From a bacterium (GTDB taxonomy: Bacteria; Actinomycetota; Acidimicrobiia; Spongiisociales; ZC4RG35), in assembly GCA_028819345.1 (NCBI GenBank), contig JAPPLW010000054.1, positions 1 to 39,695 of the forward strand: a DNA stretch of 39,695 nucleotides, given 5' to 3'. Position 1 is the stretch's first letter. Each line of letters begins with the position of its first letter. This document shows, piece by piece, positions 1-39,695 of the stretch. Both the position numbers and the translations under genes were made by a program. A model generated the notes under the pieces. It made no database searches and was not told the origin of the DNA. It saw only the letters and a program-made list of their open reading frames with translations.

Positions 1-514
1 TCTCGGCGACATCTCCTCCCAAGGCAGCGGCCAGCGCCACCGCACTGGTGTCGGATCCTCCTCTGCCCAGGGTGGTGATCTCCTTGGATCGCGGATTGAC
101 CCCCTGGAAGCCGGCCACGATCACCACTTTCCCCTCCGCGAGATTGTCGGTGACCCGAGCGCCCGTAATCCCCTCTATCTTGGCGGCGCCATGGGTGTCG
201 TCGGTGAGAATCCCGGCCTGGCTGCCGGTCAGGCTGACCGCCTCCACGCCATGGGCGGCAATGGCCATGGCGGTCAAGGCAATGGAGATGCGCTCTCCTG
301 CGCTGAGCAGCATGTCCATCTCCCTGGCGGGCGGGTTGGGGTTCACCTTCTGGGAGAGGACCACCAGGTCATCTGTGGTGTCACCCATGGCGGAGACGAC
401 CACCAGGACCTGGGCGCCCGTCCGTCGGGCGCCAACCACCCGGGCGGCCACGCTTCGGATGCGGTCGGGCGTCGCGAGGGAAGACCCGCCGAATTTCTGT
501 ACGATTCGCGTCAT
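1..514 (-). CDS. lysC: Aspartate kinase, N-terminal part (cut by window edge)
   Basis: Reading the minus strand from an ATG at 514 gives an open frame to the window edge that starts [12 protein letters not shown], the ATP-binding start of aspartate kinases. The active-site stretch [10 protein letters not shown] follows, and [17 protein letters not shown] lies close to the edge. The enzyme phosphorylates aspartate, the first step toward lysine, threonine, methionine and diaminopimelate. Only the amino-acid kinase domain (about 171 residues) is visible; the C-terminal ACT regulatory domains would lie outside the window. No strong Shine-Dalgarno sequence is visible, but the start is fixed by the family N-terminus. 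It diverges from the cyclophilin gene across about 160 bases. Confidence 0.93.
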
Positions 515-676
515 TCCAAGGAAGGGAGGGAGATCAACAACCTCATGTTACGGCCTGGCGCCCGGTCCTCAGGACCCCTTTCGCCTCGGCGGTCCATGGC
601 CGCCACCGGGTGCGTACAATGTTTTCGAAAGACCACGCCGGCGATCCGACCGATCGGCACAGGAGAGTCCTTTTAG

Positions 677-1468
677 GTGAGCAAGGCAAAGCGACAGCGT
701 CAGAAGGCCGCCAAGGCGGCGCGTCTCCAGGCGGAGCGGAAGAAGGCATCCCGGAAGGAGAACCTGAAGCGACTGGGGATCGGGGTAGCCATGGCGGTGG
801 TCTTGGTGGCGTTGCTGGTGGTCTGCACTTCGAGGGGCGATCAGCCCGACGAGGCGGCCTCCCCGGAGTTGTCCGACGATTACCAGGAATACAGGGAGAA
901 ACCCACCGCCTGCGCAGCGGAGGCGCCTCCTCCCCTGCAGGGCATGACCTTCGACAACTTCGTCACCCAGGGAATCACCCCCGACTCGTCAGTCTTCGCC
1001 CGGGTGGAGACCTCCTGTGGGACGGTGGTCATAGAACTGGACACGCGCTATGCAGCAACGGTCAATTCCTTTGTCTTCCTGGCCAGGGAGGGGTATTACG
1101 ACGGCACGGTCTTCCACCGGTTGTTGGAGGGTTTCGTCGTCCAGGGTGGCGATCCCACTGCCACCGGACGGGGAGACGCCGGATACGAGATCGCCGACGA
1201 GTTCCCACCCGAGGACTTCCGGTACCAGCGAGGAGTGGTCGCCATGGCCAACGCCGGGAAGAACACCACCGGCAGCCAGTTTTTCTGGATGCTGGATGAC
1301 GCCCCCTTCCTGAACCCGCAGTACAACGTACTGGGACGGATAGTCGAAGGCTTGGAGGTCCTGGATTCGATTGCCCAGGTGCCCACCGTCCTGTCCTCCA
1401 CAGGTGAGCAAAGCCTTCCCACCGAAGCCATCTACATCGAGTCGGTGACGATCACCGTCGAATCCTGA
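677..1468 (+). CDS. Membrane-anchored cyclophilin-type peptidyl-prolyl isomerase
   Basis: The 263-residue protein starts at GTG 677, with AGGAGA about 11 bases upstream. It has a very Lys/Arg-rich cytoplasmic N-terminus (residues 1-32), one membrane segment (about 33-50) and an acidic linker. A C-terminal cyclophilin domain follows, with the active-site run FHRLLEGFVVQGGDP and then GSQFFW. Cyclophilins catalyse cis-trans isomerisation of X-Pro bonds; the single N-terminal anchor implies action outside the membrane. A Cys (residue 50) at the end of the hydrophobic segment could be a lipobox, but the long basic N-terminus makes a simple anchor more likely. The PHP gene follows after 13 bases. 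Confidence 0.9.
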   Translation: MSKAKRQRQKAAKAARLQAERKKASRKENLKRLGIGVAMAVVLVALLVVCTSRGDQPDEAASPELSDDYQEYREKPTACAAEAPPPLQGMTFDNFVTQGITPDSSVFARVETSCGTVVIELDTRYAATVNSFVFLAREGYYDGTVFHRLLEGFVVQGGDPTATGRGDAGYEIADEFPPEDFRYQRGVVAMANAGKNTTGSQFFWMLDDAPFLNPQYNVLGRIVEGLEVLDSIAQVPTVLSSTGEQSLPTEAIYIESVTITVES

Positions 1469-1481
1469 TCGGGCCCCTGCC

Positions 1482-2348
1482 ATGGGGGTCGATCTGCACA
1501 CCCACACCACCGCCTCGGACGGCTCTGACTCTCCGGCCGAGTTGGTCTCCGCCGCCGCAGCCCTGGGATTGTCAGCGGTTGCGGTCACCGATCATGACAC
1601 GACCGAAGGGCTGGCCGAAGCGGAGGCGGCCGCTTCCCGGGCGGGGATAGAAGTGGTGAGGGGATTGGAACTGTCCCTGGAGTGGGGTCGGGGCGCCATG
1701 CACTTGCTGGTGTTACTGATCGAGGACCGCCACTATCTCTCGTCCCGGCTGGTCAGGGTGCGGGAGGGGAGGACCCGGCGCAACCTTGAAGTAGTGGAGT
1801 TGCTGCGCTCCCTGGGCATGGATGTCACCCTGGAGGAGGTGAGGGAGGAAGGAGGGTCGGGGACCATCGGGAGACCGCATTTTGCCTCCCTCCTGGTCAA
1901 GAAAGGCTACGCCCCCGACATTCCAGCAGCATTCGATCTGTACCTTGGCAGGGGGCGTCCCGCCTATGTCGAGAGATTCCGCCTCGGTCCGGCGGAGGCC
2001 ATCGCGGCGGCTCACGCCGCGGGTGGGGTGGCGGTTCTGGCCCATCCTCTCACCCTGGGGGTGGAGGGAGGCCGGCTCTCGGCTGTGCTGGAGGAACTGT
2101 CGGAGCAGGGCCTGGACGGGATGGAGGCCTACTACGGAGCGTATGATCCTCCAACCCGCCGATCACTGATCGAGTTGGCCCGGAGACACGGACTGGTTCC
2201 CTCGGGAGGTTCAGACTATCACGGGCGTTTCAAGCCGGATGTCAAGCTGGGAACGGGCAGGGGCGATCTGCTGGTGCCCGATGAGGTACTGGCCGAGTTG
2301 AGGGCGGCCGTCGCCGCGCGGCGGAGTCCCGCTCCCCACCGCGCATGA
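1482..2348 (+). CDS. PHP-domain metal-dependent phosphoesterase
   Basis: The 288-residue protein begins with the PHP metal motif DLHTHTTASDGSD (residues 4-16). It continues with VTDHDTTEG, GRPHFA, VLAHP and, near the end, GGSDYHG. These are the ordered His/Asp metal ligands of stand-alone PHP proteins of the YciV/TrpH type. Characterised members are nucleotide phosphatases or 5'-3' exonucleases acting on small RNA or pAp; which activity applies here cannot be told from sequence. The stop codon overlaps the start of murJ by four bases (ATGA), so the two are translationally coupled. Confidence 0.88.
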   Translation: MGVDLHTHTTASDGSDSPAELVSAAAALGLSAVAVTDHDTTEGLAEAEAAASRAGIEVVRGLELSLEWGRGAMHLLVLLIEDRHYLSSRLVRVREGRTRRNLEVVELLRSLGMDVTLEEVREEGGSGTIGRPHFASLLVKKGYAPDIPAAFDLYLGRGRPAYVERFRLGPAEAIAAAHAAGGVAVLAHPLTLGVEGGRLSAVLEELSEQGLDGMEAYYGAYDPPTRRSLIELARRHGLVPSGGSDYHGRFKPDVKLGTGRGDLLVPDEVLAELRAAVAARRSPAPHRA

Positions 2349-3928
2349 AAGACAGAGCGATGGGGATGGGCGCCGCGGCTCTCGTGGTATCGGGCGGAGT
2401 GCTGGTATCCAGGGTGTTGGGGCTGGGGCGAGAGACGATGTTGGCTGCTCTGATCGGAGTCAACGCGGTCGGGGATGTGTACCGAGCCGCTTTTCTGGTT
2501 CCTGATCTTCTGAACTATCTACTGGCCGGGGGGTATCTGACCATTACCTTCGTTCCCATTCTTGCCGCCCGCCTGGCCGCGGATGATCCCGAGGGCGGCA
2601 ACCGGGCGTTCGTGGCGGTCTTCAGGGTGGTGACCGGTTTGACCGTCCTTCTGACCGCGGTGCTGATGGTCTGGGCGGCCCCCCTGATCGAACTGATCTA
2701 TCCCGAGCTGTCCCCGGACCAACTGGGGGAGGTGACCCGGCTCACCCTGATAGCTCTGCCGGCCCAGGTCTTCTTCGTCGGCGGTTCGTTGCTGATGGCC
2801 TACCAGTACGCGCACCGGCGTTTTCTGGTCCCCGTCGCAGCGCCCATCGTCTACAACCTCTCCATCATCCTCGGAGGGATGACGGGCGAGATTCTTGTCG
2901 ATCCCGTGCCTGCGGACGGGTTCGTGTGGGGCGCCTTGGTGGGCGCCGCGCTCGGAAACTTCGGGATACAGTGGTTCGGAGCGCGGCGGGTGGGCCTCCG
3001 CCTGGTGAGAGGGGTTGAGTGGAAGCACCGTGCTGTCCGGACCTATCTGGCGCTGGCCGTCCCGTTGATGGTGGGCCAATCGGTGGCTGTCCTCGATGAG
3101 CAATTCGTCCGGTTCTTCGGACAGTTGACCCCCGACGGAGGAATATCGGCCCTCTCCTTCGCCCGGGTGCTGAACATGGTTCCGGTGGGAATGGTCGCTC
3201 AAGCTGCGGGGGTGGCCGCCTTTCCTTTCCTTGCCTCGCTTGCCGCGTCGGGTCGCCGTTCGGAGTTGGTAGAGACCACCTTGCGCACGGCCCGGATGAC
3301 CCTCTTCCTGGGAACCGGCGCGGCGGCGGCCGTGCTGGCGGTGGGGGCGCCCGGAGTGAGACTGGTATTCCAATGGGGCGCGTTCGGTTCCGCCGATTCG
3401 GCGGCGGTGGCTCAACTCCTGGCCATCTACGCGCTGGCGATTCCGGCTTGGGGCGTTCATCAGGTCGTCTCACGTTCCTTTTACGCCGAGCGGCGGATGT
3501 GGCCGCCGGTAGTCGTCGGTACCCTGGCCGCGGCGGCCGCCGTCCCCCTCTCTCTGGGGTTGGTGTCCCTTAGGGGAGCGAGGGGACTGGTTTGGGCCAG
3601 CGTGATCTCGGTGGGCGTCTACACCGTGGCGTTGACCCTCATCTGGTTGCGCGGTCAGGATACGGGAGGGAGGAGCTTGGCGCTGGGGCTGGCCCGGTCG
3701 CTGGTAGCCGGCGCAGCCGCGTCAGCGGCGGGGTGGATGGTGGCCGGATGGTTCTCCCGGGACCGGGCCTGGGACGTCACCGAGGCGGTGGGTGCATTCG
3801 TCGTGGGAGGTTTGGTGGTCGCGGTGGTCTTCTGGGCTGTCGCCCGGCTGTTGGGAAGCAGAGAACTGCAGGCACTATGGGAAGCGAGAAGGCAAGGCGG
3901 CGCCGACAACTCTCCCGGTACCGATTAA
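2345..3928 (+). CDS. murJ: Lipid II flippase MurJ (MviN family)
   Basis: This 527-residue integral membrane protein has about 14 hydrophobic segments. It shows the MviN/MurJ pattern: GGVLVSRVLGLGRETMLAA near the N-terminus, LLAGGYLTITFVPI, and a C-terminal half with repeated MATE-like helices. MurJ moves the peptidoglycan precursor lipid II across the cytoplasmic membrane. There is no C-terminal cytoplasmic kinase-like extension of the mycobacterial MviN kind. The start overlaps the preceding PHP gene by four bases. It converges on the GPP34 gene across 58 bases. Confidence 0.92.
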   Translation: MKDRAMGMGAAALVVSGGVLVSRVLGLGRETMLAALIGVNAVGDVYRAAFLVPDLLNYLLAGGYLTITFVPILAARLAADDPEGGNRAFVAVFRVVTGLTVLLTAVLMVWAAPLIELIYPELSPDQLGEVTRLTLIALPAQVFFVGGSLLMAYQYAHRRFLVPVAAPIVYNLSIILGGMTGEILVDPVPADGFVWGALVGAALGNFGIQWFGARRVGLRLVRGVEWKHRAVRTYLALAVPLMVGQSVAVLDEQFVRFFGQLTPDGGISALSFARVLNMVPVGMVAQAAGVAAFPFLASLAASGRRSELVETTLRTARMTLFLGTGAAAAVLAVGAPGVRLVFQWGAFGSADSAAVAQLLAIYALAIPAWGVHQVVSRSFYAERRMWPPVVVGTLAAAAAVPLSLGLVSLRGARGLVWASVISVGVYTVALTLIWLRGQDTGGRSLALGLARSLVAGAAASAAGWMVAGWFSRDRAWDVTEAVGAFVVGGLVVAVVFWAVARLLGSRELQALWEARRQGGADNSPGTD

Positions 3929-3930
3929 CA

Positions 3931-3951
3931 GGCCCACCCACAGGCTGGGCC
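3931..3951. terminator. Short inverted repeat between convergent genes
   Basis: GGCCCA (3931-3936) and TGGGCC (3946-3951) form a 6-bp stem with a 9-base loop immediately after the murJ stop and before the end of the convergent GPP34 gene. There is no T-tract, so a role as a bidirectional terminator rests mainly on position. Confidence 0.3.
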
Positions 3952-3986
3952 GATCACCGTACACCCCTCCCGGGTTCTGAGACCGA

Positions 3987-4634
3987 TCAGTACATGCGCC
4001 CGATGGAGACCGCGATCGACACTTCTATGTCGCGGATAGCCTGCACCATGGCCTGTCCGATGAGATCCATTTGGCGCACTTGGGCGATGCGCTCCGATGC
4101 CCTGTCCAGTTCATGCCTGGACAGCAATTCGTCGAAGATGCCGCATGCATCGACCAGGCAGATGAGCATCACGTCGCGGGGATCGGGGATCTCATTGCTG
4201 AAGAGCACCCCCATGAGCCGCAACTTCACCTCACGTTCGGCCGTGCCGTCGACGGTGGGGTAGCGTCTGGTGCGGAACACCCACAGAAAGCGTTCCTCCT
4301 GGCGTTCCAGAATGCCGGCGTCCACCAGTCTGGTGAGCCCCTCGGCGCGGATGGCGTCGGCGCTCTCCACTATGTGTTCCACCCAGTGACGGGTCGGGTG
4401 CGTCTCTGCCGCCGCGATGTCGGCCAGTGTGGGGTCCAAAAGGCTGTCGCCGACCGGTGTGGAGTCGACAACGACCAGGTTGTCAAGGTCGGTGTCGATC
4501 CGGTTTTCCATCGCCAAATCCATCAGGACGCCACCGGCGATGGCATAGTCCAACGCCCAGTTGGGCACCCGTACGAATTTTCCATCCTCATCACGGAGCA
4601 GGAGCAGGATGATTTCCTCGACGAATCTCAGCAT
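3987..4634 (-). CDS. GPP34 (GOLPH3/Vps74-like) family protein
   Basis: This 215-residue protein starts MLRFVEEIILLLLRDEDGK and continues with a stretch ALDYAIAGGVLMDLAMENRI. This is the characteristic N-terminal helix-hairpin of GPP34 proteins, common in Actinobacteria. Eukaryotic members bind phosphatidylinositol-4-phosphate and Golgi enzymes; the bacterial role is not established. Later pieces such as RRYPTVDGTAEREVKLRL fit the family too, and the length is normal. It stands alone, transcribed opposite to murJ. Confidence 0.85.
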   Translation of the reverse strand: MLRFVEEIILLLLRDEDGKFVRVPNWALDYAIAGGVLMDLAMENRIDTDLDNLVVVDSTPVGDSLLDPTLADIAAAETHPTRHWVEHIVESADAIRAEGLTRLVDAGILERQEERFLWVFRTRRYPTVDGTAEREVKLRLMGVLFSNEIPDPRDVMLICLVDACGIFDELLSRHELDRASERIAQVRQMDLIGQAMVQAIRDIEVSIAVSIGRMY

Positions 4635-4874
4635 TGTGCAGTCCTTCCTCCTCTAGGGCGGTACGGCGTGGTTGCGGGCCCGAGTCGGTCCGTCGCGCCG
4701 GCGGGCGGCGGATGCTCACAGTGTACCTGCGGATTCCCGATCGGCCCGACAGGTACGGGAAGGTGCGACCGGGTCGGGATCATGTTGGCCACACCGGCCT
4801 GGCGCTCGGCTCCCTGTGATTTCCTGACTGTTTGTTCCTCCGGCAGGTTCGGGAGCCTCGTCCCGGAGAGGCGA

Positions 4875-5150
4875 TCAACGCATTATTCCCCGGCGCGGAG
4901 ACGGTTGCAGCCATGGTTGCTCTGATGGTTTGGTGGGCGCCGTGTTCCCGTTCAGACCCGGGTCGGGGACCGGCAGTGTGTCCAGGGCGGTCAGTCGGCT
5001 GGCTCGCACCCATGCGGAGAGTTGTCGGTTGCCATGAGGCCGGCGCGCCCGGGCTGCTCTCTTTCTCCGTCGCATCTGCTCCATCACCGCAGAGAGCACC
5101 GCCGCCTCGTATTCTCCGGCTCCACCCTGGATTGCGAACTGTTCAATCAT
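4875..5150 (-). CDS. Probable acyl-CoA carboxylase epsilon-like small subunit
   Basis: This 91-residue protein starts inside the end of the epimerase gene (8-base overlap), so it is very likely co-translated with it. It begins FAIQGGAGEYEAAVLSAVM, has a basic middle, then SAWVRASRL. This resembles the G-x-P/E...AAL...SAW.R..RL layout of actinobacterial biotin-dependent carboxylase epsilon subunits, which stabilise the propionyl/acetyl-CoA carboxylase complex. The last 35 residues are Pro-rich and probably disordered. The link to methylmalonyl-CoA metabolism supports the call. The similarity is short, so it could be another small coupled protein. About 240 bases upstream of the GPP34 start, on the 4635-4874 side, hold no gene I can support. 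Confidence 0.55.
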   Translation of the reverse strand: MIEQFAIQGGAGEYEAAVLSAVMEQMRRRKRAARARRPHGNRQLSAWVRASRLTALDTLPVPDPGLNGNTAPTKPSEQPWLQPSPRRGIMR

Positions 5151-5568
5151 CGGGGGACTCCACCAACTCGATCAGCGTCCCGGCCAGGTCGCGGGGGTGA
5201 ACGAAAGCTATCCGGGTTCCCCCGCCTCCCGGTCGAGGCTCGGAATCGACCAGCCTTGCTCCCTGGGCTTTCAGGTGTTCCAAGGCGGCGTTGATGTTGG
5301 CCACCGCCCAGGCGAGATGATGCACCCCTTCTCCCTGTTTGGCCAGGAACCGACCCACCGGAGTTTCGGGTCCGAGCGGCTGGAGCAGCTGGATGAATGA
5401 TCCTCCCAAGGGGATCATCGCCTCCTCCACGCCCTGGGAAGCAACGGTCTCCCGGTACAGGGGAGTTATCCCGTACTTTTCCCGGTACTCGTCCAGTGCA
5501 TGGTCCAGATCATGGACAGCGATGCCCACGTGGTCGAGGTTCAGCAGTTTTATCAAGTCGCTTCCCAT
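5143..5568 (-). CDS. mce: Methylmalonyl-CoA epimerase
   Basis: This 141-residue vicinal-oxygen-chelate (glyoxalase-fold) protein carries DHVGIAVHDLDHALDEY near the N-terminus, HHLAWAVANINAAL in the middle and GTLIELVE at the C-terminus. These are the metal-binding His/Glu positions of methylmalonyl-CoA epimerase. It interconverts the (2R) and (2S) epimers of methylmalonyl-CoA, linking propionyl-CoA carboxylation to the mutase. The length is normal. The epsilon-like carboxylase protein overlaps its 3' end. The mutase and large carboxylase subunits are not in the window. Confidence 0.93.
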   Translation of the reverse strand: MGSDLIKLLNLDHVGIAVHDLDHALDEYREKYGITPLYRETVASQGVEEAMIPLGGSFIQLLQPLGPETPVGRFLAKQGEGVHHLAWAVANINAALEHLKAQGARLVDSEPRPGGGGTRIAFVHPRDLAGTLIELVESPDD

Positions 5569-5822
5569 TAGGTCCGAAAACTCTTAGACACTCGAGATGG
5601 CCCCCGGGTTACTGGACGGGCCGCAACGGTCCCTGAGGGGGGAGGGTTCCTTGCCAACTATCCTTCGTGAACGATGAGTGAGAGAAACCCGGTCATGTGC
5701 CCGGTCGCTCAGACCTCCCGGCGGCCGCCGGGTGGGAGGACTTGCAGATCTCGGGTCGGAGGAGGCAAGGGCCACCCCACAGCCCGCACCGGTTGGAGGC
5801 TCCCAGCGCCGGTAACGTCGTG

Positions 5823-6794
5823 ATGACTGTCTCGACCTTCGACCAGAATTACGCCCTCGACCTTGCCCAGGTGACGGAGCGAGCGGCGATCGCCGCCGCC
5901 CATTGGCAGGGAAGAGCTGACAAGGAAGCGGTAGATCAGGCGGCGGTGGATGAGATGCGACTGCGGCTCAACGCCATCCGACTGGACGGTGTGGTGGTGA
6001 TCGGGGAGGGTGAAAAAGACCGCGCTCCAATGCTCCACAACGGAGAGCGGGTGGGGAGCGGGAACGGCGCCCAGGTGGACATAGCGGTGGACCCGGTGGA
6101 TGGCACGGCGCTCACCGCCCGAGGCGGACCGGGCGCTCTGTCGGTGATCGCAGTCGCAGAGCGGGGGACCATGTTCTCGCCCGGCAGCCTGGTCTACATG
6201 GACAAGCTGGCTGTAGGACCGGAGGCGGCCGGGGTGATAGACCTGGAGGCGCCGGTCAAACACAACCTGGAACAGGTGGCCCGCGCCAAGGGCCTTGATC
6301 TCGACCAGTTGACGGTGATCGTCTTGGAACGTTCCCGTAATCAAGAGTACATACGAGAGATTCGCGAGGTCGGAGCCCGGATCCGCCTGATAGGAGACGG
6401 GGACGTCTCCGCCGCAATAGCGGCCGCCCGTCCCGAGACGGGTATTGATGTGCTAATGGGAATCGGCGGGTCACCCGAAGCGGTGATCGCGGCGGCGGCC
6501 ATGAGGTGCATGGGGGGAGAGATCCAGACCCGGCTGTGGGCGGGCACCGAACAGCAGCGAGAGTACGCGGCTGACCACGGTTTGGATCTGCAACGCGTGA
6601 TAACCACCCTCGACCTGGTGGGGGGAGATGAGGCCTACCTGGCGGCAACCGGGGTGACCTCCGGCGAGTTCCTGCGAGGTGTGGAGTTTGGCCATGATCA
6701 AGCCGTAACCCACAGCGTCACGATGCAGGCCAGCACCGGGGCGATCCGATACATCACCACCTACCACAGCTTGGCCCGAGAGAGGGGAGACTAG
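5823..6794 (+). CDS. glpX: Class II fructose-1,6-bisphosphatase
   Basis: GlpX dephosphorylates fructose 1,6-bisphosphate in gluconeogenesis. I place the start at ATG 5823 (protein MTVSTFDQNYALDL, 323 residues); the open frame extends upstream to 5697, but that part lacks family similarity. A GTG directly before the ATG is an alternative. The metal and substrate motifs GEGEKD (residues 61-66) and DPVDGT (90-95) are present, followed by GALSVIAVAERGTM and a C-terminal GGSPEAVIAAAA stretch. This class replaces the FbpA type in many Actinobacteria. It converges on the HAD gene, with a 104-base GC-rich gap between them. Confidence 0.93.
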   Translation: MTVSTFDQNYALDLAQVTERAAIAAAHWQGRADKEAVDQAAVDEMRLRLNAIRLDGVVVIGEGEKDRAPMLHNGERVGSGNGAQVDIAVDPVDGTALTARGGPGALSVIAVAERGTMFSPGSLVYMDKLAVGPEAAGVIDLEAPVKHNLEQVARAKGLDLDQLTVIVLERSRNQEYIREIREVGARIRLIGDGDVSAAIAAARPETGIDVLMGIGGSPEAVIAAAAMRCMGGEIQTRLWAGTEQQREYAADHGLDLQRVITTLDLVGGDEAYLAATGVTSGEFLRGVEFGHDQAVTHSVTMQASTGAIRYITTYHSLARERGD

Positions 6795-6898
6795 GCGGGA
6801 GGACCTCGGCCCCGGGCCGTCGCCGGTCAGCGCGAGACCTCGGGAGCGGTGGGCCGGCCGGAGTCGCGTTGGCGCACGGCCTGCGCTGGTCCAACCTG

Positions 6899-7570
6899 TT
6901 AAGCCTTACCGTCCAGAGAGTCCAAACCCGCTCTCCTGAGGGCCGCCAGCAGTCCGTCAGCGAAGAAGCGAGACAGATTGGCGCCGGCCCCGAGCGCCTG
7001 GTCTCCATGGTGATTGATCAGAATGCAGGTGCTCCCGGTTTCCCGGGCGGCGGCCAGATCGTCATCGGTGTCGCCCACCATCACCACCCGGTGGGGAGGG
7101 ACTCCAACGGCCGCCTCTTTGAGGTGATTGCCGAACAGCCCGACCTTGCTCCCGCCGGAGAGTCCCCGAAGGCCGTCGACTCGCGTGAAATAGTGCGCGA
7201 TGCCGAGCTCATGAACCAGGGCGTTCAAGGGATCGTGGGGATACAGCGAGAGAATCGACTGGCTGGCGCCGCTCCGGGCCACCGCCTCCAGCGCTGGCCG
7301 GGCTTCAGAGGCCAGCCTGGCGAGATGCAAGCTGGCAACGTATGACATTTCAAAGCGACTGTTGATCCTCTCCCACTCGGAGTCCGTGATGTCCCGCCCC
7401 AGGACCCGGCGGTAGAACAACGGCAACGGACGGATGAACAGCCTAATGTATTCGGACATTCCGAGCGGAGGGGCCCCTACTTCCCGCAGGGCGGCATTGA
7501 CGGCGAGGTGCACCTGTGGAAGATCGTCCCACAGCGTTCCGTTCCAGTCCCACACCACGTGATCGGCCAT
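6899..7570 (-). CDS. HAD-superfamily hydrolase, phosphoglycolate phosphatase-like
   Basis: This 223-residue protein begins MADHVVWDWNGTLWDD, a HAD motif I in which DWNGT replaces the more usual DxDGT, as in several Actinobacteria. A helical cap domain follows, then a motif III Lys in GGSKVGLFGNHLKEA and motif IV VMVGDTDDDLAAA. This layout fits small-molecule phosphatases of the Gph/PGP type; the substrate is unknown. It is transcribed leftward and diverges from the large SLH/propeller gene. Confidence 0.82.
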   Translation of the reverse strand: MADHVVWDWNGTLWDDLPQVHLAVNAALREVGAPPLGMSEYIRLFIRPLPLFYRRVLGRDITDSEWERINSRFEMSYVASLHLARLASEARPALEAVARSGASQSILSLYPHDPLNALVHELGIAHYFTRVDGLRGLSGGSKVGLFGNHLKEAAVGVPPHRVVMVGDTDDDLAAARETGSTCILINHHGDQALGAGANLSRFFADGLLAALRRAGLDSLDGKA

Positions 7571-7692
7571 ACCCTCACCGAGGATATTGCCGATTCAGGG
7601 TTTGCAAGCCACCCGATGGCGACCCCAAGAACGCCGCACCCGGTCGGAGGCTCCTTGTGGCTGCGCAGGCCCCCCTTCCTGGCACAGGACCA

Positions 7693-7721
7693 TTGGGAGA
7701 TTGGAAGCGCTGATATATGAT
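7693..7721 (+). promoter_or_regulatory. Sigma-70-type promoter for the SLH/propeller gene
   Basis: TTGGGA (7693-7698), a 17-base spacer and TATGAT (7716-7721) give a good housekeeping promoter. Transcription would start near 7728-7732, downstream of the ATG at 7717 that would open the longest reading frame. This favours the GTG start at 7759, which has GGTGGAG six bases upstream. Confidence 0.6.
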
Positions 7722-7758
7722 TGGCGCTGTCGGGTTAGGTCAATCGGTGGAGATTCAC

Positions 7759-10233
7759 GTGAATGCCGGAACGGTCGGACGGGGTCGGCCCCGTCTCCGC
7801 AGCTCGATGCTGGTTGTCGGGGCTCTGGGCTTGGTCCTGGGGATCTTGGGTCCCGTGGGAGCGGATGGGAAGGGTGCCTTCGGGGATGACGACGGCGACC
7901 TGCACGAGCCGGGTATCGACGCCTTGGCCGAGGTCGGGGTTTTGGCCGGCACCGAGTGTGGAGAGGACGCATTCTGTCCCTCCGAAGAACTCTCCCGTTG
8001 GGTGATGGCCGTCTGGTTGGTCCGTCTCCTGGAGGATGGCGTACCCCCGGCGGCGGGGCCCTCACGGTTTGAAGACGTGGGAGCGTCTCGGTGGTGGGCG
8101 CCCTACGTGGACCGGCTGGCCGGCCTGGGGATCACCGGGGGGTGTGCGACCGACCCGGACCGGTTCTGTCCGGAGGCTTCGGTCAAGCGAGGACAGATGG
8201 CGACCTTTCTCACCCGCGCCCTCGATCTCCCGCCGGCGGGCGAGGCGGGCTTCGTGGACACGGAGGAAAGCATCCATGCCGAAAGTATCGACTCGCTGGC
8301 GGCCGCCAGCGTCACCTTTGGGTGCGCCGCCCATCCGGCCCGGTTCTGCCCGCTCGCGCCGGTAACCCGTGGGGAGATGGCCACCTTCCTGGCGCGGGCC
8401 TTCGGGTTGGTTCCGTTCCCGGAGTTTGACCCGGCGTCGGATCCGGACCCGCACCGGATCGCCTTCACCAGGTACGACACCCGAGGACAGGACGATGACA
8501 TAGTGGTGGTGGGTTCAGACGGCGCCAACCAGCGGGTACTGGTCCATGGGGAGAACCCGATGTGGTCGCCGGACGGGTCTCTCATCGTGTATAACAGCAA
8601 GGGCGGGATCTTCGTCATAGGCGCCGACGGGAGCAATCGGCGCCACCTCGTGGACGGGCGGCTACCGTCCTGGTCGCCTGACGGTATGCAGGTGGCCTTT
8701 GTATCGAAGGGGGACCTCTTCGTGGTGAACTCGGACGGGAGTGGACTGCTGCAACTCTCTGAGGGTCGGTCCATCGATGACTTCTTGGCATGGTCCCCGG
8801 ACGGGGAGCAAATCGCTTACCACAGCCACCCTCAGGGCAGTGTCAACGCCGAGGTCTACCTGGTGAATGCCGATGGCACGGATGACCGGCAAGTGACCGA
8901 CAACGAATACAGTGATTGGGCTCTGGCCTGGTCTCCCGACGGCGCCACGATCGCCTTCTACAGTCACGGAGACATCTTCCTGATGGATTCGGACGGCGAG
9001 AACCTGCGACTGCTGATACACGGTGGATTCCCGGCCTGGTCTCCCGACGGCGGACGGATCGCCTTCTCGCTGCACGGAGAGATATATGTCGTGGATGGCG
9101 ACGGCAGCAACCAGGAGCAGATTACGAACGACGCCATCTATGACAGCGATCCCGTCTGGTCGCCGGACGGCGAACATCTGGCCTTCCAGGGTGTCCGGGG
9201 CGGCGACACCGAGATATACACGGTGGCTCTCGAGAGCGGGGAACGGCGACGGCTCACCGACAATCACACAGAGGAGAGCGGCCAGGTCTGGTCCCCCGAC
9301 GGATCCTCTATCGCCTTCACCAGGTCCTACCGGAGTGAAGTCTTCGTCATGTTCGACGACGGCACAGACCAGTGGCAACTCACCTACAACAATGCCAATG
9401 ACACCGGTCCGGTGTGGTCTCCCAATGGGCAGTGGATCGCCTTTGTGGGCGCCAGGGGCGGGGATAGCGAGATCTTCGCGGTGGATCCGGTTGTTCGCAG
9501 CCAGTACCAGGTGACCGACAGCAACTACTTCGTTTCGAGTCCGACCTGGTCCCCCGACAGTTCCAAGATTGCCTTTACGAGTCGGGGAAGGGGCTTCGAC
9601 TCGGAGATCTTTGTGGTGGGCGATGAGGGTCGGTATGTCAGACAGGTGACCGACGACTTGAGTTCGGTGGCGGCTATGACATGGTCAATGGACGGCAGTG
9701 AGATCCTTTTTGCCAACACAAGAGGTCGGCATCCGGGACTATTCGTTGTCGGTGAGGACGGAATCAACCCCCGAAAGGTGGCGGACGACGACTACGGTTC
9801 CACAAGAGGGATGGTTTGGTCGTCAGACCGCACCCGTATCGCGTTCGCAGGGATTCGGGGGGGTGACTACGAGATCTTCGTCATGGATGCCGATGGTTCC
9901 AATCTGCTACAACTCACCGACAACGGTTCGAACGACACCGAACCGGTTTGGTCACCCGATGGATCCCGGATCGCCTTTGTGAGCGACCGGGATGGTGATG
10001 ATGAGATTTTCATTGTCTACCCGGACGGGAGCTACCTTCGTCAACTCACCTACAACGAAGCCTCAGACCGCAGTCCTGCGTGGTCGCCGGATGGCTTCTA
10101 CATTGCCTTTGTCGGAGATGGGGACGGTGATGATGAGATCTATGTGGTGGATGCGGATAGAGGCCACTTGACGCAACTCACTCACAACGACTACGCCGAT
10201 CGTTCTCCAACCTGGAGGCCTTCCGGCAGCTAG
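7759..10233 (+). CDS. Exported protein: three Cys-containing SLH-like repeats plus 14-blade TolB/WD40-like propeller
   Basis: About 824 residues. The start GTG 7759 is chosen for its GGTGGAG and because the upstream ATG sits inside the promoter. A signal or anchor segment (SSMLVVGALGLVLGILG) is followed by three S-layer-homology-like repeats of about 60 residues. Each carries a Cys pair: CGEDAFCP, CATDPDRFCP and CAAHPARFCP. From about base 8449 there is a run of roughly 43-residue blades, each starting WSPDG or a variant. I count 14 W-S starts, the last (TWRPSGS) at the very C-terminus, with the matching strands (HRIAFTRYD) at the N-terminus of the array. That is the velcro closure expected for one or two seven-bladed propellers. 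It is probably a surface-located binding or scaffold protein; no catalytic residues are seen. The same SLH module recurs in the M16 protease at 20.7-24.2 kb. Confidence 0.85.
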   Translation: MNAGTVGRGRPRLRSSMLVVGALGLVLGILGPVGADGKGAFGDDDGDLHEPGIDALAEVGVLAGTECGEDAFCPSEELSRWVMAVWLVRLLEDGVPPAAGPSRFEDVGASRWWAPYVDRLAGLGITGGCATDPDRFCPEASVKRGQMATFLTRALDLPPAGEAGFVDTEESIHAESIDSLAAASVTFGCAAHPARFCPLAPVTRGEMATFLARAFGLVPFPEFDPASDPDPHRIAFTRYDTRGQDDDIVVVGSDGANQRVLVHGENPMWSPDGSLIVYNSKGGIFVIGADGSNRRHLVDGRLPSWSPDGMQVAFVSKGDLFVVNSDGSGLLQLSEGRSIDDFLAWSPDGEQIAYHSHPQGSVNAEVYLVNADGTDDRQVTDNEYSDWALAWSPDGATIAFYSHGDIFLMDSDGENLRLLIHGGFPAWSPDGGRIAFSLHGEIYVVDGDGSNQEQITNDAIYDSDPVWSPDGEHLAFQGVRGGDTEIYTVALESGERRRLTDNHTEESGQVWSPDGSSIAFTRSYRSEVFVMFDDGTDQWQLTYNNANDTGPVWSPNGQWIAFVGARGGDSEIFAVDPVVRSQYQVTDSNYFVSSPTWSPDSSKIAFTSRGRGFDSEIFVVGDEGRYVRQVTDDLSSVAAMTWSMDGSEILFANTRGRHPGLFVVGEDGINPRKVADDDYGSTRGMVWSSDRTRIAFAGIRGGDYEIFVMDADGSNLLQLTDNGSNDTEPVWSPDGSRIAFVSDRDGDDEIFIVYPDGSYLRQLTYNEASDRSPAWSPDGFYIAFVGDGDGDDEIYVVDADRGHLTQLTHNDYADRSPTWRPSGS

Positions 10234-10251
10234 ACCCCGGGGCGGGATGGA

Positions 10252-10533
10252 TTAGAAGGGAGCCTCTCCCAAGCCCGCCACGCTCATCTTGATGAACGGA
10301 CCGCGATCCGAACCGGGCGCGGGGCTGATCTGGGCCAGTGAGCGGACGCCACCGGATGTCTCGACCAGAGCGGTCAGGCTCTTGCGGTCCAGGCAGGATC
10401 CTCTTGAAATGGTGAGTTCGCCTTCCCAGGTTCTCCGCTCCTGGTCGTCGATTTGGAGGACGGACGCGCCAATGTCCAGCAGGAATCCGTTTGGGTCCAT
10501 CACCCGCAGGGTTCCCTGGTAGAAGTCGCTCAC
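10252..10533 (-). CDS. Hypothetical protein at the end of the heat-shock operon
   Basis: This 93-residue soluble protein of unknown function starts 12 bases after hspR on the same strand. It is predicted to be mostly beta (GTLRVMDPNGFLLDIGASVLQI) and has a single Cys in RGSCLDRKS. I recognise no family. The tight spacing suggests it is co-transcribed with dnaK-grpE-dnaJ-hspR, so heat-inducible expression is possible. Its stop lies 18 bases from the convergent propeller gene. Confidence 0.55.
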   Translation of the reverse strand: MSDFYQGTLRVMDPNGFLLDIGASVLQIDDQERRTWEGELTISRGSCLDRKSLTALVETSGGVRSLAQISPAPGSDRGPFIKMSVAGLGEAPF

Positions 10534-10545
10534 GAGATAGTGAGA

Positions 10546-11004
10546 CTAGCCGTTGTCCGCATCACCCGGGTCGGGCAGGTTCTGGTAATAGATGCGGCGC
10601 AGGCCCTCCAGTTCACCGGAGACGGCGCCCAACCGGTCGTCCAACTCGCGGATCTTGGAACGCAATCGCTCGTTCTCTGCTTCCAGTTGGGCTGCCCGCC
10701 CGGCGGTGGCGGCCAGCACGTCTCGTTGACGCCTTCGTCTCTCCTGCTCTTTTCGTAGCGCGGAGAGTTCGGCCTGTAGTTCTATCACCATCTTCACCCC
10801 TTCCAGATTGAGTCCGGCAGAGGTAAGTTCACCGATGAGGTACAGCCGCTCGATGTCCTGCTGGGAATAGCGGCGGGTGCCGCCCTGGGTCCGGTAAGGC
10901 GCCACCAGGCCTCGCCGCTCGTAGATGCGCAAGGTCTGGGGATGCATCCCCGACAGCCGGGCGGCCACCGAGATCACGAACACCGCTTCCTGACGACTGG
11001 TCAT
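10546..11004 (-). CDS. hspR: Heat-shock repressor HspR (MerR family)
   Basis: This 152-residue MerR-type regulator has the typical HspR N-terminus FVISVAARLSGMHPQTLRIYERRGLVAP, followed by RTQGGTRRYSQQDIERL (winged helix) and LTSAGLNLEGVKMV. A long coiled coil rich in Glu and Arg comes next. In Streptomyces and mycobacteria HspR represses the dnaK operon together with DnaK as co-repressor. Its start overlaps the end of dnaJ by four bases, so the operon encodes its own repressor. The C-terminal tail (residues about 120-152) is longer than minimal HspR. Confidence 0.93.
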   Translation of the reverse strand: MTSRQEAVFVISVAARLSGMHPQTLRIYERRGLVAPYRTQGGTRRYSQQDIERLYLIGELTSAGLNLEGVKMVIELQAELSALRKEQERRRRQRDVLAATAGRAAQLEAENERLRSKIRELDDRLGAVSGELEGLRRIYYQNLPDPGDADNG

Positions 11005-12122
11005 GCCTTCACCTCGAAGTGGGAGCGTATGTCCTTCCGGTCCAGCGCAGCGAGGCTTTCCAAGAGTCGCCGCTGCTGCTTGGAGACACGCCTGGGGATC
11101 TCCACCCGGGCTTCCACCAGCAGGTCGCCGGCCTTGCCCTTCCGGGCGGGCGCCCCTCTGCCTCGGAGCCGGAAGGTCTTTCCGTTGGGCGTCCCGGGTG
11201 GAATGCGCAGCTTGACGGGTCCATTCAAGGTGGGAACCTCCAGGGTGGCGCCCAGGGCGGCTTCGGCGTAGGTGAGGGGCAGCACCAGGTTGAGATGTTT
11301 GCCATTCCGTTCAAACAGGGGGTGTCGCTCCACTTCGACTCCCACCACCAGGTCCCCCGCAGGCCCGCCGGAGCGGCCTGGAGCGCCTTTCGCTCGTATC
11401 CTTATGCGGCCCCCGTCCTTCACTCCGGGCGGGACTTTGACCCGCACCCGGCGGGTCCGGTGGCGTGAGCCGGTCCCCCGACAGCCCGGGCAGAGATCCT
11501 TGATCGTTCTCCCCGATCCCTGGCAGTGGGGACACGGGCGGCTGAAGGAGAAGAATCCCTGGTTCTGGACGGTCGTTCCCTGGCCTGAACAGGTCGGACA
11601 GATCTCGGGGTGTGTCCCGGCCCGGGCCCCGGTTCCCCGACAGTCCCGACAGGCCGCCGGACCTTTCACCGCTATCGACTTGGTGACGCCCTCGAGGGAC
11701 TCTTCGAAGGTGAGCCGGAGTTCGGCAGTGAGGTCGGCGCCCCTGCTCGCGCCCGCCTGGCGTCCGGCCCTGCCGAAGAGGTCCCCGAATCCGCCCATGC
11801 CCCCCAGGAGGTCCTCGAGGTTCACCTGTCCGCCGAAGGGGCCGCCGTGACCGCTTCCTGCACCCGGGAAGTGTCGGTACCCGCCCGACTCCACCAGCCG
11901 GCGGACATCGTCGTACTCCTTTCGCCGCTCGGGATCGGAGAGGACCGAGTACGCCTCGGAGATCTCCTTGAACTTCTCGGCCTTGGTCTGGTTGCCGGGA
12001 TTGGCGTCGGGATGGTAGAGACGGGCCAGCTTGCGATAGGCGCGTTTGATCTCCTCGGGAGGGCTGGACTTTCCAACCCCCAGGGTCTGATAGAAGTCCT
12101 TGTCTACCCAGTCACGGTTCAT
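11001..12122 (-). CDS. dnaJ: Chaperone DnaJ
   Basis: This 373-residue type I DnaJ has a J domain (residues about 8-72) with HPD at 37-39. A Gly-rich linker (GAGSGHGGPFGGQ) follows, then four CxxCxGxG zinc motifs (CRDCRGTG, CPTCSGQG, CPHCQGSG, CPGCRGTG), then the C-terminal substrate-binding domains. It delivers unfolded clients to DnaK and stimulates its ATPase. The start is adjacent to the grpE stop and the end overlaps hspR, the standard actinobacterial order. Confidence 0.95.
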   Translation of the reverse strand: MNRDWVDKDFYQTLGVGKSSPPEEIKRAYRKLARLYHPDANPGNQTKAEKFKEISEAYSVLSDPERRKEYDDVRRLVESGGYRHFPGAGSGHGGPFGGQVNLEDLLGGMGGFGDLFGRAGRQAGASRGADLTAELRLTFEESLEGVTKSIAVKGPAACRDCRGTGARAGTHPEICPTCSGQGTTVQNQGFFSFSRPCPHCQGSGRTIKDLCPGCRGTGSRHRTRRVRVKVPPGVKDGGRIRIRAKGAPGRSGGPAGDLVVGVEVERHPLFERNGKHLNLVLPLTYAEAALGATLEVPTLNGPVKLRIPPGTPNGKTFRLRGRGAPARKGKAGDLLVEARVEIPRRVSKQQRRLLESLAALDRKDIRSHFEVKA

Positions 12123-12742
12123 TTACTCGGCTTCGTTCTCTCTGGTTACCTCCACCAGGGCCGGTCGGAGGAGCCGTCCCTCCAGTCGATACCCGCGGCG
12201 CACCTCATTCGAGACTATCACCTCCCCGTCACCCGGCGGTGGTGCATTGATCGGTTGATGGAGATCGGGGGAAAAGACGTCCCCGGCGGCTGGAATGATC
12301 TCCAAGCCCTGGCTCTGAAGGGTTCCCAGCAGCAGGTCGTAGGTTGCCCTCATCCCCGATAGGACGCTCTGGTCCTTCTCTGAGCCGGTGTCCAAGACCA
12401 AGGCGGCGTCGAAGCTGTCCAGAACCGCCAGCAGGGAGGAGACAGTCCGGGCAGCAGCCTGGGAGGCCACGGTGGCCTGCTCTCTGCGCATGCGCTTCCG
12501 GTAGTTGTCCAGGTCGGCCAGCGCCCGCAGGTGGGACTGGTGGGCCTGGTTTGCCCTCTCCTCCGTCTGTCGGAGAGTCTCCAGGACGATGCCCAGCGCC
12601 TCGACGGGATCTTCGGGCAGCTGGTCCAGCCCGGCGGGAAGTGACGCGTCCGCTTCCAGGGTCGCCTCCGCGGCGGACCCTTCGGCTGCTTCCGCCGCTG
12701 GACGACCGGTCGGGTCGTCAACGTCCCGGCGCAAGTCGTCCG

Positions 12743-12746
<4 letters not shown>
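12123..12746 (-). CDS. grpE: Nucleotide exchange factor GrpE
   Basis: This 207-residue protein has an acidic, Ala-rich N-terminal tail. The GrpE signature follows, including [16 protein letters not shown] in the long dimerising helix and, toward the C-terminus, [35 protein letters not shown]. GrpE exchanges ADP for ATP on DnaK. It overlaps the dnaK stop by four bases. Confidence 0.94.
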
Positions 12747-14563
<1,817 letters not shown>

Positions 14564-14635
14564 ATCTCTTGTCCTCCGTCTTTCGATTTGAAGTGCGAAC
14601 CTCGAGCCGAGGCCCGAAACCGCTTTGGTTGTCTA

Positions 14636-14654
14636 CTTAATACAACCTAACAAG
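14636..14654. promoter_or_regulatory. Inverted repeat at the dnaK start region, possible HspR operator
   Basis: Read on the minus strand this is CTTGTTA-N5-TATTAAG, an imperfect inverted repeat (5 of 7 positions matched) just downstream of the dnaK -10 box. The known HspR element (HAIR) is CTTGAGT-N7-ACTCAAG. The CTTG...AAG ends agree, but the centre and spacing differ, so assignment to HspR rests on position and partial similarity. Confidence 0.4.
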
Positions 14655-14660
14655 AGGGGT

Positions 14661-14689
14661 ATCATATTTCCACAACACCATATTATCAA
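14661..14689 (-). promoter_or_regulatory. Sigma-70-type promoter of the dnaK operon
   Basis: On the minus strand TTGATA (14684-14689), a 17-base spacer and TATGAT (14661-14666) match the housekeeping consensus closely. The region is AT-rich against the high-GC surroundings. The predicted start lies around 14650-14656, overlapping the inverted repeat, and leaves a 5' leader of about 90 bases. Confidence 0.75.
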
Positions 14690-14717
14690 ATCGACCCGTT
14701 GGAGGGTTTGATGGGAC

Positions 14718-15122
14718 TCAGTCGGCGGGTCTCAACTCCAATGAACAGGAGTTGATGCAGTAACGCATGCCGTCGGGTCCGGGGCCATCCGGGAACACAT
14801 GTCCCAGGTGACCTCCGCAGGCCTTGCAGAGCACCTCGGTGCGGACCATGCCGTAGGAGTGGTCGACGCGGGTCTCGATCCGGTCGGGATCCATGGCCTG
14901 GTAGAAGGAGGGCCAGCCGGTGCCGGAGTCGAACTTGGTGCCGGAGTCGAACAACTCCATACCGCATCCGGCGCAGGAGTAGGTTCCCGAGTCCTTGGTG
15001 TTCCAATAGGTCCCGGTGAACGGACGCTCGGTGGCGCCCTCCCGCAGCACGCGGTATTGCATGGGGTCCAGGCGTTCCCGCCACTCGGCTTCGGATTGAG
15101 GGAGGGTGGTTTCTTCGCTCAT
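14718..15122 (-). CDS. msrB: Peptide-methionine (R)-S-oxide reductase MsrB
   Basis: This 134-residue MsrB reduces the R epimer of methionine sulfoxide. The zinc Cys pairs CAGC (50-53) and CKAC (99-102), the substrate motifs GTGWPSF and GGHLGHVF, and the catalytic Cys in RYCINSC (Cys122) are all present, with a second Cys at 126. It lies upstream of dnaK on the same strand but is separated from it by the dnaK promoter. About 160 bases on the other side hold a small CCTGTC/GACAGG hairpin (15245-15262) and no gene. Confidence 0.95.
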
Positions 15123-15281
15123 GTCCGGGACTCTACAAGGGCCGAAAGCAAAGGTCGGTCCTGTTTGAACTCGGTCCTCTCCCCGGTCTGTCCGGCAATC
15201 TCATTCGGCCCTCCTGTCGGATTTCCGGCCGGCCTGCGCCACAGCCTGTCAGCGAGGACAGGACAATCCCGCCCCGTTGAC

Positions 15282-15758
15282 TCAGGGGGAAGAGTCGTCA
15301 AGGATCCGAACCAGATGATCCAGTAGGGCTCTCTGGCTGGAGGCGATGCTGACTCTGGCCTCGGGAATGGAGAACCACCTCGCCCGGTCTATCTCGGGGA
15401 ACTCTCGGGTTCTCCCCGAGCGAGGTGGCCACTCCATCGAGAACATCCCGGGTTGAAGGGCCTCGGGGTCGAAGTCCGCTTCCACCGCCCAGATGGTCAT
15501 GATCTGGTTGGCGGCTTTGACCTCGGGCAGTGGCAGCCACGGGTCCGGTGGCGCATTCCAACCCGTCTCCTCCTCGAATTCGCGGGTGGCCGTCTCCAGG
15601 GGGGTTTCGCCGTGGTGGCCTCTTCCCTTGAAAACGGTCCAGGCTCCCTGATCGCGCCGAGCCCAGAACGGGCCGCCGTAATGGCCGAGCAGCACTTCCA
15701 CGGCGCCGGAGGAGTTTCGCCGGTAGATCAATATTCCGGCGCTGGCCCGGGGAGCTAT
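15282..15758 (-). CDS. NUDIX hydrolase, probable ATA start
   Basis: The NUDIX box is complete: G-x5-E-x7-REFEEETGW, within KGRGHHGETPLETATREF. FWARRDQGAWTVFKG upstream fits the diadenosine-polyphosphate/ADP-ribose-like subgroup. NUDIX enzymes hydrolyse nucleoside diphosphates linked to another group; the substrate is unknown. The family N-terminus should be near APRASAGILIYRR. The codon before this is ATA (15756-15758) with AGGGAGGA six bases upstream. The nearest in-frame canonical starts are TTG 15731, which would cut the first strand, or TTG 15836, inside the upstream gene. I therefore place the start at ATA. It follows the selenoprotein gene by 31 bases. Confidence 0.75.
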   Translation of the reverse strand: MAPRASAGILIYRRNSSGAVEVLLGHYGGPFWARRDQGAWTVFKGRGHHGETPLETATREFEEETGWNAPPDPWLPLPEVKAANQIMTIWAVEADFDPEALQPGMFSMEWPPRSGRTREFPEIDRARWFSIPEARVSIASSQRALLDHLVRILDDSSP

Positions 15759-15789
15759 TTCGGTCCTCCCTGTTCTTCCGGTCCGGCTT

Positions 15790-16302
15790 TCAGGTCGACA
15801 ACGCCGCCAGGATCTGCGGAAAAGCGATCTCGGCAAGAGACTGCATCTCTTCGTCGCTCCGGTCCTGGATGGGATGGGGCGTGAACACTCTGCGGGGATG
15901 CAGGCCCAGGGCCTCTCCCTGAGCATCGGCCGCCTGAGCGAACCGGTCCGACGCCACGAACACCCCCGGGACGCCGCGGTCTTCCAGGTCAACGAGGTCG
16001 TGCACACTGCACGACGCGCACGAGCCTCAGTCGGCCAGGGCTTCGACCACCGCGGTGCACTCGGCGGCGATCTGCTGGCGCAAATCCAATGGCGCCGGTT
16101 TGGAGAAGGTGGGTTTGCGGTAGTGCTTCACCGACACCCCTCTCTCAGCGAAGAGTTCCTCCAGCCTCTTGATGAACACGTCGCCTCTCGGCTTGGATAT
16201 GTCCAGCAAGGCCACTGTCCCCTCCCCCAGGTCCGGAAGTCGGGGACTGAGTTGTCGCTCCTGGACGGTTCGTTCGCTGGTCGGGTCCAACAATGCGGTC
16301 AT
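15790..16302 (-). CDS. UGSC-type selenoprotein with in-frame UGA read as selenocysteine
   Basis: A 91-residue frame from ATG 16302 ends at TGA 16027-16029. The same frame continues without a stop to 15790, giving 170 residues in all. Around the TGA the protein reads ...VEALAD-U-GSCASCSVHDLVDLEDRGVPGV, which is the U-G-S-C motif of the UGSC (seleno)protein family. The downstream half (GVFVASDRFAQAADAQGEALG, then RVFTPHPIQD) is well-formed protein and in frame. A perfect 8-bp stem-loop begins 11 bases after the TGA (separate entry). The family function is unknown; a UxxC-type redox site is an inference. GGGGG lies upstream of the ATG. The partner gene ends 10 bases upstream, so the two form an operon. 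Without recoding, the frame would look like two separate short genes. Confidence 0.85.
15997..16015 (-). promoter_or_regulatory. Candidate bacterial SECIS stem-loop
   Basis: On the minus strand GTCGTGCA and TGCACGAC form a perfect 8-bp stem around a GTG loop. The stem starts 11 bases after the in-frame TGA (16027-16029), so the loop is about 20 bases downstream. Bacterial SECIS elements lie directly downstream of UGA within the coding region and present a G/GU in a short apical loop to SelB. Position, stem and loop G all fit. Confidence 0.72.
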
Positions 16303-16312
16303 TTGATCCCCC

Positions 16313-17773
16313 TTAGTTGTCGATGGCGGCGGTGGTCATCTGGGAACTGGCTGCTCCACCGATCCAACCGGAGATTATTGCCGAGAACATCCCGGCATCT
16401 CCTCCGGCGTGGACGAACCACAGGCCTTCGGCGGTGTATTTTGCGAATTCCTTCCCTCCAGCGGCCACCTGAGGCGGCATGCCCTCCGCTACTCCACCGG
16501 CTCCGGCCGCTACCTCGGCCCCCGGGAGGGTGAGCAGTGCGTGGATCTCCCGGCGCAGCCGGGTCTTGGACCAGCCCGCCTCCCGGAAGATGCGGGCGTG
16601 TTCGGGGGAGACCACCACTATCGCGTCGGCCATTCCGGCCAGCTTGGGATGGCCGACCATGCGCAGTTGCAGTGCGAAAGTCCTGGCCAGAGATTCAGGG
16701 TTGCGGGACTTCTGGTCGATGATCTCGATCGGTCCGTGGCCGGCAAACAGGGTCACCGTGGAATCTTCGGGCCAGAATCCCCGCTCCACGGACAGGGACT
16801 CCCAGGGAGACCCTTCTTCGTCTTCGGGGAAGCAGAAGGAGAGTTTTCCCGGGCTACCCAGAGCGGCGCGGTCCACCCCGCCCGGTCGGGAGCCTCCCAC
16901 GTTCCTGACCACCAGGTTGAGGGCTCGTCCGATGGTCAGGTTGGCCCGGTTTCCCTGCCCCAGCGCATTGATGCCGGAATTCATCCCTATCCGGCGGCGG
17001 ATCGGGCCGTTCACCACCATCACCGGGCCCGTGAAGTAGGTGGTGGCCGAGATACCGTGGATGTTGAAGCGGCTGGTGGCCGCAGCCTTCACCGCTCCCA
17101 GCACCACCGGCAGGTATTCGGGCAGGCAGCCGGCCATCACCGCGTTTATCGCCACCTTCTCTACCGTGCATTCGGCCAGGTCGGGAGGGAGTACGCACAC
17201 CACCTCGCCCGGCGCCCGGGAGGTGCCCTCCAGCATTCGGGCCACCCGCTCCTCGGTGGGCGGCGTCACGGGGAGGCCGTCCGTCCAACCGCGGGCATAA
17301 GCAGCTTCAATGGGGTCCTCGGCGCTTCCGAGATCCACCCGTCGCGATGAGATACGGTGAGGGGAGTGGCGTCGCATGAGACGCTGGTACACATCGGGCA
17401 GCATTGTGTCCGAGCCGCATCCCGGCCGTTGGTCCGGAAGCCCCGCACCGAGACCCGGAGTGCCGGCGACCCGTTCCCAGCCGCTCCTCAGCCAGCCGGC
17501 CTGCTGATCGGCCACCTCCCCTTCTGCGAGGCGGTAGATGGTGGGGGTGGTCTCGGTCTGTAGCTTCCAGGAGATGTCCAACTCCCGGTCGTGCAGCACT
17601 TCGAAACCTGGCGGGAAGTCGGCCTGATCCTGGGATACCACAGTGAAGGTCCGGTCGCCTGCGGCGAGTTCGGCTAGGACGGGAACCACCAGGTGACAGG
17701 TCTCGCAATCGTCCTTCACCACCGCCAGGAGTCCGTCCGTGACGGGAAGGGCCATGGTGGACTCGTCGCTCAT
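16313..17773 (-). CDS. Thioredoxin-like CxxC domain fused to a UGSC-associated domain of unknown function
   Basis: 486 residues from ATG 17773 (a TTG directly before it is also in frame). The N-terminal 100 residues look like a thioredoxin fold: a strand LLAVVKDDCETCHLVVPVLAEL with C-E-T-C, then a TETTPTIYRL stretch resembling the cis-Pro loop. A large C-terminal domain (about 150-486) follows, with ARGWTDGLPVTPPTEERV, MNSGINALGQGNRANLTIGR and a Gly-rich C-terminus. I do not recognise a characterised family for it. The gene lies immediately upstream of the selenoprotein, so the CxxC domain may pass electrons to or from its U-G-S-C site. A role in reducing or transforming an oxidised or metalloid-bearing small molecule is speculation. 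Confidence 0.7.
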   Translation of the reverse strand: MSDESTMALPVTDGLLAVVKDDCETCHLVVPVLAELAAGDRTFTVVSQDQADFPPGFEVLHDRELDISWKLQTETTPTIYRLAEGEVADQQAGWLRSGWERVAGTPGLGAGLPDQRPGCGSDTMLPDVYQRLMRRHSPHRISSRRVDLGSAEDPIEAAYARGWTDGLPVTPPTEERVARMLEGTSRAPGEVVCVLPPDLAECTVEKVAINAVMAGCLPEYLPVVLGAVKAAATSRFNIHGISATTYFTGPVMVVNGPIRRRIGMNSGINALGQGNRANLTIGRALNLVVRNVGGSRPGGVDRAALGSPGKLSFCFPEDEEGSPWESLSVERGFWPEDSTVTLFAGHGPIEIIDQKSRNPESLARTFALQLRMVGHPKLAGMADAIVVVSPEHARIFREAGWSKTRLRREIHALLTLPGAEVAAGAGGVAEGMPPQVAAGGKEFAKYTAEGLWFVHAGGDAGMFSAIISGWIGGAASSQMTTAAIDN

Positions 17774-17818
17774 CAAGTTGACTCTACAAGTGCCGCGGTT
17801 GTAACGAGGAGCGGGGTG

Positions 17819-18391
17819 TCAGCTGATTGCTCCCTCAACCCGGAGCAGGCGCCTCTTCCGCTCAGCACCTCCCAATCCGTAGTGGCCGATCCGGCCATCG
17901 GAGAGCACCACCCGATGGCAGGGGATCACCAGGGGAACGGGATTGCGGGCCATGGTTTGGCCCACCGCCCTGGCAGCGCCGGGACGTCCGGTCCGGTTGG
18001 CCAGCCATCCGTAGGAGCGCGTCTCACCGCGGGGGATGGCCGCGGTCTGCTCCAGCACCAGTCGCTGGAAAGAGGTCACGGATCGAAAGTCCACCGGCAA
18101 AGCCCCGGGAGTGCCCTCCGCCAATGCCCGGATGATCAGATCCTCCCAGTCTCGGGGGGGACGAGCCTCCAGGAGAGATCTTCGGAAGCGGTCCGCGAAG
18201 CGTTCTTGGAACCCTTCGGTGAACAGGTCCACGGCCGAAACGCCCAACGGGTTGAAGGCCACCACCACCGATCCCAACGGTGACTCGAACACCCTGAAGC
18301 CGTCGGAGAGTCCGGTCCCCAGCGCCACTCCGTCCGACACTCCGCTCGGCGCTGGGACCGAGAGTCGTTCCAACTTCTGTTCCAGGGTCAT
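17819..18391 (-). CDS. ogt: Methylated-DNA-protein-cysteine S-methyltransferase
   Basis: This 190-residue protein has the active-site PCHR (Cys158 in VIPCHRVV), the helix-turn-helix RGETRSYGWLANRTGRPGAARAVG and the C-terminal YGLGGAERKRRLL. It removes alkyl groups from O6-alkylguanine to its own Cys, a suicide repair reaction. The N-terminal domain (SPLGSVVVAFNPLGVSAVDL) is the usual ribonuclease-H-like half, preceded by an unusual 30-residue leader. Its start overlaps the end of the sigma factor gene by four bases. Confidence 0.92.
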   Translation of the reverse strand: MTLEQKLERLSVPAPSGVSDGVALGTGLSDGFRVFESPLGSVVVAFNPLGVSAVDLFTEGFQERFADRFRRSLLEARPPRDWEDLIIRALAEGTPGALPVDFRSVTSFQRLVLEQTAAIPRGETRSYGWLANRTGRPGAARAVGQTMARNPVPLVIPCHRVVLSDGRIGHYGLGGAERKRRLLRVEGAIS

Positions 18392-18921
18392 ATTCGTTCC
18401 TCCTCCTTGGTTTCTTCCTCGATGATCGACCGTAATCGGGCCAGTCCCCGGCTGACGTCACTCCGGACGGTGTTCGCCGGTCTGCCGGTGACCTCCGACA
18501 TCTCCCGGTAGGTGAGTCCCGCCACATGGCGCAAGATCACCGCCTGCCTCTGGGCGGGCGGCAGCCGTGTCCACCGCCTGCGCCAAGCTTCCGAGTCGGG
18601 AGGTTCCTCCGGAAGGTATCCGGCTTCCTCCAACCGCGCCGGCTTCGGCCGCCTGGACTCTGCGCGGACTTCGTTGCGCACCAGGTTGAGGGCGATCGTC
18701 CAGACCCAGCCTCGCAACCGCATGGCTTGAATGCGTTCGGGAGGATAGGTTCTCATGGCGCGGTACGCCCGGATGAAAGCCTCTTGGGTCAGGTCTTCGG
18801 CGCGATGGTGATCGCCGGTCAGTTGGCGCAGCCCGCTGAAAACGCCGCGTTGAAGGCGGCACACCAAGTCGGGGAAGGCCTCGTCCAGATCGGATGCCAG
18901 GGACCTGGCTAAATCGTCCAT
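18388..18921 (-). CDS. ECF-type RNA polymerase sigma factor
   Basis: 177 residues. Region 2 contains GDHHRAEDLTQEAFIRAYRAM and RLRGWVWTIALNLVRNEVR. Region 4 contains LPPAQRQAVILRHVAGLTYREMSEVTGRPANTVRSDVSRGLARL. There is no region 3, as in extracytoplasmic-function sigma factors, and no anti-sigma gene is adjacent. It is translationally coupled to ogt (ATGA overlap), so the two are expressed together. The gap to the divergent LigD gene (18922-19049) contains the likely promoters, but I could not define one with confidence. Confidence 0.88.
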   Translation of the reverse strand: MDDLARSLASDLDEAFPDLVCRLQRGVFSGLRQLTGDHHRAEDLTQEAFIRAYRAMRTYPPERIQAMRLRGWVWTIALNLVRNEVRAESRRPKPARLEEAGYLPEEPPDSEAWRRRWTRLPPAQRQAVILRHVAGLTYREMSEVTGRPANTVRSDVSRGLARLRSIIEEETKEEERI

Positions 18922-19049
18922 CTATTTAAAAGAACACCCGCCGGGCCGTTTCCGTTGCACCCTTTTGGCGGGCGACTCTTGGGGGTGGGAAACCGGCCGG
19001 TCTTGAAGAGTTACGAAGCAACCTCCCAGATAAGCTACCGTGTTCGGTG

Positions 19050-20054
19050 ATGGCCGATGTGACCATGGTTGAGCTTGCCGGAGAGGAGGTGAGGATCTCC
19101 AGCCCGTCCCGGGTCGTCTTTCCCAGACAGCGTTGGACCAAGATGGACGTGGTGGAGCACTTTGTGTCATGCGCGGAGGGCGCCCTACGAGGAGTGAGCA
19201 ACCGCCCGACCATGCTCAAGCGCTACATGAAGGGAGTGGAACAGCCTCCCATCTACCAGAAGAGGGCTCAGAAGAGAACCCCTTTCAAGACCGTTGACAT
19301 CCGGTTCCCTTCCCAGCGGCCGGGGGTGATGAACGTGCCCACCATCGCGGCCGACATCATCCGGCTGGCCCAGCTGGGATGTCTGGATTTCCATCCCTGG
19401 CCGGTCCGGGCCGACGACATAGATCACCCCGACGAGTTGCGATTCGACTTCGATCCCACTCCCGGCTTCGGGTTCGCCCAGGTGAAGGAGGCAGCCTTGG
19501 CGGCGGGTTCGCTGCTGGAGGAAGTGGGCCTGCGGGGATGGCCCAAGACCTCGGGCAGTCGCGGCATCCATGTGTATGTGCGGATAGAACGCCAATACGA
19601 CTTCCACCACACCCGCCGGGCGGTACTGGCCTTCGCCAGGGAATTGGAGAGGCGCCTTCCCGGGCTGGTCACCACCAAATGGTGGAAGGAGGAGCGCAAG
19701 GGAATCTTCTTGGACTACAACCAGAACGCGCGGGACAAGACGGTCTCGTCCGCCTATGGGGTGCGCCCCACGGGTTATGTCTCCGCTCCCCTGACTTGGG
19801 CCGAGTTGCCCGACGTGGAGATCGAGGACTTCCCGATGGACCGGTTTGCTGACCGCTACCGGGAGGTCGGCGACCTGACCGAGGGGGTAGATCAGTCGGC
19901 GGGCGAGATCCATACTCTCCTGGAGTGGGTGGTTCGCGACGAGGAGGAGTTCGGCTTGGGAGACGCGCCGTGGCCTCCCCACTATCCGAAACAGCCGGGA
20001 GAGCCTCCCCGGGTCCAACCCTCCCGTCAGCGCCGCGCCGACCACGAGTACTGA
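19050..20054 (+). CDS. LigD-type DNA primase/polymerase (PolDom)
   Basis: 334 residues from ATG 19050 (GTG 19047 directly before is an alternative). The archaeo-eukaryotic primase motifs of LigD polymerase domains are present: motif I in LRFDFDPTPGFGFAQVK, the SGSRGIHVYV His motif and motif III around GIFLDYNQNARDKTVSSAYG. There is no ligase or nuclease domain; in Actinobacteria these are often encoded separately. Known members fill gaps with ribonucleotides or deoxynucleotides during Ku/LigD end joining or base-excision repair. The basic tail (PSRQRRADHEY) is probably flexible. It converges on dcd with a 34-base gap. Confidence 0.9.
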   Translation: MADVTMVELAGEEVRISSPSRVVFPRQRWTKMDVVEHFVSCAEGALRGVSNRPTMLKRYMKGVEQPPIYQKRAQKRTPFKTVDIRFPSQRPGVMNVPTIAADIIRLAQLGCLDFHPWPVRADDIDHPDELRFDFDPTPGFGFAQVKEAALAAGSLLEEVGLRGWPKTSGSRGIHVYVRIERQYDFHHTRRAVLAFARELERRLPGLVTTKWWKEERKGIFLDYNQNARDKTVSSAYGVRPTGYVSAPLTWAELPDVEIEDFPMDRFADRYREVGDLTEGVDQSAGEIHTLLEWVVRDEEEFGLGDAPWPPHYPKQPGEPPRVQPSRQRRADHEY

Positions 20055-20088
20055 GGGAGCCGCCGCCGAACCGGAGGGGCGCTCGGAC

Positions 20089-20661
20089 CTAACCGGGGTT
20101 TCGAAAGTCTCGGTGGCTCCGGCTGGCGGTGGGTCCCGTTTGGCCCTGGTACTTCGACCCGATCACCCCGCTGCCGTAGGGATTGTCGGCCGGGGTGGTC
20201 ATCTGGTAGAAGCTGATCTGCCCGATCCGCATCCCGGGATAGATGGCTATGGGAAGCTGGGCGACGTTGGACAGTTCCAGGGTGAGGTGTCCGTTGAAAC
20301 CAGGGTCCACAAACCCGGCTGTGGAGTGGATCAACAGACCCAGCCGTCCCAGGCTGGATTTTCCTTCCAGTCGAGCTACTACATCATCTCCCAGCCGTAC
20401 CCGTTCAAGGGTGGCGCCCAGGGCGAACTCCCCGGGATGGAGGATAAAGTGGTGATCCGGATTCACCTCATGGACAGAAGTGAGATCTTCCTGAGGCTGG
20501 CGGGGATCTATGTGGGGATAGAGATGGTTGGCGAAGACACGAAAAGTCGGCGCCACCCTGAGGTCCACGCTGGAAGGTTGCACGTGTGATTCCTCGTAGG
20601 GATCGATCTCGATCCGGCCTTCCGCCAAGGCTTCCTTTATCGATCGGTCAGAGAAGATCAC
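20089..20661 (-). CDS. dcd: dCTP deaminase (possibly bifunctional dCTP deaminase/dUTPase)
   Basis: This 190-residue protein starts [22 protein letters not shown]. It contains QPSSVDLRV, the nucleotide motif [23 protein letters not shown] and the catalytic Glu in GHLTLELSN, ending in [13 protein letters not shown]. Dcd makes dUTP from dCTP for dTMP synthesis; the bifunctional form goes directly to dUMP. The C-terminus fits either form. The gene is monocistronic, downstream of the convergent LigD gene. Confidence 0.94.
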
Positions 20662-20706
20662 GGGTGCTCCCTACCTTGGGAACGATCACGGGCCAATTCT
20701 GGAGGG

Positions 20707-20733
20707 GATGGCGGCAGAAAGCCCGCCGCCATC
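20707..20733 (-). terminator. Stem-loop after the M16 protease gene
   Basis: GATGGCGGC (20707-20715) and GCCGCCATC (20725-20733) form a perfect 9-bp GC-rich stem with a 9-base loop. It lies 20 bases past the stop of the leftward M16 gene. No U-tract follows on the minus strand, so it may be a transcript-end hairpin or a weak terminator. Confidence 0.45.
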
Positions 20734-20752
20734 GCTTCACAGAGTGACAACC

Positions 20753-23700
20753 TTACCCACTTCCATTGGGGTTGGCGGTGGGCACCCGGACGATCTCCAC
20801 GCGCCCTTCCCGGTCGTAGAGAATGGCGGCCATGGACTTCACCGAGGCCACCGTGACTGCATCCAGTTCCTCCAGAGAGTTCTGGGAGGTGGCAAGGTCC
20901 GCGTCGTCGAGGTGCAGCCTGCTGATGAGGGTGCTGAGCAGTGCGCCGTTGCTGGGTTCAGTGTAGTCGGCCCGGAGAACTGACTTGGCCTGTTCCAGTT
21001 CTTCGGGGGTGGGCCCGTTTGCAACGAGGTCGGCCAGGATCGAGAGTACCCGATTGTAGGCAGCCTGGTAACCGTCGGCATCCACGGTGAAGAACAGGTC
21101 GGAGTAGACAGTGGGCCTGGGCGTCAGGGACACTGCAATGTCAACTCCCGCAATGTATGAGGCGCCCAGTTCTTCACGGACCAACCGCCAGAGGCGGTCA
21201 TCAAGGATCACATCCAGTGCGCGGGCATTGACTCGATCGGACAGGTGAGCGGAAATGGCCGTGTCGTGGTACATCTGCAGTACGGCGCTCATGTCTGCGG
21301 TTACCGGGATCTCCCGCTGCACCAACTCGGTGGGCGCAGGTCGGTGGCGGTCCACGAAGGTGTCGGGATCGCCGGCGGGGAGGGTCCCGATGTAATGGCG
21401 GGCCAGTCGCTCCACCTCTTCGGCGCTGGCGTCTCCCACGACCGCCAGCATCATGTCGTCCACATCACCCAGGCGCTCCTGGTAGTAGCTGAGGAACGTA
21501 TCGGGGCTCAGGGTGGCCAGTTGTTCCCTGGTGGCGTAGGGGTGGTGCCACTCGGTACCGAAGCGGGCCTCGTTGTAGGCCACCCATGCCTTCCAGGCAG
21601 GGTTCACTTCCGCAAATGACGTGCGGATGGCGGTGCTGTTGAAGGCCTGACCGAAGGCGAGATCGTCCACCCGGGGGGCTGTGACAGCCAGGTGCAGGAG
21701 TTGGAACAGCGTCTCCAGGTCTTCGGGGTTGGCGCCGCCGTCAAAGCCTTCGGTTCTTTCATTGATGGCCGCGCTCAGGCCGGCGGTGCTCTCCCCGAGA
21801 AACCGGTCCATCTGCAGTTTGCTCAGATTACCGAACCCACTTCCGAACACCGCTTCCACCGCTCGAAAAGCCAGAGCCCGGGCTCCCGGATAGAGCGTCG
21901 ACCATCCCCCCAGGGACCGCGCCCTGATGTTGACCGTCGCCTCTTCGATGTCTGAGTAGACGAACACGACCCGTGCTCCGTTGGCGAACTCCCACTCGGT
22001 GGCGTCCAGCACCCCGAGTGTCCGGGTGGCAACCGGACTGACCGGCACGGGGACCTCCATCAACCTGTCGATCTCGGGTTCGATCGGCGGCGGCTCGCTC
22101 CGGGGTCCGGCAGTATCCACGGCGGCTTCCAGGGCGGCCGGCGTAGGCACGCTGGCCTCGTCGGGACCCACTGCCAGGACAATCAGGCCTGCTCGGTTCA
22201 TCAGCCAGCGGAAGTGTTCGGTCAACTCATCGGCGGTTACACCTTCCAACAAGGCTGAGAGCCGGTCGTAGCGTTGCTGGGGCGCGCTTGTGTCCACGCC
22301 GGACAGGAAGTGGGCGACATAGATACCCGCATACTCGACATCCCTGGTCGAAGCGGCATTGTCCAGTTGTTGCTGCAATGCAGTGGTGTACGCCTCGGTG
22401 GCGCGGGCCACGTCGTCGTCGTTGAAGCCGTACCGCTGGACCGTTTGCAACACCGAGACGTAGTCTCTCGAGGCCGTGTCGAGGTTTTCGCCCTGCCAGC
22501 TGGTGCCGTAGTAACGCAGGCTACGGTTGTAGTTGAACACAAAGAATTCGGGCACGTCCACCTGGGTCAGTTCACCGCGGTAAAAGGCGTCCTCGAGGCG
22601 GTTCTGGACCATGGTGGCCGCCAGGCTCTCCAACAATAGGAGACGCTCCCCACCCACGGTGGAGTAATCGAACGTCGGGATGCGTATGTCGAGCGATATG
22701 AAGGATAAACCGTATTCGTCGTCGGTCACCACGTCGTAGGAGGACGCCCGGTCGGGGCTGAGTTCACCAATGGAGAACTCCGGTGGGGTACCGGCCTCAA
22801 TCGACCCGAAATGCTCCTCCACCAGAGCGAACAGTTCGTCAACAGGCCGGTCACCGACCACCACGATCGCCATGTTCGACGGCACATACCAGGTCTCGTA
22901 GAACTCCCGCAGGTCCTCGGCGGTGATCGACTCGACACCGGCTGCCGTCCCGATCGGGGTGTAGCCCTCATACGGTGTCCCCTGGGTATACACCCGGTCG
23001 AACTCGGCCGAGATCTGTCCACTGGCAGTTGCAGTTCGGAAACGCACCTCATCCAGTACCACACCACGCTCCGACTCCACCTCCTCGGGTTCCATAAGCG
23101 CGGCATGGCCCAACTGCGACAGCAAGTGCAACGCCGTGTTGACATTCCCCACGGGATCCGTGGTGATATTGACGTCAAAAACGGTCTCGTCATAACTGAC
23201 ATAAGCATTTGCATCCGGACCGAACTCCACCCCAAGCTCCCTGAGGGTGCTGCTGAACTCCTCGGTCGTGTAGTCCTCGGTCCCCCTGAAGACCATGTGC
23301 TCCACGAAATGGGCCAGACCCAACCCCGGTTCGGGGTCGTTAACCGACCCGGCATTCACCACCAGTTTTAGCGACACGCTGTTGCCCGGTTTGTCGTTCT
23401 CTCGTACGTAGTAGGTGTAGCCGTTGTCGAGAGTGCCCACCCGGACCGCCGGGTCGATCGGTAGCGGGGTCGAGTCCAATGCAGGCTGGTAACCGGGCCG
23501 GGCCACCAGCCCAGCGGCCCGCGCCAGGAAACTCGCCATCTGGGCGCGGGTCACTTGCTGGGAGGGACAGAACAGGAACGGGTCGGCCGAGCAACCCGTG
23601 GTCAGTCCGTCGGCGGCGAGAGCATTGATGTCGGGTGCGTTCTCGACGCCCTCCAGGTCCCCGAACCCGACATAGCCGGCCGGCCGGGAGTTGAAGGCGC

Positions 23701-24151
23701 GGACCAGCGCCGTGGCGATCTCGGCCCGGGTGATGGCCTCCTCTGGACAGAACCCGAGGGGGTCCTCCGAGCACGCCTCCATGATGCCCTGGTCGACCAA
23801 CCGCTCGATGTGGGGCGCCGCCCAGGTGATCCCAGCGTCCAGGTCGCCGAACCGTGCGGTCGCCGCTTCCTGGCCGGGGTCGAAACCGAAACCGTATGCC
23901 ACCCTGGAGAGCCACACCGCCGCCACCCAGCGCTGCACGGGCTCGTTGGGACAGAAGTTTCCTTCTTCGCAATCCGTGTCGATAAACAGTCCTATGGCCT
24001 GCAGGGCCTCGATCGCCGGCGCGTGGGCCGTCTGAGGGGAGACATCGTCATAGGCGCCACCGTCGGCGGCCATTACAGGGGTGGCCAAGAGGGTCGCAAG
24101 GAGTGTCAGGGCAATGAAAAGGGTTAGCAGCCGGGATGATCTAACCAGCAC
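20753..24151 (-). CDS. Exported M16 (pitrilysin-type) zinc protease with three Cys-containing SLH-like repeats
   Basis: 1132 residues, start GTG 24151 with GGAGGA seven bases upstream. A signal peptide (hydrophobic residues 8-28, cut likely after VMA) precedes three SLH-like repeats (about 30-215), each with a Cys pair: CEEGNFCP, CSEDPLGFCP and CSADPFLFCP. The first M16 domain has the inverted zinc motif HFVEH (281-285) and a third ligand, Glu361, in ESERGVVLDE. The remaining M16 domains (about 450-640 and 740-1110) lack the motif and should form the closed chamber typical of single-chain pitrilysins. It is probably cell-surface attached and degrades peptides outside the membrane. The same SLH module is in the propeller protein at 7.8-10.2 kb. 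Confidence 0.92.
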   Translation of the reverse strand: MLVRSSRLLTLFIALTLLATLLATPVMAADGGAYDDVSPQTAHAPAIEALQAIGLFIDTDCEEGNFCPNEPVQRWVAAVWLSRVAYGFGFDPGQEAATARFGDLDAGITWAAPHIERLVDQGIMEACSEDPLGFCPEEAITRAEIATALVRAFNSRPAGYVGFGDLEGVENAPDINALAADGLTTGCSADPFLFCPSQQVTRAQMASFLARAAGLVARPGYQPALDSTPLPIDPAVRVGTLDNGYTYYVRENDKPGNSVSLKLVVNAGSVNDPEPGLGLAHFVEHMVFRGTEDYTTEEFSSTLRELGVEFGPDANAYVSYDETVFDVNITTDPVGNVNTALHLLSQLGHAALMEPEEVESERGVVLDEVRFRTATASGQISAEFDRVYTQGTPYEGYTPIGTAAGVESITAEDLREFYETWYVPSNMAIVVVGDRPVDELFALVEEHFGSIEAGTPPEFSIGELSPDRASSYDVVTDDEYGLSFISLDIRIPTFDYSTVGGERLLLLESLAATMVQNRLEDAFYRGELTQVDVPEFFVFNYNRSLRYYGTSWQGENLDTASRDYVSVLQTVQRYGFNDDDVARATEAYTTALQQQLDNAASTRDVEYAGIYVAHFLSGVDTSAPQQRYDRLSALLEGVTADELTEHFRWLMNRAGLIVLAVGPDEASVPTPAALEAAVDTAGPRSEPPPIEPEIDRLMEVPVPVSPVATRTLGVLDATEWEFANGARVVFVYSDIEEATVNIRARSLGGWSTLYPGARALAFRAVEAVFGSGFGNLSKLQMDRFLGESTAGLSAAINERTEGFDGGANPEDLETLFQLLHLAVTAPRVDDLAFGQAFNSTAIRTSFAEVNPAWKAWVAYNEARFGTEWHHPYATREQLATLSPDTFLSYYQERLGDVDDMMLAVVGDASAEEVERLARHYIGTLPAGDPDTFVDRHRPAPTELVQREIPVTADMSAVLQMYHDTAISAHLSDRVNARALDVILDDRLWRLVREELGASYIAGVDIAVSLTPRPTVYSDLFFTVDADGYQAAYNRVLSILADLVANGPTPEELEQAKSVLRADYTEPSNGALLSTLISRLHLDDADLATSQNSLEELDAVTVASVKSMAAILYDREGRVEIVRVPTANPNGSG

Positions 24152-24297
24152 AGAAGTCCTCCGGAAAAAGGGGTCAGGAATGGCTATATATCGTAGTGCA
24201 CAACCAGCGCTACCGGACCATCGGAGAGCGATGGTTCCGCCCGAGGGATCCCGGTTCAGGCAACCGAACGCAGGTGTCGCAAATACAGATCCGAGAA

Positions 24298-24371
24298 TGG
24301 AGCGGGTGAGGGGAATCGAACCCCCACTCCGAGCTTGGGAAGCTCGTGTTCTGCCATTGAACTACACCCGC
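24298..24371 (-). tRNA. tRNA-Gly (CCC anticodon), CCA encoded
   Basis: On the minus strand the acceptor GCGGGTG (from 24371) pairs with CACCCGC (24302-24308). A D arm, an anticodon arm CGAGC-TTCCCAA-GCTCG with CCC at 24337-24339, and a T arm with TTCGATT are all present. The discriminator base is U, as in bacterial tRNA-Gly, and CCA is encoded at 24298-24300. It is 74 bases with CCA. A small CCATCG/CGATGG hairpin lies at 24218-24234 between it and the M16 gene. Confidence 0.95.
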
Positions 24372-24426
24372 CGGCCAAGAGTTCCTTAGTCTAGAGAGGC
24401 GCCCCAAGCGTGTGGGGAGGAGGGTC

Positions 24427-25275
24427 TCAGGACCCGGCGGACGGGAACGTGTACTGGAACACCCCGCCGGTGCGGACCATCTCGGCGGCGATGGCGTCGG
24501 CGTGTTCGATGAAACGCCGCAGCATGGCATTGACCTGGTCGGGAACATCCTGAAGGGCCTTGTGCCCGGAGCCCACCGTCTTTCCGATCACGACCTGTGG
24601 ACAGAGTTCCCTCAGCCAGTCGAAGTCCACGCCAGGCTGGCCGCAGTCGATGTACAGATAGGGGCATCTCACCTTGGGCAGCACCGGGACGGGGTCGAAT
24701 CGAGTCATGGTCTGCCAGCCGTTGACCAGCACGAAATCAGGGACGTGCGCCATTCTTTCCATGAAGGACTCCGCATGAGCGGGGTCGGTGGATAGATAGG
24801 CGGCGCCGATGAACGTGAACAGCGCTTCCCGAAGGGGGCCTCCATGGACCATCAGATGATTGAAGGGGTCGATGTAGTTCTTGGTCCACCCCGGGGCGTT
24901 GCTGGGCGAGTCGAGGCTGGCGATCGCTCCCACCAGATCGGGGTGCCGGGCGGCGGCGCTGATCACCACCTGTCCTCCCATGCTCTGGCCGATCAGAACG
25001 GGTTTGTTCAATCCAAGGTGGCGAATCAACTCGGCTACATGGTCGGCATGCTCGTACATGCTGACGTACCGATCAGACTGGTCGCTCTCGCCCGTGTTGC
25101 CAATCAGATCGACAGCGATGCAGCGGTGTCTGGGAGAGAAGTATTCCTCCTGGAGTCCGAATCCTCCCCGGCTGCCGTACACGCCGTGGACGAAGATGAT
25201 GGCCGGATCGCCCGAACCCATCTCGTGGTAGGCCATCCGTTGGCCGCCCGCGGTGGTGAACCATTTGGTGTCCAT
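24427..25275 (-). CDS. Alpha/beta-fold hydrolase
   Basis: 282 residues. The nucleophile elbow is GQSMGG (Ser98), the oxyanion-hole motif is FVHGVYGS, and the catalytic His is in GSGHKALQDVP near the C-terminus. The N-terminus is MDTKWFTTAGGQRMAYHEMG. The substrate is unknown; esterase, lactonase and C-C hydrolase activities are all possible in this fold. It is the last of three leftward genes after the hydantoinase B fragment and the Gfo/Idh gene, which may form one catabolic unit. Confidence 0.85.
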   Translation of the reverse strand: MDTKWFTTAGGQRMAYHEMGSGDPAIIFVHGVYGSRGGFGLQEEYFSPRHRCIAVDLIGNTGESDQSDRYVSMYEHADHVAELIRHLGLNKPVLIGQSMGGQVVISAAARHPDLVGAIASLDSPSNAPGWTKNYIDPFNHLMVHGGPLREALFTFIGAAYLSTDPAHAESFMERMAHVPDFVLVNGWQTMTRFDPVPVLPKVRCPYLYIDCGQPGVDFDWLRELCPQVVIGKTVGSGHKALQDVPDQVNAMLRRFIEHADAIAAEMVRTGGVFQYTFPSAGS

Positions 25276-25336
25276 CTGGCAGGTCAGTCTACCTCCGGCG
25301 GCCCCTCAGGGTCACTTGGACGATCGACGAGTGCCG

Positions 25337-26455
25337 TCAAACCCCGACGGCCACCCTTCGGCCTTCGCGGCTCGAGGTCATAACTGCGTCAATGACCCTG
25401 TGGAGTTCCACTCCGTCATCGAAGTCGGGTCGGAAACGTCGTCCCTCCCGGATGGAATCGGCGAAGTCCTCCAGCGCTCTTGCCACGTTGTAGCCGGAGT
25501 CACTTTCGGTCAGGTCCGTGTCCGAGAAGTACTCGCCAGGGATCTCCACCTGTTCGAGATTGTCCGTCTCTCTTCGGCCCACCGACACTTTCAGGGGCCC
25601 CACCGACAACCTGACGGGGCTGAATTGGTAGTAGGAAGGCGCCCCCAGGAGGATCTGTCCCTCCTCTCCGAGGATTCGCAAGGAGTATCCCAGGGGAGGA
25701 GATGTGGTGTTGGAGGCGTAGGCAGTCCCGACCACTCCTCCTTCCAGTTCGGCGATGGCCATCACTGAGTCGGCGGTCTTCCACTCGAAGGTTCCCCCTT
25801 CGCTGAACACTCCCGGCGGCGAGAGGGTCATCTGAAGGCCGGAGATGTTTACCACGTCACCCAGGATGAAGCGCACCGAGTCCATCACATGGCCGAACGC
25901 CACGAACAGTGCTCCGCTTGCCTCCTCATGACGCACCAGCCAAGCCCGGTCGGAGTCCACTTCGAACTTCGAGAGCATCTGGGAGACGACGAAGGAGAGA
26001 GGCCTGCCGATAGCCCCGTCGGCCAGGAGTTTGCGCGCCCACCCGACCGCCGGAGCGAAGCGGCCCTGCAACCCCACAGCAGTGGGGATTCCTCCCACTG
26101 CCGCTGCGGCCGCCATCTCCCGGCCCTCGGTGGTGTTCAGAGCCAGCGGCCATTCGCAAAACACCGGTTTGCCGGCTCGCAGCGCCGCCATGGACAGGGG
26201 ATGGTGCAGGCGTGGCCGGACCGCCACCGTCACCAGGTCCACCTCGGGGTCGTCGCACAATGCTTCCACACCCGCGTACCACTTTCGGGCGCCCCACTTC
26301 TCGGCGGCCGCCTTGGCGGTCTCCGGCCGGGTGGTGCATACGGCCTCCAACGTCAGTCCGGAAGAAGATTGGATGGCAGGCAGATGGGCCCGGTCGCCGA
26401 AACCGGGTGGGCTGGCGCCCACCACTCCCACTCGTACTGGTTGGTTGTTACTCAT
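25337..26455 (-). CDS. Gfo/Idh/MocA family protein with EWP in place of EKP
   Basis: 372 residues. An N-terminal Rossmann domain (VRVGVVGASPPGFGDRAHLPAI) binds NAD(P), followed by a C-terminal alpha/beta domain. The family's catalytic Lys motif (EKP) reads CEWPLAL here (Glu101-Trp102-Pro103). The EWP form is known from the Gal80-like branch, where the protein binds dinucleotide but may not be an ordinary dehydrogenase. The substrate is unknown. The gene lies 48 bases after the hydantoinase B fragment and 61 bases before the hydrolase, all leftward. Confidence 0.83.
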   Translation of the reverse strand: MSNNQPVRVGVVGASPPGFGDRAHLPAIQSSSGLTLEAVCTTRPETAKAAAEKWGARKWYAGVEALCDDPEVDLVTVAVRPRLHHPLSMAALRAGKPVFCEWPLALNTTEGREMAAAAAVGGIPTAVGLQGRFAPAVGWARKLLADGAIGRPLSFVVSQMLSKFEVDSDRAWLVRHEEASGALFVAFGHVMDSVRFILGDVVNISGLQMTLSPPGVFSEGGTFEWKTADSVMAIAELEGGVVGTAYASNTTSPPLGYSLRILGEEGQILLGAPSYYQFSPVRLSVGPLKVSVGRRETDNLEQVEIPGEYFSDTDLTESDSGYNVARALEDFADSIREGRRFRPDFDDGVELHRVIDAVMTSSREGRRVAVGV

Positions 26456-26503
26456 CGTTCATCCCTTTCCGCTAACGCCTGACGGCCGGACACCTGTTCC
26501 CGA

Positions 26504-27187
26504 CTATAAGTGACCCCGGCGCTCCGATCGGAGCGCCTCGGTGGCATTCTCGTCGATCCGATAGTCCTCCGGGAGGCGGACCATCCGTTCGGCCGGCCCG
26601 GTGTAGCGGATCACCACCCCGTAGTCCCGCTCCGCTCCGGCCGCCGAGATATATCCCTCCACCACATCGGCCAGCACCATGGCCGGGTCTCGGTCCAGAG
26701 GATCGCCGAATCCGCCGCCGCCGGGAAGGTTGAGTTGCACTCGCTGATCCGGCCGGAGCGTCAGCAGCGCCTTGGGCTGGCCCCTCTCTTGGCCGTCGAG
26801 GAGGAACTCCCCTCTTACGCCCGGCCCTCCTCCCAGCATCCCCTCCGGAGGATGGTTGATCCGGTCCACCATAGCCGAGACCGTCCATGCCTCCTCGGTG
26901 CGGCATCCCATCTCGGTGTACTGTCCAAGACCCCCCCGGTAGCAGCCCGGTCCTCCGGAGTCGGGACGGAGCTCCCGGCGGTGTTGGATCAGTGAGGAAA
27001 GGGTCTCCACGGCCTCGGCCGGCACACCCGCCACCCCGCTGGGGAAGCCCGTGGCGCTGAGGCCGTCCTTTCGCGCCCGGGCGCCTCCACCTCCGCACTG
27101 GAAGAGACTGAAGGTGAACAGGCTCTCCTGGTCGGCGGGCCGGCCCCGCCAGACGCTGATCCAGATCGGGTCTGATCCGGCCGCCAT
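26504..27187 (-). pseudogene. Hydantoinase B/oxoprolinase C-terminal fragment
   Basis: The 227 residues match the C-terminal part of HyuB-type subunits: CGGGGARARKDGLSATGFPSG, ELRPDSGGPGCYRGGLGQY and PGGGGFGDPLDRDP. Intact HyuB is about 550-600 residues, so the N-terminal 60% is missing. The upstream side of the similarity stops close to 27190-27220, exactly where a fragment of a peptide permease begins on the other strand. HyuB partners with HyuA in ATP-dependent opening of hydantoin or oxoproline rings; no hyuA is present. The fragment is probably non-functional or an assembly join. Confidence 0.8.
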
Positions 27188-27220
27188 CAGGGACTGATCA
27201 CCGCCGGGTTCGAGACCACC

Positions 27221-27589
27221 ATGGCAGAGGCTCTGTCTCTTCGGGAGCGGCCCTTTATCTTGGGGTTACGGGCGGCCGGCGCCTCGCCCATAAGGATCAT
27301 TCTCCGCCACATCTTCCCCAACATCGGTGGCACTGTCTTGGTGCTGGCCACCCTGGAGGTGGGAACCATGATCCTGGCCGAGAGCGCCCTCAGTTTCCTG
27401 GGACTTGGGGTAGTTCCCCCCGACATTAGTTGGGGCGGGATGCTGGCCGGCGGCCGAGAGTTCATCCAGGACGCCTGGTGGGTGGTCACTTTCCCGGGTA
27501 TCGCCATCACCTCAGTGGTCATGTCCATCAACCTGTTGGGCGATGCGCTACGCGCCCGATACGACCCGCGTAAGCGGACCTATCTGTAG
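27221..27589 (+). pseudogene. DppC/OppC-type peptide ABC permease, C-terminal fragment
   Basis: These 122 residues cover only the end of the permease: ALSLRERPFILGLRAAGAS (the EAA loop that docks the ATPase), ILRHIFPNIGG, then the last membrane helices and RARYDPRKRTYL. Intact DppC is about 280-300 residues. The frame is open upstream to about 27180, but the family similarity begins near the ATG at 27221. The fragment abuts the truncated hydantoinase gene. The ATPase gene follows after four bases. Confidence 0.82.
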
Positions 27590-27593
27590 TTCC

Positions 27594-28583
27594 ATGGATC
27601 CTTTGATGAGAGTTCGATCCCTGAGGGTGGAGGCGACCAGTTCGGCCGGGACCATAGTGGCAGTGGACAAGTTCGGTCTGGACATATTTCCAGGCGATGT
27701 GATCGGGCTGATCGGGGAATCGGGAAGCGGAAAGACCACCGCCGTTCGAAGCTTGCTGGGGCTCACCGAACGCAACGTCCGCATAACCGAGGGGTCAATC
27801 TACTTCCAGGGTGAGCAGGTACTGGGAGGCGGAAAGAACCATCTGGATCGCCTCCGGGGACGGCATGTGGGGATGGTGTTCCAGAACGCTTCCAGTTCGC
27901 TCAATCCACTGCTGAAGGTCAAGACGCAGATGAGACAGGTCCTCCGAGTCAACCGGTCGGACCAAAACGCCTCCGCTCAGCAACGGAGAATCGAAGAGGT
28001 CATCTCCCGGATGGGGTTCCACGATCCCAAACGAGTGCTGAGGTCCTACCCACACCAACTGTCGGGCGGGATGCGCCAGAGAGCCGCCATCGCCATCGCC
28101 ATCGTCTCCGAACCCGAGATCGTGATCGCCGATGAGTCAACCTCCGCTCTGGACGTCACCACCCAGGCGGAGGTGATGGAGTTGGTAAGGGAACTGGCCA
28201 CCGACATGGGACACTCGCTGATCTATGTCACCCACGATCTGCTGCTGGCCGCAGAAGTGTGCACCCGGATGGCGGTGATGTACGGTGGCGAGATCGTGGA
28301 GGAAGGCCCCACGGCGTCAGTGATAGCCTCCCCCAGTCATCCCTATACGCTCGGGTTGCTCCGATCGGTGCCCATGTGGGCGAAGCGGGCTCCGTTGGTG
28401 GGAATCGAGGGGACGCCGCCCCGGGTGACGCCCGGATTCACAGGATGCCGGTTCGCCTCCCGATGCCCCCACGCGGTGGATGGCTGCTCACAGTCCGATG
28501 TCGCGTGGACGGAGACGCGCCCCGATCAGGGGTTCCGTTGCATCCAACCCGAGGGCGCACCGCTTCACTTGGGCAATCGGTGA
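27594..28583 (+). CDS. Peptide/nickel ABC transporter ATP-binding protein (DppD/OppD type)
   Basis: 329 residues from ATG 27594; ATG 27606 is also possible. It has Walker A GESGSGKTTAV, signature LSGGMRQRAAIAIAI, Walker B IVIADESTSALDVTT (Ser where Pro is usual) and the C-terminal oligopeptide motif HPYTLGLLRSVP with GCRFASRCPHAVDGC. It would energise uptake of peptides or similar solutes. The permease before it is truncated, and no second ATPase, second permease or binding protein is present, so the local transporter is incomplete. Confidence 0.85.
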   Translation: MDPLMRVRSLRVEATSSAGTIVAVDKFGLDIFPGDVIGLIGESGSGKTTAVRSLLGLTERNVRITEGSIYFQGEQVLGGGKNHLDRLRGRHVGMVFQNASSSLNPLLKVKTQMRQVLRVNRSDQNASAQQRRIEEVISRMGFHDPKRVLRSYPHQLSGGMRQRAAIAIAIVSEPEIVIADESTSALDVTTQAEVMELVRELATDMGHSLIYVTHDLLLAAEVCTRMAVMYGGEIVEEGPTASVIASPSHPYTLGLLRSVPMWAKRAPLVGIEGTPPRVTPGFTGCRFASRCPHAVDGCSQSDVAWTETRPDQGFRCIQPEGAPLHLGNR

Positions 28584-28886
28584 ATGCGCCCAGTGGCCCA
28601 TGGCAGAAGGCGACGAGGTAGTCAATGTGATCAAGAGGGACGGGCAGCAAGCGCTGTTAGCGGCGTTCTGTGCCCGGATCACCGCCGGTGAGGGTGTGGA
28701 ATGCTGGTACTTCCACAGAAGAGGAAGTCTCTGTTTTGGGTGAATAGAAGTATTGGACGATGACAGATTGCTCAGACATTAACCTGGAAAAGGACGACTA
28801 TGTGCTGAACCGGGCGCTACTTATCGGGATCGCCGCGACTTCGTGATCAAACCCGGTGACAGTGGTATTTCAAAGGAATAGGGATA
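28584..28886 (+). other. Gene-poor gap with one small ORF
   Basis: The only notable frame is 28600-28743 (+), 47 residues starting MAEGDEVVNVIKRDGQQ, without a clear ribosome-binding site or recognised family. The rest is AT-richer than its surroundings and shows no hairpin I can support. It probably marks a remnant or the edge of an acquired segment. Confidence 0.3.
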
Positions 28887-29870
28887 GTGAGCGACAGCGA
28901 ACAGAATATTAGGCGGTTGAGTGTCCGGGAACTGTGGGAGCACGAGGCTCTGCAATTCACACCCTGGCTGGCTGAGCATCTGAACCTGCTGGGGCAGGAA
29001 ATCGCAATGGACTTGGAGGTAGTCGGCCAGGAAAGACAAGTAGGCCAGTTTTCATTGGACATCCTGGCAAAGCAAGCCGATTCGGATCCGGAAGTTTTCG
29101 TTGCGATTGAGAACCAATTGGAATGGACCGACCACAGTCATCTGGGCCAGTTGCTCACCTACGCGGCGGGCCTTGGGGCTCAAGTGGTGATATGGGTTGC
29201 GCCCGGCTTCCGCCAAGAGCATGCCAAAACTCTGCATTGTCTCAATGATTGGACTACTGATGAAATGCGGTTCTATGGCGTCAGAATCGAAGCTGTACAG
29301 ACCACCGCAGCCCCGCGGCCCGAGCCCAGATACAGTAAAGTCGTCTACCCAGGGGGGTGGAGGGAGGATGAGACCCTGCGTGGGCCTGCCGAGAACCCCG
29401 AGAAGTTGATATACCGGGACTTCTTCGAGCCTTTGGTCGTCAACCTGATCCGAGCAGGGTTTTCGGATAAGCAACCTCGACAGATTTGGAACTACCGGGA
29501 TCGCGGCTTCGCCTCAGCCGTCACGGAGGGCATTTGGTACATGGCATCTCTCGAGGGCCGGAACGATGCCTGGGTGACCCTTCATATCCGCACGGGTGAC
29601 AAGGATCTAACCAAGCGCCTATTTGATGCCTTAATGAGGGACCGGGAGCTTATCGAGTCAGCTATAGCTGCTAGGCCGCCTTCCGAGTGGCACTGGCGCA
29701 GACACAACCCCTACCACTACTCCAGCATCAACATTAGGCGAAACGGCTCGATAACGGATTCGCCGGAGAAGCAAGCCGAGATCAGAGCGTGGATGCTCGA
29801 TCTCATTCGTAAATTCAAAGAAGAGTTCGACCCACGAGTCCAAGGGATCATGGAAGCCCTTCAAGACTAG
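28887..29870 (+). CDS. DUF4268-domain protein with PD-(D/E)XK-like nuclease motif
   Basis: 327 residues from GTG 28887 with AAAGGA upstream. The N-terminal half shows a restriction-nuclease-like core: FSLDILAKQ (Asp58), then VFVAIENQLEW (Glu75-Asn-Gln77), then GQLLTYAAGLGAQVVIW. This is a D...ExQ variant of the PD-(D/E)XK signature. The C-terminal half (FEPLVVNLIRAG, then WHWRRHNPYHYSSINIRR) is the DUF4268 domain. Related proteins occur as solitary genes or near mobile and defence genes. No methylase partner is seen. Codon choice (for example CTA, ATA, AGG) is less GC-biased than in neighbouring genes, suggesting acquisition. Confidence 0.75.
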   Translation: MSDSEQNIRRLSVRELWEHEALQFTPWLAEHLNLLGQEIAMDLEVVGQERQVGQFSLDILAKQADSDPEVFVAIENQLEWTDHSHLGQLLTYAAGLGAQVVIWVAPGFRQEHAKTLHCLNDWTTDEMRFYGVRIEAVQTTAAPRPEPRYSKVVYPGGWREDETLRGPAENPEKLIYRDFFEPLVVNLIRAGFSDKQPRQIWNYRDRGFASAVTEGIWYMASLEGRNDAWVTLHIRTGDKDLTKRLFDALMRDRELIESAIAARPPSEWHWRRHNPYHYSSINIRRNGSITDSPEKQAEIRAWMLDLIRKFKEEFDPRVQGIMEALQD

Positions 29871-30140
29871 GAGACGATCAGCGCTAGGCAATCCCGGCGC
29901 GCCCCGTTGCGCAAGGCCAATATCCTCCCTGCCAGTTCCTGACGCGAGCGATAATCTGACCGAACGTACCAGACAGGTCGAGGGCGGCTACCTCGAGCAA
30001 CTTACCGAGGTGTCTGACCTCGACCGTCTTACCCTATCGACGTCAAAGCCGCATGGCTTCTGAGCATCGTTGATCATCTCGGTTTCATCGCTTCTGAGGT
30101 TGTGAAAGTGGCTTGGTCTGACTTCCTCGCCCTATCCGGC
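29871..30140. other. Intergenic stretch without identifiable gene
   Basis: 270 bases between the DUF4268 gene and the convergent macrodomain gene. I see no convincing ORF, RNA or strong hairpin. Confidence 0.4.
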
Positions 30141-31200
30141 TTAGCCCAATGCGGATTGGAACGCCCGCAGGGTTGGGTTATCGAAGCAGACGAAGCGGAT
30201 TGATTGGACATCGGTTGGGGTCCAGCGGACCATGTTCACGGCGATTCTTGCCGCCTCCTGGAGCGGGTAGCCGTGAGCGCCTGTGGCTAGTGCTGGGAAG
30301 GCGATGCTGTGTGCTTCCACCTCGTCGGCGCGGGCTAGGGACTCGCGGTAGCACGACTCCAACAAGACAGGCTCGCCTCTTGTCCCGCCACGCCACTTTG
30401 GTGTGGCGGTGTGGATCACCCAGCGGGCGTCCAGCCAGTAGCCGGGGGGTGACCTTGGCGCGGCCGACAGGGCAATCGCCGAGCGTCTTGCAGTGGGCGA
30501 GGAGTTCCGGGCCCGCCGCTTTGTGGATGGCCCCGCTGACCCCGCCCCCGTGGGACAACCCTGTGCTGGCGGGATTGACGATGGCGTCGACCTCCTCGGT
30601 GGTGATGTCGCCGAGTACCGCCTCGATAGTGGGTCCGTAAGAACCGACAATTGGCAGCGAGATCGGCATCGGTTCCCCGGACACATGGACGATCAGGTCC
30701 TTCAGAAAGTCGCGCTCGCGGAATGGGTCAAACTCATCTGGGTTGTAGCGACGGGGGTCGGTTTCGACTCTTGCCGAGGTTGGCATGAAGCCGGTCTCAT
30801 CAGTCCAACTGAACCCTTTGGCCGCGAATCTCACCTCATAAATGCCGTGGCCGGTCCAACTCCGGTGGAGGAACAGGAGATCATTCTCCATGAACGCCAG
30901 CCACTTGTCATTCATGTCGACGGGCCGGTATCCCGAAGCGAGTTCCTGCATCTCCTCTCGTGAGAGGATCATCTCCGGTGGCGGGATACTTACCGGTTCT
31001 CTGATGGGCGAGATGTGTGCGCACGTGTCATCATGCCCTTCGCCCTCTGAACACCAACCCCAATCTTCCCTGCCGAAGATTCCTTCGGGTGGGCCGTCCG
31101 GTCCCCAGAGCGCCGTGCTGAACAGGCTGGGCGGTGGTCTCTCCGGACGGTTGGTGTCGCCGTTGTCCTCTCCCGGTTCGTTCGATGGTTCGTCTGCCAC
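30141..31200 (-). pseudogene. Macrodomain (ADP-ribose-binding) protein, frameshifted
   Basis: The N-terminal 180 residues hold an acidic/Pro-rich leader and an uncharacterised domain containing [24 protein letters not shown] macrodomain then begins: [45 protein letters not shown]. The frame breaks at a run of six G (30444-30449 on the plus strand). The shifted frame continues perfectly with [17 protein letters not shown] and [20 protein letters not shown] to a stop at 30141. One extra base in the homopolymer explains it. Macrodomains of this type remove ADP-ribose or deacetylate O-acetyl-ADP-ribose. It may be a real frameshift or a sequence error. If the error is removed, the protein has about 352 residues. 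Confidence 0.82.
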
Positions 31201-31309
31201 ACTCTCACTCCGCTTTCGCTTCTGCCCTGTTGCCTACTCTTGATTCAAGCACCCCCCTGTGACACTTTCGCACGGAACGGGTCTGGTGAATCCGGGTAGG
31301 GTGTGAATC

Positions 31310-32161
31310 GTGGCGACAGATGTAATCATCACGGGAACGGGTATGCCCGTTCCATCGCCAGATCGTGCGGGGCCGGGGGTGTTGGTGCGGTCCGAAGAAG
31401 CGGTGTTGCAGTTCGATGCGGGCCGGGCGACCACCATGCGCCTGGCCGGTATTGGGGTGTCGCCGGTTGATCTCGATGCGGTGTTCGTCACGCATCACCA
31501 CAGTGACCATGTCAGCGGGTTGGATGACCTGGTGATGTCCCGATGGATCATGGACCGGCTCGATGAAGCGCCGAGTCTTCCGATTCTGGCGCCGGAAGGG
31601 CCTGCGACCGATTTCTTGGAACGGATGCTGGACCCCTGGGAACACGACTTGGCGGTCCGGACCGAACATACCGAGCGGGGTACCCATCCCGGCTACGAGG
31701 TCAGGCCTTTCCAGGTTGGTGATGACCTGATCGAAGTCTGGTCTCAGGGGGATGTTCGAGTCATAGCAGGTCCGGTCCGTCATGAGCCGGTGACGCCGGC
31801 CGTGGGCTACCGCATCGAGACGCCGGACGGTGTCGTGGCAATCAGCGGAGACACCCTGGTGTGTCCGGAGATGGCGGTACTGGCCGAGGGCGCCGACGTG
31901 CTGGTTTGCGAGGCGATGCGCTTCGACCTGATCCGGGCTCGCCCGGACTACTTGCACTTCGTGCTCGACTATCACGCCGACACGGTGCTGATCGGCGCCC
32001 AGGCGCAAGAACTGGAGATACCGACGCTGGTCCTGACGCACCTCATTCCCGAACCCGTCACCGCCGAGGATCGGCAGGGCTTCGTGGACGATATCCGCCG
32101 CGGCGGCTACACCGGGCAGGTGATCGTCGCCGATGACCTGACCTCAGTCAATCTGGGATAG
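31310..32161 (+). CDS. Metallo-beta-lactamase-fold hydrolase (RNase Z-like)
   Basis: 283 residues, GTG start with AGGGTG upstream. The metal motif THHHSDH (residues 61-67) is followed by a His in RHEPVTPAVGYRIE, the bridging Asp in ISGDT, and a final His in LTHLIPEP. This is the full ligand set of the tRNase Z/arylsulfatase-like branch. It lacks the long flexible arm of true tRNase Z, so a small-molecule phosphodiesterase, lactonase or sulfatase role is equally possible. It is followed about 95 bases later by the flavin reductase gene. Confidence 0.85.
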   Translation: MATDVIITGTGMPVPSPDRAGPGVLVRSEEAVLQFDAGRATTMRLAGIGVSPVDLDAVFVTHHHSDHVSGLDDLVMSRWIMDRLDEAPSLPILAPEGPATDFLERMLDPWEHDLAVRTEHTERGTHPGYEVRPFQVGDDLIEVWSQGDVRVIAGPVRHEPVTPAVGYRIETPDGVVAISGDTLVCPEMAVLAEGADVLVCEAMRFDLIRARPDYLHFVLDYHADTVLIGAQAQELEIPTLVLTHLIPEPVTAEDRQGFVDDIRRGGYTGQVIVADDLTSVNLG

Positions 32162-32256
32162 CGCTCGTCGAGGTCCCAGGGGTGTAACTGGACCTCCATA
32201 CGAGAGGATTCTGGCATTCGCCGGGGATTTGTCTGCTGTTACTCTGAAAGGAGCAA

Positions 32257-33006
32257 ATGAGCAGCGCCATGGAATCGAACAAGGACTCTCCGTCTTCGCC
32301 GCGCCAGGCTCGGGGTTTGGTGCGCAGGATTGGCGACGGCATCGGTGTGGAAGAGAAAGTCCTGGTTCCGGCTCGGCGGGTCGGGCAACTGGTTCGTTCG
32401 TTTGGTCACAGTGTGGAAGGGGATGAGCGGCTTCCGTTCCCGGCCCGCCGGGTTGGAAGTCTGATCCGCTGGTTGGGCGACAGCGTCGAGTGGGATGACC
32501 CAGAATCGGACCGAGAGACTATTGACGCCAAGGAGTTCCGGAATGCCTGCGGACAGTTCATGACCGGGGTGAATGCGGTAACGGCCATCGATCAGGAGTC
32601 TGTTCCGGCAGCGCTGGTGGTCAATTCCTTTACGTCGGTCTCTCTCGACCCTCCCTTGGTGCTGGTGTGCATCGATCGGGACACCAACAGCTACAACGTC
32701 ATGTCCACCGCCACTCGCTATGCGGTGCATGTTCTCTCGGCAGACCAGGAATCGGTGTCGAGACGGTTCACCCGCAGCGACCTCTCCGGCGCAGAGAAGC
32801 TCGACGGAGTCTCCTGGTCGCCGGGTCTGGGAGGAGTTCCTCTCCTTACCGATTACATAGCGCGGTTCGAATGCCGGATAATCGCAGGCTATGACGGCGG
32901 CGACCATGTGATCTACCTGGGAGAGGTGGAGAGGATGGAGATGGCCGACACCGACCAGCCCGCCTTGGGCTATTTCCGAGGGAGCTATTACCACTATCCC
33001 GAGTGA
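32257..33006 (+). CDS. Flavin reductase-like FMN-binding protein with repeated N-terminal segment
   Basis: 249 residues, ATG 32257 preceded by AAAGGAG. The C-terminal 165 residues are a flavin reductase/split-barrel domain: ACGQFMTGVNAVTA, ALVVNSFTSVSLDPPLVLV, RYAVHVLSADQE, and DHVIYLGEVERME near the end. Such proteins bind FMN and reduce flavins for monooxygenases, or reduce substrates directly. The first 85 residues form three tandem copies of a basic amphipathic unit (separate entry) that is not part of the usual fold. No monooxygenase partner is adjacent. A terminator follows 92 bases after the stop. Confidence 0.85.
   Translation: MSSAMESNKDSPSSPRQARGLVRRIGDGIGVEEKVLVPARRVGQLVRSFGHSVEGDERLPFPARRVGSLIRWLGDSVEWDDPESDRETIDAKEFRNACGQFMTGVNAVTAIDQESVPAALVVNSFTSVSLDPPLVLVCIDRDTNSYNVMSTATRYAVHVLSADQESVSRRFTRSDLSGAEKLDGVSWSPGLGGVPLLTDYIARFECRIIAGYDGGDHVIYLGEVERMEMADTDQPALGYFRGSYYHYPE
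32308..32511 (+). repeat. Three tandem 21-24-residue coding repeats
   Basis: Copies at 32308-32370, 32371-32442 and 32443-32511 encode variants of A-R-R-V-G-x-L-x-R-x-x-G-x-S-V-E followed by an acidic run and a Pro. Copies 2 and 3 are the closest; copy 1 lacks a few residues. They lie at the N-terminus of the flavin reductase-like protein. Confidence 0.75.
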
Positions 33007-33097
33007 GTTAGGTCTCTAACGCTCGACATCAGCTTTTCCTGGCGGATCTGCCGGGCCTACTGGGCAAGTTGATCTCGACTACGCCTGAATGCGACAC

Positions 33098-33123
33098 GAG
33101 GCCGGAGTTGAAACTCCGGCCTC
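33098..33123. terminator. Bidirectional intrinsic terminator
   Basis: GAGGCCGGAGT and ACTCCGGCCTC form a perfect 11-bp GC-rich stem with a TGAA loop. It sits between the ends of the rightward flavin reductase gene (33006) and the leftward M24 gene (33163). A moderately T-rich stretch (GGGGTTGTTTAGTT) follows on the plus strand, so it could stop transcription from both sides. Confidence 0.7.
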
Positions 33124-33162
33124 GGTCTGTAGAGGGGTTGTTTAGTTAGGGGGAGTTGTAGC

Positions 33163-34329
33163 TCAGCAGTCGAGGACGATCCATTCGTCGACCTGGTCCA
33201 CCATCCGGACGGGGCCGTCGGCGGTGACCAGAACGTTGTCGGCGATGCTGATCCCGCCCAGCATGGCGCCCTTCTCGGGATCGGGGATCGCCACGGCCGG
33301 GTGGGTGTTGATGATCATGTTCTCCTGCATGATCCGCTCCTTCCCCGGAATCCACGGCGGCTCCAGGGAGTCGACGCCGATCCCGTGGGCGGTGAAGGAG
33401 TTGATGCTCTTTGCCGGGGGATAACCCCAGGATTCGTAGCACTTGTCCCGTGCGTCGAGGACGGTGTCGGAGGACTCTCCGGCCTTCATGGCCTGCACGA
33501 CGGCGTCGAAGCTCTCCACCCGCATCTCCCAGAACTTCTGTTGTTCGGCGGTCGGAGGCTTGAAGCTGTACACCCTGCGGACCTCGACCCAGTATCCCGA
33601 CGGGCCTCCCCACTCCAGGTCGATCACCATGATGTCGTCCTTCTCGATCACTCCCCGGGTTCCGGGTCCGAAGCACTCGAAGGGGGCGCGGCCCATGAGG
33701 GCGATCCCCTCCATGCAGCCCAGTTGACGCGCCAAGCGGTGCGCCTCGGAGAGCACGTCGAGTTCCTCGACTCCGGGGCGGATCTCCGCCTCGATTCCCC
33801 TGAACACCTGGCGGACCAGCTTGCCGGTCTCGTAGGTGGCGTCGATCTCCTCCTGGCTCTTGATCATCCGGACGTCATCGAACAGGTCGGTGGCGTCCTG
33901 CCAGGTAGCGTTGGGGAGGGCGTTGCGCATGTCGTTGTAGTCCCCAACGCAGGTGATGTCGACCAGTCCCACTACGCCAATGGTTCCCTTGGCCAGTCCA
34001 AGATCGGAAAGGACCTCTCCGATCCCCGCTCCCGCGTTGTCGGGTTGGCGGTAGTCGTTGAGCCATCTGCCCTGCATGGCGTAGCCGGTGCCCCAGAGCG
34101 GATCCACCACGAATGTGGCCTCGCCGGAGGAGGGGAAAACCACGAAGCCACGGCCTGCCCACTGGAAGATGTCGCTCACATACTGGACCCGTCCACGTAC
34201 GAACTCGTCGCCGCGGCTGCAGATGACCCAGGCATCATGGCCGGCGGCGGCCATGACTTCCCGAAGGGCGGCATAGCGTCGGGCGCGCTCGGCATCTGAG
34301 GTGATGTGGCTTACGGGGACTTGTGTCAT
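33163..34329 (-). CDS. M24/creatinase-like pita-bread protein lacking canonical metal ligands
   Basis: 388 residues, ATG 34329 with GGAG upstream. An N-terminal creatinase-type domain (residues about 15-160, with YVSDIFQWAGRGFVVFP) precedes the pita-bread domain. In the M24 metal site, IDLEWGGPSGYWVEVRR keeps the first Asp but has Glu for the second. AHGIGVDSLEPPW keeps the His. The first Glu position (EP) reads THP, and the last (IED) reads IADN. Three of five ligands therefore differ, so ordinary aminopeptidase chemistry is unlikely. A metal-free hydrolase like creatinase, or a lyase, is more plausible. It is divergent from the corrinoid methyltransferase operon and may process the same substrate. 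Confidence 0.82.
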   Translation of the reverse strand: MTQVPVSHITSDAERARRYAALREVMAAAGHDAWVICSRGDEFVRGRVQYVSDIFQWAGRGFVVFPSSGEATFVVDPLWGTGYAMQGRWLNDYRQPDNAGAGIGEVLSDLGLAKGTIGVVGLVDITCVGDYNDMRNALPNATWQDATDLFDDVRMIKSQEEIDATYETGKLVRQVFRGIEAEIRPGVEELDVLSEAHRLARQLGCMEGIALMGRAPFECFGPGTRGVIEKDDIMVIDLEWGGPSGYWVEVRRVYSFKPPTAEQQKFWEMRVESFDAVVQAMKAGESSDTVLDARDKCYESWGYPPAKSINSFTAHGIGVDSLEPPWIPGKERIMQENMIINTHPAVAIPDPEKGAMLGGISIADNVLVTADGPVRMVDQVDEWIVLDC

Positions 34330-34592
34330 GGTGACTACTCCTTGCTCTGGGCTAACGCTTGCCAGTTCATAATAGTTGCGGTGTCAGATGCGACTTCTCC
34401 AAGAAGTAGTTGGAGCGTTAAAGACGGGTTCACGGGACTTTCGGGTGGTGGTTGGGTCGTTATCCTTACCGGAAAACGCTTCGAAGCTTCTGCCCTGCCG
34501 TCTGGATGGGCAGCGCGTGGAAAGGACCTGCCATCTCCCCTGCAATAGTGAAGAGAAGGGGTGAGAACTTCACCCGTCTCACCGGTGAGTGG
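34330..34592. promoter_or_regulatory. Divergent control region of the M24 gene and the corrinoid operon
   Basis: 263 bases without a gene. An inverted repeat CTCCAA-N7-TTGGAG (34397-34415) is the clearest signal and could be an operator for both directions. A TATTAT-like box occurs on the minus strand near the M24 gene, but no matching -35 at proper spacing is convincing. The long open frame upstream of 34593 shows no family similarity. Confidence 0.4.
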
Positions 34593-35660
34593 ATGACGCC
34601 GCGCCGCCGGTTCCTGTCCGCGCTGTACGGCGGGCGGGTAGACAAGGTGCCTGCCATGACGCTCAGCTCGGTGGTGACCCTTGATGCGATGGAAATCGCC
34701 GACGCCTGGTTCCCCGAAGCGCATCTGGATGCAGAGCAGATGGCCCGCCTGGCGGCCACCGCCCACGAAGAGCTCGGTCTCGACACGATCATGCCGGTGT
34801 TCCACTCCCAACTCGAAGCCGACGCCCTGGACGCGGCCACCTGGTGGGGGACAGTGGACAACTGGCCGGCTACCAACGACCACGTCCTCACAGACCCCGA
34901 AGACTTCAAAATCCCATCCGACTACCTGAATCGGCCGTCGTTCGAAGCGGCGCTCGGCGCCATCAGGCTGCTGCGCAAGCGTTACCCCGACGTGGGGATC
35001 GTGGGGAAGGTCTATGGCCCGTGGTCGGTTGGGTACCACTTGGTGGGAATCGAGAATTACCTGATGGATACGATCCTCGACCCCGACAAGATCCGCCGTT
35101 ACCTCGAAGTGATGCTTCCTGCCTGCATGATGTCGGCCCACGCTCAACTGGAAGCGGGCGCCGATGCCATCATGTGGGCAGATCACGCCAACCGGGAACT
35201 TGTCAGTCCCGAGACGTACCGAGACTTTCTCCTGGAGATGCACAAGGAAGTCACGGTGGAGATGGGCGGGCCGAGCATCTTCCATTGTTGTGGGGAGACG
35301 ACCGACCGGATCGACTATTTCGCCGAGGCGGGCTGGGACTGTTTCCACTTCGAGTCCCAGGTGGATCCCTATGTCGCCAAGGAGATCGCCGGGGACCGCA
35401 TGTCCCTGATGGGCAACATCAACAACCCGACCACCCTGTTCAGCGGCACCTATGAGGACACCTACGAGGCGTGCATGAAGGTGATGCAAGCCGGGATCAA
35501 CGGGATCGCCCCGGAGGGTTCTGTGCCGCTCGGAACCAAGAACGACGTGCTCATGGCGCTGGCTGACTCGGCCCGCGACTATTCTGATGCCCATAGACCG
35601 GACGGGCGGCTCGTGGTTCACGATCCCCCTCCGGCAGACAACGGGGCCGAGGCAGACTGA
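34593..35660 (+). CDS. URO-D/MtaA-family corrinoid methyltransferase
   Basis: 355 residues from ATG 34593 (MTPRRRFLSALYGGRVDKVP, the usual family start); the open frame runs further upstream without similarity. It is a TIM-barrel of the uroporphyrinogen decarboxylase/MtaA-CmuA family, with GKVYGPWSVG, the zinc motif HCCGET and a SLMGNINNPTTLFSGT stretch. These enzymes move methyl groups between a corrinoid protein and a substrate or thiol. Here the third zinc ligand, normally Cys in a PGCG-like loop, is replaced in IAPEGSVPLGTKNDV. It is the first gene of the operon, probably acting on the methyl donor. The substrate is unknown. Confidence 0.87.
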   Translation: MTPRRRFLSALYGGRVDKVPAMTLSSVVTLDAMEIADAWFPEAHLDAEQMARLAATAHEELGLDTIMPVFHSQLEADALDAATWWGTVDNWPATNDHVLTDPEDFKIPSDYLNRPSFEAALGAIRLLRKRYPDVGIVGKVYGPWSVGYHLVGIENYLMDTILDPDKIRRYLEVMLPACMMSAHAQLEAGADAIMWADHANRELVSPETYRDFLLEMHKEVTVEMGGPSIFHCCGETTDRIDYFAEAGWDCFHFESQVDPYVAKEIAGDRMSLMGNINNPTTLFSGTYEDTYEACMKVMQAGINGIAPEGSVPLGTKNDVLMALADSARDYSDAHRPDGRLVVHDPPPADNGAEAD

Positions 35661-35711
35661 TGAAATCTCCGGCGCCGCCCCGCACGTTGATATCCAAACA
35701 TTTCTTTTTCC

Positions 35712-36461
35712 ATGGCCCAACTATCTGACATAGCCAACGAGTTCATCCGCGACGAGATCGAGGAGTTCCTCGAACGGCCCGAAGAGATCGAGAGGAACCT
35801 GGCGCTCTTCAGCCGGGTGTCGCCCGCCATGCAGGACATCGCCGCGGCTCTGATCGATGGAGACGACGTCACCGTCGATCGGCTGACCAGGAAGGCACTG
35901 GACGGGGGAGTCGGGGCCCTCGAGATCATGGACGACGGACTCATCGCCGGGATGGGGATAGTCGGCATCAAGTTCCGTGAGGGGTATGTATTCGTTCCGG
36001 AGGTTCTGGTGTCGGCACGGGCGATGAAAGCCGGCATGGCCCACATCGAGCCGATCCTGGCTGCCTCCGGGGTGGAACCCATCGGCACGGTGATCATGGG
36101 GACCGTCCAAGGCGATCTGCACGACATCGGCAAGAACCTTTGCATCATGATGTTGCGTGGCGGTGGTTTCACGGTGATCGACCTCGGCGTCAACACCTCC
36201 CCGGCCGAGTTCGTCGCCGCGGTGGAAGAGCACAGCGCCCATCTGATCGGCATGTCTGCCCTGCTGACCACCACGATGCCGAACATGGCCAAAACGGTGG
36301 AGGCCTTCAAGGACGCGGGCATACGGGAGTCGGTGCGGTTCATGGTCGGTGGCGCTCCGGTCACCCCGGAGTTCGGCAAGGACGTGGGCGCCGACGGCTA
36401 CGGCAAGGACGCGCTCGCCTGCGTGGAGTTGGCCAAGAAGCTAGCCGTCGAGGTCAACTGA
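35712..36461 (+). CDS. Corrinoid (B12-binding) methyl-carrier protein
   Basis: 249 residues in the MtbC/MttC/MtgC style. A helical N-terminal cap (AAALIDGDDVTVDRLTRKAL) is followed by a B12 Rossmann domain with the DxHxxG motif in GDLHDIGKNL (His137 as lower axial ligand), GMSALLTTTMPNM and FMVGGAPVT. It carries the methyl group on cobalt between the methyltransferases. The N-terminus is about 30 residues longer than typical homologues. No clear Shine-Dalgarno sequence precedes the ATG. It lies 51 bases after the URO-D gene and 12 bases before the four-Cys protein. Confidence 0.93.
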   Translation: MAQLSDIANEFIRDEIEEFLERPEEIERNLALFSRVSPAMQDIAAALIDGDDVTVDRLTRKALDGGVGALEIMDDGLIAGMGIVGIKFREGYVFVPEVLVSARAMKAGMAHIEPILAASGVEPIGTVIMGTVQGDLHDIGKNLCIMMLRGGGFTVIDLGVNTSPAEFVAAVEEHSAHLIGMSALLTTTMPNMAKTVEAFKDAGIRESVRFMVGGAPVTPEFGKDVGADGYGKDALACVELAKKLAVEVN

Positions 36462-36473
36462 ACAGGACGGGCA

Positions 36474-36815
36474 ATGTCCGATTCCGAGAAGCAGGCCTTC
36501 CAGGAGCGGCTGGACCGCATGGCTGCAATCTTCGCGGACATAGTTTCCCACGCTGAGGAATCCTCCCGCACCCGCTGTCCCTATCGCGACCGCCACGATC
36601 TCTGCACCGCTATGTTCCGATGCCGCAACCAGGCGCCCGTGGCCGACCGCGACTCGGACGAACTTGTCTGTACCCACGACGGCACCTTCGATTACCGCAC
36701 CGCTTGGGAATCCAATCCCCGAGCCTACGAGCGGACCCGGGAAAAGATAGTCAGGATCAAACAGGATGCGGAAGAGCGACGGAGACGCCGTTCCGGGGAG
36801 GACCCGATCCGGTGA
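36474..36815 (+). CDS. Small four-Cys protein of the corrinoid operon, unknown function
   Basis: 113 residues, start ATG 36474 with AGGACGGG upstream. An amphipathic N-terminal helix is followed by Cys35, Cys44, Cys50 and Cys66 (TRCPYRDRHDLCTAMFRC and ELVCTHDG), then a very basic helix (KQDAEERRRRRSG). The Cys spacing (x8, x5, x15) could bind zinc or an iron-sulfur cluster. I recognise no named family. Its stop overlaps the GTG start of the activator gene (GTGA), so it is a coupled part of the system, perhaps an electron donor or assembly factor. Confidence 0.7.
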   Translation: MSDSEKQAFQERLDRMAAIFADIVSHAEESSRTRCPYRDRHDLCTAMFRCRNQAPVADRDSDELVCTHDGTFDYRTAWESNPRAYERTREKIVRIKQDAEERRRRRSGEDPIR

Positions 36816-38491
36816 GCACCGTCGCCCATGGCGCGGAGACGCGGCCCCTTGTTGTCGGCAACACCATCTTCGACCATGCTGACGATTTGGGAGTCGAAGT
36901 GCCCACGTCGTGCCTGCGCAGGGGGGAATGTCACGAATGCGTGGTGGAGATAAGCGAAGGGATGGGAGCGCTGACGGAGCGAACCGAAGCCGAGCGGTTC
37001 CTTCGAGGTGATTTCCGCCTTGCGTGCCAGGCCCGGGTGGTGCGCGATGACCTCCCGGTCAGATTCGCACCACTGCGCAGACGGCCGAGGATCCTCGAGG
37101 CCAGCCGCCTGCGGGAGCGAGGGCCGGGCGACTTCTGTCCGGCCGTGACCCGGACGGGCGACGAGGTCAGATACGGGGATACGGTTCTCGACCGCTACCG
37201 GGGCGCCATTTGCGGGCTGGCGGTGGATCTTGGCACCACCACGGTGGTCCTCGAGTTGGTGGATCTCGAGTCGGGCGCCACATTGGGAGTGGCCGGGTTC
37301 GAGAATCCCCAGCAGTTCGGCGGCAGCGACGTGATGAACCGCATTTCCTACGAGGCCCGCCCGGGGGTGGCCGGAGAGCTCCAGAATGCCGCGGTGGCAG
37401 CCATCAACCGGGGTACCCGGGCCCTGGCCCGCCGAGCCGGTCGGCGCGTCCCGCAGGTATACGAGATCGTGGTGGCGGGCAACTCCACCATGAGGGACAT
37501 CCTGTTCGGATTGAGTGTGCAGAGCATCGGAGAGATGCCGTACAAGTCCCTGACCGAGCACGAGTACCTGGCCGGGCGCCGACCTAACACAGCGCTGGTC
37601 GCCGACAGCAGGAGTTTGGGATTGCGCGCCAACCGCCAGGCCAAGGTGTATGGGATTCCACTGGTGGCCAGTCATGTGGGCGCCGATGCGGTGTCCTGCT
37701 TGGAGACGGTTCGATTGGGAGAGGGGGGACGGACCGAGATGCTGGTCGACATGGGTACCAACACCGAGGTGGTGCTCAGCCATGGGGGCCGAATGTGGGC
37801 GGCCTCCTGTCCCGCGGGCCCGGCCTTCGAGGGCGGCCTGGTCACCTACGGGATGCGCGCCTACGACGGGGCCATCGAGTCCATTACGGTGTCCCAGGAC
37901 GGGACCGCGTCTTCCTACCAAACCATCGGGGACGAACCGGCGGTGGGGATCTGCGGTTCGGGCCTGGTTGACCTGCTGGCTGGGCTCCGCAGGCAGGGTC
38001 TGATGACCGAGCGGGGCGCCTTCCCTCATGATCGGAAGATGTTCGAAATCGACGTGGTACCCGAGCATGGCATCACCTTCTCGCGAGAGGATGCCAGCAA
38101 CCTCGCCCAGGCCAAGGCCGCCAACTACTGCGGGCAGTTGATCGTGATGCGGACCGCAGGGGTGGAACCCGCCGACATCGACCGGTTGTACCTGGCGGGA
38201 GGGTTCGCCACTTATCTGGATGTGAGCGCAGCCATCGAAATCGGCCTCATCGCACCGGTGGCCACGGAACGGGTGGTCAAAGTAGGCAACGCGGCCGTCG
38301 AAGGCGCTCGCGCCCTGCTGCTGTCGAAGAAAAAGCGACGCTGGGCAGAGGAGTTGACCGAGCGGATCACCCACATAGAGCTGGAGACCACCCCGGACTT
38401 CTTCGACATCTTCGTGGAAGGCTGCCAGCTGAAGCCGATGCCTCCTGTCTTTACGGGTCCGGAACCAGCGGCCCAACCGGTGCGATCATGA
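36812..38491 (+). CDS. Reductive activator of corrinoid proteins (RACE), 2Fe-2S ferredoxin plus ASKHA-fold domain
   Basis: 559 residues from GTG 36812, which overlaps the previous stop; the frame is open further upstream only as a shadow. A plant-type 2Fe-2S domain carries Cys34, Cys40, Cys43 and Cys72 (TSCLRRGECHEC, then LACQARV). The large ASKHA/DUF4445 domain follows, with GLAVDLGTTTVVLELVDL, VAGNSTMRDILFG, MLVDMGTNTEVVL, GICGSGLVDLLAG and LYLAGGFATYLD. RACE proteins use ATP and electrons to return inactive Co(II) corrinoid to Co(I). The domain order and length are normal. It overlaps the next gene by four bases. Confidence 0.93.
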   Translation: MSTVAHGAETRPLVVGNTIFDHADDLGVEVPTSCLRRGECHECVVEISEGMGALTERTEAERFLRGDFRLACQARVVRDDLPVRFAPLRRRPRILEASRLRERGPGDFCPAVTRTGDEVRYGDTVLDRYRGAICGLAVDLGTTTVVLELVDLESGATLGVAGFENPQQFGGSDVMNRISYEARPGVAGELQNAAVAAINRGTRALARRAGRRVPQVYEIVVAGNSTMRDILFGLSVQSIGEMPYKSLTEHEYLAGRRPNTALVADSRSLGLRANRQAKVYGIPLVASHVGADAVSCLETVRLGEGGRTEMLVDMGTNTEVVLSHGGRMWAASCPAGPAFEGGLVTYGMRAYDGAIESITVSQDGTASSYQTIGDEPAVGICGSGLVDLLAGLRRQGLMTERGAFPHDRKMFEIDVVPEHGITFSREDASNLAQAKAANYCGQLIVMRTAGVEPADIDRLYLAGGFATYLDVSAAIEIGLIAPVATERVVKVGNAAVEGARALLLSKKKRRWAEELTERITHIELETTPDFFDIFVEGCQLKPMPPVFTGPEPAAQPVRS

Positions 38492-39510
38492 GCCGCCGGT
38501 TCACGGTCATAGGCGAGAACGTCCACACCAGCCGGATCGTTCTCCGCAAGGGCAAACGATTCGCCATTCACGGGGGAGTCGAGGGGGTCAAGTTCGTGTC
38601 GGTGGACGGCAGTCCGGGTTTCTTGGTCATATCGGAGACCATGCGGGCAAGCCAGGCTTACGACGAGGGTCGCATCAAGCACATCGCCCTGGCTGTCGAC
38701 ACGGCGATGGGCGGCGGCGACGGGGCACAGGCGGGCTATGAGTACCTGCGGCGGGTGGTGGTCGACCAGGAACAGACAGGCGCCCACTACCTGGATGTGA
38801 ACGTCGACGAGATATCACTCAAACTCGTGGAGCAGCGCAAGGCCATGGAGTGGCTGGTCGGCTACGTTCGGTCGTTGACGACGCTTCCGATCTCGGTCGA
38901 CTCCTCCGACATCACCGTGATAGAGACCGGTCTGGCCGTAGCCACCGGGACCGGGGATGGGCGACCGATGCTCAACTCTGCTTCTCTGGAACGGGCCGAG
39001 GCCGTCGAACTGGCCGTCGAGTACGGAGCGAGGGTGATAGTCACGGCCGCCGGCGCCGCCGGGATGCCGTCGGACGCCGCCGAGCGGATCGACAACGCAT
39101 CGCGGATGGTGGAGGCCGCCCTCAGGGTGGGAATAGCCATGGAAGACATCTTCGTGGATCCGCTGGTGTTCCCCATTTCGGTGGATGGCGCCTTCGGGTT
39201 GCACACTCTCGACGCCATCCGCGAGATCCGGCGCCGTTTCGGCCCCGAGATCCACATCACGGGAGGTATGAGCAACGTCTCCTTCGGGATCCCCGCTCGT
39301 AGGTTGATGAACACCGTGTTCATCAACCTGGCGGTCGAGGCCGGAGCCGACAGCGGCATCATCGACCCGGTCATGAATCCACTCTCCGCCGTGTTCGCCG
39401 CCGACCGGGACTCGGAGCCCTACCGGATCGCCGAGGACGTTCTGCTGGGCAGGGACGAGCACTGCATGAATTACATCAGAGCATGGCGCAAAGGCGCTCT
39501 CAACCCGTGA
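38488..39510 (+). CDS. Methyltetrahydrofolate:corrinoid methyltransferase (MtrH/AcsE-like pterin-binding domain)
   Basis: 340 residues forming one TIM-barrel of the DHPS/pterin-binding class. Motifs are FTVIGENVHTSR at the N-terminus, AHYLDVNVDEI, LPISVDSSDITVIETGL, PMLNSASLERAE, IFVDPLVFPISVD and ITGGMSNVSFGIP. These match enzymes that exchange methyl groups between a corrinoid protein and tetrahydrofolate. As the last gene of the operon it would take the methyl group from the carrier into the folate pool. About 120 residues at the N-terminus hold a longer loop than in AcsE. Confidence 0.9.
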   Translation: MSRRFTVIGENVHTSRIVLRKGKRFAIHGGVEGVKFVSVDGSPGFLVISETMRASQAYDEGRIKHIALAVDTAMGGGDGAQAGYEYLRRVVVDQEQTGAHYLDVNVDEISLKLVEQRKAMEWLVGYVRSLTTLPISVDSSDITVIETGLAVATGTGDGRPMLNSASLERAEAVELAVEYGARVIVTAAGAAGMPSDAAERIDNASRMVEAALRVGIAMEDIFVDPLVFPISVDGAFGLHTLDAIREIRRRFGPEIHITGGMSNVSFGIPARRLMNTVFINLAVEAGADSGIIDPVMNPLSAVFAADRDSEPYRIAEDVLLGRDEHCMNYIRAWRKGALNP

Positions 39511-39633
39511 TCAGGGGGGCCGGGTTCGAGAGGCTCTGAGACCGCTTCCGTCCGGGGCGCTCCGGAGGAGTCTTCCTGTGGTCGCCACCGAGTAGGGTGT
39601 AACCGCCCCCCGGGGCCGGGCACCACTAGCATA

Positions 39634-39665
39634 GGGTGCTTAATAGGCCCGGATATTAAGCACCC
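39634..39665. repeat. Perfect 12-bp inverted repeat near the window end
   Basis: GGGTGCTTAATA (39634-39645) and TATTAAGCACCC (39654-39665) are perfect inverted copies around an 8-base GC spacer, in a 185-base tail without a gene (39511-39695). A run of 10 C follows directly (39663-39672). It could be an operator for a gene beyond the window, a terminator-like hairpin after the methyltransferase operon, or a mobile-element end. Confidence 0.6.
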
Positions 39666-39695
39666 CCCCCCCGCGAAAGAGGGGCCGGCGGGGTT

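Follow-up and report, generated by a model that had tools for sequence, protein, structure and literature searches.

Positions 16302 to 15790 on the minus strand of the window (the whole stretch of 39,695 nucleotides analyzed here, contig JAPPLW010000054.1) almost certainly form a single gene of the UGSC family encoding a protein of 170 residues with selenocysteine (Sec) at residue 92, a reading that draws on the joined frame, profile matches and an AlphaFold2 model. With the protein encoded immediately upstream, hereafter the partner, it would constitute a GrdB-like two-component selenoenzyme, and we consider this statement as a whole, Sec identity and mechanism included, somewhat probable.

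A Single UGSC Gene with an In-Frame TGA

A preliminary description of this region had interpreted two short minus-strand frames as one UGSC gene split by a TGA codon, and this interpretation was borne out. The first ORF (16302-16027, minus strand) starts with an ATG and encodes 91 aa, and the same frame continues past the TGA to a stop codon at 15792-15790. The TGA (16029-16027), corresponding to U92 of a UGSCxxC motif, is the sole in-frame interruption, and the read-through product contains MTALLDPTSERT...ALAD-U-GSCASCSVHD.... A putative ribosome site, GGGGG, lies between the stop codon of the partner gene and the ATG of the UGSC gene. The ORF list obtained with the standard code shows the splitting that had been expected from ordinary gene calling, with the 91-aa ORF and an unrelated downstream ORF at this locus.

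The read-through protein matched the NCBIfam UGSC profile NF041046 with 145.8 bits (residues 29-168; cut-off of 125 bits) and the Pfam profile PF24696 with 142.7 bits (residues 4-169; cut-off of 25 bits), and both matches span the TGA. U92, G, S and C95 of the motif are all present, in agreement with the identity proposed from ALAD-U-GSC in the joined protein, and homologues carry either Sec or Cys in the first of these positions. The protein resembles the family over its full length and in its UGSC motif, Sec and size, with no distinguishing difference, and is a new member of this known family, in the sub-clade with thioredoxin-bearing partners. In aquatic metagenomes, few selenoprotein families are as common as UGSC (PMC2398784, accessible text); since the family is thus common and was named long ago, the selenoprotein status of this gene is no surprise in itself.

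When compared to its closest relatives, L051 and L052, the gene gave dN/dS ratios of 0.12 before and 0.11 after the TGA for the former, and of 0.14 and 0.13, respectively, for the latter. By these ratios, the coding sequence on both sides of the TGA is under purifying selection. Across UGSC homologues, the codon at the Sec site was TGA in nearly all cases, TAG in two genomes and a Cys codon in a few, each time within one frame; the exception was L042, a degenerate fused form with Met at this site. Halves encoded as two genes with their own starts, the arrangement that the preliminary description had named as contrary to its reading, were found in none of the homologues examined.

Selenocysteine Machinery and SECIS Element

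The genome from which the window derives (2.8 Mb, 95.9% complete) was searched for selA, selB, selD and tRNA-Sec, as had been advised, and all were present above cut-offs. The tRNA-Sec has a UCA anticodon (79.5 bits), SelA (411 bits) and SelB (289 bits) are encoded side by side on contig C108, and SelD (377 bits) has an in-frame TGA of its own in GUGCK. This SelD (L018, G000:C100:13418-14332) is itself a selenoprotein, with the motif GAG-U-GCK.

A predicted bacterial SECIS hairpin (GUCGUGC, loop AGUGU, GCACGAC; 15997-16015, minus strand) begins 11 nt past the TGA. Its stem of 7 bp was paired in 95.8% of cells across 78 distinct stop-codon forms; three pairs showed two-sided changes, in eight cells, and 0 of 500 shuffles matched the covariation score, a comparison that overstates significance because the sequences are related. 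The GU of the loop was kept in 59 of 60 distinct stop-codon forms. In these 60 forms, the loop serine, where present, was always encoded by AGT (50/50, a count from related sequences that is not to be read as a literal probability), a codon accounting for 6.9% of serine codons in partner genes. This choice of codon is, at the sequence level, the cleanest test of the SECIS. The loop serine was TCG in four Cys forms (L035, L038, L039 and L125), and the hairpin was broken in all five Cys forms examined. For L125, a TGC form, the top match of the tRNA-Sec search in its genome was a tRNA-Ser.

The two TAG forms belong to Blastococcus (L061) and Geodermatophilus (L116), and the tRNA-Sec of these genomes has the anticodon CTA. 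ARAGORN labelled these CUA tRNAs (in L161 and L160) as tRNA-Pyl. UAG-encoded UGSC selenoproteins of Geodermatophilaceae have already been published (PMC5330540, citing earlier work, in its accessible text); they share the family and the Sec position with the gene described here, which differs in having the usual TGA/UCA combination.

The presence of two short frames under the standard code would also be expected if the TGA were a plain stop codon, either between two separate genes or within a pseudogene. However, the purifying selection on either side of the TGA, the family profile that crosses it, the SECIS and the Sec machinery, the joint switch to TAG and CUA, and the Cys forms among relatives make this explanation highly improbable.

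Domains of the Partner Protein and a Second Candidate Sec Site

The partner gene (16313-17776, minus strand; 486-487 aa) is located 10 nt upstream of the UGSC gene. The thioredoxin-domain partner noticed in the preliminary description is real: residues 6-106 of the 486-aa form (17456-17758) adopt, in a model with a pLDDT of 94.7, a thioredoxin fold (VIA-align Z of 9.6, rmsd of 2.0, 86 residues aligned) with a CxxC active site, CETC, encoded at 17696-17707. This domain is followed by a conserved RPG-C-GS cysteine (17417-17419) and by a core domain of about 335 residues (about residues 150-486; 16316-17326), which co-occurs with UGSC and is sometimes fused to it. D165, G166, C216, R283 and E317 are invariant in the core.

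No family in Pfam or NCBIfam matched the core; at relaxed cut-offs of the same collections, no core match was recurrent, and the recurrent matches were of the thioredoxin type. A comparison of the core by hhalign with Gly_reductase (PF09338) and with GRDB gave no signal. The list from a fold search with the whole-partner model was filled by thioredoxins; a match to the class I fumarase 6mso (E of 5.8e-3, TM of 0.23) was too weak to be retained. The core is probably the same as the conserved domain "Unknown_1" reported as fused to UGSC in PMC2398784, in whose accessible text we found no mention of a thioredoxin extension or of a second Sec site. Short partners (L031, L037, L047, L021 and L027) are without the thioredoxin domain and have an additional CxxxxC segment at their tail or head end (CGPDGC, CSDGAC, CEDGAC), which may stand in for it.

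The cysteine of the RPG-C-GS motif was found in the strict PG-C-GS pattern in 66 of 80 partners and with slightly changed surroundings in 10 of 80. In four homologues, TGA stands in place of its codon, with no other interruption of the frame (L071:4001-5407, L099:4001-5440, L123:4001-5461 and L129:4001-5416); these come from two betaproteobacterial and two Acidimicrobiaceae genomes. Because the same codon occurs in two distant lineages, this TGA likely encodes Sec. A tRNA-Sec was found in the genome of L099. A stem is possible after the PG-U-GS codon, and a similar stretch is also present in the Cys form L059. The PG-U-GS partner is thus a probable second, apparently unnamed, selenoprotein of the same system, and the site may define an unreported selenoprotein family whose members are split by gene callers.

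Co-Occurrence of UGSC and Its Partner

In a survey of the phylum, the core adjoined UGSC, on either side, or was fused to it in 27 of 28 loci. Among 296 genomes drawn from Actinomycetota, 22 had UGSC above cut-off, 23 had a strong core match and 22 had both (hypergeometric probability of 2e-32, uncorrected for relatedness); G183 was the only genome of this draw with the core and without UGSC. UGSC was also adjacent in most of the 80 named loci found via the partner, which span Actinomycetota, Proteobacteria, Acidobacteriota, Chloroflexota, Myxococcota and others. Two named strains, Pseudonocardia bannensis DSM 45300 (L073) and Geodermatophilus obscurus DSM 43162 (L116), have the system in their genomes. 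Some of the loci lie at contig ends, L054 and L062 being cut within UGSC and L101 stopping just past the partner. Eight genomes having a partner with no adjacent UGSC were searched whole, and UGSC was found elsewhere in all eight. Natural fusions of UGSC and the core exist as well. These patterns of gene position and sequence show that the UGSC protein belongs with a partner in which a thioredoxin domain is followed by the conserved cysteine of RPGCGS and by the large core.

Genomic Context and Paralogues

On the same strand as the UGSC pair, the window encodes MsrB (14718-15122) and a NUDIX protein (15282-15766) downstream, and a methylguanine-methyltransferase-like protein (17819-18391) and an ECF sigma factor (18388-18921) upstream, the latter two genes overlapping by 4 bases. 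Genes of the same sizes are found upstream in the near relative L051, where the sigma factor was confirmed by Pfam. The pooled neighbour table of the thioredoxin-type clade revealed no shared pathway neighbour, the flanking genes being mixed.

A second pair of UGSC and core genes in the same genome (L181, G000:C69:16500-25000), with the motif GN-U-GACTAW, is flanked on one side by AtuA and DUF4387 genes and on the other by acyl-CoA dehydrogenase and SDR genes. In the betaproteobacterial MAG that contains L099 (G299; loci L185-L197 and L201-L215), 30 UGSC matches were detected; each has one TGA, except for one fragment, and nearly all adjoin the core or are fused to it. Some of these paralogues are without the second Cys (UGTS, UGSS) and have kept U. 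Among 106 neighbouring proteins, 41 were TctC receptors, an excess that remained significant (1.7e-8) even at the highest background guess (16%), although the raw count overstates this association, which is the weaker evidence, because TctC genes are very numerous in this genome. Other neighbours included MmgE/PrpD, CoA-transferase III and acyl-CoA dehydrogenase genes. The near-constant partner and the relatives of UGSC suggest a selenium-dependent enzyme that degrades small molecules, as opposed to an antioxidant of general function.

Fold of UGSC and Kinship to GrdB/PrdB

The AlphaFold2 model of the UGSC protein, built with 68 family members, had a pLDDT of 94.5 and shows five strands alternating strictly with helices, Sec92 being placed at the start of the helix that follows strand 3. 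The fold matches were of generic flavodoxin/Rossmann types (VIA Z of at most 11.8, many matches being nearly tied); no thioredoxin was among the matches listed, an absence that by itself excludes nothing. UGSC is listed as Trx-like in the accessible text of PMC2398784 and PMC13188914; contrary to this supposition, the modelled structure appears Rossmann/flavodoxin-like.

A profile search of UGSC and its partner against PDB sequences returned no significant match. GRDB-family genes of the same phylum were read through their TGA for profile comparison, giving ...ILTST-U-GTGTRCGSTLAKELERAGIP.... With hhalign, residues 81-170 of UGSC aligned to the GRDB Sec domain, the two Sec positions coinciding, with a probability of 93.6, an E of 2e-7 and a score of 56.8, and the score was still 46.1 when both Sec columns were masked. 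In the controls, 198 of 200 column shuffles scored at most 23.1 and the reversed profile scored 23.0. The two remaining shuffles, scoring 133, were discarded because they aligned 8 or 30 columns at the end of the query and contained gap artefacts.

By profile comparison, the Sec half of UGSC is thus homologous to the Sec domain of GrdB/PrdB (PF07355), which is the Sec subunit of glycine/betaine/sarcosine reductase and of D-proline reductase, a kinship that is secure only for the C-terminal ~88 residues. Within this domain, UGSCxSC in UGSC corresponds to UGTGTRCG in GRDB, and the Sec is followed in both by LExxGIP and then by an (H/Y)P motif. In the known glycine reductase, thioredoxin is the electron source, which we counted as a further likeness. 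The UGSC proteins of the clade described here also share UxxCxxC with clostridial GrdB (PMC6778437 and PMC13188914, accessible text). In the accessible parts of the literature naming UGSC, we found no link to GrdB/PrdB.

Several differences set the two systems apart. The Pfam GRDB profile PF07355 matched neither the UGSC protein nor any protein of its own genome, in which no pyruvoyl protein GrdE/PrdA (PF09338) was found either, and UGSC is without the N-terminal part of GRDB; for these reasons, UGSC is, as judged from profiles, not a GRDB member. Instead of the pyruvoyl protein PF09338, UGSC has the partner described above, and the hosts of the family extend beyond Stickland-type anaerobes to Pseudonocardia, Geodermatophilus and Reyranella. 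L231, L232 and L233 also hold small GRDB-like proteins in which U is part of a U-x-x-C motif (GUPLCNQSVG or a similar sequence); the Pfam GRDB model, ending right before the Sec codon, cuts them at the TGA.

Proposed Mechanism and Alternative Functions

We propose that UGSC and its partner form one enzyme working like GrdB/PrdB, the Sec subunits of glycine and proline reductase. The Sec, located where the helix after strand 3 of the Rossmann-like fold begins, would act as a nucleophile on a small organic substrate that the core domain would help to hold, and a carbon-heteroatom bond of this substrate would be cleaved reductively. The Sec would end as a selenenyl-sulphide, between U92 and C95 or C98, and could be reduced back by the RPGC(U)GS thiol and the CxxC thioredoxin site of the partner. 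Substrates may differ between the paralogues, as is the case for catabolic enzymes. The kinship to the Sec domain of GrdB/PrdB, the constancy of the partner, the fusions and the catabolic neighbours were counted in favour of this proposal; the missing N-terminal part of GRDB, the core without sequence kinship to PF09338, the mixed flanking genes in the thioredoxin-type clade and the second Cys absent from some paralogues were counted against it.

Alternatively, UGSC could be a general redox selenoprotein of the thioredoxin or peroxidase kind, using its UxxC motif against peroxides or protein disulphides. Such a role would fit the motif itself, the thioredoxin domain of the partner, the Trx-like fold assumed in the accessible text of PMC2398784 and PMC13188914, and the methionine sulphoxide reductase MsrB encoded downstream in the window. 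However, MsrB is not regularly present in the pooled neighbour table, the five-strand alternating beta-alpha model with Sec after strand 3 finds its best matches among flavodoxin/Rossmann folds, and the profile kinship points to GrdB/PrdB. Some paralogues also dispense with the second Cys, and about 30 paralogues near catabolic genes in one genome would be odd for an antioxidant, so that we regard this role as unlikely. It could also be envisaged that the core, which is the larger part, has its own invariant residues and occurs in G183 with no UGSC, is the real catalyst, the Sec of UGSC merely shuttling electrons or protecting a cysteine of the core. Yet no position of UGSC is better conserved than Sec, and the second Cys differs from paralogue to paralogue, which counts against a pure shuttle because a shuttle would need a resolving Cys; an accessory role of this kind appears quite improbable.

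No function has been assigned to UGSC since it was named, and its placement beside GrdB/PrdB, together with a thioredoxin-bearing partner, makes the question testable. As a tentative proposal that we hold to be possible rather than probable, UGSC and its partner may represent a widespread selenoenzyme system that resembles GrdB/PrdB and extends beyond Stickland-type anaerobes, with a new reductive-cleavage chemistry, many substrate-specific paralogues (~30 in one genome) and a partner able to carry a second Sec (PG-U-GS) that would pass on electrons from its own thioredoxin domain.
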